From IMG/VR virus record IMGVR_UViG_3300020222_000034, positions 1-52,048 of that record: 52,048 nt of DNA; one strand, given 5' to 3'. Below the pieces are notes generated by a model. The model had not been told where the DNA came from and made no database searches. It saw only the letters and a list, made by a program, of their open reading frames with translations. The translations under genes were made by a program, and so were the position numbers. Positions 1 to 52,048 of the stretch are shown piece after piece (the first letter of the stretch is position 1; every line of letters begins with the position of its first letter). This DNA is from a virus.

Positions 1-412
1 CAGTGCCGGTGCCGGTGCCGGTGCCAGTGCCGGTGCCAGTGCCGGTGCCAGTGCCGGTGCCAGTGCCGGTGCCGGCACCGGCGGTCGTTCCAGTACCACT
101 AACAACGACGGTATCTGTAGCACCTTCAGATAATGTTATTGTTAAAGTAGCATTTCTAGAACTAGCCTGAACTGGATTAAACACAACTTGAATTGTTGTA
201 TTTCCGGCGCCGCCTGTTAAATTACCGCTATCTGGTGAAACGGTAAAATCAGATGTATCACCGCTTTTGGTTATTGTGAAAACTTCAGTACCATTACCAG
301 AGGCACTGATTGTGAAACTTTGTGTTATTGGTGTACCAACATTTGACGAACCAAAACTCAAACTTGATGGGCTTCTTGTTAAAGCAAGAGGCGGCTCTTT
401 ATAAAAAAACAT
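1..412 (-). CDS. Tail-fibre-like protein, N-terminal part (Ig-like ASH-type domain plus Gly-Thr repeat), cut by window edge
   Basis: An open frame starts at ATG 412 after a strong ribosome binding site (CGGAGG) and runs off the left edge, so about 137 residues are visible. Residues about 10-105 read like an ASH/HYDIN-type immunoglobulin-like domain: a LSFGSSNVGTP start, a VVFNPVQASSRNATLTI strand region and a VVVSGTGT end. After that the protein becomes almost pure Gly-Thr dipeptides (with a short TTAGAG entry), encoded by a hexanucleotide repeat. Such domains often repeat along adhesins and fibres, with Gly/Thr-rich linkers between them. The location next to other fibre-like genes supports a virion surface role. 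The rest of the gene and its length are unknown. No signal peptide is visible. The domain call is by pattern; a fibre function is inference. Confidence 0.6.
   Translation of the reverse strand, partial: MFFYKEPPLALTRSPSSLSFGSSNVGTPITQSFTISASGNGTEVFTITKSGDTSDFTVSPDSGNLTGGAGNTTIQVVFNPVQASSRNATLTITLSEGATDTVVVSGTGTTAGAGTGTGTGTGTGTGTGTGTGTGTGT
2..73. repeat. 12 tandem hexanucleotide units (AGTGCC/GGTGCC)
   Basis: Twelve consecutive six-base units of the form RGTGCC fill positions 2-73, mostly alternating AGTGCC and GGTGCC. They are followed by an inverted GGCACC at 74-79. On the minus strand they encode Gly-Thr dipeptides within the fibre-like gene. The unit is in frame, so copy-number change would alter linker length without breaking the gene. 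It is strikingly GC-rich within an AT-rich genome, and the window begins inside it, so the true length is not known. Confidence 0.9.
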
Positions 413-428
413 TTTTAAAATCCTCCGA

Positions 429-437
429 ATAAATAAA
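429..437 (-). promoter_or_regulatory. Weak copy of the CTATTTAT box
   Basis: The minus strand reads TTTATTTAT 16 nt before the ATG at 412, just upstream of the CGGAGG ribosome binding site. It lacks the leading C of better copies at 1404, 5811 and 27186. The spacing to the start codon fits the other copies. Promoter activity is inferred from recurrence only. Confidence 0.3.
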
Positions 438-443
438 GAAAAC

Positions 444-460
444 ATCCTATAAAATAGGAT
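444..460 (-). terminator. Hairpin with T-rich tail after the RuvC-like gene
   Basis: A perfect 7-bp inverted repeat (ATCCTAT, loop of 3, ATAGGAT) lies 11 nt past the stop of the RuvC-like gene. On the minus strand it is followed by GTTTTCTTTATTT. This resembles an intrinsic terminator, though the stem is AT-rich and short, so it may be partial. It separates that gene from the fibre-like gene at the left edge. Confidence 0.5.
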
Positions 461-470
461 TGTTATATAA

Positions 471-992
471 TTAGTTTTCTTTTTTTGTTTGTAAGTATCC
501 TGCTCTCGCTATTATCCAACTATCAGCCATATCGTAATAATAATCTCTTATATTTTGGCTATTCTTTTTCTTTTCAACTTTAAACCAAGTTTGATTTTCT
601 AACATCCATTCCATAACTTGTTGTTTGGCTGGTTTTCCTTTAAGGATTTTTATTCCACAAGTTTTTCTTGCTGTTGTTGAACCAATATATTTAACCTTTA
701 TCGCCATCTCTTCCCAAATCATCCAACAAAGAATGCCATTAAATTTGGCAAGTGAAAGAATTGTTTTTGCGGATGAAAAACCCGGACAAAATGCCTGTAG
801 ACTTTCTTCAACAAAGACTTCGGTTATTGGATATTTTTTTTTTAATTCTCGTATTTCTGCTTTTGCTCGTTGTAGTTTATCAAATACATCATCTTCTTTG
901 AACTTCCAACAATCATTTAAAATAACATTACCACTATAATCTAAAACGGTTATACCAGTACAACTTGTTGAAATATCTAAACCTAATATCAT
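471..992 (-). CDS. RuvC/RNase H-fold nuclease-like protein
   Basis: A 173-residue protein starting MILGLDIST. The start at 992 is chosen because its ATG overlaps the stop of the upstream gene (ATGA) and because motif I follows directly; an upstream start adds 8 residues without support. The RNase H-fold acidic pattern is visible: D6 in LGLDIST, the EVFVEESL strand (E62/E63) and a C-terminal DMADSWIIA segment (D154/D157). This matches RuvC-like Holliday-junction resolvases found in phages. The likely role is cleavage of branched DNA during replication or packaging; T4 itself uses the unrelated endonuclease VII. It sits unusually among fibre genes. Catalytic function is inferred from motifs. 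Confidence 0.65.
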   Translation of the reverse strand: MILGLDISTSCTGITVLDYSGNVILNDCWKFKEDDVFDKLQRAKAEIRELKKKYPITEVFVEESLQAFCPGFSSAKTILSLAKFNGILCWMIWEEMAIKVKYIGSTTARKTCGIKILKGKPAKQQVMEWMLENQTWFKVEKKKNSQNIRDYYYDMADSWIIARAGYLQTKKEN

Positions 993-1384
993 CCTACACC
1001 CGCAGAACCAGACCAACTATTAACAAGTTCAGTTGCTGGAATATTTGTTAATCCAGCTAACACACTTGCTGATAATGGAGTTGCATTATTGCTCATTAGA
1101 TACATTTTAGTCAATTTTATTTCAGCTGTAAAGGTAGTAGATGCGGGAATCAAATAATGATTTGAACCCTTTACACCAGCATCGCTAAAACCTAATCTCA
1201 TGATACCAGCAGTAGTATTATTAATTGTTATAAATTTAGTAACTTGTGGAAAAACTACTTCTAAAGCGACTGAACCGCTAGCGGGAACGGCAAGTGAAGA
1301 AGTAGCAAATGGTTTTCCAGATACTTGATAGCTGGCAGCATTACCTATACCTGGTCTGTGTAAACTCATGAAATCTGTTGACAT
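989..1384 (-). CDS. Small virion-surface-like protein, unknown
   Basis: A 131-residue protein with a ribosome binding site (AGAGGA) before ATG 1384 and a CTATTTAT box 19 nt upstream. It begins MSTDFMSLHRPGIGN and is rich in Ser, Ala, Thr and small hydrophobics, with alternating strand-like segments and no cysteine or membrane segment. This looks like a short beta-rich structural or decoration protein, and it lies between a fibre-like protein and a nuclease. Its stop overlaps the next start by ATGA, suggesting translational coupling. I do not recognise the family. A virion role is inferred from composition and position. Confidence 0.6.
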   Translation of the reverse strand: MSTDFMSLHRPGIGNAASYQVSGKPFATSSLAVPASGSVALEVVFPQVTKFITINNTTAGIMRLGFSDAGVKGSNHYLIPASTTFTAEIKLTKMYLMSNNATPLSASVLAGLTNIPATELVNSWSGSAGVG

Positions 1385-1403
1385 ATTATTCTTTATCCTC
1401 TGT

Positions 1404-1412
1404 TATAAATAG
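1404..1412 (-). promoter_or_regulatory. CTATTTATA box, candidate late promoter
   Basis: The minus strand reads CTATTTATA, ending 19 nt before the ATG at 1384, directly upstream of the ribosome binding site AGAGGA. The same nonamer occurs at 5811 and 27186 in the same relation to gene starts. A gp55-like late sigma factor is encoded in the window, so a late-promoter role is plausible but unproven. On the other strand it reads TATAAATAG, which resembles the T4 late promoter TATAAATA. Confidence 0.45.
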
Positions 1413-1422
1413 GTTGCTCTTT

Positions 1423-2238
1423 TTAGAATGCGTCTTCTACGAATATTTGGAAGTCATCAAAATAGGTTCGACAATTTGTATCAGCTTGACTTCTAGCAGA
1501 AAATCCATAAGAAGCTGTGCTTACTGTTCCAATTACAGGCGCGCTACTAATTGTATTATAAGAACCCCATGGAACGAAATTGTTTCCATCTACTGTTAGT
1601 TCTGTTGTGTATACTTGACTCCATGTATCTGGTGTACTCAAAGAAGCAGTATATAAAGTTATTATATCTTTGAAGATTCCACTAGTAGGTGCTCCGTTTA
1701 TTATACTATTTACATGAACGGGAACAATATCCATTCTTAAACCAACCCACTTATTTATACCAAGATTAGTGAATCCAGATATTGCTACCGAAGTAGCGCC
1801 GGTATTTGCTTTATAATTCCCAAAATTATAATAAAGAGTTCCATTATTTTGATCTCTATATCCAAATTCATATCCGGAATATGGATATGAATTATTAGTC
1901 ATATAATCTGCTGTATTATATCCATTATGTTTCGCCAACAAACTAACTCTTTGGTAATCTGAAAAACTACTATCTGTAAATCTAGCCCACAATCTTAAAG
2001 ATACTGATTTCGTCTCTGGAATATTGGTTAATACTCCTCCACTCACAGATGAGCTTACAAAATATAAACCATGTATGGCAGCAAAACCAGAGAGATTTTC
2101 CTGATTATATACCCTACAATTAATAGAAGAAGTTAGCGGATTTGATAGATCACTATTTAAAATAGCTGAACCGGTGTAGTATGTTCCGCCTGCGTTATCT
2201 GCATTTCCAGCTGTAATCAAAAAATCACTTTGAGACAT
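1423..2238 (-). CDS. Fibre-like protein with lectin-like beta-sandwich features
   Basis: A 271-residue protein preceded by an AGGAG site at good spacing from ATG 2238. The sequence is Ser/Thr/Tyr/Gly-rich with few charges. Features such as SVSLRLWARFTD (about residue 80), an aromatic-rich middle, and YFDDFQIF near the C-terminus resemble concanavalin-A-like or LamG-type jelly-roll domains. These are common in phage fibres that bind glycans. It lies in a run of tail-surface genes and its stop precedes a CTATTTAT box. No catalytic motif is seen. The fold is inferred by pattern; ligand and exact place in the virion are unknown. Confidence 0.55.
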   Translation of the reverse strand: MSQSDFLITAGNADNAGGTYYTGSAILNSDLSNPLTSSINCRVYNQENLSGFAAIHGLYFVSSSVSGGVLTNIPETKSVSLRLWARFTDSSFSDYQRVSLLAKHNGYNTADYMTNNSYPYSGYEFGYRDQNNGTLYYNFGNYKANTGATSVAISGFTNLGINKWVGLRMDIVPVHVNSIINGAPTSGIFKDIITLYTASLSTPDTWSQVYTTELTVDGNNFVPWGSYNTISSAPVIGTVSTASYGFSARSQADTNCRTYFDDFQIFVEDAF

Positions 2239-2272
2239 GTTTAAAAACTCCTATTAATATATATAAAAATAA

Positions 2273-2677
2273 TTACCAACCACCACTTCCAGTTTCAAAA
2301 CTATCTGCGAAATCTGGTGATGTAAATGTTGTGTTGCCGGAAAGAACAGTTGTTATATCAACAGCGTCATTCCAATTGCCTTCAAATTCAAAACTATCTG
2401 TGAAGTCTGGCGATGCAAATGTTGAAGTTCCAGAAAGAGCAGTTGTTATATCAACAGCATCATTCCAATTACCGGCAAATTCAAAACTATCTGTGAAGCT
2501 TTGAATTGAACTTGGCGGGGGGTCTGGTTCGATTAAGAAATCAAATAATCTAGCGCCATCTTGTGAGATTGAATCGTTGTTATAATATAGGCTTCCGGAA
2601 TAAGTTAAAACTCTTATTCTTGGATGAGCTTTTATACGATTTACAAATATGTCGCTACTTTCAAATTTTTTTAACAT
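2273..2677 (-). CDS. Small protein with 31-residue tandem repeats
   Basis: A 134-residue protein whose ATG follows the upstream stop by one base (TAAAATG) with no strong ribosome binding site, so it is probably translationally coupled. Residues 1-55 form a short unique part. The C-terminal half carries two full copies of a 31-residue unit starting DSFEF.GNWNDAVDITT and a third start, DSFETGSGGW, at the very end. The repeated unit is acidic with conserved Trp. The repeat may form a beta-solenoid or short fibre tip. Function is unknown; the virion role is inferred from neighbours. Confidence 0.6.
   Translation of the reverse strand: MLKKFESSDIFVNRIKAHPRIRVLTYSGSLYYNNDSISQDGARLFDFLIEPDPPPSSIQSFTDSFEFAGNWNDAVDITTALSGTSTFASPDFTDSFEFEGNWNDAVDITTVLSGNTTFTSPDFADSFETGSGGW
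2295..2499. repeat. 93-bp direct tandem repeat, two copies plus a partial third
   Basis: The segment TCAAAACTATCTG recurs at 2295, 2388 and 2481, exactly 93 bases apart. The intervening DNA is highly similar, differing mostly at scattered positions. It encodes the 31-residue protein repeat. The strong DNA identity points to recent duplication and possible copy-number variation by recombination. Confidence 0.85.
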
Positions 2678-2678
2678 T

Positions 2679-3635
2679 TTACATATCCATTTTTAATTTA
2701 AATGTATAACTATCTAATTCTCTTTTTCTTACCGGATTTGCTAGTTTGGCAACACCTATTAGATTTTTTTGCTCATCGTATATTGCTATTTTCGAAATAT
2801 AAGTTGTTTTCTTGAAATCGGGCTCTTCGTCAACAAAAGATGAACTAACCATATTTTTTATTAATAATTTACTATTTTCTATATAACCAAAACTTCCAGT
2901 TGTTGGTTGTTGTTCTTGCCCGTATTGAATATAAGTTGGATTGTTTGAATGATTTAATTCACCTTGTTGAGCGTGGGCCAACATTGTTATTGTTGGTATA
3001 TAATTTGTTCCTTCAAAATCTAATAAGAAACTGGAAGAAGGAGTTAGGTTTACTTCCGATGAACCGGTGTTCATGAAATATTTCCACGATGCGGAATAAA
3101 AAGACGAATCTAAACCAAACTTATCTGTATAAGTTGAATGAAGACTCCAAGAGCCGGTTAATAATATAAAGCCTTCTTTATATAAAACAACACCAGCAAC
3201 ACTACCAGAGCCATTACTGCCACTTGGACCAACTTGTATTAATTCGCCATTTCTATTTATATCTTCCAATTCTGCTATAAGAGTTCCAGTTAAATACCAT
3301 TTACAATTTATACTACCTTTGCGGATCGAAGAACCATAAAAAATAGATGGTATTGTTATAAGACTTATTTCTTGTGTTTCTTTGTTTCCCAAAGAAGAGC
3401 TATAAGCAAAATGTGGGCTTGAATAAAGATAATAATCTAGTGTATTTTTTAATGCTTTAACATAATCTCTGTCTTGATAATCATAAACATGATATCTTGT
3501 TATGTTTGCTGTATATGGATATTCACTACCAGTAATAACATCGCCATATTGAAATTGGCTAAAATTATTAGCGGAAACTGTTTTAAAATTATTTAAATTT
3601 CCGTCTTTTGTTATAAATTGTTTTGGTCTTGCCAT
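2679..3635 (-). CDS. Tail/baseplate-surface protein, paralogue of the protein at 3809-4828
   Basis: A 318-residue Ser/Tyr/Gly-rich protein. Its last about 100 residues match the end of the 339-residue neighbour: LNHSNNPTY against FNYSSNPTY, then YISKIAIYD against YITSVGLYS, then LIGVAKLANPVRK against LLAVAKLSEPLKK, and similar basic/hydrophobic final strands. The shared C-terminal module probably anchors both to the same structure while the N-terminal parts differ. The start ATG lies just 7 nt after a strong hairpin and no clear ribosome binding site is free, which is odd. Families of this type recur in marine T4-like phages as virion proteins, from memory. Exact function is unknown. Confidence 0.6.
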   Translation of the reverse strand: MARPKQFITKDGNLNNFKTVSANNFSQFQYGDVITGSEYPYTANITRYHVYDYQDRDYVKALKNTLDYYLYSSPHFAYSSSLGNKETQEISLITIPSIFYGSSIRKGSINCKWYLTGTLIAELEDINRNGELIQVGPSGSNGSGSVAGVVLYKEGFILLTGSWSLHSTYTDKFGLDSSFYSASWKYFMNTGSSEVNLTPSSSFLLDFEGTNYIPTITMLAHAQQGELNHSNNPTYIQYGQEQQPTTGSFGYIENSKLLIKNMVSSSFVDEEPDFKKTTYISKIAIYDEQKNLIGVAKLANPVRKRELDSYTFKLKMDM

Positions 3636-3641
3636 AAATAA

Positions 3642-3668
3642 AAACTGCCTAAAATAAATAGGCAGTTT
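3642..3668 (-). terminator. Strong hairpin with T-rich tail and a CTATTTAT box in the loop
   Basis: A perfect 10-bp stem (AAACTGCCTA, loop of 7, TAGGCAGTTT) followed on the minus strand by TTATTTATGG, where ATG is the start at 3635. The shape is that of an intrinsic terminator, but it sits directly at a start codon. The box CTATTTATT (3653-3661) spans the stem edge and loop, 17 nt before the ATG. It may both end transcription from upstream and mark a new start. Confidence 0.6.
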
Positions 3669-3684
3669 CTTTGTTTTGTTGATT

Positions 3685-3792
3685 TTATACTAAATAAGGA
3701 TTGTTCTTTTCGGTCCACTCTTCAAATATCATTCCATTCTCTTCATAATATTTTTGTACTGCTGAAAACTTGCGGAGTGTAAAGCAACTTTC
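3685..3792 (-). other. Short open stretch with coding character, possible gene remnant
   Basis: In the 173-base gap between two paralogous genes one minus-strand frame stays open for 35 residues to a TAA at 3685. It reads like real protein (TLRKFSAVQKYYEENG, then FEEWTEKNNPYLV) but has no start codon except an ATG at 3732, which would give only 15 residues. A TAA closes the frame upstream at 3793. It may be the tail of a deleted gene. I cannot assign it to a family. Confidence 0.3.
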
Positions 3793-3806
3793 TTACACCG
3801 GTGTAA
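3793..3806. repeat. Perfect 14-bp palindrome
   Basis: TTACACCGGTGTAA is a perfect inverted repeat just past the stop of the 339-residue virion gene. It could be a protein-binding site or the base of a small RNA structure. There is no T-run after it on either strand, so it does not look like a terminator. Confidence 0.5.
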
Positions 3807-3808
3807 AA

Positions 3809-4828
3809 CTAAAAATCCAATCTAACTCTTAATATCATTTCATTTGTCGGATCTTTCTTTAGAGGTTCACTTAATTTAGCCACAGCAAGTAATTCGTTAT
3901 CTGCTGAGTAAAGACCAACTGAAGTTATATAACTTACAGGATTGTCGATAGCATTATTCTTGACAACAATCTTACTTGAACTTAAATATGTTGGATTAGA
4001 ACTATAATTAAATTCATTATGGTTTAATCTACAGAAATAAATTGTTGAATTAAGCTCTGTTGTATTGTTGAATTCAACATTATTTATTCTTCTTCTCAAC
4101 GAATCAGCAGCAACCTGCATCGAACTTGTTTGGAAAAGATTGCTCACATTTCCAGTTGAGCCGGTCATAGTTGCTCCAACAAATAGTGAAGCAGTAAGAA
4201 CAGCAATACCGGCTTGATAAAATAGCAATCCTACACCGGTTCCTTCAACAGCAGCAGAGCCGGTATATAAAATACCATATTCACCGGCTGGGGAATTTAC
4301 ACGATATTCATTTTGAGCGCCATAATCACCAACAACTTTTAAAGTTCCGTCATATGGAGTACTAAATGAACCGGTTCCAAGACTTAATCTAAATGTATCT
4401 TTTTTGATTTCATCTTTAACAAGAAGTCTTGAGAAGTTTACGAAAAATACTTCTTTTAATTTTGGACCGCCACCAACAATATTGCCATCTTGATCAAATT
4501 CAAGTATGCTTCCAGTGATATCATTACCAGCAAGAACTTGCGCCATTTGATTATAGACATTTATTTTTTTAGCATTTTGTTGATTCAACGAACTTGATAA
4601 TGCTGAATTTGGACTGAATCCAACAGTTATATCAAATATATGATTTGCTGATGAACTTAGATAAGGATAATCATATACAGATTGAAACATGCCGTGAGCA
4701 TAATTTTTAATATTATTATCTGAATATGTTCCCGATACTATTGTTCCTGTAATTGGAATTGATTCGTGTAATAATGTTCTTGTCGAAACAACATCGTTAT
4801 TTAGAAATGTTTTATATATTGTTGCCAT
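3809..4828 (-). CDS. Tail/baseplate-surface protein, paralogue of the protein at 2679-3635
   Basis: A 339-residue protein with AGGAG before ATG 4828. Composition is Ser/Thr/Asn/Gly-rich with strand-like segments and a hydrophobic stretch around residues 195-220 (GVGLLFYQAGIAVLTASLF), which matches the paralogue segment GVVLYKEGFILLTGSWSL. The C-terminal module (SSNPTY, YITSVGLY, LLAVAKLSEPLKK, final LRVRLDF) is shared with the downstream gene. A duplication with divergence of the N-terminal part is the simplest reading. It lies in the tail-surface cluster and is probably a virion protein. No enzymatic motif is seen. Confidence 0.6.
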   Translation of the reverse strand: MATIYKTFLNNDVVSTRTLLHESIPITGTIVSGTYSDNNIKNYAHGMFQSVYDYPYLSSSANHIFDITVGFSPNSALSSSLNQQNAKKINVYNQMAQVLAGNDITGSILEFDQDGNIVGGGPKLKEVFFVNFSRLLVKDEIKKDTFRLSLGTGSFSTPYDGTLKVVGDYGAQNEYRVNSPAGEYGILYTGSAAVEGTGVGLLFYQAGIAVLTASLFVGATMTGSTGNVSNLFQTSSMQVAADSLRRRINNVEFNNTTELNSTIYFCRLNHNEFNYSSNPTYLSSSKIVVKNNAIDNPVSYITSVGLYSADNELLAVAKLSEPLKKDPTNEMILRVRLDF

Positions 4829-4845
4829 CTTTTTCTCCTAATCTA

Positions 4846-5793
4846 TCAAGTTGGTGGTGTGTATTTTATAAATCTTACAGGAATATCAACTCTATAGCCT
4901 GTTGTAGCGCCAATTACTCTGATATTTGTATCGATATATTTTACTGGTTTTGTGCCCTCTTTTAAACCAGTAATATTATCTTCTCCACCAAGTTGATCAA
5001 ACAAGAAAGTGGTATTCTGTAAGTCAATTGATGATCTAATAGAAAAATTTAATCTTGTTCCTCTTGGACCGGTTATAACTTGTCCATTACCAGCAGCATT
5101 AGTTAAATTATCTATCTCATTAACAAAAGCAGTATCGCTTCCAAGTGAAAAGAAATAACTCGCTATATTATCATCATCTATATAAGAAGCTCTCGCAACC
5201 GTGCTGCCATTTTGTCCCGGAGCAATAATATTGCCAAGTCGATTATCAATTTCTATAATATATTGAGTTTCAATTAAATCAGCATCTAGTCCATTTGTTG
5301 GAGAAACTTCATAATTTGTATCTAAACCTTGATCTATTTGTACATAATTATTTGTTGTTTCATTTACGGTTACGCCTTTTAATGTGCCAACAACTGTTGT
5401 ACCATCGGTCGTCAACATTATATCTTCTGTAGTTTCATCAACGGCGACCAAAAAAGAACCATTAGCATATCTTTTTGTTAGGCTGTTTATTTCATTTAAT
5501 TTAAGAACTGGGAGATACAAAAGATTATTTCTTGATATTGTCATCAATTTTGATTTAAGACCGGCAGCGTTATCTGTAAATGCCTCAAGAATTGGTGTCT
5601 GTAATATACTCAAATCATAATAAGCAGAGCCGCTTGTATTATTTTTGTCGTAGAGACGATAATTTATTTCATCATCACCAAGAGCAAACTTGGCAACTCT
5701 AAAGCTTCCATCGCCTTTTGCTAATCTGTATCTTCCTGTATCTGTTAATACAGCATCCAAAATTATGTCGCCACTGTTATCAAGAAATGCCAT
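4846..5793 (-). CDS. Virion protein with an N-terminal module shared with the protein at 12493-13521
   Basis: A 315-residue protein beginning MAFLDNSGDIILDAVLTDTG, with a GGAG site and a CTATTTATA box upstream. Its first about 45 residues follow a pattern also found in the 342-residue gene 7 kb away: LT..G+Y.L++G, then a small hydrophobic run, then DDE/VI.Y. Proteins with this opening recur in marine myoviruses next to tail genes, from memory, without known function. The remainder is beta-rich, with an IEIDNRLGNI segment and a C-terminal FKY-type end. A structural role in the tail or neck is likely. The specific part is unknown. Confidence 0.6.
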   Translation of the reverse strand: MAFLDNSGDIILDAVLTDTGRYRLAKGDGSFRVAKFALGDDEINYRLYDKNNTSGSAYYDLSILQTPILEAFTDNAAGLKSKLMTISRNNLLYLPVLKLNEINSLTKRYANGSFLVAVDETTEDIMLTTDGTTVVGTLKGVTVNETTNNYVQIDQGLDTNYEVSPTNGLDADLIETQYIIEIDNRLGNIIAPGQNGSTVARASYIDDDNIASYFFSLGSDTAFVNEIDNLTNAAGNGQVITGPRGTRLNFSIRSSIDLQNTTFLFDQLGGEDNITGLKEGTKPVKYIDTNIRVIGATTGYRVDIPVRFIKYTPPT

Positions 5794-5810
5794 TATGTAT
5801 TCTCCTACGG

Positions 5811-5819
5811 TATAAATAG
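5811..5819 (-). promoter_or_regulatory. CTATTTATA box, candidate late promoter
   Basis: The minus strand reads CTATTTATA in the 39-base gap before the gene starting at 5793, 17 nt from its ATG and just upstream of the GTAGGAG ribosome binding site. The identical nonamer and spacing occur at 1404 and 27186. Confidence 0.45.
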
Positions 5820-5832
5820 TGTTTTATGGATA

Positions 5833-8800
5833 TTATTCTGGTTTGTAATTAAATTTAAACTTAAATTCACATTTTTTACCAGTTTGTTTTGAAGTTAACA
5901 CCATTTTAAATGTTTTTCCCCAAGGAACAGCAACATCAGACAATCCAAGTTTTATTTTTCTTAATGATTGTTGTGCTGTTGTATCGTTTTGTATTTGTGA
6001 AGTTTCAGAATTTAAAAATGTATGTTGAGAAGCTGGTTTTATTTTGATAAATCTTCTTATTTCTTTTACATTTGAATATGTTGGTTTTTCAAATTCATAA
6101 TTTTTAATTATTGGAAATACCATACCTTTTTCATTCACCATTTCAACTTCGAATATTTGACTTGGATTGGATAATTTTTCGTGAGTATCTACTGTTCTAA
6201 AACAATAATAATATTTTTTATTTGGTTCTATTGTATCAATAAAAGTTGCCGCACTAGCATTTTGTATGGTTGCTGGATCCACATCAGTATTTACTAATTT
6301 TATAAATCCTTTTGAGAAATCAGAATACGAATTTGGTTTATTTTCTAATTTCATAATTTCAAATCTTTTTGCTATATCATCAGATTTATATAAAACAGTA
6401 TTGTTTAAGTTTCTTTTATATAAAGATGTTATTTGTTGATCTGAGTTTAATATATTGATCGGTTCTAATTTTTCTTCCCCAGTTCTTCCATTTAAGAATA
6501 ATCCAATTTTATTATCTACACCAAAATAAGGCACAAACAATATTTCTGGAGATAGAGGAGGAGTGTCAGCAACTCTTTTTGTTGCTGACAAAAGTTCAAC
6601 TTCCATTAAATTGGCTTCTGGTAAATTTTCAACATCAATCTTAAAGGTATCGGCAGTTGTTCCTTGGTTATTGTATTTTTGAGTTATTCTATTTCCCAAA
6701 ACAAATTGATAAGCAAATATTTTATATACATATTCTTTTTCGTATTTAACTTGAGTATCTACAATGCTTAATACATCTAAATCTGGATTGTTTGGAATCC
6801 AATAATTTTGTATAGGCGAATTACTTCCAACTTCGTATTTTGATATTCTAAATGCTACTGTCTCATTATAACATTTTTTACCATCTAGAATATCTCGATA
6901 TGTTCTATAGCTGCCTCTTACAAATGTATTTAATTTAGAATTAAATATAATATTTCTCAATCCATTTACAAAACTCATAGAGTTTGTATTTGTTCTCATA
7001 TATTTTGTTGTATCACCTATAACAGTATAGTCTGATTTATTTAAATCTATTGGACTTTGTTTAATATCTTCCAATAAATCAGAAATATTTAAAATATTTA
7101 TATTTTTTCTTTTTGAACTAAATGTTTGACTTGTTTCTGTTTGTTGATTACCTGGATTTATTTTTTGAGTAAAAAGTGTTTCTGTAATAATAGATTCTTT
7201 GGATTGAAATCGCCTCTGAGAATACAAATCATATAACTTCATCATAAAGCTATCGAGCAAATCTGAATCCATCAAGGTTCTTGTTATAGTTGTTGTTTTG
7301 TCTGTTGGAATCGATAATTCTACCGACATTGGAAACATATATTTCTTTTTATTTATTTCATTTAATTTGCTTGTTGAATCAGATAATAAAATTATATTAT
7401 TAAGTTTCTTATTATAAGAATTATATAAATTTTTATTAGTTGTTTTTAAATTTTCATAATTTAAACCAAATAAATCAAAATATTCTCCAATTCCATCTTT
7501 TATGCCAAAAACAACTCTTTCAGAACTGTTTAGTAAAAATCGATTCCCATTTTGTACTTGTCCATCCAAAGCCGCGAGTGAAGATAGGAAATCTTTATCT
7601 TCTGTTTTTTCTTCAAGGATGGCATTTAAAACATATAAATTTGGAAAAACATTTTCTTGTGATTCGGAATATTCTTTCGTAGCTATTTTTTCATATTCTT
7701 TAATATAAAAATTATAATTTTCTTTTATATCAATAATAGAAGCGCCAATTAAATTTAATGTGTTTAATAATTCAGAATTTTCAAAAGGTAATTGTAATGA
7801 AAAACTATTATCAAATAAATCAATATTTTCATTTACTAATTGTTCAAAATTAAATGTATTTTTATTTTGATTTAATATAGAACCAGTAAAAGAATCCCCG
7901 ATTATAAAACTGTTTTTAAATCTTTCTGAGTCTTGTGAATTTCTAACTCTTAAATCTGAACCAAACCTAAAGGAATAACTCTCTAAAGAAGCACTGTTTA
8001 ATGTAGCACTATTATCAAATGTGCTAAGTTTATCTAATCTTGTTGTATAGTATTTTTTAAAATTTAAATTTTTATAAAATTTTAAATTAGAGTTTGTATC
8101 GAGAACATAAAAAGAACCGTTAAAATACTTTATATGATCTGTAATTAAGCTTTTTTCTATACCATAATCTCTTGATAAGTTTGCTATTGGAACGGCATAA
8201 TCATCTCTGTCTATTATTGTGGCAGTTCTGCCTAATCCAAGAAAAGGTGAATCTTGAAATGCTGATAAGTTAGGAGAAATCGATTGTTGCGATTGAGAAT
8301 CTAAAGCGTTTATAGCGTCTTCAGATGGCTCTGGTGGCTCTTCTGTTGCTACGGTATTACCAGAATTATTATCATATGAAGGGATTTTAGGTCTAAACAT
8401 ATCTCTAACTGGCTCCGCTAAAGAAGTGATGCCACCTTGTGGTAATCTGCCTCTTAAATCAGCCAATCCGATTGCGCCAGAAGTGCCAGCAGCTGCTTGT
8501 GTTCCATTTTGTCCCGCTGCGGTGTCGTCATCATCTACACCTTGTTCGTTCATGTTGGCTAGAATGTTTTCTAAATCTCTACAGCCACTTCTAAAACCTA
8601 AAACAGATGGCGGTCTAATTTGTATAACACCTTCTGGTAATGTTTTTCCAGTTGAAAGCCAGCCAGCCTGATAATTCATTATATTAAAGCTAAAACCTCT
8701 TTCTTCTGCTGGAGGTTCATAGGAATTTCTTTCAGCATCGGCGGCGCCTTTACTTCTTATATCTAATATTTTATTTCTAGCATTTTGTTTTGCTGCTTCT

Positions 8801-8838
8801 TTTGCTGCCGCTATTGCTTGTTGTCTATTATTTGCCAT
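5833..8838 (-). CDS. Large virion protein (1001 aa) with fibronectin-III-like C-terminal region
   Basis: Starts at ATG 8838 after TTTAGGA. The first about 35 residues are Ala/Lys/Arg-rich and helical, followed by a Pro/Gly/Ser-rich low-complexity stretch to about residue 190. Residues about 200-600 are Asn/Phe/Leu-rich with few recognisable motifs. The C-terminal third contains segments resembling fibronectin type III or Ig strands, for example KEYVYKIFAYQFVLG around 710 and NKKYYYCFRTVDTHEKLSNP around 890. This suits a long tail or whisker-like component. It sits between a short tail-surface gene and another giant virion gene with a 21-base gap. I cannot match it to a named T4 protein. Confidence 0.55.
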   Translation of the reverse strand: MANNRQQAIAAAKEAAKQNARNKILDIRSKGAADAERNSYEPPAEERGFSFNIMNYQAGWLSTGKTLPEGVIQIRPPSVLGFRSGCRDLENILANMNEQGVDDDDTAAGQNGTQAAAGTSGAIGLADLRGRLPQGGITSLAEPVRDMFRPKIPSYDNNSGNTVATEEPPEPSEDAINALDSQSQQSISPNLSAFQDSPFLGLGRTATIIDRDDYAVPIANLSRDYGIEKSLITDHIKYFNGSFYVLDTNSNLKFYKNLNFKKYYTTRLDKLSTFDNSATLNSASLESYSFRFGSDLRVRNSQDSERFKNSFIIGDSFTGSILNQNKNTFNFEQLVNENIDLFDNSFSLQLPFENSELLNTLNLIGASIIDIKENYNFYIKEYEKIATKEYSESQENVFPNLYVLNAILEEKTEDKDFLSSLAALDGQVQNGNRFLLNSSERVVFGIKDGIGEYFDLFGLNYENLKTTNKNLYNSYNKKLNNIILLSDSTSKLNEINKKKYMFPMSVELSIPTDKTTTITRTLMDSDLLDSFMMKLYDLYSQRRFQSKESIITETLFTQKINPGNQQTETSQTFSSKRKNINILNISDLLEDIKQSPIDLNKSDYTVIGDTTKYMRTNTNSMSFVNGLRNIIFNSKLNTFVRGSYRTYRDILDGKKCYNETVAFRISKYEVGSNSPIQNYWIPNNPDLDVLSIVDTQVKYEKEYVYKIFAYQFVLGNRITQKYNNQGTTADTFKIDVENLPEANLMEVELLSATKRVADTPPLSPEILFVPYFGVDNKIGLFLNGRTGEEKLEPINILNSDQQITSLYKRNLNNTVLYKSDDIAKRFEIMKLENKPNSYSDFSKGFIKLVNTDVDPATIQNASAATFIDTIEPNKKYYYCFRTVDTHEKLSNPSQIFEVEMVNEKGMVFPIIKNYEFEKPTYSNVKEIRRFIKIKPASQHTFLNSETSQIQNDTTAQQSLRKIKLGLSDVAVPWGKTFKMVLTSKQTGKKCEFKFKFNYKPE

Positions 8839-8859
8839 ATATATTCCTAAATAATTATA

Positions 8860-11800
8860 TCACATTCCTCTAATTCTTGTTGCTCTTTGTCTTATATTCT
8901 GTTCGACTTGTGTTGTTTTTTTAGAGATATTTCTATTTGGAATATGATTACTGCTTCTAAAATTATTTGATATATTTGATTCTTGAACCGCCAAAGATAA
9001 TGCTTGAGCAGCCGCAAAAGCAGATGCTGGAGTTGGTGGTTTTCCGACCTTTACATCTATATTTTTATTTATATCTTTTGCTACAATATCTTTAATATCT
9101 TTAATATTAGTTATTTGTCTGTTTCCGGAACTATCAGTTCTTATTATTTCAATACTCATTGGAATCATTGTGGGCGCTGTAGCTATATTTGTAGACTCTC
9201 TTATTCTTATTCCCGGAAAACCTTGTCTTAATGAATCTAATAAGTTTTCAACAATAGGATTACTAAATATTCTATCTCTTGTTAATGGTGGCGCTTCTGG
9301 TAGTGCTGTTGTTTTTATTATAAAATACTTATCATAATATCTTTTTTCTAAATCAGAAGAAGAGCGAATTTTTAAATTTAAATTTTCAAAAGACTTGATA
9401 CGACATAATATTTCTTTTTCTGCTTGTATGCTATCAATATATTCTTTATCCAAGGTTTTCCAAATTGGATTATTTAAATTTAAATCATCGGTGTTTTCTA
9501 TTTTTTCAAAACCACTTAAATATTGAACTTCAGCAATCATTTCAAAATTAAAATAATTTATTGTTTTATTTTTTATATAAGTTGAAAAATTAGCCGTATA
9601 ATCTAGATTACCATTTATGTTTGTTGATAATTGTTGTGGTTTTAAAATCAAAGCTCTGATTTGATTTGGAATCTTGTTTAGTTTAGATACGCTAAAAGTT
9701 CTTCTTCCATCAAATCCTAGAACTCTACCATTTATGATTTTAATGCTATTAGCATTTTTATTCGCAAGTTCTTTAACATAATCTAATTCTGTATTGGAAA
9801 TGATATTATTTATGTTAGCCGAAGAGTTTGTTGTGTATGATAAATTATTTGATTGCTTGTTTCTTATAGCACCAGAAGAAAGTGAACCCATCAAATTATT
9901 TAATGATTTTATATTAGAATTTCCAAGAACAACTGCGGAATCTGATGTTTGAAATTTGTTAATTGTAATACTAGCAAAATCTGAAAATAAATCATTTAAT
10001 TTTCTCGATGTTCTTACTTGCTCTCTTACTCTGGCTGCGGTTCTTTCGGAAGGAGATAAATTGGGTCTTTCTTGTTGTTCATTAGAAATTCTTTGACGAT
10101 TTTTTCCATTCACATCCAGTTTAAAATTTAAAATATCCGCATAAATAGAAAGAGCTTTTTCGTATTGCGTTGATGAATTATAAAAATTTTCTAATACTCT
10201 ATTTTGTCCGGTATTGTTGTCGTTTTCAGTTCCAGAAAAAACAACAGATCTATTTCGAAAATCTAAACGAGTTGGAGTGAAAAAAGAATATTTTATATTT
10301 TCCGATACTGCTTGTTGTTCTCCGGAGAAATTAAGTGTTAAGTTTTCACCGGTAAAGAATTTAGACATCTCATTTGAAACTCTTTCAACAAGTTTATTTT
10401 TGTTTAAAACGGCTAATCCATCTTGCCTTCCTAATTCGCCTGGTGTTGTTGATAAATAATCGATATTAAAAGATTTTAAAAAGTTAGAATCAAATATTTC
10501 ACTAAAGAACTTAACAACCTTAAAACTCTTACTTGTTCTAGAACTCAAAGGAGAAACAGCAGACACATCATTTCTGTTTTCTACATGTATATCAAATGTA
10601 TTCGATAATGAAGATATAAAATAATCGATTAGTTCAATTATTTTTGATATTATACTTGGATTTGTTGAATTAGGCATTAAATTTGTTGATAGAAAATTAA
10701 TCATATTTCTTCTATCATCATCGGTTTGTATGCTATTACTGAAAACATCTAAAGCAGTTCCAAAAATAGCAACAGAATTTACCCAAGGAGCAGTGGCAGC
10801 TTTATTTCCTCTATATTCTCTCAATAAATTACTAACTAATTGTGGAGAAAGTTTATTAGAAACTATATCATATCCATAATCAGTTATTACGGAATTATTT
10901 GAAGTTTCTTTTGGGGAATCTATGTGTGGATCTTGTGATTCTAATAAAAATTTTCTCATAGTTGGCTTACTAACTTTATTGTAATACTCAGTAAGCTGGT
11001 TTTTTGCCAAACTAAGATTTAGTAATTGATCTTTTATAACTTGTATCGTTCCATCTTCCAATTCAAATTCAATATAATATTGATAAACTCCATCACTTAA
11101 TTGTTTAAAGGTTTTATCTACACCGGTAAAATATCTCATAAATTCATTATCATTATCGACAAGCAGTTCTGTTTCTCTTATGCTTGCCTTTTCATTATTT
11201 AAGTCTAATAAATTTTTCCAAGATATATCTTTTGTTTGTAAAATCAATTCATCGGGTTCATTTTCATCTAATTTTTCTAAATTTAATCTAGCACCGGTAT
11301 TATCTAATAAAACAGAATTTTTTATTCTTCTTCTAAAAAGTTTTAAATCTAAAATTTTTGTATTTGAGATTGTTTCCCTTTTAAAAGTCTCGTTATTTGA
11401 ATCGTATAATTTTGAAAATTTAGAATAATTTTTTAATATATTTACAAATTCAATACCAAATAAAAATTTAACATTTCCTTCAGAATCAATAGAAGAAAAC
11501 GCATCAGTAAATTCAGACATATTTTTATCAGCTTTGTAATCAACTGATTGTATTTTAGTAAATTGCCTTAATGTGTTGTTTAAGCTAAAAGAATTTTTTA
11601 TAGGAACACCTTGAGCATTATATTGTTGATTAAAATCTAAAAACATTCTTTCTATTTCAGCAAGGTTTCTGAAATCTTGTATTTTAGTGTTAGAAACTGT
11701 AATTCTGGAAAGTGTTATTGAGTTAGTAGTTTCATCGTCTCCACTTCTCCACTCTCCAGCATCATTTTGATGGACCGGTCCAGACCAAGCCACGCCATTA

Positions 11801-12480
11801 TTATCAACATATACATAACTATAACCGGCTATTTTTGAATCTTGTATTATTACTTCTGAAACGACTTTACCGTTTTCTTCAAGTGATTCTCCTATATCAT
11901 AGTCGATTCTTAAATCAGAACATAATGTTGGTAAATCAATAGAACAAACAGCAAAATACGCTAAATGTTGTGGTTCAACATTATTTTGTAATGAAAAATT
12001 TGCTTTATATGATATTTCGTATACCTTTTGTCCGTCGCTATTTGTATAGGCGGGATAATCTTTTATGTTTTTATTTCCAGTATCCGAAAGAGAAACGGCA
12101 ACTCTTGTTGTTTTTGTTTCTAATAATCTTAATAATTCTCTTAAACTTTTCTTTCCAGTTAAATAAGAAAGTGCTTTAATTCTTGTATCTGCTGTTGATT
12201 TTTTACCTCTAGAAAGATTACACAATTGTATCATATCGTTCGAAAACGAAAGTGCCTCTGTTAATTGCGCATCAGTCGACTGAACAACATCGATTAAGAT
12301 ATATTTTTTAATATTTATATCATCAAACCAGCTACCAAAAAAATTATTATCTAATACTTCTTTTATGTTTAACTCGACACTTATTATTAGATTATCTGAT
12401 TGATTTGATAAAGTAATTTTTTCAATAGATACTCTTGGAAGTATACCAGATAAAATTTCTTCTTGTGTTGTAGCAGCCAC
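8860..12480 (-). CDS. Large virion protein (1206 aa), family not recognised
   Basis: The start is GTG at 12480, preceded by AAAGAGG at good spacing; no better ATG lies near. The protein is Asn/Ser/Lys-rich, without membrane segments or cysteine clusters. The N-terminus (about 1-250) contains predicted strands. Residues 250-700 are mixed helix with many Asn. The C-terminal end is basic and Arg/Asn-rich (QRATRIRGM). Length, strand and position between other giant structural genes suggest a tail or baseplate-associated virion protein. No enzymatic motif is seen. Named function cannot be supported. Confidence 0.5.
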   Translation of the reverse strand: MAATTQEEILSGILPRVSIEKITLSNQSDNLIISVELNIKEVLDNNFFGSWFDDINIKKYILIDVVQSTDAQLTEALSFSNDMIQLCNLSRGKKSTADTRIKALSYLTGKKSLRELLRLLETKTTRVAVSLSDTGNKNIKDYPAYTNSDGQKVYEISYKANFSLQNNVEPQHLAYFAVCSIDLPTLCSDLRIDYDIGESLEENGKVVSEVIIQDSKIAGYSYVYVDNNGVAWSGPVHQNDAGEWRSGDDETTNSITLSRITVSNTKIQDFRNLAEIERMFLDFNQQYNAQGVPIKNSFSLNNTLRQFTKIQSVDYKADKNMSEFTDAFSSIDSEGNVKFLFGIEFVNILKNYSKFSKLYDSNNETFKRETISNTKILDLKLFRRRIKNSVLLDNTGARLNLEKLDENEPDELILQTKDISWKNLLDLNNEKASIRETELLVDNDNEFMRYFTGVDKTFKQLSDGVYQYYIEFELEDGTIQVIKDQLLNLSLAKNQLTEYYNKVSKPTMRKFLLESQDPHIDSPKETSNNSVITDYGYDIVSNKLSPQLVSNLLREYRGNKAATAPWVNSVAIFGTALDVFSNSIQTDDDRRNMINFLSTNLMPNSTNPSIISKIIELIDYFISSLSNTFDIHVENRNDVSAVSPLSSRTSKSFKVVKFFSEIFDSNFLKSFNIDYLSTTPGELGRQDGLAVLNKNKLVERVSNEMSKFFTGENLTLNFSGEQQAVSENIKYSFFTPTRLDFRNRSVVFSGTENDNNTGQNRVLENFYNSSTQYEKALSIYADILNFKLDVNGKNRQRISNEQQERPNLSPSERTAARVREQVRTSRKLNDLFSDFASITINKFQTSDSAVVLGNSNIKSLNNLMGSLSSGAIRNKQSNNLSYTTNSSANINNIISNTELDYVKELANKNANSIKIINGRVLGFDGRRTFSVSKLNKIPNQIRALILKPQQLSTNINGNLDYTANFSTYIKNKTINYFNFEMIAEVQYLSGFEKIENTDDLNLNNPIWKTLDKEYIDSIQAEKEILCRIKSFENLNLKIRSSSDLEKRYYDKYFIIKTTALPEAPPLTRDRIFSNPIVENLLDSLRQGFPGIRIRESTNIATAPTMIPMSIEIIRTDSSGNRQITNIKDIKDIVAKDINKNIDVKVGKPPTPASAFAAAQALSLAVQESNISNNFRSSNHIPNRNISKKTTQVEQNIRQRATRIRGM

Positions 12481-12492
12481 TTTTATACCTCT

Positions 12493-13521
12493 TTAACACT
12501 TCTTAACATCATCTTCGTTATAAGATGGTGAATACAAATCGCCTGAAGTTCTTTGTTGTTCGGCTAATTGTTCGTTATATTCCGCACAATCATACATCGG
12601 ATCGTATAGCGTATTGTTGTCTTTCATCTTATTAATTAATTGGCAAATAAGATTTTTTTCTATTTCATTATCAATTAATATATTAAAAAAATTCTCAACT
12701 CTAAACTGATCTGTATTCTTTTGTTGATTTAAAATAGAACTGGTTTCTATATCTGTTGTTTGTGGATCTAATAAAATTCCATTCTTATAGTCTTCAAATT
12801 TTTGGTCGAAATGTAGTGGAATATAACTTTCTTCACCGGTAGTTTCATTCTGTTCGCAAATAAACATTTCTATATCAAAATTTTTCATTTCATTTTCAAC
12901 ATTCTTTTCTAAAACTTCAATTAATAGATAATCTTCCTCTAAAGCAACTGAAGTACCATCTTGATATGTTGATATGTATGTAATACCTTCTGAGGATTGA
13001 GGTTGACTTCCAACTCTTTTTTCTGATAGTAGATAATCTACATCTTTTAATTGTAATAGTGGAGTTTTAATTAATGGTTTTGAATCTAGTGAACCGGTTT
13101 GTAATAATGTTGTTGATTCTATTTCTCCATTTAACATTGTTATATTTAAAGAAGCAACTTTATTATCTCCGAGAAAGGAAGTTCCAATTCTATTGTTTAA
13201 TACATGGTGTTTATCTGCCGTTGGAACGAGTCTAAGTGAATCCAGTGTTTCTTTTCCGGATTTTATTAATTCTAAATTCTTTTTTACTTGTTCTTCTATT
13301 CCAGTAAAAACATATTGAACTTTTGGTCTTGGAACGCTTTTTATTCTTTCAACAGCAGTTCCATTATTTTCTTCAACACCAGCATATTTCGCATCATAAA
13401 TAACATCATCATCAAAGAAAGCATAATATACAGGTTTTAATTTTCCTCGTGAAAGAAGATATTTTCCATATTGCGTTAATTCAATTTCTATAACTTCTTC
13501 TTTTTGATTAAAAAAGGTCAT
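12493..13521 (-). CDS. Virion protein sharing an N-terminal module with the protein at 4846-5793
   Basis: A 342-residue acidic protein. The ATG at 13521 overlaps the stop of the upstream 2241-residue gene (ATGA), so translation is probably coupled. The first about 50 residues (IEIELTQYGKYLLSRGKL, then FFDDDVIYDAKY) match the pattern at the start of the 315-residue protein: LT..G+Y.L++G followed by a DD.I.Y motif. The rest is Glu/Asp/Asn-rich. The protein probably attaches to the same partner as its relative through this shared module. C-terminal residues are charged and hydrophilic and end in KKC. Exact role in the tail is unknown. Confidence 0.6.
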   Translation of the reverse strand: MTFFNQKEEVIEIELTQYGKYLLSRGKLKPVYYAFFDDDVIYDAKYAGVEENNGTAVERIKSVPRPKVQYVFTGIEEQVKKNLELIKSGKETLDSLRLVPTADKHHVLNNRIGTSFLGDNKVASLNITMLNGEIESTTLLQTGSLDSKPLIKTPLLQLKDVDYLLSEKRVGSQPQSSEGITYISTYQDGTSVALEEDYLLIEVLEKNVENEMKNFDIEMFICEQNETTGEESYIPLHFDQKFEDYKNGILLDPQTTDIETSSILNQQKNTDQFRVENFFNILIDNEIEKNLICQLINKMKDNNTLYDPMYDCAEYNEQLAEQQRTSGDLYSPSYNEDDVKKC

Positions 13522-16500
13522 GTAATATTACTTCCTGATTTATTTATATATTCTATTTCAACATCAACTCTCGCTGTTTCAACAAGCGAGCAATAATCAT
13601 AAGGCCAATTAAAGCTATATGGCGATGGTGGCTTACCAGCTTGAATAGATGGGAACAATCCATCGTCAGTTGAATCAGCTGTCATCTTATAATAATTAAT
13701 CTCTGCTCGTTTCTTTGCCTTAAAGATCAAGAACTTAACATCTTTCGGTAAGCCTTGACCGTGGAAGAAATCAAATATAGAATTCTTATGAGAAATAACT
13801 TGCTGTTCTCTTTCGGCTCTTGTAGCAATTTTAGGCATTACACCCTGCCAGATATCAGCTAAATCTTGTTTATCAAGAGTGCTTGTAAATTCAGAAATAT
13901 ACATAACAAACGGTTTGATATCTGGATTTATTAAGAAATCAAAATTTGGTGGAAGCACATATTTGCTCATCAATTTTATCATTCTACTGATGCTTGTTTC
14001 TACTACATTTCCTTCCAGATCTAAGAAGAATTTTTTATCTACAGCTGGTTTGTTTGATGAAACATTTTGTTTTTGGTGATTAAACATAGTGCGATCAATC
14101 GTGAAGAAGTTGTGTCCTTCTATTGAAACAGTGCCATTTCCAAATAGCGATTGAGGATCTTCACCTCTATAATATATTATATTTTGATCGTCTCTGCTAT
14201 TATCTAAATATGGAATTATAACAATTGCTTCTGATATTTCTCTTGAATCGGCAAGTTCACCAATCTTCTTTGAAAGCTCAGAATTAACTTGTTGGAAACC
14301 GCAAGCTTGTAATAACGAAGCGGTATTTGTTTGGGTGAATGTTTTTGTTGCTGGATTGTATTTTCCAATTAATTCCGATGGATAACTTTCTCTTAACTCA
14401 ACAAAAATACCTTTATCTCCAGTTGGTATTTCTCCATATCCGCTCCACATTCCTCTTCCAAAACCGGAAGCTGTTGGAGGAGTGTGATAAGAATGTAGTG
14501 CTTTTAATTGTTGATCGGCATATGATTGTGTTAAAATATTTGATGAAGTAATAAATTCTTGATTACTAAAATCTAACACAGGGACTTCCATCTTTGGAGA
14601 TATAACCCACTTTTTTATATTTGTTGCGTTTGTTGCTGTTCCTATTCCCGAAGCTAATATATTATTTGTTAAATTCCCAATAATATTATTTACCGATGCT
14701 AGATCGATTGTTTGCTGTCTTTCTTCAATCTGTCCTTTTAATTTTACAGACGATTCAACAGGCATTACGAAAGAGGAATATAAGCTACCAGAAGTATAGA
14801 CTGTATCATCTATAAATCCAGTATTTATACTTTCTATTTGTAGTTCTTGAAATATTTCATTTAAAGTGTATCTACCAGTTGTATTAGGTTTAAAAGACAA
14901 TCTGGCTATAGCATCCCCATAATAATATGGTGGAGTATAAGCACAATACGCCGGATCTCTTAGGGTTTCGGCCAGTAATAAACCATTTTGTATTCTATCG
15001 AAATCACCAGATGAACCTGTCCAGAATGATGGACCAAAATATCTACCACTCATTTTTCCAAAATTATAAGCAAGAGAAGAAGAATGAGCTTCACATATAA
15101 CTATATCTTTTTTTCTTAAAACAATATTCATGTAATATGTTTTTGTTGAATCAAATTCAGCAAAATCTGTCTCTGGTTTTGATATAAAAGAATTTAATTT
15201 TGAATCCTTTAAGAAAAAATTTATCGTTTCAGCTAAGAAGTTATTAATACTTAAAGAATATAACTTAGAACCTTCTCCAATTCTTTCAAAAAATCCTTGG
15301 AAAGAATATTCATCACCGGTTAAATAATCAAGAGCAGAATAAGAGCTATCTATTTCTTTAAGTTTCATTATTCTATTTGCTTCGCTTTGAACAGAAGACG
15401 ATATAGGTATATTTTTTAAATCCAATAAAGATTCAAAATTTATTTTATAATTTGGAGTTTTTTGTAGGCCAACAAATAAACCGCCACCATCTTGTGTTGG
15501 CAAACTTCCCGTATATACCGACCAATCTACTGCTATTCCAGATTTAATTAAATTGTAAAATATACCAGGTGAATATAGAGGTTCCAAAAAAGATGATTGT
15601 CTATAATATTCTATTAATGGATCGCTATCATCATAGATAATTGTATCACCAGCAGATCTCCTAAGAAGCAAACCGCCTCTCATAACATTAGTATCTAAAT
15701 AAGACTGCTTTAAATAATTAATAAGTTGTATACTTCTATCTTGTGGATAAAACCCATTATAAGGAAGCAATTTCTTGATTCCACTAACAGCTATACTTAT
15801 AATATTTTGTTCGCAAAAATTACTATTTTGTTGTTCTAACAAGTCTCTATAATTAAAGTTTTCTGTTTTTTCATAATTATTCAATGCTATCTTTTTAGGA
15901 TCTCCACCATATTCACCAATTAATTTATCGATATTATCAGAAATTTTAAATTCAGATATTTTTGAATAAGCTTTCAAATTATCGTTTGATAATGTTTTTA
16001 TATCTACATAATAATCTTCATAAGAATCATGCCAAGGTTTTTTACCGGATATTAATTCAGTTATCCTTGTTAATCCAAGATCGTGTGTAAAATTATTATA
16101 AATTGATTGTGGTAAAACAGGGTTAGATAAACTTGAGGTTACAATCCAGCAAGAATGTTCAAATATAAATGATGGACAATAACGCAAAGAAGAAGGATCT
16201 GTTGTGCTTACATCTGGATATTCTACTTTGTTTAATATTACATTATAGCTTTCTCTGCTTGGATCTCCACTTCCTTTGAAAAAATATATTTCTGGATTTT
16301 GAGATACAGAAGCTAATTTAAATCTATATGAAGGACTTGGATTGAGTACATATCTTGATTCTATAAAGTTTAAATTTTGATTTAATTCGGAGCAATTATA
16401 ATAAGATGTATCTAAAAAGCTTCTTTTAATGTTTGCGTTATTATCTTTAATATATTCAACATTTTTTGATTCGCTTATAAATTCAAGAGCTGCCACACTT

Positions 16501-19500
16501 GGAGTCTGAAATGGCAAATCTAAATATATAGAATCAAAAGTATTTCCAATAGAATTAATATAAGAATTTCGAGTTCTCATGCGGTCTTCTTGATTATCTC
16601 TCCAGAATACTCGTTGAGTTCCTAGTTGCCTATCATATCCATCTAATCCATATCCCGGTTCGTCAGTTATATAATCTGTTCGCTGACGAACATCTTTTAA
16701 TAATGCTTGGCCTGATTTTGGAAATACTGTTTCGCTATATGTATATCCAACCAATCTTTCTATTGGATTTTCATTTTCATCTGTATTTCCATTATAATAA
16801 TCTAATAAAGTATCATAAATCTGTCGTTCTTTTTTACCCAAACCAAGTGTATCATTTAATTGTTTGTTGGCAAAATATTGTAAATTATTTCCATATGTAT
16901 GCGTCAATTCAAAACCAACATTTTGATCCGTTGAATCTTTTAGAATAAATTTATGCTTTAATGGTTTGTTGTTTATATAAACAGGACTTTCTTTGATATT
17001 TAAAATTGTCCCTTGTTTTTTTGAACCTGGAAGAGTAAATCTTACTTGAGTTCCATTAATATTTCTGTATACATCTAGTTGTCCTTCTGGGACAACAACC
17101 GAAATAATATTTGTATTTTCAGTAGTTAATTTTCTTGTTATTGGATGTTCAGCATTTCTTATTGATTTCCAGCTTGCGCCTTGATATGGGCCGTTGAAAT
17201 AAGTTGAATAACTTATTAGACCAGTATTCTGTGGTTGTAGATTTACGGAAGCAGTAAAATTAACAAGTGTTCCATTAGTATTTCCTAATTCATCTAATAA
17301 GGTTGTAGTATTTTCTTCTACTCTTGTTGAATAAATATGTATTGGCGTGGGAATATTTGGATTATCTAATTTGTGTTGTAAATATTTTTTTGGTTCTTTT
17401 CCAAAACTTGATTTACTAATCCTATAAACATCATTGATCTGTTCTTCTGTTAAAACTGAGTTCCATAACATTATATCTTGTAAATTATAATTGCTTCTTC
17501 CAAGGTTTACTTTATCTCTTGAAGATAAAAACAGTCCAGAAATATCTAATTTTTTATATAATTGTGTTGCTTGTGTTGCTAGTCCGCCGTCAACATATAT
17601 TTTAGTTATTGTTGTATTTACCGCAACATCTCGATCAATAGATTGTAATCTTCTAATTCGTGAATTCAAATCGCTGACAAGAGTAATTAAATGCCAATCT
17701 CCATCATTAATATTTGGAAGTGATTTTATTGTAGTTTTAACATCGGTTCCACTTATATATAAATTTGAACCAGATGGAGTTATATTTAATAATAAATTAT
17801 TATCTGATGATGAGCCGCTATATTGTAATAGTGGAAGTGGCTGATTGACGATGTTAAATTGATATATTCTACGATCATCTTCGCCAACATAATATAGTTT
17901 TTGTCCAAATTCATTTATATAGATACCACGAGATAAGAGACTATATACACTTAAATCCAAACTATACTGCTCAATAGCAACTAATCCGGAACTCAAATTC
18001 CATGGTTCGTTAAATGTGTAATATTTTAACTCGTCAGGGCTGCTATCAACTATAATTAATCTTTTGCCATTTTTTGATATATTTACACTTCTTGGAGATG
18101 CAACAGCTGTTAGTAAAGTTGAAACAACAGAGCTTGTGGTGGTCAAATCCCACGGAATAGACAAAGTCTTTTCATATAAAGTATCAGTATTTGTTCCGGC
18201 TAGATATATTTTAGTTCCATCTGGCTTAAAGAAAATTGATGTAGGATTAAATTCTTCAGAAACTGGATATTGAATAGCGCTTCCAGTAGTATTAATGCTC
18301 CATGGAGTTGATAACGTAAATTGTATTAATTTTCCCCCATTTGCAGTTATATAAAGCTTTGTTCCATCTGGTTTTATATACATACCTCTTGGATTAACGG
18401 TGCTGCCATTAATAGGAGATATAGAAGCTGTATTTGTTGTTATGAAAGTGGGTGCATCAGATAAATCCCATCTTGTTGGTAAATCAAATTCAAACACTTT
18501 CCTATTAGTAGCCCCTAAAACATATAATTTACTACCATCTGGTTTAAAAAATATTGCTTGTGGGGATGAATCTATAGAACCAACACCAAAACTATCTGAT
18601 AAAGAAGAAACAAATTCATTTAAATTATAAACTACATCTTGAACGGATTTCATCCAAAAAGATATTGTGAAATCTTTTTCACTTATTTCTCGAGAAACAG
18701 AGCTTAAATCAACATAAGTATTTGTTTCATCAAATTCAAAATATTTCTTATCCCTATACATCGTATTTGTATAGGTGCTTACAAACATTTCATTTTTATC
18801 AATGGCACCACTTATACCAAGATGATCTCCAAATGGACCGGTTAGTTCAAAAGATAAATCACTAAAAGCACCATTAGAATTATATAAACTTGATGTAGAA
18901 TAGGGAAGATTATAACTTTGATATTCTATTGGTTGTTGACTTGAACTTACAGAATCAGCAATCCACTTATATCTTAAGTCTGTTCTTGGAATTGCGTGTT
19001 GAACCCAGAAGTTATCATATTTAGAACCAGTAAAATAAGAAGAGCCTGTTATAGAAACTTTTTGTAATGTATTTCTATTAATGCCGTGTATTGTTGTCGC
19101 GTTTACTGAACCAGTATCTGGCAATAATTTATAAGTGCTGCCAGAATTAAATTGAGCTGAATGTTGTGTTAATTGATTATAATATGGTTGTCTAACTTTT
19201 ATATTTCTTGTTGTTAAAGAATTGTTTGGAGCATATTCTTCACCTTCTCTGTCAAGTGCTCCTCTTGAAATTTCTTCTTTTCCACCAGGAGCGCTAAATC
19301 TTTCAACAAATATAGATTTGCTATTATTTATTATGTTCGGAAGGGAGTAGTCATAAAATATAGAACCACCACTAAATATTAGTGATGAAAAAGCTGAAAT
19401 GCCAGCTAATGATAGCCCCACAAAACTAGCGGTAATTTTAGGCACACCAGAAACCCAATTGCTGGTATTATTTATAATAGACACTAATTGACTAGCTGTT

Positions 19501-20243
19501 TCTACTTGTCCAAATCCAGAACCTGTTTTACTTGAATTGATTGTTATATTTTTACCAGATTCTACTATGTTTGTAGTTGGCTGGCCGTACACTAAGCTTA
19601 AATTTATGCCATATCCTGAATCAACTAAATTATTATTTTTTATAATTTTTGCCGTAAAATAAACGGTGTAAAAACCTGCACCTGTTGTGCCTATAGAAGC
19701 ACTAGCTGGTGTTATTATTTTATTAGAGAGCAAAAATTGACTTGTTAAATTACCACTTGCTATAAAATTATCATTAACAAGATTATTACTAGTTCTGCGA
19801 CCAACGCTTTGAACAACTTGATAATTATGTTCGAAATTACCGGCAATATTCCCACTAGTCTCTATGTTTTTTATGTTAACTGGCGATTTGGCAGTTGTAT
19901 CTCTTGTCAATAAACTTCTTGGCTTGTTTATACCTTTTATATCTGGACCGTATACTTTTACAGAACCAACAGAAGCAGAAATTATATAACCTTCTGGTCT
20001 ATTATCAGAATTATCATTTCCATCATTTAATTTAACATGACGGTGTTGATTTCCGCCAACATGTTGATTTGTAAATGGACCTTGTAGTGGAGAATTTTCT
20101 ATGCCACCATATTCATCTTTATGATGGTTGACTATATCAATATTATAACCAACACTAGAAGTTAATTGTGCTGCGTATCCAGTATTTACTGAAGAACTTA
20201 CAACAGTAAACGGGAGTTTACCTCTTGTGTTAATGTCAGTCAT
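13518..20243 (-). CDS. Giant adhesion-like virion protein (2241 aa): LamG domain split by a beta-propeller
   Basis: Starts at ATG 20243 after AGGAG. Residues 1-490 are Ser/Asn/Gly-rich. From about 498 a LamG-type domain opens (YFEFDETNTYVDLSS, then DFTISFWMKSV). Its second half appears only at about 845-935 (NDGDWHLITLVSD, IYVDGG, DIMLWNSVLTEEQ). Between, at about 548-805, there are five or six repeats of the type P..IFFKPDGSKLYVLG with PWDLS spacers, which is the hallmark of NHL/YVTN-like beta-propeller blades. The remaining about 1300 residues are long, Asn/Tyr/Ser-rich, and of unknown fold. This is likely a large tail fibre or baseplate surface protein involved in carbohydrate binding. Domain calls are by pattern. 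Confidence 0.65.
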   Translation of the reverse strand: MTDINTRGKLPFTVVSSSVNTGYAAQLTSSVGYNIDIVNHHKDEYGGIENSPLQGPFTNQHVGGNQHRHVKLNDGNDNSDNRPEGYIISASVGSVKVYGPDIKGINKPRSLLTRDTTAKSPVNIKNIETSGNIAGNFEHNYQVVQSVGRRTSNNLVNDNFIASGNLTSQFLLSNKIITPASASIGTTGAGFYTVYFTAKIIKNNNLVDSGYGINLSLVYGQPTTNIVESGKNITINSSKTGSGFGQVETASQLVSIINNTSNWVSGVPKITASFVGLSLAGISAFSSLIFSGGSIFYDYSLPNIINNSKSIFVERFSAPGGKEEISRGALDREGEEYAPNNSLTTRNIKVRQPYYNQLTQHSAQFNSGSTYKLLPDTGSVNATTIHGINRNTLQKVSITGSSYFTGSKYDNFWVQHAIPRTDLRYKWIADSVSSSQQPIEYQSYNLPYSTSSLYNSNGAFSDLSFELTGPFGDHLGISGAIDKNEMFVSTYTNTMYRDKKYFEFDETNTYVDLSSVSREISEKDFTISFWMKSVQDVVYNLNEFVSSLSDSFGVGSIDSSPQAIFFKPDGSKLYVLGATNRKVFEFDLPTRWDLSDAPTFITTNTASISPINGSTVNPRGMYIKPDGTKLYITANGGKLIQFTLSTPWSINTTGSAIQYPVSEEFNPTSIFFKPDGTKIYLAGTNTDTLYEKTLSIPWDLTTTSSVVSTLLTAVASPRSVNISKNGKRLIIVDSSPDELKYYTFNEPWNLSSGLVAIEQYSLDLSVYSLLSRGIYINEFGQKLYYVGEDDRRIYQFNIVNQPLPLLQYSGSSSDNNLLLNITPSGSNLYISGTDVKTTIKSLPNINDGDWHLITLVSDLNSRIRRLQSIDRDVAVNTTITKIYVDGGLATQATQLYKKLDISGLFLSSRDKVNLGRSNYNLQDIMLWNSVLTEEQINDVYRISKSSFGKEPKKYLQHKLDNPNIPTPIHIYSTRVEENTTTLLDELGNTNGTLVNFTASVNLQPQNTGLISYSTYFNGPYQGASWKSIRNAEHPITRKLTTENTNIISVVVPEGQLDVYRNINGTQVRFTLPGSKKQGTILNIKESPVYINNKPLKHKFILKDSTDQNVGFELTHTYGNNLQYFANKQLNDTLGLGKKERQIYDTLLDYYNGNTDENENPIERLVGYTYSETVFPKSGQALLKDVRQRTDYITDEPGYGLDGYDRQLGTQRVFWRDNQEDRMRTRNSYINSIGNTFDSIYLDLPFQTPSVAALEFISESKNVEYIKDNNANIKRSFLDTSYYNCSELNQNLNFIESRYVLNPSPSYRFKLASVSQNPEIYFFKGSGDPSRESYNVILNKVEYPDVSTTDPSSLRYCPSFIFEHSCWIVTSSLSNPVLPQSIYNNFTHDLGLTRITELISGKKPWHDSYEDYYVDIKTLSNDNLKAYSKISEFKISDNIDKLIGEYGGDPKKIALNNYEKTENFNYRDLLEQQNSNFCEQNIISIAVSGIKKLLPYNGFYPQDRSIQLINYLKQSYLDTNVMRGGLLLRRSAGDTIIYDDSDPLIEYYRQSSFLEPLYSPGIFYNLIKSGIAVDWSVYTGSLPTQDGGGLFVGLQKTPNYKINFESLLDLKNIPISSSVQSEANRIMKLKEIDSSYSALDYLTGDEYSFQGFFERIGEGSKLYSLSINNFLAETINFFLKDSKLNSFISKPETDFAEFDSTKTYYMNIVLRKKDIVICEAHSSSLAYNFGKMSGRYFGPSFWTGSSGDFDRIQNGLLLAETLRDPAYCAYTPPYYYGDAIARLSFKPNTTGRYTLNEIFQELQIESINTGFIDDTVYTSGSLYSSFVMPVESSVKLKGQIEERQQTIDLASVNNIIGNLTNNILASGIGTATNATNIKKWVISPKMEVPVLDFSNQEFITSSNILTQSYADQQLKALHSYHTPPTASGFGRGMWSGYGEIPTGDKGIFVELRESYPSELIGKYNPATKTFTQTNTASLLQACGFQQVNSELSKKIGELADSREISEAIVIIPYLDNSRDDQNIIYYRGEDPQSLFGNGTVSIEGHNFFTIDRTMFNHQKQNVSSNKPAVDKKFFLDLEGNVVETSISRMIKLMSKYVLPPNFDFLINPDIKPFVMYISEFTSTLDKQDLADIWQGVMPKIATRAEREQQVISHKNSIFDFFHGQGLPKDVKFLIFKAKKRAEINYYKMTADSTDDGLFPSIQAGKPPSPYSFNWPYDYCSLVETARVDVEIEYINKSGSNIT

Positions 20244-20257
20244 TATTTACTCCTAAC

Positions 20258-23200
20258 CTATTCGTCCGTACAATCTTTTTTCTCAATAATTTTAAGTACA
20301 TCAATCTCTAAATATCCGCCCGAACCAATTTTTGTTATAGGTTTTATAACATCTGTGTTCGATGGATTTTTATTTACATATATTTGTATATCTGTACCAA
20401 AATCTGCCACTCTTGTAAACTTCTTTTTATATTCCGTAGATAATACTTGAAATATTCCATTTAGTTCACTACTTCTTTCACTTCTTTCTTTCCACCAAAT
20501 ACAATTTGTATTTTCTGTAAGTGGTATTGGAGCATGACCGTATTTCCAGTTATATTTTAATTCTCCAATTGTTTTAACAGAACTTATTGGTGGCTCTGCT
20601 CCAAGTTCAATTGAAGGCAATTTCCACATGTATTTGTTTCTTTCTAATACATGACTTTCAACAACATCTGAAATATCTGGCGAGAAATCAGCACTTGCCG
20701 GAATCAACTGATAAGTCATTTTGGTTATGGCGCTGTCTATCCATTTAAAATAATCAACATATTTTTCTAGGTCTGGGGTATTTGATATTCTTTCGAAAAA
20801 CATTTGTCTTAATTTAATCAATTCTCGATATTCTCTTTCGTATCGATATTGTGGCTTACCAATAATATTATTAAATTCGGTTATTGTTCCAAAGAATTTT
20901 ATCATTTCTTCGGAAATTGTTTGATACATACTCTTTTCAAGAGCAAAATAATAATTTACCGGTCTTGATTCTCGCGTAAATATTTCATCGTCTTGATTTA
21001 ATATATTTATTAAATCAGAATTCATCATATTTTCTGGTAATCTATGTTTCGCAATAGAAATATAACCACTTTCTACCATATCATTATTATTTCTAAAAAA
21101 GAAATCACCAACACCGGTATAAGTTTTATTTGCTATTTGCCCGATTAATCCATAGTTGTTTGTCAAAGAACCGCTAGATACATCTAAAACTGTAAATTTG
21201 GCGTCAAATGAATTTGTTGGACCTACTCCAGTTCCATTATCAGAGCCACTTACAAGATTAAAATCCCAATGTAAAGCAAGGGTTTTATGTTGTGGTAGTT
21301 CATTTAAACCGCCGCTGTAAAGAGTTTCTATATTTGATATTGGAGAACTTTGTCCGAATATTAACGGATCTTTCGCATGCTGTTTTATAATGTCGTTTTC
21401 AAGATAAGAAAGCCAATATCTAACACTTGATAGTTTTATATCGCTATTTTGTAATATAGAACCGGTAAAGTTTTGTCGATGACTACCAGCATATATTCTT
21501 TTTGAATCAGCAAAATAATTTTCTGCTATTGCTTCTGGTACTGAAGCTGTTAAATATATTTCTTGTTGTATGAAGTCTTGAATTGTGTTTATAGCATAAA
21601 ATTCAAATATATAATCTCCAACATCGGCACCAATAACCTTTAAGCTGTTTGGATATTTTTCATGCTTTAATTTAACAGCAATATTCCATTTTTGATTTGT
21701 ATATAAATCTTTTATAAAAGATGAAGTTAAATTAATTCCCAAGTAAGAAGATGTTAATTGGAAATAGCCATCACTTGAATCCATATCTGGCTTAATAATA
21801 TAAATTTGTAAACTCGATAAGTCTGAGCCGTTCCAAGTTGTATCGCCGGGAGAAGATGGATTCGCAGAGTGAACACCAAGAACAGAAGAAGTTAAAAAGT
21901 TTTTTGGAAAATAAAATTTTTCAGATGGAGAAAAATTTAGTGGCACAACTATTTCTGCTTCTAATGTTGAGCCATAATATGATAATTGTGAGTCTCCAAG
22001 TATAAACGAAGTTGAATTAGCATCAACACTTGATGTCATCTGATAGATGGTGCCTTGAACTCTGTCTTGATCGTTAAAATTTATAAGTTTTTTCTTATAA
22101 TATGTGTTTAAAAATCTATCATCAAAAGTATAAACAGAATCATTCGAATATATATTAAGTTTTATTAATTCTTCATCAACACCAAAACACCTCAATAAAT
22201 TTCTTATTGATTTTTCTGTTCCTTTTGATTTTTGAATATAAGATAGATTGTTATAAATGTTTTGATATATATGATTTTTTATATTAAACAATCTTTCTTC
22301 ATACAAAACATTTTCATTTCTATTGCCAAGATTTTCTAATATACTTGAATTTGTAAACAAATCTTGTGTCATGAAACCCATAGATTCAAGAAGTTTCATC
22401 GCATATGGAAAAGCTCTTCCATTTCTATAAGATACTTTTTTTATTGAGGGCAGATATTTTATTTTAATAAACAATTCATCAAAATATGAGCCAATTATTT
22501 GAGTTAATTCATATAATTTATTACTATCATTTTTTTGATCGTCTTCAACTATCCAAGCCGGGACAGTATAATAAATCATAGAACTATTGTTATTATCGTG
22601 TAATGTTCCCAGTTCTTGTTTTTCTATCAATAATGATTGAACATCCGGATGAGTTAGATAGATAACTGGATCTTTAAATTCTTTTGGTGCAGCAGAAGAT
22701 TCGACAATTGCCGAATTTGTTGAACGACTTCCAGAAATATATCCAGTCCAAAATCCATTAGAAAATCTACCAGAATAATCTAAAATTTTATTGTCGTATC
22801 TTGTATCTGTTGAGGTTGTATCGTAAATTCCTTCATTAAATTTATAATATACACCAAGATCAGTATTGGCTGTGTCTGTATTTGTTCCACCATTAACATC
22901 GGTAAACCAGAAACGAGAAATTTCTTTCTCTGTTCTTTTTGATTTCCAATATCTAAACTCATCTAACGAACCAGATAGTTTGCCATAACCTAAGTCAGCA
23001 TTTCCACCACTGACAGCAGTTCCAAGAGATCCTATATAACCAAGCATTGGACCATATACCCTTGATATTGAACTACCTGTTATAACTTTTTCATTCAATA
23101 TTCCGTCTAAGAAAAGCTTAAACTCTATATTACTTCCACTATTTATTGCTGACAAAGAATAATGGTGCCAACTACCACTACAAATATTTAAATTTTGTCC

Positions 23201-23944
23201 TATAGGAAATTGTGAAATTCCATCAGAACCAGAAGACATTTCGATAAAAAATTCGTTTTCTTCGCCACTTATTCCTGGATGTATTTCTAATCTAAATCTT
23301 CCATAATCACTTCCAAAACTACTGCTATTCCAAAGATCAAATACAACTTGTTTAGAACTACCACTAAGATTATTTTTCTTTAACCAAAATTCAACAGTTA
23401 TTCCGTTGTCTCCGTCTAAAAGTAAATTACTTTCTCTATTTTCATTTGCGTCTAAAATATTAGATGTTCCAAATAACTTGGAAACTTTAAATGAATCTAA
23501 ATTTTGTGCTGTATTTGGACCACCTTTTATTGATATATATTCTTTATTGGCTGGATTAGAATAATTGTCTGTTGATACTGATGATGTTGCTCCGTAAACA
23601 AATCCAAGATTTATATAGCCATTATTTCTTGGATATTCATTATCGAAAATATAATTTTGTAAATCAGAAGAGTTTTTTACCCATTTTAATTTTTCTGCCG
23701 AACTTCCATCATAGGGATATTTCTTGGCTATCGATTCTATGGCATCTGTATAATATTTGTTTGCTGAACCGAAAAAAGCAAAATTTTTAGGATCAGTATA
23801 ATCGATTTCGGGTTTTATTAATTTTCGTTCTTCTAATTCTTGAACAATATATTCAGTCGACTCTACATCTTTAGATAAATCTTCAAAATTAGTAGAAGTT
23901 AGAATTTTTGTTGATTTCTTGCCGAATAAATCTTTTAAAGACAT
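20258..23944 (-). CDS. Large virion protein (1228 aa) with a LamG-like domain
   Basis: The start ATG at 23944 overlaps the upstream stop (TAATG). Residues about 165-370 form a convincing LamG/concanavalin-like domain: NGITVEFWLKK, then GSWHHYSLSAINSGSNIEFK, LFLDG, and LDEFRYWKSKRTEKEI. Upstream residues (YIVQELEERKLIKPEIDYTD) are helical, perhaps an attachment part. The C-terminal half contains helical segments (YRYEREYRELIKLRQMFFER around 1050) that suggest contact with a baseplate or tail core. The protein lies between the giant split-LamG gene and a DNRLRE-like gene. Role as a fibre or tail protein is inferred. No hydrolase motif is seen. Confidence 0.6.
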   Translation of the reverse strand: MSLKDLFGKKSTKILTSTNFEDLSKDVESTEYIVQELEERKLIKPEIDYTDPKNFAFFGSANKYYTDAIESIAKKYPYDGSSAEKLKWVKNSSDLQNYIFDNEYPRNNGYINLGFVYGATSSVSTDNYSNPANKEYISIKGGPNTAQNLDSFKVSKLFGTSNILDANENRESNLLLDGDNGITVEFWLKKNNLSGSSKQVVFDLWNSSSFGSDYGRFRLEIHPGISGEENEFFIEMSSGSDGISQFPIGQNLNICSGSWHHYSLSAINSGSNIEFKLFLDGILNEKVITGSSISRVYGPMLGYIGSLGTAVSGGNADLGYGKLSGSLDEFRYWKSKRTEKEISRFWFTDVNGGTNTDTANTDLGVYYKFNEGIYDTTSTDTRYDNKILDYSGRFSNGFWTGYISGSRSTNSAIVESSAAPKEFKDPVIYLTHPDVQSLLIEKQELGTLHDNNNSSMIYYTVPAWIVEDDQKNDSNKLYELTQIIGSYFDELFIKIKYLPSIKKVSYRNGRAFPYAMKLLESMGFMTQDLFTNSSILENLGNRNENVLYEERLFNIKNHIYQNIYNNLSYIQKSKGTEKSIRNLLRCFGVDEELIKLNIYSNDSVYTFDDRFLNTYYKKKLINFNDQDRVQGTIYQMTSSVDANSTSFILGDSQLSYYGSTLEAEIVVPLNFSPSEKFYFPKNFLTSSVLGVHSANPSSPGDTTWNGSDLSSLQIYIIKPDMDSSDGYFQLTSSYLGINLTSSFIKDLYTNQKWNIAVKLKHEKYPNSLKVIGADVGDYIFEFYAINTIQDFIQQEIYLTASVPEAIAENYFADSKRIYAGSHRQNFTGSILQNSDIKLSSVRYWLSYLENDIIKQHAKDPLIFGQSSPISNIETLYSGGLNELPQHKTLALHWDFNLVSGSDNGTGVGPTNSFDAKFTVLDVSSGSLTNNYGLIGQIANKTYTGVGDFFFRNNNDMVESGYISIAKHRLPENMMNSDLINILNQDDEIFTRESRPVNYYFALEKSMYQTISEEMIKFFGTITEFNNIIGKPQYRYEREYRELIKLRQMFFERISNTPDLEKYVDYFKWIDSAITKMTYQLIPASADFSPDISDVVESHVLERNKYMWKLPSIELGAEPPISSVKTIGELKYNWKYGHAPIPLTENTNCIWWKERSERSSELNGIFQVLSTEYKKKFTRVADFGTDIQIYVNKNPSNTDVIKPITKIGSGGYLEIDVLKIIEKKDCTDE

Positions 23945-25368
23945 TATTTATCAACCCTAAATTTAAATGATTCTTTTGCTTCATAAAACGAACCATTATA
24001 TTCGAAACCAAATGATAACTTATAAGCGTAGCCCGGTTCAAATAAATTCATATCAAGATCAAAATAGTTTCCTTCACTATCATAGGAAGTTAGAGTGTGC
24101 TTATATGTTCCCGTACCATATGAAATAACTTCATAGTTATCAGCCAATCTAATGATCTTATAATATAAATTTTCTATATTTGTTTTTTCTGATTCATATG
24201 CGGCAATATGATAAATATTGGAATCCCACATTTTATTTTTTATTTCAACTCTCATTTTAGAGAACTCAGAATTTCTATAACTTTGTCTTAATTGTGGCAT
24301 CGACAAAATATATTCCGGAACTTGGCTATCATCCGAACCGTCATATGTATTTGTATATATTACTGAACCAGTATATAATTGATTGCCACTAAGATTTGAC
24401 CAAACATCATAAATGTGTTCATAATTTCCGCTCAATCCAACAGAAGCAGTATAAACTCCAGTTGAATAATATCCACCAGTTATAACTGTAGCCGAACCAT
24501 TTAATAAAGCTAAAGGAATACCTGTTGGACCACTTGTTATTGTTCCAGTATATAAACTAACTAATAATGTTCCAGTTCCAACAGAAGGAATGTTTTTAAG
24601 TTGTCCTCTAACACTGTTAACTAAAAATAATGTATTTAAATTATCTTGTGATGACAACAAATCGCTACTTAAATAAAAATTATTTCTCTTATCTTTAATT
24701 GCCGAATTACTTCGAACTTCTATCCAAGGTTTTTTATAAAAAAATTCACTTCTTCTGGCAAAAAACTTTTTAACATAATAAGATTCTGTGTCTCCCTCAA
24801 GCAACGAGGAGAGCGATATTAAGAAGCCGTTATTTGGAATTGAATTAGATATCCAATTTTCTACAAAATTAGTTATATCAACTTCTAAGTCGTCAGTTGA
24901 GTTTTCTATTAAATACTCTAAAGAAGAACTATAAGTATCTCCACCTTGATTTACCCAAGCTGATGTTGAAGAAGCACTAATCCAATTTGCCGCTCCAATA
25001 TCAGTATAACCTTCCATATCTAAGCCAATACCTTCTTGCCAAGTTCCGGAAACAGCAGCAATCGCAACAGTTATATTATCTGGAGTGGGATCGCTGTGTG
25101 AAGCATTGCTTAGTTTTAATATAAATTGACAACTTCCACTTGCGGCAATTATTTTATTATTTCTATCCGAAACTATATCTGATATTGGAAACTGAACCAA
25201 TGCTCTTGCTTTTTCATAAGAACTACTCGTTATTTGGCCATATATAGAAAATATTTCTAAAGTGTCAGAAGCTCCCATATTTGAAAGGGTGCCTCGACTT
25301 GTCTGATTCTGCTTATAGGCATCAGTTATAGTTGTATCTTTTTCTGCTATGTATCTTTTAATAGACAT
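23944..25368 (-). CDS. DNRLRE-like beta-sandwich virion protein
   Basis: A 474-residue protein. The start is taken as ATG 25368, overlapping the gp6-like stop as TGATG; a TTG one codon upstream is an alternative. The N-terminal about 240 residues follow the DNRLRE/CBM-like pattern: an opening I.A.KDTTITDAY..NQT, ALVQFPISDI, IAAVSGTWQEG, DLEVDITNFVENWI, and FFARRSEFFYKKPWIEV near the domain end. The C-terminal part is beta-rich and Ser/Tyr/Gly-rich. Such domains often occur in surface-exposed or cell-wall proteins. Coupling to the gp6-like gene suggests a baseplate-attached component. The domain call is moderately strong; the exact place is inferred. Confidence 0.6.
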   Translation of the reverse strand: MSIKRYIAEKDTTITDAYKQNQTSRGTLSNMGASDTLEIFSIYGQITSSSYEKARALVQFPISDIVSDRNNKIIAASGSCQFILKLSNASHSDPTPDNITVAIAAVSGTWQEGIGLDMEGYTDIGAANWISASSTSAWVNQGGDTYSSSLEYLIENSTDDLEVDITNFVENWISNSIPNNGFLISLSSLLEGDTESYYVKKFFARRSEFFYKKPWIEVRSNSAIKDKRNNFYLSSDLLSSQDNLNTLFLVNSVRGQLKNIPSVGTGTLLVSLYTGTITSGPTGIPLALLNGSATVITGGYYSTGVYTASVGLSGNYEHIYDVWSNLSGNQLYTGSVIYTNTYDGSDDSQVPEYILSMPQLRQSYRNSEFSKMRVEIKNKMWDSNIYHIAAYESEKTNIENLYYKIIRLADNYEVISYGTGTYKHTLTSYDSEGNYFDLDMNLFEPGYAYKLSFGFEYNGSFYEAKESFKFRVDK

Positions 25369-27170
25369 CAACTAATTTCTCCATATATATCAGAATTTAA
25401 AAATCTTATTTCAAATATAACATTTTTTGGCGCTTCTATGTATCTTCCGTCTCTAGACATAAATCTGTTTACATCAAAAAATACATCAGAGTAATTTAAG
25501 CCATTTTTTTGTTCTACTTTAACATTTTTGACATCGTTTACGCCTTGAACATTTTTTAATATAGTGTAAACATCACTTATAAAGAATGCTTCCCCAATAA
25601 ATTTTGTTTTAGAATATTCTCTTTGAAGAGCAGAAATACAATCTCTTAAAACTTGAGAATTGTCTGCTTCTAAATCTGAAACAACACTAAATTTAATTGA
25701 TAAATTAACAATTTTAGCGTCCAAAATATCAATTGTATCATTTATCATCTTGTTTTTATTGAGCCAAACTTTTATGTTTTCTTTAATAGATTGATTGCTG
25801 TTTGTTAGTGTGCCAGCTGAATCTTCTGATACAACATAAATATTTATATTTCTTTTAAAAGAATCATAATCTCTAACTATTGAAGATCTTTTTATGCTGC
25901 CAAATTCCGGTGGCATATTATAAATGAGTGCTTCATAATCTTTTTCCGTTACGGCTCTATTCTGAGAACCAAAGGTATTATAAACTCTAAATTTAAGTTC
26001 TTCTGAATTTATAAGTGGAGTATCACCGACTATTGGCTCTTCGTTATTTACTTCAAGCGAAGCACGAACAGAGTTTATTTTTGTTGTATCAAGACTTCTT
26101 GCGTCTCCAAAATCAAACAAAGCACTGCCAACAGAAACTAAAGTCCCAGCTCCAGTATTAACGTTATCTGAATTGTTTGCGCGAGCAATAATCCTTAAAG
26201 TGGTATTAGATGGAACAACGCCGAGTTTATCTGATCTTATAAGATTATTTGGATCAAAGTCTCGATCTGAGATGTAGTTTTTTCCATATATTTCCAACGA
26301 AACTGCTGATGGATCAATTAATTCAGAATTATAAGTTTCACCTGTGGCATCGCCAGTTCCAAATTGTAAAAATGTTTTATTTTTTTCTCTTACAGTTATA
26401 AATCTTCTTGGAACGGAAAATGGTTTTAATATACTTTTAACTTCTGTATTACTATCATTATTATCTCTATTCAATATAGAGCGATAAACGATATCTTGAC
26501 TTAAATAATCAACTTCATAATATTCATTACCATCTAAGTCGACAACTGATACTATTTCAGTTAGATAATCAATATTTACGGGTATTTTTAAAAATCTTTG
26601 ATATTCGCCAACATCATAGAATACTTGCGTTAAATATCCCGATTGAACTCTTCCGTGTGCTTTTACAGCATAAGTTAATGGCAAACCGGTTGTTTCGTTT
26701 ACTGTACCAACAACAACTTCGTTATCTGCTCTATTGAAATAAACATCATCTATAAGAGAAAAAGAAGTGCCAGTTCTATTTTTAAATACGCTATTCTTTT
26801 TTAAAATTGGCAGATAATTTTCGTCTGGGGCATTACCAGCGGCATTTGCTGGAACTAAAATAAAAAATGTTGCTACACCATGGGAAGATGGGTTTTCTGT
26901 ATATTTAAATCCAAAAGGTTTTGATAGTTTAAGAATATTATCAAATTCGGATGCTGTATCTAAAAAAGTTTCATTAGCCGTATAATCTAGATAAAAAGAT
27001 AAATTATCGCCCACATATGAAACTGTATCAAGCATCAAGCTTCCAAATCCAACTTCACTAAAATCCTTATAAGTATCGGGATAATATTTTTTCGCATGCT
27101 CAACGAGAGCATCTTTTATAGATTGGAAATCTCTAGCCAAATAATCAATTGGTATGTTTTTCTTGGGCAT
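25368..27170 (-). CDS. Baseplate wedge protein, T4 gp6-like
   Basis: A 600-residue protein beginning MPKKNIPIDYLARDFQSIKD. The N-terminal block (helical, GFGSLMLDTVSYVGDNLSFY, DYTANETFLDTA) is characteristic of T4 gp6-type baseplate wedge proteins, and the RAVTEKDYEALIYN motif about residue 410 is typical of gp6/J-like baseplate proteins. T4 gp6 is about 660 residues. In T4, gp6 forms the wedge dimers that change shape on host contact to trigger sheath contraction, with gp53 and gp25 as partners. Here a gp25-like gene lies immediately upstream. A CTATTTATA box and a GAGGA site precede the start. Identification is confident. Confidence 0.9.
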   Translation of the reverse strand: MPKKNIPIDYLARDFQSIKDALVEHAKKYYPDTYKDFSEVGFGSLMLDTVSYVGDNLSFYLDYTANETFLDTASEFDNILKLSKPFGFKYTENPSSHGVATFFILVPANAAGNAPDENYLPILKKNSVFKNRTGTSFSLIDDVYFNRADNEVVVGTVNETTGLPLTYAVKAHGRVQSGYLTQVFYDVGEYQRFLKIPVNIDYLTEIVSVVDLDGNEYYEVDYLSQDIVYRSILNRDNNDSNTEVKSILKPFSVPRRFITVREKNKTFLQFGTGDATGETYNSELIDPSAVSLEIYGKNYISDRDFDPNNLIRSDKLGVVPSNTTLRIIARANNSDNVNTGAGTLVSVGSALFDFGDARSLDTTKINSVRASLEVNNEEPIVGDTPLINSEELKFRVYNTFGSQNRAVTEKDYEALIYNMPPEFGSIKRSSIVRDYDSFKRNINIYVVSEDSAGTLTNSNQSIKENIKVWLNKNKMINDTIDILDAKIVNLSIKFSVVSDLEADNSQVLRDCISALQREYSKTKFIGEAFFISDVYTILKNVQGVNDVKNVKVEQKNGLNYSDVFFDVNRFMSRDGRYIEAPKNVIFEIRFLNSDIYGEIS

Positions 27171-27185
27171 TAAAAAATCCTCTAT

Positions 27186-27194
27186 TATAAATAG
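27186..27194 (-). promoter_or_regulatory. CTATTTATA box within a small inverted repeat
   Basis: The minus strand reads CTATTTATAATAG, in which CTATT and AATAG can pair around a 3-base loop. The box ends 15 nt before the ATG of the gp6-like gene, just upstream of its AGAGGA ribosome binding site. It is the third exact copy of CTATTTATA in an intergenic gap of this window. Confidence 0.45.
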
Positions 27195-27198
27195 AACT

Positions 27199-27588
27199 TC
27201 ATGAAGTTATAATATTACCATTTGATTCTATGGTTAAATTTACACTATCCCCGAGAGGTATTATAAAATAAGTTATTACAACACTCAGCAAGGAACCATC
27301 TATATTGGTATTTCCATAATCTATATTTCGTATGCTTATATAAGGAGCATATACTTGAATTTGATTTCTAAGTCTTTGTTCGAAATTTGTTTTCAATATA
27401 GGACTATAATTTTCAAATAGCAATCTTCTTACTCCAACTCCAAAATTGCTATCCATTATTCTTTCACCTGGATTTGTCAATAGGAGCATCAAGAAGTTTT
27501 GTTTGCTTAATGTTTTTAAATCAGAAATTAAAGTGTAGCCTTGTTCTGTTCCGAGTTTTAAAGGTAATTTTGGTCCATATCCAGCCAT
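27199..27588 (-). CDS. Baseplate wedge protein, T4 gp25-like
   Basis: A 129-residue protein, close to the T4 gp25 length of 132. It contains the family signature around residues 40-65: NPGERIMDSNFGVGVRRLLF. In T4 the small gp25 clamps gp6 in the wedge core and links to the sheath initiation site. Homologues occur in phages, R-type pyocins and type VI secretion (TssE). The gene directly precedes the gp6-like gene, as expected of a conserved baseplate block. Its stop is 28 bases before that gene, with a CTATTTATA box between. Recognition is confident. Confidence 0.9.
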   Translation of the reverse strand: MAGYGPKLPLKLGTEQGYTLISDLKTLSKQNFLMLLLTNPGERIMDSNFGVGVRRLLFENYSPILKTNFEQRLRNQIQVYAPYISIRNIDYGNTNIDGSLLSVVITYFIIPLGDSVNLTIESNGNIITS

Positions 27589-27611
27589 ATATTATTTTCC
27601 TACAATAATTA

Positions 27612-30600
27612 TCACACTCCATATTTTTTATAGCCAGATAAATCAATACAATAATTTCTTAACTCTTCTTTGATTTTTTCATTTTCTATGTTTATATCTA
27701 GATTGTCTGAAAATTCTAGCGAAAGAAGCAATAAATCCGCCCCAAGTAAAACCATGCCTGGTATTGTTAGTGGCGGTCCAACACCTATACCTGCTGGTGG
27801 AATACCAAAAAGAGTTATTGGTAATTGCGCCAAAGAATATATTGCTAGTGGACTTAATTCTAGCGGCAATTCTGATGGAACCGTTGGGCCACCAAAAGGA
27901 TTTGGTATTTGAGAAGCAACACTCAAAGATAACTTAACAGCATTTCTTATTAACAAAGCCAAACTTATATTTGGATCCGTCATTTGACAATAATATTGAA
28001 GAACATATATCGCGGCCTTTAAAGATATTTTTGGAATAGCATCCGCATTAAAGTCTTTAAAGTATTGAGGACTAGACATTTTTTCAAATAAATCCATCAA
28101 ATCGTTTTCATTATAAATTGATAACATTTTTGTAAAAATATTATTTATTATTAATTTTCTCGTAGTTCTAAAGGAGCCAACAATTTTATCATCAGAAAGT
28201 ATTTGTGCGCTTGATAATATTGTTAAATTAGAAAGTAAATTTTCATTTGTAAATATTGAATAAAATTGTTTTAATTTTTCATTACAAGAAATTTTTGTTT
28301 TTAATAAATTCGTAAGAATATTTGATTCACCTCTTTGTAATGTTGGTATTAACACTAGCATATCAGAAGCGGTATTGATACCAGCAAGACTTAGCGATTG
28401 TTCTTCTTTTATTATTGGGAAAGCATTAATAACACCAAATTTTCTTTGTCCCTCTCTCAATTGTGGACCCATAAATGGAATAGCATAAGTTTTATCATAT
28501 CCATTGTTAATGGCATCTATCGTTAGGTTATTCATCCAAAATCTATTTTTTCGCTCACTATAAAGCGAATTGAGATTTTCAGTTATTAATCCTCTGCCTT
28601 CTCTCTCATTTAAATTAAAATCAAAATTTATTGATGTTTCTGGTTTCAATTCCGTATCTGGAATGTATACCATTCTCATTCTATAAGTTAAATCTTGATT
28701 AAAATAAGAATTTAATTCATTATTATTTGGAATAAATTCTAATAACTTTTTAAATTGACTAAATGTTTGCGCGCCAAAGCAATTAAATTGATCTTGTCTT
28801 GCGACTAAATTAAAAAATTCAGATTTAACATGCGGGACATTAATATAATGTTCTATTATTAAATTTGTTCCTGGCTTGTATTTCTTTTCTTGTTGTTCTA
28901 TAAAGTTATCTACTGTGGTATTGTCTGTTGTTATTTCTTTTAAATCAGACTTAATTAAAAGTTCCGGTATCAATATAGATAAGAAATCTTTTTCTTGTAA
29001 ATTTTGATCTATATCGGCACATTTACCATCAAGTTCTATTTTGACTTTTTCATTAGTCGAAGTGAGATAAGAAAGCTTATCAAACATTACTATTAATTCG
29101 TTGTAAGCTATGTTTCTTATTTGTAATAATAATATTTGTTTATATTTATTTTTTATTTCAGAACTTAAACAAGCGATATAATTATCTATCTTTTTCTTGT
29201 AATCTTGATTAGATGTTTTATTTGTTTCTGTATATAATTTTCCTAGATAAGAATTAATAATTTTTCTATCTTCTTCTAAACTAGTAATTTCTGTTTTTAG
29301 TCTTTTTATTTTTCTAAATAATTTATTATTTTCTTGCTTATCTAATTCATCTGAAAATATAAAATCATGTATATAATTTACATGTTTTTCTGTTAATTCT
29401 ACTAAGCTTGATTTATTTGATAAATTAGATATATAAACTATTTCGTTATATACTGTTTCAGCTATGTATGTTGGCAGCATTAAATCGTCGATTAATTTTC
29501 TATTATATCCAAACACTCTTAGTGGAAATAATGTTCTTAAAGATATTTCAGCGCACGCTGTTCGAACAAGAGATAAAAACATGCCATCTATCAAAGAAAA
29601 CTTTAATAAATTATCTTTATCTTTTAAGATATCTTGTAAATCGCTTAAGTTTGTTAAATCACTACTTCTTTGATCCATTATATCAGAAATGAATTCTTTT
29701 AATTCAATTTCTCCAAATAATCCTGGATCTACTTTTGATTCTTTTTGCTGTTTTGTTGGCTTGGGACAAAAATTAATATATTTTAATGGTGTATCAATAT
29801 TCGGACTAACTATTGGCGGTAAAGAATTTCCTTGTAAAGCTTGAGATAATCCTGGAAATATTGTATCCAACCCATTCTTCATACCAGTAATGTATTTTTC
29901 TTTTTGTAAAGAATCTAAATTAATTGGCTTTAATAATCCGTCTTCCGATATTGCTTTAGTTATTTTTTGATATATTGAAGATAAAAATTTATCATAAGAA
30001 TCACTAGCATATTGTTCAAATTCTCTGTCGAATATTGATCGATCTAATAATGAACCTTGAGAGGTATAAAGAAAATTTAAATTTCCAGTTATTGAATTTT
30101 TTAACATAGTTTTAAATTCTTCTCTAGAATTTAAAATATCTTCATACAAAGAATTTGTATCTATGTTTTGATTATCAACTTCAAAAGAAAACTTAATATC
30201 TTCTTGTGTTTGTGAGTTTCCTTGATAAATTGTTATATTATTTTCATTATTAGAAATAACACTTTGTATTTTCCAGCTGCTCCCGGACATCGAAAGACTC
30301 ATTTCTTTTTCTGATAGACTTGAGAAACCCCTTGAGCCAGTTAAAGTTATATTTAATCTTTCCGGAGTGCTATTAATTGATAAGCTATCTGAAGAGCCGT
30401 AAAAACTGTCAGAGAACAAAGCTCCATATACGAATTTTGTTTCCTCAATCTCTATTGGATCCGGTGCTCCACCCTCTACATAACCACCTTTGTTTACTAG
30501 ATCTTTATATTCAGAGTTTTCATATTGTTCTGAATTTCCATCTTGTTTTAAAAATTTTGGAACTTTTCTTTTAAATGGTTTTTTGGCTACAAGATTAGAA

Positions 30601-33600
30601 TAAAAATCATTACATCCAGTTTTAAATTTAGTAGAAATATCTTTTAAATTTGAATTTATAATGTCTGATTTGGCTTTTTCAACTGCTGGAATATTATTTC
30701 CATTTGGTAATTTTCCAATAAGAAGTGGTTTAAATACTGAATCTTCTATTTTGTTTTTTAAAGTTTCCGGAGAGGCACTTAATAAATCTTGTAATAAATT
30801 TCTATATGTATCGGTTGGCGATGGAACAATAGTATCTCCATCTGGTAGAGTGAACGGTTCGTCTCCCAAACCTCTATCGGTATCTAAAATAGGAGAAATT
30901 GGATCAAGACAAACAACATTTCTTGTGTTTAAAGAATTAGAAGTATAAAAAGTTGACATAGCAATTAATTCTTGTCTAACAGAATCTAATCCAGTTATAT
31001 TTCCAAGATAAGTAAATATTCCAGATAAAGTTCCGGGAGTTAATAAATAAACTAATTCTTGTCTATTTTGTCTTATATGCTGTTCAACTTGTTTGATATC
31101 TTGTTCTGCTGGCTTATAAAACAATCTCATAAAAGCATCGGCAGACATTATTCTAGATAATTCTGATATTAATATTGTTAGAGATTGTTGTATTTCTACT
31201 TCTGTAGTAGCAGAACTTTTTGCTACACTTAATACTTGTAAAGTTTTGCTTCTAGAAGAAATGTTTGCTTTTCCTATTCCCAAATCAGCATTTATATCAA
31301 GTTGAGCGGTTTCTTGAATAGCAACTGGGTTTAGTGTTTTAGAAACATTTTTAAACGCTTTCTGATAGGCAACAGGGTCGATTTGTGGATTGCTGCTTAC
31401 GAAGTCATCTAAATCAAATCTACCTCTTCCTAGTTGATTTAAAGCAGCAGCAGCGGCACCGGTAATACTTCCTTCTGCTTCACCTGTTAATGCTGCTCCT
31501 ATTAAATTTTTTATTCCACCACAAGTCAATAATTCTTGTAATATTTTTACTATAAAAGCAACAATACCATCAAATATAATTTGAACAACTGCTAAATCTA
31601 AACTTAATTTTAATTCTTGAAATATATCTATTTCTGGTAGTTGCGGTAATTGTATCGTTCCAAACATCGGACTTATATTAAACAAATCAACAATGCTACA
31701 TAAAATTTCTGTATTTATTCCATATTTTGTTTCAACTAAATCTAAAAAGTCGTCGATAAATCTTAATTCATCTAAATCCATTTCTTTTCGTGCTTTTATT
31801 TTATCTAAAGCATTTTGTTGAGATGATTCTTGATTTAATTTTAAATCTTTATATTGTTTTAATTTAGATTCATATGTTTGCTGTAAACTACCGTCTATTT
31901 GAATATTTGAAGTAATTGTTCTATCAGCAATGTTGAGTGCTTCTCCGGGATCAGTTCTTTTGTCTAACTCAATAAAAACAATTCTTTTTCTTTCATTATT
32001 TTCAATTGCTCTTTCTAAATCTCTTATTTCTTTAAGAAGCTTTTTTTCTCTTTCATCTTTTAGGTTATCAATTTTAAATTGTTTAATGTCTTTATATAAT
32101 TCAACATAAAGACTTTCTGGAAATGCTCTGTTGAACATACTCTCAAGTTCAGAAAATCTAAAGCCTCTCAATATGTCTCTACAGTTTCCAATTTTTGGTA
32201 AAAAACAAGTTTGAAATTCTTTTAACAAACAAGATAAATTTGTTCTAGCAAATATAATATCTTGTAATCCACTTAAGCTCTGTCTGCCTGCTTGTTCTAT
32301 TTGTGCCGATAATCCTCCGATTTTATCAATAATTTGTTGTATAGAATTTGGATCAGAAAAAGAATCTCTTTTTGCTTCATAAAGACCAAAAAATCCATTA
32401 TTTAATAATGCTTCTCTAAATAATTGATTTGAATTTGGATCTCTTATAAGTATAGCAGATGGAGTATCTGCGCTGGATTCATAATAATATTTACTATTTT
32501 CGAAAATAAGATTTTCTGCTTTATTGCGACTTAATTTGGTTTCAATTGATTCATAAAAAGAAATAGCATCCGGATAATTGTTCGGTATAAAATATAAATT
32601 TGGAAAATTAATATAATTAAATGCTTGTGGATTTGAATCAACAAAGTTTTTATCCTTAGTTAATGGAGAAGCATCTTCTATGATTTGGTTGTTTTGATAT
32701 TTTTCTCTATTAATTCTAGTATTTTCTTGTAATGATTGAGGAGTAGGGCAATAAAATGGATCAATTTCAAATATATTTAAATCGATATATTCAATATCAG
32801 ATAGTATTGATAAAATTGTTGGATTAAAAAAATCAAAAGAATATTGATTTTCAGCTATATCTGAGCCGCCTATTATAGCAACGAATTTATTGCTTTTATC
32901 CAAAGAGCCAAAAGGACTTTCAAATTTTAGAAATTGCTTATTAACAAATTCAATATTTAAATTAGATATTCCTTGTTCTTTTTCTTGTAGCAATACTTGC
33001 TCTGTTTGTCTTAAAAATGTTATTCTAAAAAATAAATTTTCTTTTTTTATATTTAAAGATTCGGTAGATGAATATAATCTCTGTTCAGCAAAATTATAAT
33101 AATCATATTTTGACTTAAAATCACTTAAAAAAGTAATCGAAGATAATTTTTCTTGTAATGATTTTTTAATTTCTGTTCTTATTAAATAATCGATTAATTT
33201 TATTCTTGCTTTTTCTATAACTTTTATATCGTATTTAACATCAGTATTTTCTATCTGATCTTTAAGTAATTTTTCACCAATAACTGAACCAATTTCTTGT
33301 GCTGGATAAGCAGACATTACTGCTTGTATATTATTATCTGGAAATATTTTGTCTTTCGAAGTATCGTTAAGTTCGTAGAGATAAGAAAATATTAAATTAT
33401 CTGCTATTGATAAATTTGGTATTTTTTCAACTAAGTTATATAATATCTGCTGTTCATCCGGATTAGAAGAAGAAACAGAACTTTTAATAGATAATATTTT
33501 TTCTTTTATTTCTTTTGAATAATTTACAGAAGAGATTTCATAAATACCATTAACATCTACATAAGCATATGTTATGGAATCTAATTTTGTTAATAAAAAA

Positions 33601-34097
33601 TTTAAATTATTATAATCATAAGAAGCGGTAGCTACATTCTGTAGATACGTTTTAATTTCTGATTCTTCAAAAATATCGACTTTTAAATCCCTATAAGGAT
33701 TGACGCCCAATAAATTTAATATTGTATTATTGGGATCTGTATTTGTAGCAGCAAAAGCGTCGAATCTTGAACCAAAATCATCTAAAGGTTGCTGAAGAAC
33801 AAGATCGGTATTACTCATTAATCCTTGAAGGATTAAATTTGTTCTAGTTTCATTAAATCTTCTAAAATAAATATTATAAACAAGAGTCGATAAGCTCTCT
33901 TTATACTTTCTTTTATCTAAAGAATTTATTATAGTTTTATAAGTTGGTTGAAAACTTATAAAATCTTTACCGTCATCTTTTAAATCTATATCGCAATTTT
34001 TTAAATATCTTACTAACTTATCTACTTTTTTATCGATTGTGGATAAATCAACACTAAAACTTGTAGTAAGTATATTTTTTTGCTGTGGTGTTCTCAT
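27612..34097 (-). CDS. Giant baseplate-block protein (2161 aa), family not recognised
   Basis: The ATG at 34097 follows the upstream stop by one base. The protein is Lys/Asn/Leu/Ser-rich and largely helical. Long charged helical segments suit coiled coils, for example about 690-790 (EREKKLLKEIRDLERAIENN) and about 1590-1650. A hydrophobic stretch lies at about 830-870 (VVQIIFDGIVAFIVKIL), followed by Ala/Gly-rich sequence. The C-terminal about 80 residues contain a Pro/Gly-rich hydrophobic segment (PITLFGIPPAGIGVGPPL, then MVLLGADLLLL). It lies between the gp25-like gene and the spike-like gene, so it probably belongs to the baseplate or hub. A tape-measure or ejection role is possible, but no direct evidence supports it. 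Confidence 0.5.
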   Translation of the reverse strand: MRTPQQKNILTTSFSVDLSTIDKKVDKLVRYLKNCDIDLKDDGKDFISFQPTYKTIINSLDKRKYKESLSTLVYNIYFRRFNETRTNLILQGLMSNTDLVLQQPLDDFGSRFDAFAATNTDPNNTILNLLGVNPYRDLKVDIFEESEIKTYLQNVATASYDYNNLNFLLTKLDSITYAYVDVNGIYEISSVNYSKEIKEKILSIKSSVSSSNPDEQQILYNLVEKIPNLSIADNLIFSYLYELNDTSKDKIFPDNNIQAVMSAYPAQEIGSVIGEKLLKDQIENTDVKYDIKVIEKARIKLIDYLIRTEIKKSLQEKLSSITFLSDFKSKYDYYNFAEQRLYSSTESLNIKKENLFFRITFLRQTEQVLLQEKEQGISNLNIEFVNKQFLKFESPFGSLDKSNKFVAIIGGSDIAENQYSFDFFNPTILSILSDIEYIDLNIFEIDPFYCPTPQSLQENTRINREKYQNNQIIEDASPLTKDKNFVDSNPQAFNYINFPNLYFIPNNYPDAISFYESIETKLSRNKAENLIFENSKYYYESSADTPSAILIRDPNSNQLFREALLNNGFFGLYEAKRDSFSDPNSIQQIIDKIGGLSAQIEQAGRQSLSGLQDIIFARTNLSCLLKEFQTCFLPKIGNCRDILRGFRFSELESMFNRAFPESLYVELYKDIKQFKIDNLKDEREKKLLKEIRDLERAIENNERKRIVFIELDKRTDPGEALNIADRTITSNIQIDGSLQQTYESKLKQYKDLKLNQESSQQNALDKIKARKEMDLDELRFIDDFLDLVETKYGINTEILCSIVDLFNISPMFGTIQLPQLPEIDIFQELKLSLDLAVVQIIFDGIVAFIVKILQELLTCGGIKNLIGAALTGEAEGSITGAAAAALNQLGRGRFDLDDFVSSNPQIDPVAYQKAFKNVSKTLNPVAIQETAQLDINADLGIGKANISSRSKTLQVLSVAKSSATTEVEIQQSLTILISELSRIMSADAFMRLFYKPAEQDIKQVEQHIRQNRQELVYLLTPGTLSGIFTYLGNITGLDSVRQELIAMSTFYTSNSLNTRNVVCLDPISPILDTDRGLGDEPFTLPDGDTIVPSPTDTYRNLLQDLLSASPETLKNKIEDSVFKPLLIGKLPNGNNIPAVEKAKSDIINSNLKDISTKFKTGCNDFYSNLVAKKPFKRKVPKFLKQDGNSEQYENSEYKDLVNKGGYVEGGAPDPIEIEETKFVYGALFSDSFYGSSDSLSINSTPERLNITLTGSRGFSSLSEKEMSLSMSGSSWKIQSVISNNENNITIYQGNSQTQEDIKFSFEVDNQNIDTNSLYEDILNSREEFKTMLKNSITGNLNFLYTSQGSLLDRSIFDREFEQYASDSYDKFLSSIYQKITKAISEDGLLKPINLDSLQKEKYITGMKNGLDTIFPGLSQALQGNSLPPIVSPNIDTPLKYINFCPKPTKQQKESKVDPGLFGEIELKEFISDIMDQRSSDLTNLSDLQDILKDKDNLLKFSLIDGMFLSLVRTACAEISLRTLFPLRVFGYNRKLIDDLMLPTYIAETVYNEIVYISNLSNKSSLVELTEKHVNYIHDFIFSDELDKQENNKLFRKIKRLKTEITSLEEDRKIINSYLGKLYTETNKTSNQDYKKKIDNYIACLSSEIKNKYKQILLLQIRNIAYNELIVMFDKLSYLTSTNEKVKIELDGKCADIDQNLQEKDFLSILIPELLIKSDLKEITTDNTTVDNFIEQQEKKYKPGTNLIIEHYINVPHVKSEFFNLVARQDQFNCFGAQTFSQFKKLLEFIPNNNELNSYFNQDLTYRMRMVYIPDTELKPETSINFDFNLNEREGRGLITENLNSLYSERKNRFWMNNLTIDAINNGYDKTYAIPFMGPQLREGQRKFGVINAFPIIKEEQSLSLAGINTASDMLVLIPTLQRGESNILTNLLKTKISCNEKLKQFYSIFTNENLLSNLTILSSAQILSDDKIVGSFRTTRKLIINNIFTKMLSIYNENDLMDLFEKMSSPQYFKDFNADAIPKISLKAAIYVLQYYCQMTDPNISLALLIRNAVKLSLSVASQIPNPFGGPTVPSELPLELSPLAIYSLAQLPITLFGIPPAGIGVGPPLTIPGMVLLGADLLLLSLEFSDNLDINIENEKIKEELRNYCIDLSGYKKYGV

Positions 34098-34098
34098 A

Positions 34099-35022
34099 TT
34101 AGTTTGTTTTATTATAATAACTGTTTATATAAGTATTGGGATTTTTTAATAAATAGTTTTTTCTCAAATTTTCAATATTAGGAATTCTTGTTGTAGAGTT
34201 ATTAATATTTACTATTTGTTTTATTTCACCATCATTAAGGGTTATTTTCTGAACCATATTTGGATCTGTTAGTGGCAATAAAGCTTCTGGTATAAAATTA
34301 GAAAGATGTGTATGTTGTTTTACGGCATCATTTATAACGCTTTGTTTATCACAAACTGTTTGAATTAAAGCATATATATTATTTATTTCATTTAATACTT
34401 TATTTAAAAATTCTTCAAGATTTGTTCCAAGAACAAGTGGCTGTAAGTCTCCTAAATTATTGGCACTATTATTTGCTATTAAATGTATTCCATTAAACTC
34501 TAAATCACTATTTGGATGAGATGGTGCGTTTGGATCTGGTGTTGGTTTATCTGCTCGATCTATTCCTGTTATTATTTTAACTGAACCACGAGAAAACAAT
34601 CTAACTTCGTCAGCCTTTAACGCTATAGCAGAACGATTTCTTGCTTTTTCATCTTGTATTCTTGCTCCAAAGTTTGAATCTATATCATCTGTTTGTTCGC
34701 AAATTTGTAATACAGCAGAATCATAATAGTGTTTTGGGCTAAGAGTTAATTTACCAGCGTCTAATGGAGGAGGGCTATTTTTTATAGCAGTTCCCATACC
34801 AGAAACAAGTGTAATCGTTGAAGTATATGTTGACTTTGCTACTTCTGGTCTATTCTGAGGGGAGCCACCAAGAATTATTGTGTTATTTAAATCAGACTGA
34901 AAAACAACTTCATTTGGCCCTCCATCATAAGGAGCAGCTTTTCTTACACTAACATATTGAGCGGGAAGCAATTTACTTTGCTTTTCTATTTCTACTTGTA
35001 GATCTGATTTTTTTGTTGCCAT
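34099..35022 (-). CDS. Spike-like or baseplate-hub-associated virion protein
   Basis: A 307-residue protein. Residues about 100-180 include HYYDSAVLQICEQTDDID and SAIALKADEVRLFSRGSVKI, a pattern of short beta strands with a conserved IAIKAD.VR core. I recall this pattern from virion proteins of marine T4-like phages, where it resembles the repetitive strands of beta-helical spikes. A His-containing segment (VKQHTHLSNF) follows near residue 245. The gene lies between the 2161-residue protein and a predicted cell-wall hydrolase. A central-spike role is inferred. The ribosome binding site is weak (AGGTAG). Confidence 0.5.
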   Translation of the reverse strand: MATKKSDLQVEIEKQSKLLPAQYVSVRKAAPYDGGPNEVVFQSDLNNTIILGGSPQNRPEVAKSTYTSTITLVSGMGTAIKNSPPPLDAGKLTLSPKHYYDSAVLQICEQTDDIDSNFGARIQDEKARNRSAIALKADEVRLFSRGSVKIITGIDRADKPTPDPNAPSHPNSDLEFNGIHLIANNSANNLGDLQPLVLGTNLEEFLNKVLNEINNIYALIQTVCDKQSVINDAVKQHTHLSNFIPEALLPLTDPNMVQKITLNDGEIKQIVNINNSTTRIPNIENLRKNYLLKNPNTYINSYYNKTN

Positions 35023-35035
35023 GTACTACCTTTAA

Positions 35036-36577
35036 TTATTCCGACTGTTCAAGTGATTGTTCAAAAGAAGATTCTTCTGGATTTTGTTCTTGTTGTATTG
35101 GAGTGGTTTCTGCTTGAGTTTCTGAAGGCCCAATTGTTGTATTTGCTCTATCTAATTGTTGCTGTGTTGGAGTGATGTATCTATTACTACTGAAGCAAGT
35201 ATAATATTTTGGAAAACCTGAATAATTGGAACCAAAGCCGCCTGCTATGGAAATGTTATTTTTATTTTTTCCCGGAGGAAAACCAGCGTGTGCTGATCTC
35301 GGATTGGCACCATCTTCATCAACTTCAGCAACACCCGGTCTAACTATTGCTGTGTGATGAACACCGACTCCGTCTCTTCTGGCTCCATAATAAATCGCCA
35401 CAGTTGCCAATCCTTTATTGGCATTATCTTGGGCTTCTTGAGCGGAAATTTCTTTCCATCCATATCTTGGACCGTGAACTTGAAGCCATTGTATCATTCC
35501 TTCAACGCCTAATTGCGACCATCCTCTTTTAAATTTTGCCGCCATAGGTTGTGGATTACCATTTTCATCAATTTGCCACGGAACAGGAGTTCCCATGGCC
35601 CATGTAATATCCGCAACAAAAATATTACAAAATGTTCCATTTTGTCCACTTGGCAATCTTCGGGTTTGATATCTTGGATTTGTCTCTACATTAAACTGGT
35701 CTATTATTCTGTTGTATGTTTCAGAATTTGGTCTTGAAGGATCTCCTATATATTCAGCTACAACATCTATAGGTGGCCAAGTTGAATCACTAACAGAACC
35801 AATTTCTCCAGAAATCGCTCCAGCTACTGCTGTTGGAGAAGATGAATCGCCATATGATTGTATATTTGGCAAATTAGAAGTTATTTGTTGTATTATATTT
35901 TTTGAACTATTAACTGCTTCAATATATTTTTGTCTAAAAAAACTAAAAAAATTTAATAAATCTTCATATCCTTGTTCGAATATGTCATCATCATATATTT
36001 TTTCGTAAAAACCAGATATTTTAATACCATTAGATATGTGAGAAGCTTTAAATAATTCTACTTTAACAATTGAATTTGATTTTGGAGGACTACTAATCAA
36101 GCCACTAGAAGTTTTGGGTGCCAAAACTGTATGTTGTGTTCCAACAGCAGAATGAATTCTTTTATATAACAAAACTTCTTCTGGGTTATTTTTATCAAAA
36201 TTTCCAAATGATTTTTTTGCCCCAGTGCTTTTAGGGTTTGTTTGTGTATATTCTTTATATAAACTTTGAGGACTTAAAGTTGAAGCTAACGTGCTAGCAT
36301 CTAAAATCTGAACATATAAAAGAAAATCTTCAAGTTCTTTTTTTTTCGCCATATTTAAAGATGGAATAGTGTATTTTGTTTTTAAACTTGAATTGGGTGG
36401 ACAATAAACTTCTAAAACTCTACCATAAACAATTTGATTATTGAAATTTTCTACACGATTTACTTTATTGTGTAGAGCGACCAAGCCTGGAGTTGGATTT
36501 CTATCTAATTGATTAGGATGAATCTCTCTTTTATCAATAATTCTAAATTCTTCATTTTTATCGAGTTCATCTGCCAT
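35036..36577 (-). CDS. Baseplate-associated cell-wall hydrolase with Cys/His (CHAP-like) domain
   Basis: A 513-residue protein. Residues about 270-440 hold a CHAP/NlpC-P60-like amidase signature: catalytic Cys317 in NGTFCNIFVADITWAMG, then hydrophobic residues, and His407/408 in GVGVHHTAIVRPG. These match the Cys-His pair of papain-like peptidoglycan hydrolases. The N-terminal about 240 residues contain a strand-rich YGRVLEVYCPP region, perhaps an attachment domain. The C-terminal tail is Glu/Gln-rich and flexible. In T4 the baseplate lysozyme gp5 degrades the wall locally during infection; here a Cys/His enzyme appears to take that place. The baseplate position supports this. The bond cleaved is unknown. 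Confidence 0.65.
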   Translation of the reverse strand: MADELDKNEEFRIIDKREIHPNQLDRNPTPGLVALHNKVNRVENFNNQIVYGRVLEVYCPPNSSLKTKYTIPSLNMAKKKELEDFLLYVQILDASTLASTLSPQSLYKEYTQTNPKSTGAKKSFGNFDKNNPEEVLLYKRIHSAVGTQHTVLAPKTSSGLISSPPKSNSIVKVELFKASHISNGIKISGFYEKIYDDDIFEQGYEDLLNFFSFFRQKYIEAVNSSKNIIQQITSNLPNIQSYGDSSSPTAVAGAISGEIGSVSDSTWPPIDVVAEYIGDPSRPNSETYNRIIDQFNVETNPRYQTRRLPSGQNGTFCNIFVADITWAMGTPVPWQIDENGNPQPMAAKFKRGWSQLGVEGMIQWLQVHGPRYGWKEISAQEAQDNANKGLATVAIYYGARRDGVGVHHTAIVRPGVAEVDEDGANPRSAHAGFPPGKNKNNISIAGGFGSNYSGFPKYYTCFSSNRYITPTQQQLDRANTTIGPSETQAETTPIQQEQNPEESSFEQSLEQSE

Positions 36578-36578
36578 T

Positions 36579-36875
36579 TTATTCTGTCTCCTCTATTTCA
36601 TTATAGAGACTTTCTTTATCTTTACTATCTAAATCGCCATATTTATCTTCATCAACTTTTTTCATTAAACCAATAAGCTTAACTAATTGTTCATTAGAAC
36701 GCTGAAGAGTTTCTAAATATTTGGCAGCAACCATACCTGTTGTTGAATATCGATCTTTTTGTTGACCAATATATTGAGCAACATCTTCTAATAATTCGTT
36801 TGCCGCTTCTCGATCATTTTGTATGTTTTCAATAGCCAAATCAATTAGTTCTTCTTTTGATAGTTTTTTCTTCAT
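36579..36875 (-). CDS. Small helical protein, unknown
   Basis: A 98-residue acidic protein, predicted almost entirely helical, starting MKKKLSKEELIDLAIENI. The central segment VAAKYLETLQRSNEQLVKLIGL is conserved in similar small proteins I recall in marine T4-like phages, with no known function. It lies between the sigma factor and the baseplate hydrolase, and its stop precedes the hydrolase ATG by one base. ATATTTATTAG lies right before its ATG with no clear ribosome binding site. Structural, packaging or regulatory roles are all possible. Confidence 0.6.
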   Translation of the reverse strand: MKKKLSKEELIDLAIENIQNDREAANELLEDVAQYIGQQKDRYSTTGMVAAKYLETLQRSNEQLVKLIGLMKKVDEDKYGDLDSKDKESLYNEIEETE

Positions 36876-36894
36876 ACTAATAAATATATTCTAA

Positions 36895-37632
36895 CTAAAT
36901 TTCTCCGTCATCCCAAGTTTTCTTAAACTCTTTGTATTTTTGCCTTATTTTGTTGAGATTATTGACAACTTGTTTGGTATTTAGGTCTGTTATCTCTCTC
37001 ACGTATAAATAAATTGCTTTTTTGTTAAATATTTCAATAGCATCCGGATCTTTCAATAAAACAACTATAGCATCCAAGACCTTTTTTTCATTTACTTTTA
37101 AATCTAATTGTTTCCAATTATCTATCTCACACCAAAGGTGTTTCCAAAATTCATCTACTTCTCTTTTTGAATCTGTGTCATTATGAACGACTAAATTATC
37201 ATAATCTAATTCTTTTTGATACTCAGCATCATCAAGAAATATTTCTTTTTTATTCTGACGGCTTACTTTTTTAACTTTATGGATAAACCAATTTTTAGTT
37301 ATAACACTAAAATAACTAAATGCTTTTGAGCCTTTAGACGGATCAAACTTCTCTAATATCGTTGTTATCCAAATTTTACATTCTTCTTTTAAATCTTCTA
37401 TATTTGGAAGACTATTAAATTTATAAGTAAAAACAATCTTATTTACCATTTCATTAAAAGCTGGTCCAATAAGATTTCTATATAAGTCTTGTCTTACTTT
37501 TGGATCTTTTGTGGAGGCATATTTTATAATAGCGTCTTCATGCTCCTGAGTAAAATACAGTTTTTCCTGTTGCTGTGGCGAATTTTTCTTCGCTCTTCTC
37601 GTCTTCCTCGGATATTTCGTCTCTTTCGACAT
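36895..37632 (-). CDS. Late-transcription sigma factor, T4 gp55-like
   Basis: The start is taken as ATG 37632, which has a strong GAGG site 7 bases upstream; an upstream ATG at 37665 adds 11 basic residues. The 245-residue protein has a basic N-terminus and then a sigma-70 region-2-like block: IEDLKEECKIWITTILEKFD, PSKGSKAFSYFSVITKNWFI and HKVKKVSRQ. This is the arrangement of T4 gp55, the divergent sigma that directs host RNA polymerase to late promoters (TATAAATA in T4) with gp33 and the gp45 clamp. T4 gp55 is 185 residues; this one is longer at the C-terminus. It overlaps the upstream gene by 95 bases in another frame. Confidence 0.8.
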   Translation of the reverse strand: MSKETKYPRKTRRAKKNSPQQQEKLYFTQEHEDAIIKYASTKDPKVRQDLYRNLIGPAFNEMVNKIVFTYKFNSLPNIEDLKEECKIWITTILEKFDPSKGSKAFSYFSVITKNWFIHKVKKVSRQNKKEIFLDDAEYQKELDYDNLVVHNDTDSKREVDEFWKHLWCEIDNWKQLDLKVNEKKVLDAIVVLLKDPDAIEIFNKKAIYLYVREITDLNTKQVVNNLNKIRQKYKEFKKTWDDGEI

Positions 37633-37930
37633 TGCTTTCCTCTTCGATTGTTTGATCGTTCTCAAGAAGCTCTGATACTTCTTTGTATTTTTTCATATAG
37701 TTTCTTAGATCGCGAGAATGACGAATAAGATTTTTCAATGTTTCATCACCATAATACATTTCAAGTTCATAAATAAAATTTATATGCTGATCGAATTCGT
37801 CTAGTCTTCCGTATAATTCAGTTAAATTATCAGAAACAAAATTAAGTCTAAATACCAATTTATAACAAAACCACCCCAATAGAGCAGTTGAGGCGGCAAA
37901 TAATAACAATAATAAAATTAATATAGTCAT
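37538..37930 (-). CDS. Single-pass membrane protein with coiled coil and acidic tail
   Basis: A 130-residue protein. Residues about 2-27 form a hydrophobic membrane segment (TILILLLLLFAASTALLGWF), probably with the N-terminus outside and the rest cytoplasmic. Residues 30-90 are helical and likely coiled-coil. Residues about 90-115 are strongly acidic (EESNVERDEISEEDEKSEE). The last 31 codons overlap the start of the sigma factor in a different frame. Its ATG overlaps the stop of the zinc-ribbon gene (ATGA). Function is unknown. Membrane anchoring is a firm prediction; partners are not visible. Confidence 0.6.
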   Translation of the reverse strand: MTILILLLLLFAASTALLGWFCYKLVFRLNFVSDNLTELYGRLDEFDQHINFIYELEMYYGDETLKNLIRHSRDLRNYMKKYKEVSELLENDQTIEEESNVERDEISEEDEKSEEKFATATGKTVFYSGA

Positions 37931-38181
37931 CCTGGTACAAAATCCGTTGTTTTTAATTTCTGCTTTTCTTGCTTTATTTCTTCACGCGTTTCTTGAATAT
38001 AGTTGTCAACAATAGAACCAACTTTTTGCTTATTTTCTTTTTTGACTATACCACTAAAATGTGGAACCTTTAATAAGGTTTGTTCCTTACAAACTTCACA
38101 TTGGGTCTTTTTTTCGGAAAGAGTGTGATAGTATTCAAAGACACCATCACACTTCTCACAATGATATGCGTATCTCGGCAT
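37927..38181 (-). CDS. FmdB-type zinc-ribbon protein
   Basis: An 84-residue protein. The start is ATG 38181, overlapping the upstream stop as TGATG; an immediately preceding GTG is an alternative. It begins MPRYAYHCEKCDGVFEYYH and has two CxxC pairs (C8/C11 and C28/C31), the FmdB zinc-ribbon pattern. Residues 40-84 are hydrophilic and helical, ending TTDFVPG. FmdB-like ribbons occur in many bacteria and phages with a proposed but unproven regulatory role. The position between sigma-factor genes and the sugar island might mean a transcription role; that is inference. Family assignment is confident. Confidence 0.7.
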   Translation of the reverse strand: MPRYAYHCEKCDGVFEYYHTLSEKKTQCEVCKEQTLLKVPHFSGIVKKENKQKVGSIVDNYIQETREEIKQEKQKLKTTDFVPG

Positions 38182-38390
38182 CACTCACTTACAAATTGTG
38201 GTGTATCATCTTGTTCTTCTGCTGATACGCGGAATGTTGGAGGATTTGATACAATTAATTCTCCATTTTGATCTGTTAGTAGTTCAAAACCTTTTAATAC
38301 TGGAACAATATCTGTTTGTGTTAATAGGCTGTTTTGTAGGGCCATCATTATGGCTCCTAATGCTTGATTTGATAATTTTAATTTTTCCAT
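38181..38390 (-). CDS. Small protein of 69 aa, unknown
   Basis: The start is ATG 38390, preceded by GGGAG in the end of the cupin gene; an upstream ATG at 38405 would lie inside it. The protein reads MEKLKLSNQALGAIMMAL, then QTDIVPVLKGFELLTDQNG, then ELIVSNPPTFRV and an acidic tail. I recall similar small proteins (helix, then IVPVLK and NPP motifs) in marine T4-like phages, without assigned function. Its proximity to the gp55-like factor raises the idea of a late-transcription accessory such as gp33, but no sequence feature proves it. Confidence 0.55.
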   Translation of the reverse strand: MEKLKLSNQALGAIMMALQNSLLTQTDIVPVLKGFELLTDQNGELIVSNPPTFRVSAEEQDDTPQFVSE

Positions 38391-38391
38391 T

Positions 38392-38730
38392 TTACACTCT
38401 CCCATATGAATCTTCGTATCTTACAATGTCTTCTTCAGAAAATGAAGAACCTGTTTGTACTTCTATCACAACAAGATCTTCTGTTCCCATATTCTCTAAA
38501 CGATGTTTTGTTCCGGCTGGAATAAAATATATCATTCCTGCTTGTATTGGAGAAATTTCATCGTCTAGTGTTACTTCTCCGGTTCCTTGTAGAACTGTCC
38601 AAAGCTCACTTCTTTTTTCGTGAGTTTGTAGACTAAACTTTTGACCTGGATTTATAACCAGTCTTTTTACTTTACATTTTTCTTCTTCGTGTAGAACTTG
38701 AAAAGTTCCCCATGGTCTTGTTTCTAACAT
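38392..38730 (-). CDS. Cupin protein, ManC/AlgA C-terminal type (mannose-6-phosphate isomerase-like)
   Basis: A 112-residue single-domain cupin. The start is ATG 38730, with GGAG in the end of the Glf gene. Visible family features are RPWGTF (5-10), VKRLVINPGQKFSLQTHEKR (21-40), SELWTVLQGTG (41-51), IYFIPAGTKHRLEN (67-80) and the end RYEDSYGR. These match the C-terminal isomerase domain of bifunctional mannose-1-phosphate guanylyltransferases; H37, E42 and H76 probably bind the metal. It would interconvert fructose-6-P and mannose-6-P, feeding GDP-mannose. No guanylyltransferase domain is visible here. The gene opens the sugar island and is coupled to Glf. Confidence 0.75.
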   Translation of the reverse strand: MLETRPWGTFQVLHEEEKCKVKRLVINPGQKFSLQTHEKRSELWTVLQGTGEVTLDDEISPIQAGMIYFIPAGTKHRLENMGTEDLVVIEVQTGSSFSEEDIVRYEDSYGRV

Positions 38731-38731
38731 T

Positions 38732-39832
38732 TTAAACTCCACTTAATTCTTTTTTAACTTTTGTTAAAGCAGAAGCAATTATCTGATGCATATCATAATA
38801 TTTATATTCTGCTAATCTTCCACCTAATATATAGCGATTTTCTTTTTCAGTTAATAGCTTATATCTGTTATACATATCTAAATTTTTTTCATCGGATATT
38901 GGATAATATGGAACTTTTGTATTATCGTATGAATCTGGATATTCTTTTGTTATAAATGTTTTTTCTTGTGTTCCAAATTCAAAATGTTTATGTTCTGTTA
39001 TTCTTGTATATGGAACTTCTTTTTCAGTGTAATTTACTACAGCATTTCCTTGAAAATCTCCATCTAATATTTCATTTTCAAATTTTAAACTTCTATATTC
39101 TAATTGTCCATATTGATATTGAAATAATTCATCAATTTTTCCACTAAAAACTATTTTATTTGCTTTTTTTTCAAAATATTCTTTATCTTTTAAAAAATCT
39201 ACTTCTGTTATTGTTTCTATTCCAGATAACATTTTTTCAAATATTTGTGTATATCCACCTATAGGTATACCTTGGTATTTATCATTAAAATAATTATCAT
39301 CATAAGTCAGACGAATTGGAAGTCTTTTTATTATTGAAGATGGAAGATGTTTTGGTTCTCTTCCCCATTGTTTTGTTGTATATCCTTTTATAAAAATTTG
39401 ATAGATCTCTTCTCCAACTTGAGACAATATCCAATCTTCTAAATTTAATGGATTATCATTTTTTATTTTAACTTTATCTAATTTCTGTCTTGCTTCTTCT
39501 GGGTTTTTAGTATCCCATAATTGATATAAGGTAAAAAGATTAATTGGAAAAGAATAAATATTATTTTTATAATTTACTTTTGGTCTATTAACATAGTGGT
39601 TGAAATCAGCAAATTGATTTATATAATCCCATATTCTTTTATCATTTGTATGAAATATGTGAGGACCATATTTATGGACATTTATGTTTTCAATTTTTTC
39701 TGTGTAACAGTTTCCTCCAATATGATTTCTTTTCTCTAAAACAAGAACTTTTTTACCAATTTTATTTGCTTCATGAGCGTATACAGAACCAAATATCCCA
39801 CTTCCAACTATGATATAATCATATTTATTCAT
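38732..39832 (-). CDS. glf: UDP-galactopyranose mutase
   Basis: A 366-residue flavoprotein, the usual length of bacterial Glf. The FAD-binding start IIVGSGIFGSVYAHEANK lies at 7-24, VLEKRNHIGGN at 31-41, the substrate-site block HKYGPHIFHTN at 53-63, KGYTTKQWG near 150, and a C-terminal GRLAEYKYYDMHQ near 345. Glf converts UDP-galactopyranose to UDP-galactofuranose, the donor for galactofuranosyl residues in surface glycans. The neighbouring glycosyltransferases could use it. The ATG at 39832 overlaps the upstream stop (ATGA). Glf is uncommon in phages, so gain from a bacterium is likely, though base composition here matches the surroundings. Confidence 0.9.
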   Translation of the reverse strand: MNKYDYIIVGSGIFGSVYAHEANKIGKKVLVLEKRNHIGGNCYTEKIENINVHKYGPHIFHTNDKRIWDYINQFADFNHYVNRPKVNYKNNIYSFPINLFTLYQLWDTKNPEEARQKLDKVKIKNDNPLNLEDWILSQVGEEIYQIFIKGYTTKQWGREPKHLPSSIIKRLPIRLTYDDNYFNDKYQGIPIGGYTQIFEKMLSGIETITEVDFLKDKEYFEKKANKIVFSGKIDELFQYQYGQLEYRSLKFENEILDGDFQGNAVVNYTEKEVPYTRITEHKHFEFGTQEKTFITKEYPDSYDNTKVPYYPISDEKNLDMYNRYKLLTEKENRYILGGRLAEYKYYDMHQIIASALTKVKKELSGV

Positions 39833-40356
39833 TTACAAATAATCCATTGGTTTTCATATATTATTATTTTATTTTCATAAATATGTGAATTTTTTAACTT
39901 GTTTGATATATTAATAGTTTTTTTTAAATCAATATTTATATGTGAAGAAAATTTAATTACATCATTTCTAACTGAATCCCAATTCCAGTCATCCCCAAAT
40001 AATATTCCATTATTATTTAATAGTGAATAACATTTTTTAAGTTCCAAGAAAGTTTCTTCTTCCAAATGAGCAGAATCTAAATATATAAAACTAGGAAGAC
40101 TGCTTATTCTTTTTTCTTGAAAAAGTCTTTTTATTAAATCTACGCCTATCAAACTTGTACATTGTATAGGTAAAATGATGTTTTGATTTTGCGTATATAT
40201 TATATTGCTTAAAAATCTATTGTAAATTGTTGGCTTGCCATCTTTTAAATTTAAAAATTTCCATTTATTATTTTGTAATAATTCTTTTTCCCAACACCAC
40301 ATGTTAACATCGCCACAAAAAGGATCGATACATATAATTTCATTTATTATATTCAT
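39829..40356 (-). CDS. SAM-methyltransferase-like protein lacking motif I
   Basis: A 175-residue protein that aligns by eye with the later part of Methyltransf_24-type class I methyltransferases: EIICIDPFCGD (the acidic end of strand 2), YNRFLSNI, then IYLDSAHLEEETFLELKKCY and NNNGILFGDDWNWD. The family normally has 40-50 residues before this, including the glycine-rich SAM loop (motif I). Here the ORF begins just before strand 2, with no upstream extension possible in the 16-base gap. It may be truncated and inactive, or a partner supplies the missing part. In sugar islands such enzymes methylate glycans. Family call is moderately strong; activity is uncertain. Confidence 0.6.
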   Translation of the reverse strand: MNIINEIICIDPFCGDVNMWCWEKELLQNNKWKFLNLKDGKPTIYNRFLSNIIYTQNQNIILPIQCTSLIGVDLIKRLFQEKRISSLPSFIYLDSAHLEEETFLELKKCYSLLNNNGILFGDDWNWDSVRNDVIKFSSHINIDLKKTINISNKLKNSHIYENKIIIYENQWIICK

Positions 40357-40372
40357 CTATTTTCCCTTTAAA

Positions 40373-41032
40373 TTAAAGAGTTCTCTTGTAGTTAAGAGAT
40401 TGTCCCCAATTTGCTTTATTTTTATAAAGGTCTAAAGAAGGATAGTATTCTGTCCTTCTTTGCCCGCCAGTATTATACCAATTATTGTTATCTACAACAA
40501 GAAAATGATTAATATTATTATAAATTAATGGTTTTGGTTCTGTTTTCCATAAAATATAATCTTCATTATTAACTCCCCATTTTTTCCATTGATCTAATGA
40601 AGATTCTGAATAATCAGAGTTTTTTATTGAAATAATTTTTTCTCTTACACTTAAAAGATAATCATATCTATACGAACCAATTGACATAGAAGGACTTGTT
40701 TTTAATGCTAATTTTTCCGGTTTTTCAGATGGAATATTGTATAATAATTTTTTGAAATTCAAGCCAACTTTACAAGTATCGTGAATTAAAAACCAATATT
40801 CTGATTCAATTTGTTTTTCACATATTTCTATTAATGGAGTATAATCTATAGAATTGTGCTCTAATTCATAATATTTTATATTTGAAATTACATATTTTTT
40901 ATATTTATTAAAACCACCAATAAAAACATTTATATCTTTTTCTTCAATACCAGAATCTATCAAACTTGGTATTAAAATTGGCAAAGTTTTATTGTAAAAA
41001 TTAATATTTGAAGCAATTGCTATTTTAATCAT
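40373..41032 (-). CDS. Glycosyltransferase-like protein of phage type
   Basis: A 219-residue protein starting MIKIAIASNINFYN. A Rossmann-like start is followed by YWFLIHDTCKVGLNF near residue 80, where HDTC takes the place of the DxD motif as in GT-A-type phage transferases. A C-terminal segment with GGQRRTEYYPSLDLYKNKA follows. I recall this combination in predicted phage glycosyltransferases. Its ATG overlaps the upstream stop (ATGA). Donor and acceptor are unknown. It is probably one of the enzymes assembling the island's glycan. GT assignment is by motif and context, not strong. Confidence 0.5.
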   Translation of the reverse strand: MIKIAIASNINFYNKTLPILIPSLIDSGIEEKDINVFIGGFNKYKKYVISNIKYYELEHNSIDYTPLIEICEKQIESEYWFLIHDTCKVGLNFKKLLYNIPSEKPEKLALKTSPSMSIGSYRYDYLLSVREKIISIKNSDYSESSLDQWKKWGVNNEDYILWKTEPKPLIYNNINHFLVVDNNNWYNTGGQRRTEYYPSLDLYKNKANWGQSLNYKRTL

Positions 41033-41697
41033 TTAATCTTTTCCATATCTTTTAAAAATTGTGTATTCATATAATTTATGAAACTTTTTTGATCTTCATA
41101 AAAGAACTTTGAAGCATGTTGATACAATGAATCAGTTACACTTTTTCTTGCATCTGGATGATTGTGTTCCAAATTTATATTTGGAAAATACTTTAAACAT
41201 TTTAAATATTTTCCTATTTCCATCCAAAAATTATCTACATACATGTGCTTTAAACATTCCGGACCCATAAACCCTAAATCTTTAATTATATTTGAACTCA
41301 TGAAAGCATGAGTGCAAAGTCTTTCATGTTGAAGTCCATCGTCTCCATAATACACACAATATTTATTTTTTTCTGCTTCTTGAAGAAAGATATTTTCCCA
41401 ATCTTTAGTCATAAAAACACAATCGTTTCCAACAAAATAAACATATTTATAATTTTCTAAATATTTTGATGTTAAATAATTAATTTTTTGTATCACATTT
41501 AATCTAACTTCATTAATATCAATTATGGTATTTTCAAAATTAATTTCACCATGAATCAAATCTTCTTTATCCATGCCTATTAGAAAATCAGATTTTCCAG
41601 AAGTAGTCTCTTTCCATGAATTATAAAGAGCTTCTAAGGTTTGATTTCTTCTTCCACCAGCACTATGATGTGGAACCATTACTAAAATATCTTTCAT
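41029..41697 (-). CDS. Glycosyltransferase-like (GT-A fold) protein
   Basis: A 222-residue protein. It starts MKDILVMVPHHSAGGRRNQ, then has KYVYFVGNDCVFMTKDWENI around residues 85-110, where GNDC occupies the usual DxD site. Then come LCTHAFMSSNIIKDLGF and a His-rich NLEHNHPDARK segment. The pattern is that of small GT-A family glycosyltransferases. The predicted substrate is unknown. Its stop overlaps the next gene (ATGA), and the preceding GT2 gene ends 12 bases upstream. Together with neighbours it probably forms a polycistronic unit. Confidence in GT fold is moderate. Confidence 0.55.
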   Translation of the reverse strand: MKDILVMVPHHSAGGRRNQTLEALYNSWKETTSGKSDFLIGMDKEDLIHGEINFENTIIDINEVRLNVIQKINYLTSKYLENYKYVYFVGNDCVFMTKDWENIFLQEAEKNKYCVYYGDDGLQHERLCTHAFMSSNIIKDLGFMGPECLKHMYVDNFWMEIGKYLKCLKYFPNINLEHNHPDARKSVTDSLYQHASKFFYEDQKSFINYMNTQFLKDMEKIK

Positions 41698-41709
41698 ATT
41701 CTCTCCAAA

Positions 41710-42315
41710 CTAATGATTTACTTTATAAGTTATAAAATCTGAAATATAAATTTTTGCCTTATTATCAGAGGCTTTTTTTATAAATTCAAAATCTTCAGAC
41801 TGACTAGAATTAAATGATAATTTGTTTTCTTTCAAAAAAGAAGTTTTTATTGCAAAAGATATGCCAACATTTCCAATATACAAAGAATTACTTCCATATC
41901 TTGGAATTATTGTTCCATCTTTTAAGACCATTCTAAATATACACAAATCAAAATTATTTTTACTAGATTCTAATTTAAGACCTTCAACATAATCAGACGC
42001 TAAAGTATCATCATCATCTAAAAAACCTATCCATTCTGATTCAATATCTTTTTCTAATAATTGATTTCTAACATTTCCTGCTTTACTATGAATTGCTTTA
42101 AAGTCAACATTTTTTAATAGCCCACTTTTTGGAAGATAAAAAGTTCTTATTCTATTATCTTCTAGTGGTTTTATTTTAATTTGTTCTTCATTTAATCCGT
42201 CAAAACCAATATAAGCACACCAATTACTATTGGTTTGTTTTATTAATGAATTTAGTGAGTTATTTAAACTATCTCTTGCAACACTTGGTATTATAAATGT
42301 AATAAAATTTTTCAT
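41710..42315 (-). CDS. Glycosyltransferase family 2-like protein
   Basis: A 201-residue protein starting MKNFITFIIPSVARDSLNNS, the typical GT2 opening strand and helix. The SEWIGFLDDDDTLASDYVEG block around residues 93-112 carries the DxD-type acidic motif that binds nucleotide sugar and metal. The C-terminal end is short (ISDFITYKVNH), so this is a minimal catalytic domain. No membrane segment is present. The ATG overlaps the TGA of the upstream glycosyltransferase remnant, so it was originally coupled to that gene. Donor sugar is unknown. Confidence 0.75.
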   Translation of the reverse strand: MKNFITFIIPSVARDSLNNSLNSLIKQTNSNWCAYIGFDGLNEEQIKIKPLEDNRIRTFYLPKSGLLKNVDFKAIHSKAGNVRNQLLEKDIESEWIGFLDDDDTLASDYVEGLKLESSKNNFDLCIFRMVLKDGTIIPRYGSNSLYIGNVGISFAIKTSFLKENKLSFNSSQSEDFEFIKKASDNKAKIYISDFITYKVNH

Positions 42316-42502
42316 AATATTATTTTTTCTCTTACATATTCCATATCTTTAATTTTATTATTAGGTATAACAGTAATAAAATCTTTACTTGATGACCTAA
42401 ATTTATTAAATTCTGATAATAATCCCAAATAAGAATTTCAACTGCTCCCCAGCTAGTTGGAGGAATACTCATTAACCCTGGTCCAATAATAGCAATTTTC
42501 AC
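42312..42502 (-). pseudogene. Deletion remnant of a GT4-type glycosyltransferase
   Basis: The 183-base gap between two GT genes is a broken gene. A GTG at 42502 overlaps the upstream stop (GTGA) and is preceded by AAGGAG at 8-base spacing. It encodes VKIAIIGPGLMSIPPTSWGA, then a WDYYQNLINLGHQVK block: a classic GT4 N-terminus. The frame then ends after 56 residues. The other frame gives a tail, SSKDFITVIPNNKIKDMEY, whose TGA overlaps the next ATG (ATGA). So the first about 40 and last about 26 codons remain while the middle is missing and the frame is shifted. Both junctions with neighbours are intact. Confidence 0.75.
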
Positions 42503-43563
42503 TGCAACAACTCCTTGATAACATTTTTATAAATTTTAACTGAATCATCAATATTAAAATTACTTTTCCATTCTTGGCGAATTACCTCTGAATTAGAATT
42601 TTTAATACTTTTAGAAACACTCTCATAAATCTCATCTGAGCTTGGTAATCTATTTGTTAAAATGATTCCAGAATTTGTATTTTTAAATACCCCTCTTATT
42701 CCACCAACAGGAGTAGAAACCCAAGGCTTTCCGGCACTCATAGCTTCTAAAATACATAAAGGTAATCCTTCTGCTAAAGAACACAAAAGCAAACAATCAA
42801 TATTGTTTAATAATTTTTTTATTTTATCTTGATCGTTTGAACCTTTAATAAGATGAACGTTTTTCAAATTATTTTGATTTTTAATATTTAAACATTCTTT
42901 TAAATAATTTAAATCAGGGGTTGCTCCCATGAAAAGAAAATTGAAATTTCTTAATTTTTCATTTTCAGAAATTTTCTGTAAAACATAAACTTGATTTTTT
43001 CTACTCTCATAAGAAGCCATATAGCCAATCGTTGGATTTTGTGGATTCATTTTTAATGAAATTTTTTCTATATTTGTTGCTTTATAATCTTTAGAAAAAT
43101 TAGGTATATAAATATTTTTTATATTATTTTCTTCAAGAAATTTATTTGCAATTCCTTCTTTTGTAAAAGAAATTACCATAGAAGAACTTTTTAGATTATT
43201 TAGCGCATTTGGAAAGTTATCTTTCCAAGAATAAGAATTTTCATCTAAATTTAGAATAACAACTTTTTTTTCACACCAAATATTTTTAAAACGATTTAAC
43301 TGTCCACTATGCAAATCAGAAAAAAACAAACATAAATCATATTTTTTAACATTAAAAAACACATCTAAATCAGAATAATCATTATCAGAAAATTCAAATA
43401 CTTTGTGAGTAAAATCAAATAAATTTCTATCTTCTACTTTTGAAGTTATCAAATCAACTTCATATTCTTCTTGCAAAGAAGATAAGATTGTTTTAGCAAG
43501 AGTTTCTGTTCCTCCTATTTTCGGATAATAATTTTGCGTTAAAATAGCTATCTTCTTTTTCAT
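42499..43563 (-). CDS. Glycosyltransferase family 4-like protein
   Basis: A 354-residue GT-B fold protein. The N-terminal strand KKIAILTQNYYPKIGGTETL with its glycine loop is followed by a nucleotide-sugar binding half containing GYMASYESRKNQVYVL and a C-terminal CSLAEGLPLCILEAMSAGKP with STPVGG, where the E.G.....EA.....P pattern is the GT4 signature. It would transfer a sugar from a nucleotide donor with retention of configuration. Its ATG overlaps the stop of the upstream GT gene by four bases. Acceptor unknown. Family call is confident. Confidence 0.8.
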   Translation of the reverse strand: MKKKIAILTQNYYPKIGGTETLAKTILSSLQEEYEVDLITSKVEDRNLFDFTHKVFEFSDNDYSDLDVFFNVKKYDLCLFFSDLHSGQLNRFKNIWCEKKVVILNLDENSYSWKDNFPNALNNLKSSSMVISFTKEGIANKFLEENNIKNIYIPNFSKDYKATNIEKISLKMNPQNPTIGYMASYESRKNQVYVLQKISENEKLRNFNFLFMGATPDLNYLKECLNIKNQNNLKNVHLIKGSNDQDKIKKLLNNIDCLLLCSLAEGLPLCILEAMSAGKPWVSTPVGGIRGVFKNTNSGIILTNRLPSSDEIYESVSKSIKNSNSEVIRQEWKSNFNIDDSVKIYKNVIKELLQ

Positions 43564-44798
43564 ATATCTTCTAACTGTGATGTAATATCTGTTTTATTGA
43601 AAATAAAATCAACAAACTTTTGTTTCTGTTTTGATTCTGCAAATTCCACTAACACATGTTCTTTAAGTTTTCTTGCATTAGCAAGAGCGGCAGGATGGTT
43701 CTTTTGAACTTTTCTCATAGCATCCATAACACTATGTTCTTTTACAAAACACCATTGACTATCTGCTTGGATAACTCCATCCCATACTGCTTCTTTGCTT
43801 ACATTTGCTAAATCAAAATCAACAGTTGTAAAATGATTTCTCATTCGCACTTTGCCGTCTTCTTTTACTGGGGCAAGAAGGAAGTCAACATGACCACTCC
43901 ATTTTGGAGCAATTACAGGAAGACCATTGCAAACTGCTTCAAACAATGGAAGACCAAAACCTTCACCGTGAGTTGTTGACACGATTGCTTTAATCTTTGG
44001 ATCAGTATAAAGAGAATTTAATTCCGCTTCGCTCATATTTCCATGAAGCAGATAAACTTTACATTTTACATCCGGAACACTTTTCTTTACTGCTTCAATT
44101 CTCTTCTCGCAAGCCATTCTATCTGCAACGCAGTTCTTAGCAACATTTAGCTTCAACACCAAACCAACATCAGAGTCGTTTTTAAACTCCTTTAAAAAGG
44201 ATATGAGCGTTAATTCAACATTTTTCCTTGGTCCCCATTGAGCAACAGAAAGAAAATTAAAATCGGTTTTTAAATCAAGATTTAATTCTTTATTTTCTGT
44301 TTTCTTTACTGGGAAATGAACGACTTCAACTGGAGTTGTGTTTTTAAAATCAATTATTTGACCGTTTTGTTCGTTCTTCAACTTATATTCAGTTAAATCA
44401 AATACTTGTTTTGAATGTTCTGAAACAACAATAATTTTATCCATCAATCTTGCTTTATCAATCCACTGTGGAGAGACTTTTGTTGTTTCAATACCAGCAG
44501 TATATCCAATATTAACAGGTGCAATCTTTTCAAATTCGTTTGGTATTGTTACTTGTATACTTATATCAAATGGACCTTTTTGTTGAATGTATCCGTGAGT
44601 TTTGGCCATTAATTGCCCTATCCATTGTGTTTCTTCCGATTCTTCAACTGTCCAGCCGGTTTTTCCCCAAGGGATATTAACAAGAAATATATCAAACTTG
44701 TCTTCATGTTCTCTTAAAGAGCGAAGAGCAAAACGAGTTTGTTCGCCATAACCAGACATACTTAATGCTGGTCCTTTAACCAATACTTTCTTTCTCAT
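43560..44798 (-). CDS. Glycosyltransferase family 4-like protein
   Basis: A 412-residue protein. The start is ATG 44798, overlapping the upstream stop (ATGA), with AAGGAG at good spacing; an upstream start adds 7 residues. The N-terminus KGPALSMSGYGEQTRFALRS resembles GT4 opening strands. The second half has LSVAQWGPRKNVELTLISF and the signature STTHGEGFGLPLFEAVCNGLP, then APKWSG. These mark the donor-binding region. It is adjacent to two further GT4 genes and probably acts in sequence with them. Donor and acceptor are unknown. Confidence 0.8.
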   Translation of the reverse strand: MRKKVLVKGPALSMSGYGEQTRFALRSLREHEDKFDIFLVNIPWGKTGWTVEESEETQWIGQLMAKTHGYIQQKGPFDISIQVTIPNEFEKIAPVNIGYTAGIETTKVSPQWIDKARLMDKIIVVSEHSKQVFDLTEYKLKNEQNGQIIDFKNTTPVEVVHFPVKKTENKELNLDLKTDFNFLSVAQWGPRKNVELTLISFLKEFKNDSDVGLVLKLNVAKNCVADRMACEKRIEAVKKSVPDVKCKVYLLHGNMSEAELNSLYTDPKIKAIVSTTHGEGFGLPLFEAVCNGLPVIAPKWSGHVDFLLAPVKEDGKVRMRNHFTTVDFDLANVSKEAVWDGVIQADSQWCFVKEHSVMDAMRKVQKNHPAALANARKLKEHVLVEFAESKQKQKFVDFIFNKTDITSQLEDI

Positions 44799-46060
44799 GC
44801 GATCTCCTTGAGGGTCCAACGATTATATCCTTTTCTATTTTCCCACGAACCACGTTCATTGTAAACTTTTGTGAACAATTCATCCCACTTATTCATAAGT
44901 GTAGACATATTGTAGTTTGTTTGTAAATGATTTCTGCCTGCAACTCCAAGTGCTGTTCTTTCTGCTTCGCTCATATTAAACATTTTTAATAAAGCATTTA
45001 TAAAGTCTTCTTTATTAACACGGTCTTCATAAATAAATGGAACTTCTTGTGAACCAACAATCATTTGCGAAGCAACTGGAAGTTCAACTCCAAAATGCTC
45101 ACCGGAATCATTTTTAACTTGTTCTTGTAAGCCACCAGTTCGTGGAACAATTATCGGTGTTTCACAAGCAAGACTTTCTAGTGTTGAAAGTCCAAAACCT
45201 TCAGCATCGGAAAGACTGACTGTTACGTCTGTTACATTATACATACCGGCTAAATCTTGTGAACCAATTCTTCCAGCAGAGAACATCACTTCTCCGTTTG
45301 TTAGATTTAGTTCTCTTATTATGGCTTCAAGATCTGGACCATGTGGATCTTTTGGATCCGTGTGCATCAACAGTCTTGCTTTATCTTTTCCTACAACATT
45401 AAGGAAATCATTGAACCACCATACAACGCTACCAGGGTTTTTTCTACGAGCATTTCTGCTATTCCAAAATACTGTAAACTTCTTGCCTTGATCTTTTGGA
45501 AATACTATTTTTCTAAATTTATCAACTTGTTCGTCGGGCAATTTTTTAAACACATTCATATCAACAGCGTGTGGAATATAATGTGTTTCTACTTCTGGTG
45601 AAACATTTCTTACAATATCATCGGTTACCTTTGATATTGTTGCGATTACGTCATTTGATAGATAAAATGGTTTATTAAACTTTGGATATGGTTTGTTGTC
45701 CCAAACATGATAATAAACCATAGGAACATTACAACGAACTTCGTCTTCTATTTCCCAAAGCCAAGTATAAAATCTCGGATCAGTCATAAACCAAAGAATA
45801 TCTGGTTTTATTTGTTTTAATAATTGGCGTATTAAGTCTTGCGTTCCATATCCATCAACTGGAATAATGATAAAATCATCTCCCCATTCTTGGGTTTTTT
45901 GTATACGATAATCATTGTGCTTCATCGCGCCACCAAGACACACAAACGAATATTTGCCAGTTTTTAACATGGCTTCTATCATATATCTGGTTTGTGTGCC
46001 GACACCGCTCGGTGATAATGGATGATCACTTATGGTTAGTATCTTCATTTTTTTATTCAT
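44795..46060 (-). CDS. Glycosyltransferase family 4-like protein
   Basis: A 421-residue GT-B protein with GAGG before ATG 46060. It starts KILTISDHPLSPSGVGTQTR, with the glycine-rich GT4 loop, and contains FWNSRNARRKNPGSVVWWF and, near residue 285, the signature SLSDAEGFGLSTLESLACET followed by PIIVPRTGG. A further C-terminal helix (NMSTLMNKWDELFTKVY) closes the fold. This is a complete GT4 enzyme. It is the most upstream gene of the GT series, directly downstream of the Cas4-like nuclease. Donor sugar is not deducible. Confidence 0.8.
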   Translation of the reverse strand: MNKKMKILTISDHPLSPSGVGTQTRYMIEAMLKTGKYSFVCLGGAMKHNDYRIQKTQEWGDDFIIIPVDGYGTQDLIRQLLKQIKPDILWFMTDPRFYTWLWEIEDEVRCNVPMVYYHVWDNKPYPKFNKPFYLSNDVIATISKVTDDIVRNVSPEVETHYIPHAVDMNVFKKLPDEQVDKFRKIVFPKDQGKKFTVFWNSRNARRKNPGSVVWWFNDFLNVVGKDKARLLMHTDPKDPHGPDLEAIIRELNLTNGEVMFSAGRIGSQDLAGMYNVTDVTVSLSDAEGFGLSTLESLACETPIIVPRTGGLQEQVKNDSGEHFGVELPVASQMIVGSQEVPFIYEDRVNKEDFINALLKMFNMSEAERTALGVAGRNHLQTNYNMSTLMNKWDELFTKVYNERGSWENRKGYNRWTLKEIA

Positions 46061-46069
46061 TAAACTTCC

Positions 46070-46879
46070 TCATGGACAGTGCTGTGTTCTGTGAAAAGAA
46101 CACATAGAACACGATAGTTTATTCTTTATAAACCTTTCGTGGTCAACATTATGCACGCATTCTTGTAAAAGTTTAAGAGCATTATTTACTTTTTTATCAC
46201 CACTACTTACACGAAACAGTTCAACCTTGTCTTTCTTGGCTGTTCGCTTTAGTAGACCAAAATGAGTTTCAATTTTATCTGCTGGAATATTATGTTTCTT
46301 GGCGAAGAAATGTTTATAATAGGTCAGCTGATAAGTGACCATGGCATCATTTTTCTTTTGTGGTTCCCAGCCCCAACTACAAGTCTTCCAATCAATAATG
46401 TGATATTTGCCGTCTTTGGTTTTTAATACAAGATCAATATATCCCTTGTATTTATAATCATCAATCTTATATTCCTCGATCTCTTCAAGCAGATCTTCTT
46501 CTGCTGAAAAACATTCGAATTCCCCAAAATAAGCTTGTGCAGCTGGAAATGTAAGATCGGCAAGTTCTCGACCTTGCTGATCAAAGTCTGTTAAATCTTT
46601 TTCTGATATTGCTTCACGGATATCTTTTGGTAGGGTAGAAATTTCTTTTGTGAAGTTAGAGGAAAAGTCTTTTGCATAATCAAAAGATCCAGCCTTCTCC
46701 TGTTCAAAGATTTTTTCATTGGTGGAGTGGAGGGCTTTTCCAAAAGCGGTGTGAATGGACTCACGACCTGCGGGTATTCTATCAATACGAGTAAGTTTAT
46801 AATAGTGAGGACAAAATTTCCAATCTTTGATTGAAGAATAGCTAACATAATCTGGTTTTTTAGTTGGTTGTTCAAGCAA
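46070..46879 (-). CDS. PD-(D/E)XK nuclease, Cas4/RecB-like with iron-sulfur cysteines
   Basis: A 269-residue protein starting at TTG 46879, preceded by AGAGGTG; this start keeps the essential YSSIKDWKFC segment near the N-terminus and no upstream ATG is in frame. It has C23 in KFCPHYYKL, motif GKALHSTNEKIF, the catalytic YKGYIDLVLKTKDGKYHII followed by DWKT, a QLTYYKHFF helix, and C257, C260 and C268 near the end. Four cysteines arranged like this bind a 4Fe-4S cluster in Cas4 and AddB-type nucleases. A role in DNA end processing or recombination is likely. No CRISPR elements lie nearby. Family call is confident. Confidence 0.8.
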   Translation of the reverse strand: MLEQPTKKPDYVSYSSIKDWKFCPHYYKLTRIDRIPAGRESIHTAFGKALHSTNEKIFEQEKAGSFDYAKDFSSNFTKEISTLPKDIREAISEKDLTDFDQQGRELADLTFPAAQAYFGEFECFSAEEDLLEEIEEYKIDDYKYKGYIDLVLKTKDGKYHIIDWKTCSWGWEPQKKNDAMVTYQLTYYKHFFAKKHNIPADKIETHFGLLKRTAKKDKVELFRVSSGDKKVNNALKLLQECVHNVDHERFIKNKLSCSMCSFHRTQHCP

Positions 46880-46891
46880 AATACACCTCTG

Positions 46892-47572
46892 TTAATCGCC
46901 CAATAAAAGTTCTATCTTTTCAAAAACAGCAGGAGATATTTTCTTGACATGGTCATATTGACGTCGTGCAAAATATTCCTCAAAGCAATTGGCAAAATAT
47001 TCTCTTAATGAGGTTGCTCCATATGGAGATACAAATAAGTTTGGAGTAAGTTGAGTTAAGGTAGGATAACCTACTATTAAATAAAGAAACTCATCAAACT
47101 TCTTGCTAAACTCTGTATTTCCGTATGCCGCATCTGACACCTCATTGTAGCCGTAAGCCTTGAGAATGTCAAATAGAGCACGTCTCTTACGTAAAAATTC
47201 TTCCTCTATCTTCCCATCTTCATATATATCCATGCCATAAGTTTCTTCAACGCAATGCGCTATTTCATGAACAATATCTTCGTAAACATCTTGTTCATCA
47301 TCTTGTTCTGGAAGAACATAAATAGCTCCATCTTTATAAAGAGCATTAAGATCTCTCTTTAAAAGAAAGTCATATGTTCCAATATAAATGCCATCAAGAT
47401 TTTGTATAAAGTGTTCTGGGATAATGATTTCTAATTTTTTTAGTATGTTGTTTAAGTTAATGTTATCCGGCATTTGTTGTTGCTGAATAACATTAACGGT
47501 TCCAAAAATTGTTTGTTCTATTAATCTAATTTGGTTAGCAGATTTAAAAAACTTATTGAGGCTTTTGTTCAT
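46892..47572 (-). CDS. HExxH zinc-metallopeptidase-like protein
   Basis: A 226-residue protein starting at ATG 47572 (GGAG site; it overlaps the upstream gene by 20 bases; a second ATG at 47593 is possible). The gluzincin pattern is visible: HEIAH at 102-106 and a downstream glutamate in SLREYFANCFEEYFARR (E191 or E198/E199). The region before, IYVLPEQDDEQDVYEDIV, probably forms the edge strand. No signal peptide, so it acts in the cytoplasm or is packaged. Targets could be a host protein or phage proteins during assembly. Fold inference is moderately strong; function unknown. Confidence 0.55.
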   Translation of the reverse strand: MNKSLNKFFKSANQIRLIEQTIFGTVNVIQQQQMPDNINLNNILKKLEIIIPEHFIQNLDGIYIGTYDFLLKRDLNALYKDGAIYVLPEQDDEQDVYEDIVHEIAHCVEETYGMDIYEDGKIEEEFLRKRRALFDILKAYGYNEVSDAAYGNTEFSKKFDEFLYLIVGYPTLTQLTPNLFVSPYGATSLREYFANCFEEYFARRQYDHVKKISPAVFEKIELLLGD

Positions 47573-47801
47573 TCCCAGATTTCTCCATATCATTAACGCA
47601 TTGCTGGTAGCCTCTTAAAAAATTCTCTTGTGCTACAAGCAATAAGAAATCTGGAAATTCTTCTGCTAACACTTGAACACACATTTCAACGGTTATTTCG
47701 CCGTTTTCTGGTTTTAGTTTTTCACCAATATATCTAACAAATAATTCTTTTAGTGGATTATCTGCCGCAACAACTGTTTCTTCTAATTCTCTATTGTCCA
47801 T
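47553..47801 (-). CDS. Small acidic helical protein, unknown
   Basis: An 82-residue protein. ATG 47801 is chosen because GAGGAG lies directly upstream and 10 bases separate it from the PhoH stop; an earlier start would lie inside the PhoH gene. It is helical and acidic, with VRYIGEKLKPENGEITVEMC and VLAEEFPDFLLLVAQENFLR segments. It may be an accessory of the neighbouring ATPase or peptidase. I recognise no family. Confidence 0.6.
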   Translation of the reverse strand: MDNRELEETVVAADNPLKELFVRYIGEKLKPENGEITVEMCVQVLAEEFPDFLLLVAQENFLRGYQQCVNDMEKSGNEQKPQ

Positions 47802-47811
47802 ATTTATCTCC

Positions 47812-49128
47812 TCAAAGTATTTTGGCTGCAAGGGTTGCAACCGCTGAACGCTCACCTTTAAGTAAACTTACGTGACCAGCTAAATGCGTATCTTTAAATT
47901 TCTCTACAGCATAAGCAAGACCATTACTCGTATCGTTAACGTAAACATTATCTATTTGCTCTATATCGCCCGTTAAAACGATTTTCGTGTCTTCGCCTAC
48001 GCGAGTCACGATCGTTTTGAGTTCGTGTGCTGAAAGGTTTTGTGCTTCGTCTATAACCATGAAAGCCTTGGCGATACTGCGACCACGGATATAGGTTAAG
48101 GCTTCAATTTCAATTTGACCACGAGCCATATATTCTTGAAGCAATTCTTTGTCATTGCCTAATAGAAATTGAAGATTGTCTTGAATTGGGCTTAACCAAG
48201 GAAGCATCTTTTCTTCCATTGTACCCGGCAAGAAACCAATATCTCGACCCATGGGTTGAACTGGACGCGATACTATGAGGCGAGTATATAAACCTTTTTT
48301 AAGCATTTGTTCCATGCCAGCAGCAATAGCAGTAAGTGTTTTACCGGAACCCGCTTTACCAACAAGTGTAACAACTGGAACAGTTGGATCTAATAGCAGA
48401 TCCATAGCAAAACTTTGTTCTCTGTTTCTTGATTCAACACCAAATACTTGATTACGACCTTTAAAATCGGCTATTTTACGTAATGAAGATTCTTTGTTAA
48501 CGAATCTTGCAAGAGCTGTTTTATTTGCATTTTTATTTGAAATAAGAGTTAAAAATTGATGAGGATATAGACCAGCTGCTTGTTTATCATCAAGATACAT
48601 TAATTCACCTTTGTAAAGGCGTTCAATAAATTCATCATCAACAACTATTTCAGCAAAACCTGAATAAAGCTCTGAACTGCTGGAAATAACTTGATTTGCG
48701 TCATATCCTTCCGAACCAAGGCCGATTGAATCGCAAATAACACGCATATTAATATCACGCGAAACAACAACTATTTTTTTATCTTCATGTGTTTTGGAGA
48801 TACCAAATGCTGTCGCAATGATCACATGATCTGGAACTGAAAGATCTAGATCTTGTGGAAAATTTGCACATACAAGAGCAGCAGAACGCAACATACCTTT
48901 GCCTTTTTGTAGCCTTACTCCTTCTTGTAGTGAACCTTTTTCTCGTAGTTCATCAAGAATTTTAATAAAACTACGAGCATTTTGTCCTACACCATCTTGA
49001 CGATTTTTATGCTTATCAACCTCTTCAAGAACTTTTAGTGGAATGTATACATCGTCTTTTCCAAAACTATAAACTGCATTTGCATTCGCCAAACATACAC
49101 TCGTATCAAGGACAAATATTTTTTTCAT
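47812..49128 (-). CDS. PhoH-family ATPase with N-terminal PIN domain
   Basis: A 438-residue protein, the length of bacterial YlaK-type PIN-PhoH proteins. Residues 1-150 are the PIN domain (FVLDTSVCLANANAVYSF, then KVLEEVDKHK, and later DHVIIATAFGIS with VVVSRDINMRV): a metal-dependent RNase fold with the acidic residues present. Residues from about 240 form the PhoH ATPase: Walker A GKAGSGKT near 256, VSRPVQPMGRDIGFLPG, and Walker B FMVIDEAQNLS near 355. Such proteins couple RNA unwinding to cleavage. T4-like marine phages commonly carry PhoH, usually without the PIN part. It diverges from the plus-strand protease across a 61-base region. Confidence 0.9.
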   Translation of the reverse strand: MKKIFVLDTSVCLANANAVYSFGKDDVYIPLKVLEEVDKHKNRQDGVGQNARSFIKILDELREKGSLQEGVRLQKGKGMLRSAALVCANFPQDLDLSVPDHVIIATAFGISKTHEDKKIVVVSRDINMRVICDSIGLGSEGYDANQVISSSSELYSGFAEIVVDDEFIERLYKGELMYLDDKQAAGLYPHQFLTLISNKNANKTALARFVNKESSLRKIADFKGRNQVFGVESRNREQSFAMDLLLDPTVPVVTLVGKAGSGKTLTAIAAGMEQMLKKGLYTRLIVSRPVQPMGRDIGFLPGTMEEKMLPWLSPIQDNLQFLLGNDKELLQEYMARGQIEIEALTYIRGRSIAKAFMVIDEAQNLSAHELKTIVTRVGEDTKIVLTGDIEQIDNVYVNDTSNGLAYAVEKFKDTHLAGHVSLLKGERSAVATLAAKIL

Positions 49129-49152
49129 ATTTTACCAACTTTTGTTTATAAT
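49124..49152 (+). promoter_or_regulatory. Putative sigma-70 promoter for the secreted protease
   Basis: Plus strand TTCATA at 49124-49129 (four of six matches to the -35 consensus), a 17-base spacer, then a perfect TATAAT at 49147-49152. Transcription would start near 49159, about 31 bases before ATG 49190. The -35 lies at the very start of the divergent PhoH gene. The prediction rests on sequence alone. Confidence 0.5.
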
Positions 49153-49158
49153 AAATAG
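49150..49158 (-). promoter_or_regulatory. CTATTTATT box upstream of PhoH
   Basis: The minus strand reads CTATTTATT, ending 21 nt before the PhoH start codon at 49128. It overlaps the plus-strand TATAAT element of the divergent protease gene. It may instead be part of a sigma-70-like site for PhoH (TTGCCG, 17 bases, TATTAT). Copies of the box occur in other gaps in this window. Confidence 0.35.
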
Positions 49159-49189
49159 ATTTTCATCTTACGGCAATATAGTTACATAT

Positions 49190-49945
49190 ATGCCGCAGTT
49201 ACTTCGACAGTTAATTGGCATAATGTTACTAGTAGTATACAGTGCTAGTTGTGGATGTGCTACTCTTTTTAATTCAGTTAGTTTCAAAGAAGCTCCACGT
49301 AGTTCATTTGTAAAAGTTGAAATTCTCACTGATGAATACGCCAGTACTGGTTCTGGAGTAATTATCAATCACATTAAAAATTCTAACACAATTATTCTTA
49401 CTGCTGGTCATATTTGTCACGATAACACAATCGCAATGAGAGTTTTAGATATAAAAGAAAATACTTTTAATGTGAATACTTTTGTCAGAGCAGTAAAAGA
49501 TGATTTATGCTTATTGGTTACTGATGGCTTTATTGAAGGTCGCCCAATCAAACTCTCTGATACAGCTCCACAAATCGGAGATCACGCATACAATATTGCA
49601 GCTCCAATGGGCATACATGCACCAGATATGGAACTGATGTTTGATGGATATTTTCAAGGAAAACTAAAACTTCCAATAGAACATTATCCATCAGATATTT
49701 ATAGTATCGCTGGAATGGGTGGCAGTTCTGGTTCTCCGATATTTAATGATAATTGGGAACTAGTTGGAATTGTTTCTAGAGGTATGAATGGATTTCAACA
49801 TATAATGTTGTCAGTTGAATATCCAAGAATAAAAGTTATGTATGACTATGCTTTCACAGATCAATTTACAGTTGATTATACAAAGAGCATGGGAAGCATA
49901 GAAAGAAAAATGATGGACTTCATGGAAAAATTAATGAGTTTATAA
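49190..49945 (+). CDS. Secreted or lipid-anchored trypsin-like serine protease
   Basis: The only clear plus-strand gene: 251 residues from ATG 49190 (a TTG upstream would add residues before the signal peptide). An N-terminal LLRQLIGIMLLVVYSASC forms a lipoprotein-type signal with a possible lipobox ending at C21. The chymotrypsin-fold triad is visible: H74 in IILTAGHICHD, D104/D105 in AVKDDLCLL, and S180 in MGGSSGSPIFND. The GSSGSP site is the Trypsin_2 type. It probably acts in the periplasm or outer membrane, cutting host or competing-phage proteins. The start lacks a strong ribosome binding site. It ends just before a shared terminator. Such a gene is unusual in T4-like phages. Confidence 0.75.
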   Translation: MPQLLRQLIGIMLLVVYSASCGCATLFNSVSFKEAPRSSFVKVEILTDEYASTGSGVIINHIKNSNTIILTAGHICHDNTIAMRVLDIKENTFNVNTFVRAVKDDLCLLVTDGFIEGRPIKLSDTAPQIGDHAYNIAAPMGIHAPDMELMFDGYFQGKLKLPIEHYPSDIYSIAGMGGSSGSPIFNDNWELVGIVSRGMNGFQHIMLSVEYPRIKVMYDYAFTDQFTVDYTKSMGSIERKMMDFMEKLMSL

Positions 49946-49951
49946 AAATAA

Positions 49952-49971
49952 AACCACCCTTTCGGGTGGTT
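49952..49971 (-). terminator. Intrinsic terminator of the tRNA transcript
   Basis: An 8-bp stem (AACCACCC, loop of 4, GGGTGGTT) begins at the 3' end of tRNA-Gln and is followed on the minus strand by TTTTATTTTTAT. This is a good rho-independent terminator for the tRNA transcript. The plus-strand protease gene also ends just before it, where the T-rich side would lie upstream rather than downstream, so its terminator role there is weaker. Confidence 0.8.
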
Positions 49972-50044
49972 GGTTGGGGAACAGGGATTCGAACCCCGAT
50001 AGGTGGAATCAAAATCCACAGTCCTGCCGTTAGACGATTCCCCA
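49971..50044 (-). tRNA. tRNA-Gln (anticodon TTG)
   Basis: A full cloverleaf: acceptor TGGGGAA with TTCCCCA, D-arm region with GTCTAACGGCAGGAC, anticodon stem GTGGA/TCCAC with loop TTTTGAA giving anticodon TTG (reads CAA, CAG), and T-arm with GGTTCGAATCC. The 3' CCA is encoded. It reads glutamine codons common in this AT-rich genome. It lies 6 bases after the HNH stop and is probably cotranscribed with tRNA-Leu. Confidence 0.95.
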
Positions 50045-50050
50045 TTAAAA

Positions 50051-50503
50051 TTATTTATTCTTTCCAGTATACGTATCAGTTTGACTATGACAATTTGGAC
50101 AAAGCATTCTTAGATTTTCTAATCGATTATCAGTATTATTTCCATTAATATGATCAAGATGTAGATTAATTTTTTTTCCATTCCAAGTATCTTGTAAACC
50201 ACATTCAGAACATTTATTCACAATTAAATCTTGCTTAATTAAGCGATTTTTTAATTTATAACTTTGATAATTGGAATTTTCTACTAATATATTTTCTAAT
50301 GGAAATTGCTTACTCCAATTGTGAGTTTTTCCTTTTAAATGGGCTTTGCCGGTAAAATGCGATATATCTAAACCAAATTCTTTTATTTTTCTCTGCAATA
50401 TTCTATAATTTCCACCTTTTGGAGCAAGACCAATCTTTTTCAAAACTTGTGCAAATGAAAACGAATTTTTAACTGCTTCTTCTAATTTTTCTTTTTCAGA
50501 CAT
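50051..50503 (-). CDS. HNH endonuclease between two tRNA genes
   Basis: A 150-residue protein. ATG 50503 is chosen because the longer frame would run through tRNA-Leu; CGAGGTG lies upstream. The C-terminal zinc/HNH unit is clear: C98 and C101 (KCSECG), H115, DHINGNNTDNRLENLRML with D117, H118 and N126, and C135/C138 (CPNCHSQ). The N-terminal part (SFAQVLKKIGLAPKGGNYRI) is a helical DNA-binding-type segment found in phage HNH proteins. It cleaves DNA, probably as a free-standing homing endonuclease that spreads between phages. It fits tightly between tRNA-Leu and tRNA-Gln and has its own CTATTTAT box. Confidence 0.85.
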   Translation of the reverse strand: MSEKEKLEEAVKNSFSFAQVLKKIGLAPKGGNYRILQRKIKEFGLDISHFTGKAHLKGKTHNWSKQFPLENILVENSNYQSYKLKNRLIKQDLIVNKCSECGLQDTWNGKKINLHLDHINGNNTDNRLENLRMLCPNCHSQTDTYTGKNK

Positions 50504-50522
50504 ATGGAAGACACCTCGTATT

Positions 50523-50531
50523 AATAAATAG
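50523..50531 (-). promoter_or_regulatory. CTATTTATT box before the HNH gene
   Basis: The minus strand reads CTATTTATTAATACGAGG, ending 19 nt before the HNH ATG and directly upstream of its ribosome binding site. It lies in the 43-base gap between tRNA-Leu and the HNH gene. Late expression of homing endonucleases is known in T4, and this would fit a late promoter. Confidence 0.4.
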
Positions 50532-50546
50532 TTGTCTCTTCCGTTT

Positions 50547-50630
50547 TGGTACCCCCGATGGGACTTGAACCCATACGCCCGAAGGCAGTCGATTTTAAGT
50601 CGACCTCGGCTACCATTACGACACAGGGGC
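50547..50630 (-). tRNA. tRNA-Leu (anticodon TAA)
   Basis: A class II tRNA of 84 bases with the 3' CCA encoded. Acceptor GCCCCTG pairs with CGGGGGT (two G-T pairs). Anticodon stem GTCGA/TCGAC with loop CTTAAAA gives anticodon TAA (reads TTA, TTG). A long variable arm (TGCCTTCGGGCGT) and T-arm GGTTCAAGTCC confirm leucine identity. TTA is abundant in this AT-rich genome. It is the first gene after a near-consensus sigma-70 promoter. Confidence 0.95.
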
Positions 50631-50642
50631 AGCAACAAGATC

Positions 50643-50671
50643 AGTATAGCACCGATCTCTAGGGCTGTCAA
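50643..50671 (-). promoter_or_regulatory. Near-consensus sigma-70 promoter for the tRNA unit
   Basis: The minus strand holds TTGACA (50666-50671), a spacer of exactly 17 bases, and TATACT (50643-50648), five of six to the -10 consensus. Transcription would start near 50636, about six bases before the tRNA-Leu 5' end. It is the strongest host-type promoter seen in the window and fits early expression of tRNA-Leu, HNH and tRNA-Gln. Confidence 0.8.
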
Positions 50672-50675
50672 ACTA

Positions 50676-50978
50676 CTAACTCTGCAAATTTTTACAATAT
50701 TGTGGAACTCCTTCCGAACAGCGTGCATCATATAACATATCTCTACAAATATTTAATTTTTCAATAGAAGCTTTTGAATCTTCGCATGTTCTATCTAGAC
50801 TAGCTATAGAATTACAATATGTACTTGAAACATCATCACATTCAAATAATTTTTAACAAAAAATTTCTTTTAAATCTAAACATATATTTAATTTTGTTTC
50901 TTGTTTTACAGGAGTTTCTGAATCAGATGAACAAGAAATTAAAAGACTAATAAATATTAATTTGTTTTGTATATTCAT
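50676..50978 (-). pseudogene. Eight-cysteine lipoprotein gene interrupted by an in-frame TAA
   Basis: From ATG 50978 (32 bases inside the SPOUT gene) the frame gives a lipoprotein signal MNIQNKLIFISLLISC with lipobox cysteine C16. After 41 residues there is a TAA at 50853-50855, then the same frame continues 58 more residues to TAG at 50676. Counting the stop as one residue, the spacing between eight later cysteines is 7-5-7-9-12-8-7, exactly that of the membrane protein at 51465-51815. The second half has ICRDMLYDARC aligned with RCKDELRHIEC. This is a real gene with a nonsense mutation, or a read-through product, or a sequencing error. Without read-through only a short lipopeptide is made. 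The last codons lie just upstream of the tRNA promoter. Confidence 0.8.
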
Positions 50979-51462
50979 ATAACATAATATTGGCGGCTTG
51001 AGCAGTATTCAAGCACCATCCGATTCCTGGCATTGGAATCTCCACAATGTCACTGTGTTGAAGAATGTCTGTTGGGACTCCGGTTTGTTCATTCCCAACA
51101 ACAATACAGACTTTACAATTTCTCGGATATTTATAATCATAAATACTCCTTGAGTTATCTATTAATTCTGCAGATACAATATGAATATTATTTTTACGTG
51201 TATATTCTAAAAAATCATGTGGATTGCTGAAGTTTTGAACTTCAATAAAATCACTTGTTGTCCCAGAGAGTTCACGGAGTTCTTTTGATTCCGGTCCAGA
51301 ACCAATAAGATTGACTCTGCTGGCTCCAAAACAAGCAGCGGCCCTTATCACATATCCAACATTTGGTTCGTGTTTAAAATTTATACAAGCAATTTCAACA
51401 GGAAATTTTTTACTTACTTCTTGTTTGTTCTTGTAACGCTGCCGTCTTGTTTCACTACGCAT
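50947..51462 (-). CDS. SPOUT (TrmH/SpoU) RNA 2'-O-methyltransferase
   Basis: A 171-residue protein from ATG 51462, chosen because GGAG at the end of the upstream gene lies just before; an earlier ATG overlaps that gene. Motif 1 is NVGYVIRAAACFGASRV (34-50), motif 2 is IVVGNEQTGVP (120-130), and motif 3 is IPMPGIGWCLNTAQAANIML (142-161). The usual SLN of motif 3 is CLN here. These form the knotted SAM-binding site of TrmH-type enzymes, which methylate the 2'-OH of tRNA or rRNA. It may protect or tune tRNAs, possibly the phage's own. It is rare in phages. Family is confident; substrate is unknown. Confidence 0.85.
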   Translation of the reverse strand: MRSETRRQRYKNKQEVSKKFPVEIACINFKHEPNVGYVIRAAACFGASRVNLIGSGPESKELRELSGTTSDFIEVQNFSNPHDFLEYTRKNNIHIVSAELIDNSRSIYDYKYPRNCKVCIVVGNEQTGVPTDILQHSDIVEIPMPGIGWCLNTAQAANIMLYEYTKQINIY

Positions 51463-51464
51463 TT

Positions 51465-51815
51465 TTACTCCATAAATAATGTGCAACTTGCTGGCATATT
51501 ATCTTCACATTCAATATGTCGTAATTCATCTTTGCACCGATATATAACTTCAATATCTGGAAGATTTACATCGCACATATTGTTTTCTTTTACAATAGTA
51601 TCACAATTTTCTACTGCTCCTCCAGTGCAAGCATGAACTTGAACACACATCACTTCATAAGCCTGCTGACAAATTGTTTTTTTGTGATTAAAATTAATTT
51701 GAGTATCTAGTAATACTTTTCCCACTATTCCTAAAGTAAAACCACCAGTCAAACCAACAACAGCAAGAAGTGTTGCGTTATATGGTTGCTTTATAAAATC
51801 AATAACTTTTTTCAT
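51465..51815 (-). CDS. Membrane-anchored eight-cysteine protein
   Basis: A 116-residue protein with ATG 51815 overlapping the upstream stop (ATGA). Residues about 14-36 (NATLLAVVGLTGGFTLGIVG) form one membrane anchor, and the rest is probably periplasmic. Eight cysteines follow with spacing 7-5-7-9-12-8-7, suggesting four disulfides in an oxidising compartment. The spacing is identical in the interrupted lipoprotein at 50676-50978, so the two form a paralogous pair flanking the SPOUT gene. I know no named family with this exact scaffold. An envelope role, such as blocking other phages, is only a guess. Confidence 0.7.
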   Translation of the reverse strand: MKKVIDFIKQPYNATLLAVVGLTGGFTLGIVGKVLLDTQINFNHKKTICQQAYEVMCVQVHACTGGAVENCDTIVKENNMCDVNLPDIEVIYRCKDELRHIECEDNMPASCTLFME

Positions 51816-52048
51816 GTGTTTAAACCTTTTCTTTTTGTGCCGTCATTTCCCTTGTGAACAATAAAATCAGCAGCATAAATAGCATAAATAGAATCTGGCT
51901 TACAATATGCCTTAAACCCCATGGATTCAGCATAACCAATAGCACTTGCTACAAGACGGCTTGATTCGTATGTTATATCTGGATTCAAATCAAAATCTAT
52001 ACACTCAATATCAACACTATAATCATCGCGTAGCGTTGTAGAAAACTC
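51812..52048 (-). CDS. C-terminal part of a YkuK-like (DUF458) RNase H-fold protein, cut by window edge
   Basis: A minus-strand frame enters from the right edge and runs 78 residues to TGA 51812, overlapping the next ATG. The visible part includes IECIDFDLNPDITYESSRLV, then ASAIGYAESMGFKAYCKPDS and IYAIYAADFIVHKGN. The pattern (lDiNp..k.SS.LV..AiGy...mGF...KPDS.aa..AAD) matches the end of YkuK/DUF458 proteins, which have an RNase H-like fold. Function of that family is not established. The N-terminal half with the first acidic motif lies outside the window. Family assignment rests on this short part. Confidence 0.55.
   Translation of the reverse strand, partial: EFSTTLRDDYSVDIECIDFDLNPDITYESSRLVASAIGYAESMGFKAYCKPDSIYAIYAADFIVHKGNDGTKRKGLNT

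Follow-up and report, generated by a model that had tools for sequence, protein, structure and literature searches.

The window analysed here is the whole 52,048-nt stretch of IMG/VR virus record IMGVR_UViG_3300020222_000034, and all coordinates refer to it. Among the proteins encoded by the phage are baseplate wedge components of a contractile tail. At one end of the window a row of genes is read from the minus strand. It begins with the 3' part of an RNase H-like gene (51812..52048; PF04308, E 3e-17), which is cut off by the window edge and is present as a whole gene in two further IMG/VR assemblies, L003 (3300020603_002161) and L004 (3300020221_002126). Its stop overlaps by 4 bases with the start codon of an uninterrupted frame coding for a protein of 116 aa (51815-51465), here termed TM-8Cys. 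The next gene encodes a SPOUT (SpoU/TrmH-type) RNA methyltransferase of 171 aa (51462-50947; Pfam PF00588 SpoU_methylase, E 2.9e-27); its last codons overlap by 32 bases, out of frame, with the start of a lipoprotein frame of 100 codons (50978-50676). Behind it lie a sigma-70-like promoter (50643..50671; TTGACA-17-TATACT, 11/12) and the tRNA-Leu gene to which it belongs (50547..50630), whose anticodon TAA reads UUA and which is not a suppressor. The methyltransferase thus sits between the TM-8Cys gene and the lipoprotein frame, as the initial annotation had it; no strand was given there, and the minus strand carries both frames.

The lipoprotein frame is interrupted. It consists of 41 residues, an in-frame TAA at codon 42 (50855-50853), another 58 residues and a terminal TAG (50678-50676). 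The lipoprotein signal, MNIQNKLIFISLLIS followed by C, with the lipobox L-I-S-C, precedes an eight-cysteine domain. Signal and lipobox are intact and both are upstream of the TAA, which is positioned directly behind the second cysteine of the domain.

The TM-8Cys protein and its relatives

TM-8Cys has a short, positively charged N-terminus, a single membrane helix (approximately residues 14-32) and then the eight-cysteine domain with C49, 57, 63, 71, 81, 94, 103, and 111. The positive charge ahead of the hydrophobic stretch suggests an N-in, C-out orientation; because some members show little or no charge difference across this stretch, the topology is a predicted one. Presumably, the eight-cysteine domain is periplasmic and helical. 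An AlphaFold2 model computed with the family alignment is all-helical at moderate confidence (pLDDT 73), with a long helix that extends beyond the membrane segment into the domain, plus three short helices. The lipoprotein frame, modelled by AlphaFold with a placeholder residue at the TAA, is helical as well, again at moderate confidence (pLDDT 69). The likeness of the two models is not independent evidence since the same alignment rows were used for both. With these moderate-confidence models neither Foldseek (PDB and BFVD) nor VIA-align reported a match above unrelated helical proteins.

Orthologues were sought using the RNase H-like neighbour as the first query and the TM-8Cys protein as the next. 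Six further distinct phages (L005, L011, L012, L014/L015, L016, and L017) yielded orthologues, which are 37-58% identical and possess 8/8 cysteines. Relatives lacking the cysteine spacing had been named initially as an observation that would speak against a real interrupted gene; all orthologues keep the eight cysteines and only the fifth gap varies, from 12 to 15. The pattern 7-5-7-9-(12 to 15)-8-7 behind an N-terminal membrane helix is therefore common to seven distinct phages. In all seven the TM-8Cys gene is placed between the RNase H-like and the SPOUT genes, and the order RNase H-like, TM-8Cys, SPOUT methyltransferase, tRNA-Leu is preserved. L013 has the neighbouring genes without TM-8Cys, which marks the gene as accessory. 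The window copy has dN values of 0.27-0.62 against a dS of roughly 1 or higher, indicating purifying selection.

Searches of Pfam, PHROGs, NCBIfam, PADLOC, PDB, and annotated phages yielded no credible relative of the family. The family profile run against 84,980 bacterial and archaeal species genomes gave 0 confirmed relatives, and the literature searched contained no account of a family of this kind. Several weak matches were set aside. Kuttervirus tblastn matches (E 0.9) fall inside a gene of about 370 codons for a membrane protein; they were discarded. The NCBIfam entry 'ISH6 transposase' (E 0.0005, three members) was treated as a chance or composition match, and likewise PADLOC Mem_02 and other weak family matches. 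Judged by its sequences, TM-8Cys is a real, undescribed family of small membrane proteins in a group of uncultured phages; the earlier proposal of an undescribed phage-encoded family is borne out by its absence from Pfam, PHROGs, NCBIfam, PADLOC, and PDB.

Homology of the two eight-cysteine frames

The cysteine gaps in the TM-8Cys and lipoprotein frames are identical, C-7-C-5-C-7-C-9-C-12-C-8-C-7-C, provided that the TAA in the latter is counted as one position. Both translations confirm the common scaffold reported by the initial annotation. In the window, the pattern of eight TGY codons so spaced has two matches, i.e., the two frames, and none of 100 dinucleotide shuffles contains it. A scan for the TGY pattern alone in viral and bacterial contigs was of little use because the matches listed were swamped by low-complexity cysteine runs. 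With one Leu and one Pro codon added, the pattern could be run to completion on 2.9 million IMG/VR contigs and retrieved 6 stretches, which all belong to the window strain or to sister phages and all are TM-8Cys family members.

Could the spacing have arisen by convergence of disulfide-rich proteins which are not homologous? Only 7 of 54 non-cysteine positions are identical between the lipoprotein frame and TM-8Cys, and the lipoprotein frame, at about 20% identity to the family, forms a saturated branch in the domain tree; both facts would suit convergence. They are opposed by the restriction of the scaffold plus shared Leu and Pro positions to this phage group among the 2.9 million viral contigs, and by the non-cysteine residues themselves: with the cysteines held fixed, the lipoprotein frame resembles the family more closely than 99.9% of shuffles do (z 3.4, P 0.0007). 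The same holds at P 0.0015 for the non-cysteine residues downstream of the TAA taken alone. Further, in a search within the single record the TM-8Cys protein as query found the lipoprotein frame with E = 5e-6. We consider convergence very unlikely. At the level of primary structure the lipoprotein frame is similar to the TM-8Cys family beyond the cysteine spacing, if modestly so.

The same low identity and the saturated branch rule out a recent duplication of the TM-8Cys gene as the source of the lipoprotein frame. Nor do the data support the initial assumption that the two proteins constitute a pair. The six other distinct phages have TM-8Cys alone at this locus; whole-record searches of their partial records gave one TM-8Cys copy each and no second eight-cysteine copy anywhere.

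Insertion and interruption of the lipoprotein frame

The SPOUT gene is syntenic in sister phages and the tRNA-Leu promoter is conserved. There, the -35 box of the promoter contains the end of the SPOUT gene, i.e., promoter and methyltransferase stop codon overlap directly. In the window the SPOUT gene and the promoter are about 290 bases apart, and the lipoprotein frame is located in between. As the two elements abut in sister phages, the lipoprotein frame is an insert in the window phage. In L005 a different small gene is inserted at the same junction, along with a duplicate of the SPOUT 3' end. Thus, the junction seems prone to insertion.

Other features of this region vary, too. In the SPOUT-tRNA-Leu interval of L005 (L005:6480-7800) there are the small inserted gene and the second SPOUT 3' end, the latter with the tRNA promoter, and an HNH endonuclease gene lies beside an apparent broken 5' part of a tRNA-Leu. 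In the window an HNH endonuclease gene (50506-50051; PHROG 10822, E 9e-55) is found between tRNA-Leu and tRNA-Gln, and a close HNH homologue is located behind the tRNA-Leu of L013. At the place behind tRNA-Leu, L011 has an apparent hexapeptide-repeat transferase gene and L012 nothing.

Is the TAA real? A single codon change is sufficient to produce it, so an assembly or sequencing error had to be considered, a question which the initial annotation had raised. The assemblies L003 and L004 share 6.1 and 6.6 kb with the window at an identity of 99.94-99.97%. They differ from it at two and four bases, all outside the lipoprotein frame, which is identical in both and carries the same TAA. This makes a read error extremely improbable. 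The three copies represent one clone; they establish a true allele, and a frequency or fixation of this allele cannot be claimed from them.

The segment behind the TAA has the properties of a coding frame. It is open for 58 codons, whereas shuffles stay open in 0.3% of cases, and its codon use is coding-like (P 0.0002). Missing coding constraint after the TAA, the other observation named at the outset as contrary to an interrupted gene, was accordingly not found, and the notion of a real gene homologous to TM-8Cys and interrupted by a stop gains support. The assertion that the downstream frame is conserved stands in the sense of its homology to TM-8Cys, whose family provided the only relatives for comparison. 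The lipoprotein frame occurs only in the window strain (three near-identical assemblies), and the collections searched contained no orthologue, intact or otherwise. A former function of the lipoprotein frame in a phage is therefore putative.

How long the frame has been without constraint can be estimated. In simulations of neutral decay at 0.11 substitutions per site, the six cysteines behind the TAA and the open frame survived in about 5% of runs. Retention of all cysteines and of the open frame therefore indicates that constraint was lost recently, with neutral change of at most about 0.1 substitutions per site.

Read-through had been put forward as a further possibility: if the TAA were read through or recoded, a full eight-cysteine lipoprotein would be produced at a low level. 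The entire scaffold is indeed kept on either side of the stop and the frame remains open up to the TAG 58 codons further on. Yet this phage employs TAA for regular termination. It ends many long frames of the window, that of TM-8Cys included, and is absent from window frames as long as 2,241 codons. A tRNA with a TTA anticodon (ochre suppressor) was detected neither in the window nor in the eight loci scanned, which are partial records. In addition, the ATG of the lipoprotein frame has no Shine-Dalgarno complement, a start as poor as that of only 1 of 26 other window genes. With an ordinary terminator, no suppressor tRNA and recent decay, read-through is not needed as an explanation, and we regard it as highly improbable.

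A 41-residue truncated lipoprotein could be made from the interrupted frame. Such a prolipoprotein, with a mature part of about 26 residues, might be functional in the envelope, the remainder being decaying 3' sequence; the intact signal and lipobox ahead of the TAA are compatible with this. The frame lacks a ribosome-binding site, however, no relatives of a short form were found, and all cysteines behind the TAA are kept, which is unexpected if the first part alone had long been selected. A functional short form is thus unlikely. The lipoprotein frame is best read as a pseudogene and not as a decoded stop; there is no evidence for unusual decoding.

A separate observation concerns a tRNA-like gene which ARAGORN cannot assign (anticodon 'gtag', apparent eight-base loop) at L004:1422-1506, L005:378-462, and L011:1033-1117. 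Across the three phages its anticodon stem shows a base-pair swap, CTATA/TATAG versus CTGTA/TACAG. The gene may represent a tRNA-Leu that is unusual or in decay, or else a tRNA of the frameshift type.

Relation to phage envelope proteins and possible roles

Three known systems invite comparison. Llp of T5 and Cor of T1 and phi80 are small, disulfide-stabilised periplasmic lipoproteins for superinfection exclusion (PMC9586334). The lipoprotein frame bears the same kind of anchor. Llp and Cor differ in having one intramolecular disulfide as opposed to an eight-cysteine domain, and no transmembrane sister protein has been described for them. Further, the lipoprotein frame is interrupted in spite of its signal and lipobox L-I-S-C and so does not qualify as an uninterrupted gene of this kind. 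The searches of Pfam and PHROGs gave no match; the Llp and Cor families are themselves divergent.

The T4 antiholin RI is also small; it is exported by means of an N-terminal signal, and its periplasmic domain comprises some 70 residues (PMC8385771). TM-8Cys likewise combines small size with an N-terminal export signal and a predicted periplasmic domain. However, the RI signal is removed by cleavage and RI binds the T holin. The sequence search of the PDB gave no match for TM-8Cys and Foldseek, with the moderate-confidence model, no significant one; no holin gene was identified near the TM-8Cys locus.

Two-component spanins, Rz/Rz1, combine an inner-membrane protein with an outer-membrane lipoprotein encoded by genes which lie close together (PMC9636201). 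In the window, too, an inner-membrane protein and a lipoprotein frame are encoded near each other. Here, in contrast to spanins, both share the same eight-cysteine domain, and the lipoprotein member is absent from the locus in sister phages (partial genomes) and broken in the window phage. A working outer-membrane lipoprotein partner is not present at this locus.

What does this amount to? TM-8Cys would be an accessory protein specific to this group of phages, in which an inner-membrane anchor holds a small, helical, putatively disulfide-stabilised eight-cysteine domain in what is predicted to be the periplasm. The lipoprotein frame would be a very distant homologue of this domain behind a lipoprotein signal. 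It forms an insert, about 290 bases long, that separates the SPOUT 3' end from the tRNA-Leu promoter, and would have been inactivated recently in one phage strain by a nonsense mutation. As a structural and evolutionary statement, an anchored eight-cysteine accessory protein plus a distant, inserted and recently inactivated lipoprotein homologue is in our view the probable explanation. It is distinctly unlikely that the domain represents a new periplasmic module with inner-membrane and lipid-anchored forms that act from either membrane, the lipoprotein form being toggled within populations via the nonsense allele.

Concerning function, the best guess, a speculative one, is that in the infected cell the intact anchored domain attaches to a component of the envelope or to a holin component; such binding might exclude superinfecting phages or time lysis. 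A role of TM-8Cys in either superinfection exclusion or lysis timing is suggested by the analogies above and is possible rather than probable.

TM-8Cys is a compact and recognisable candidate envelope-protein family of phages that lacks any database entry, and its conserved genome position should make tracking and expression easy. The locus appears to document how a small lipoprotein gene arrived at a tRNA-side insertion point and then died. Unusual decoding can be put aside as unlikely, and the finding alone opens no long-standing question. Elsewhere in the window, on the plus strand and opposite to its neighbours, a gene for a trypsin-like serine protease (49190-49945; PF13365, E 6e-10) starts with an N-terminal signal-like segment; a homologue occupies the same place in L005.
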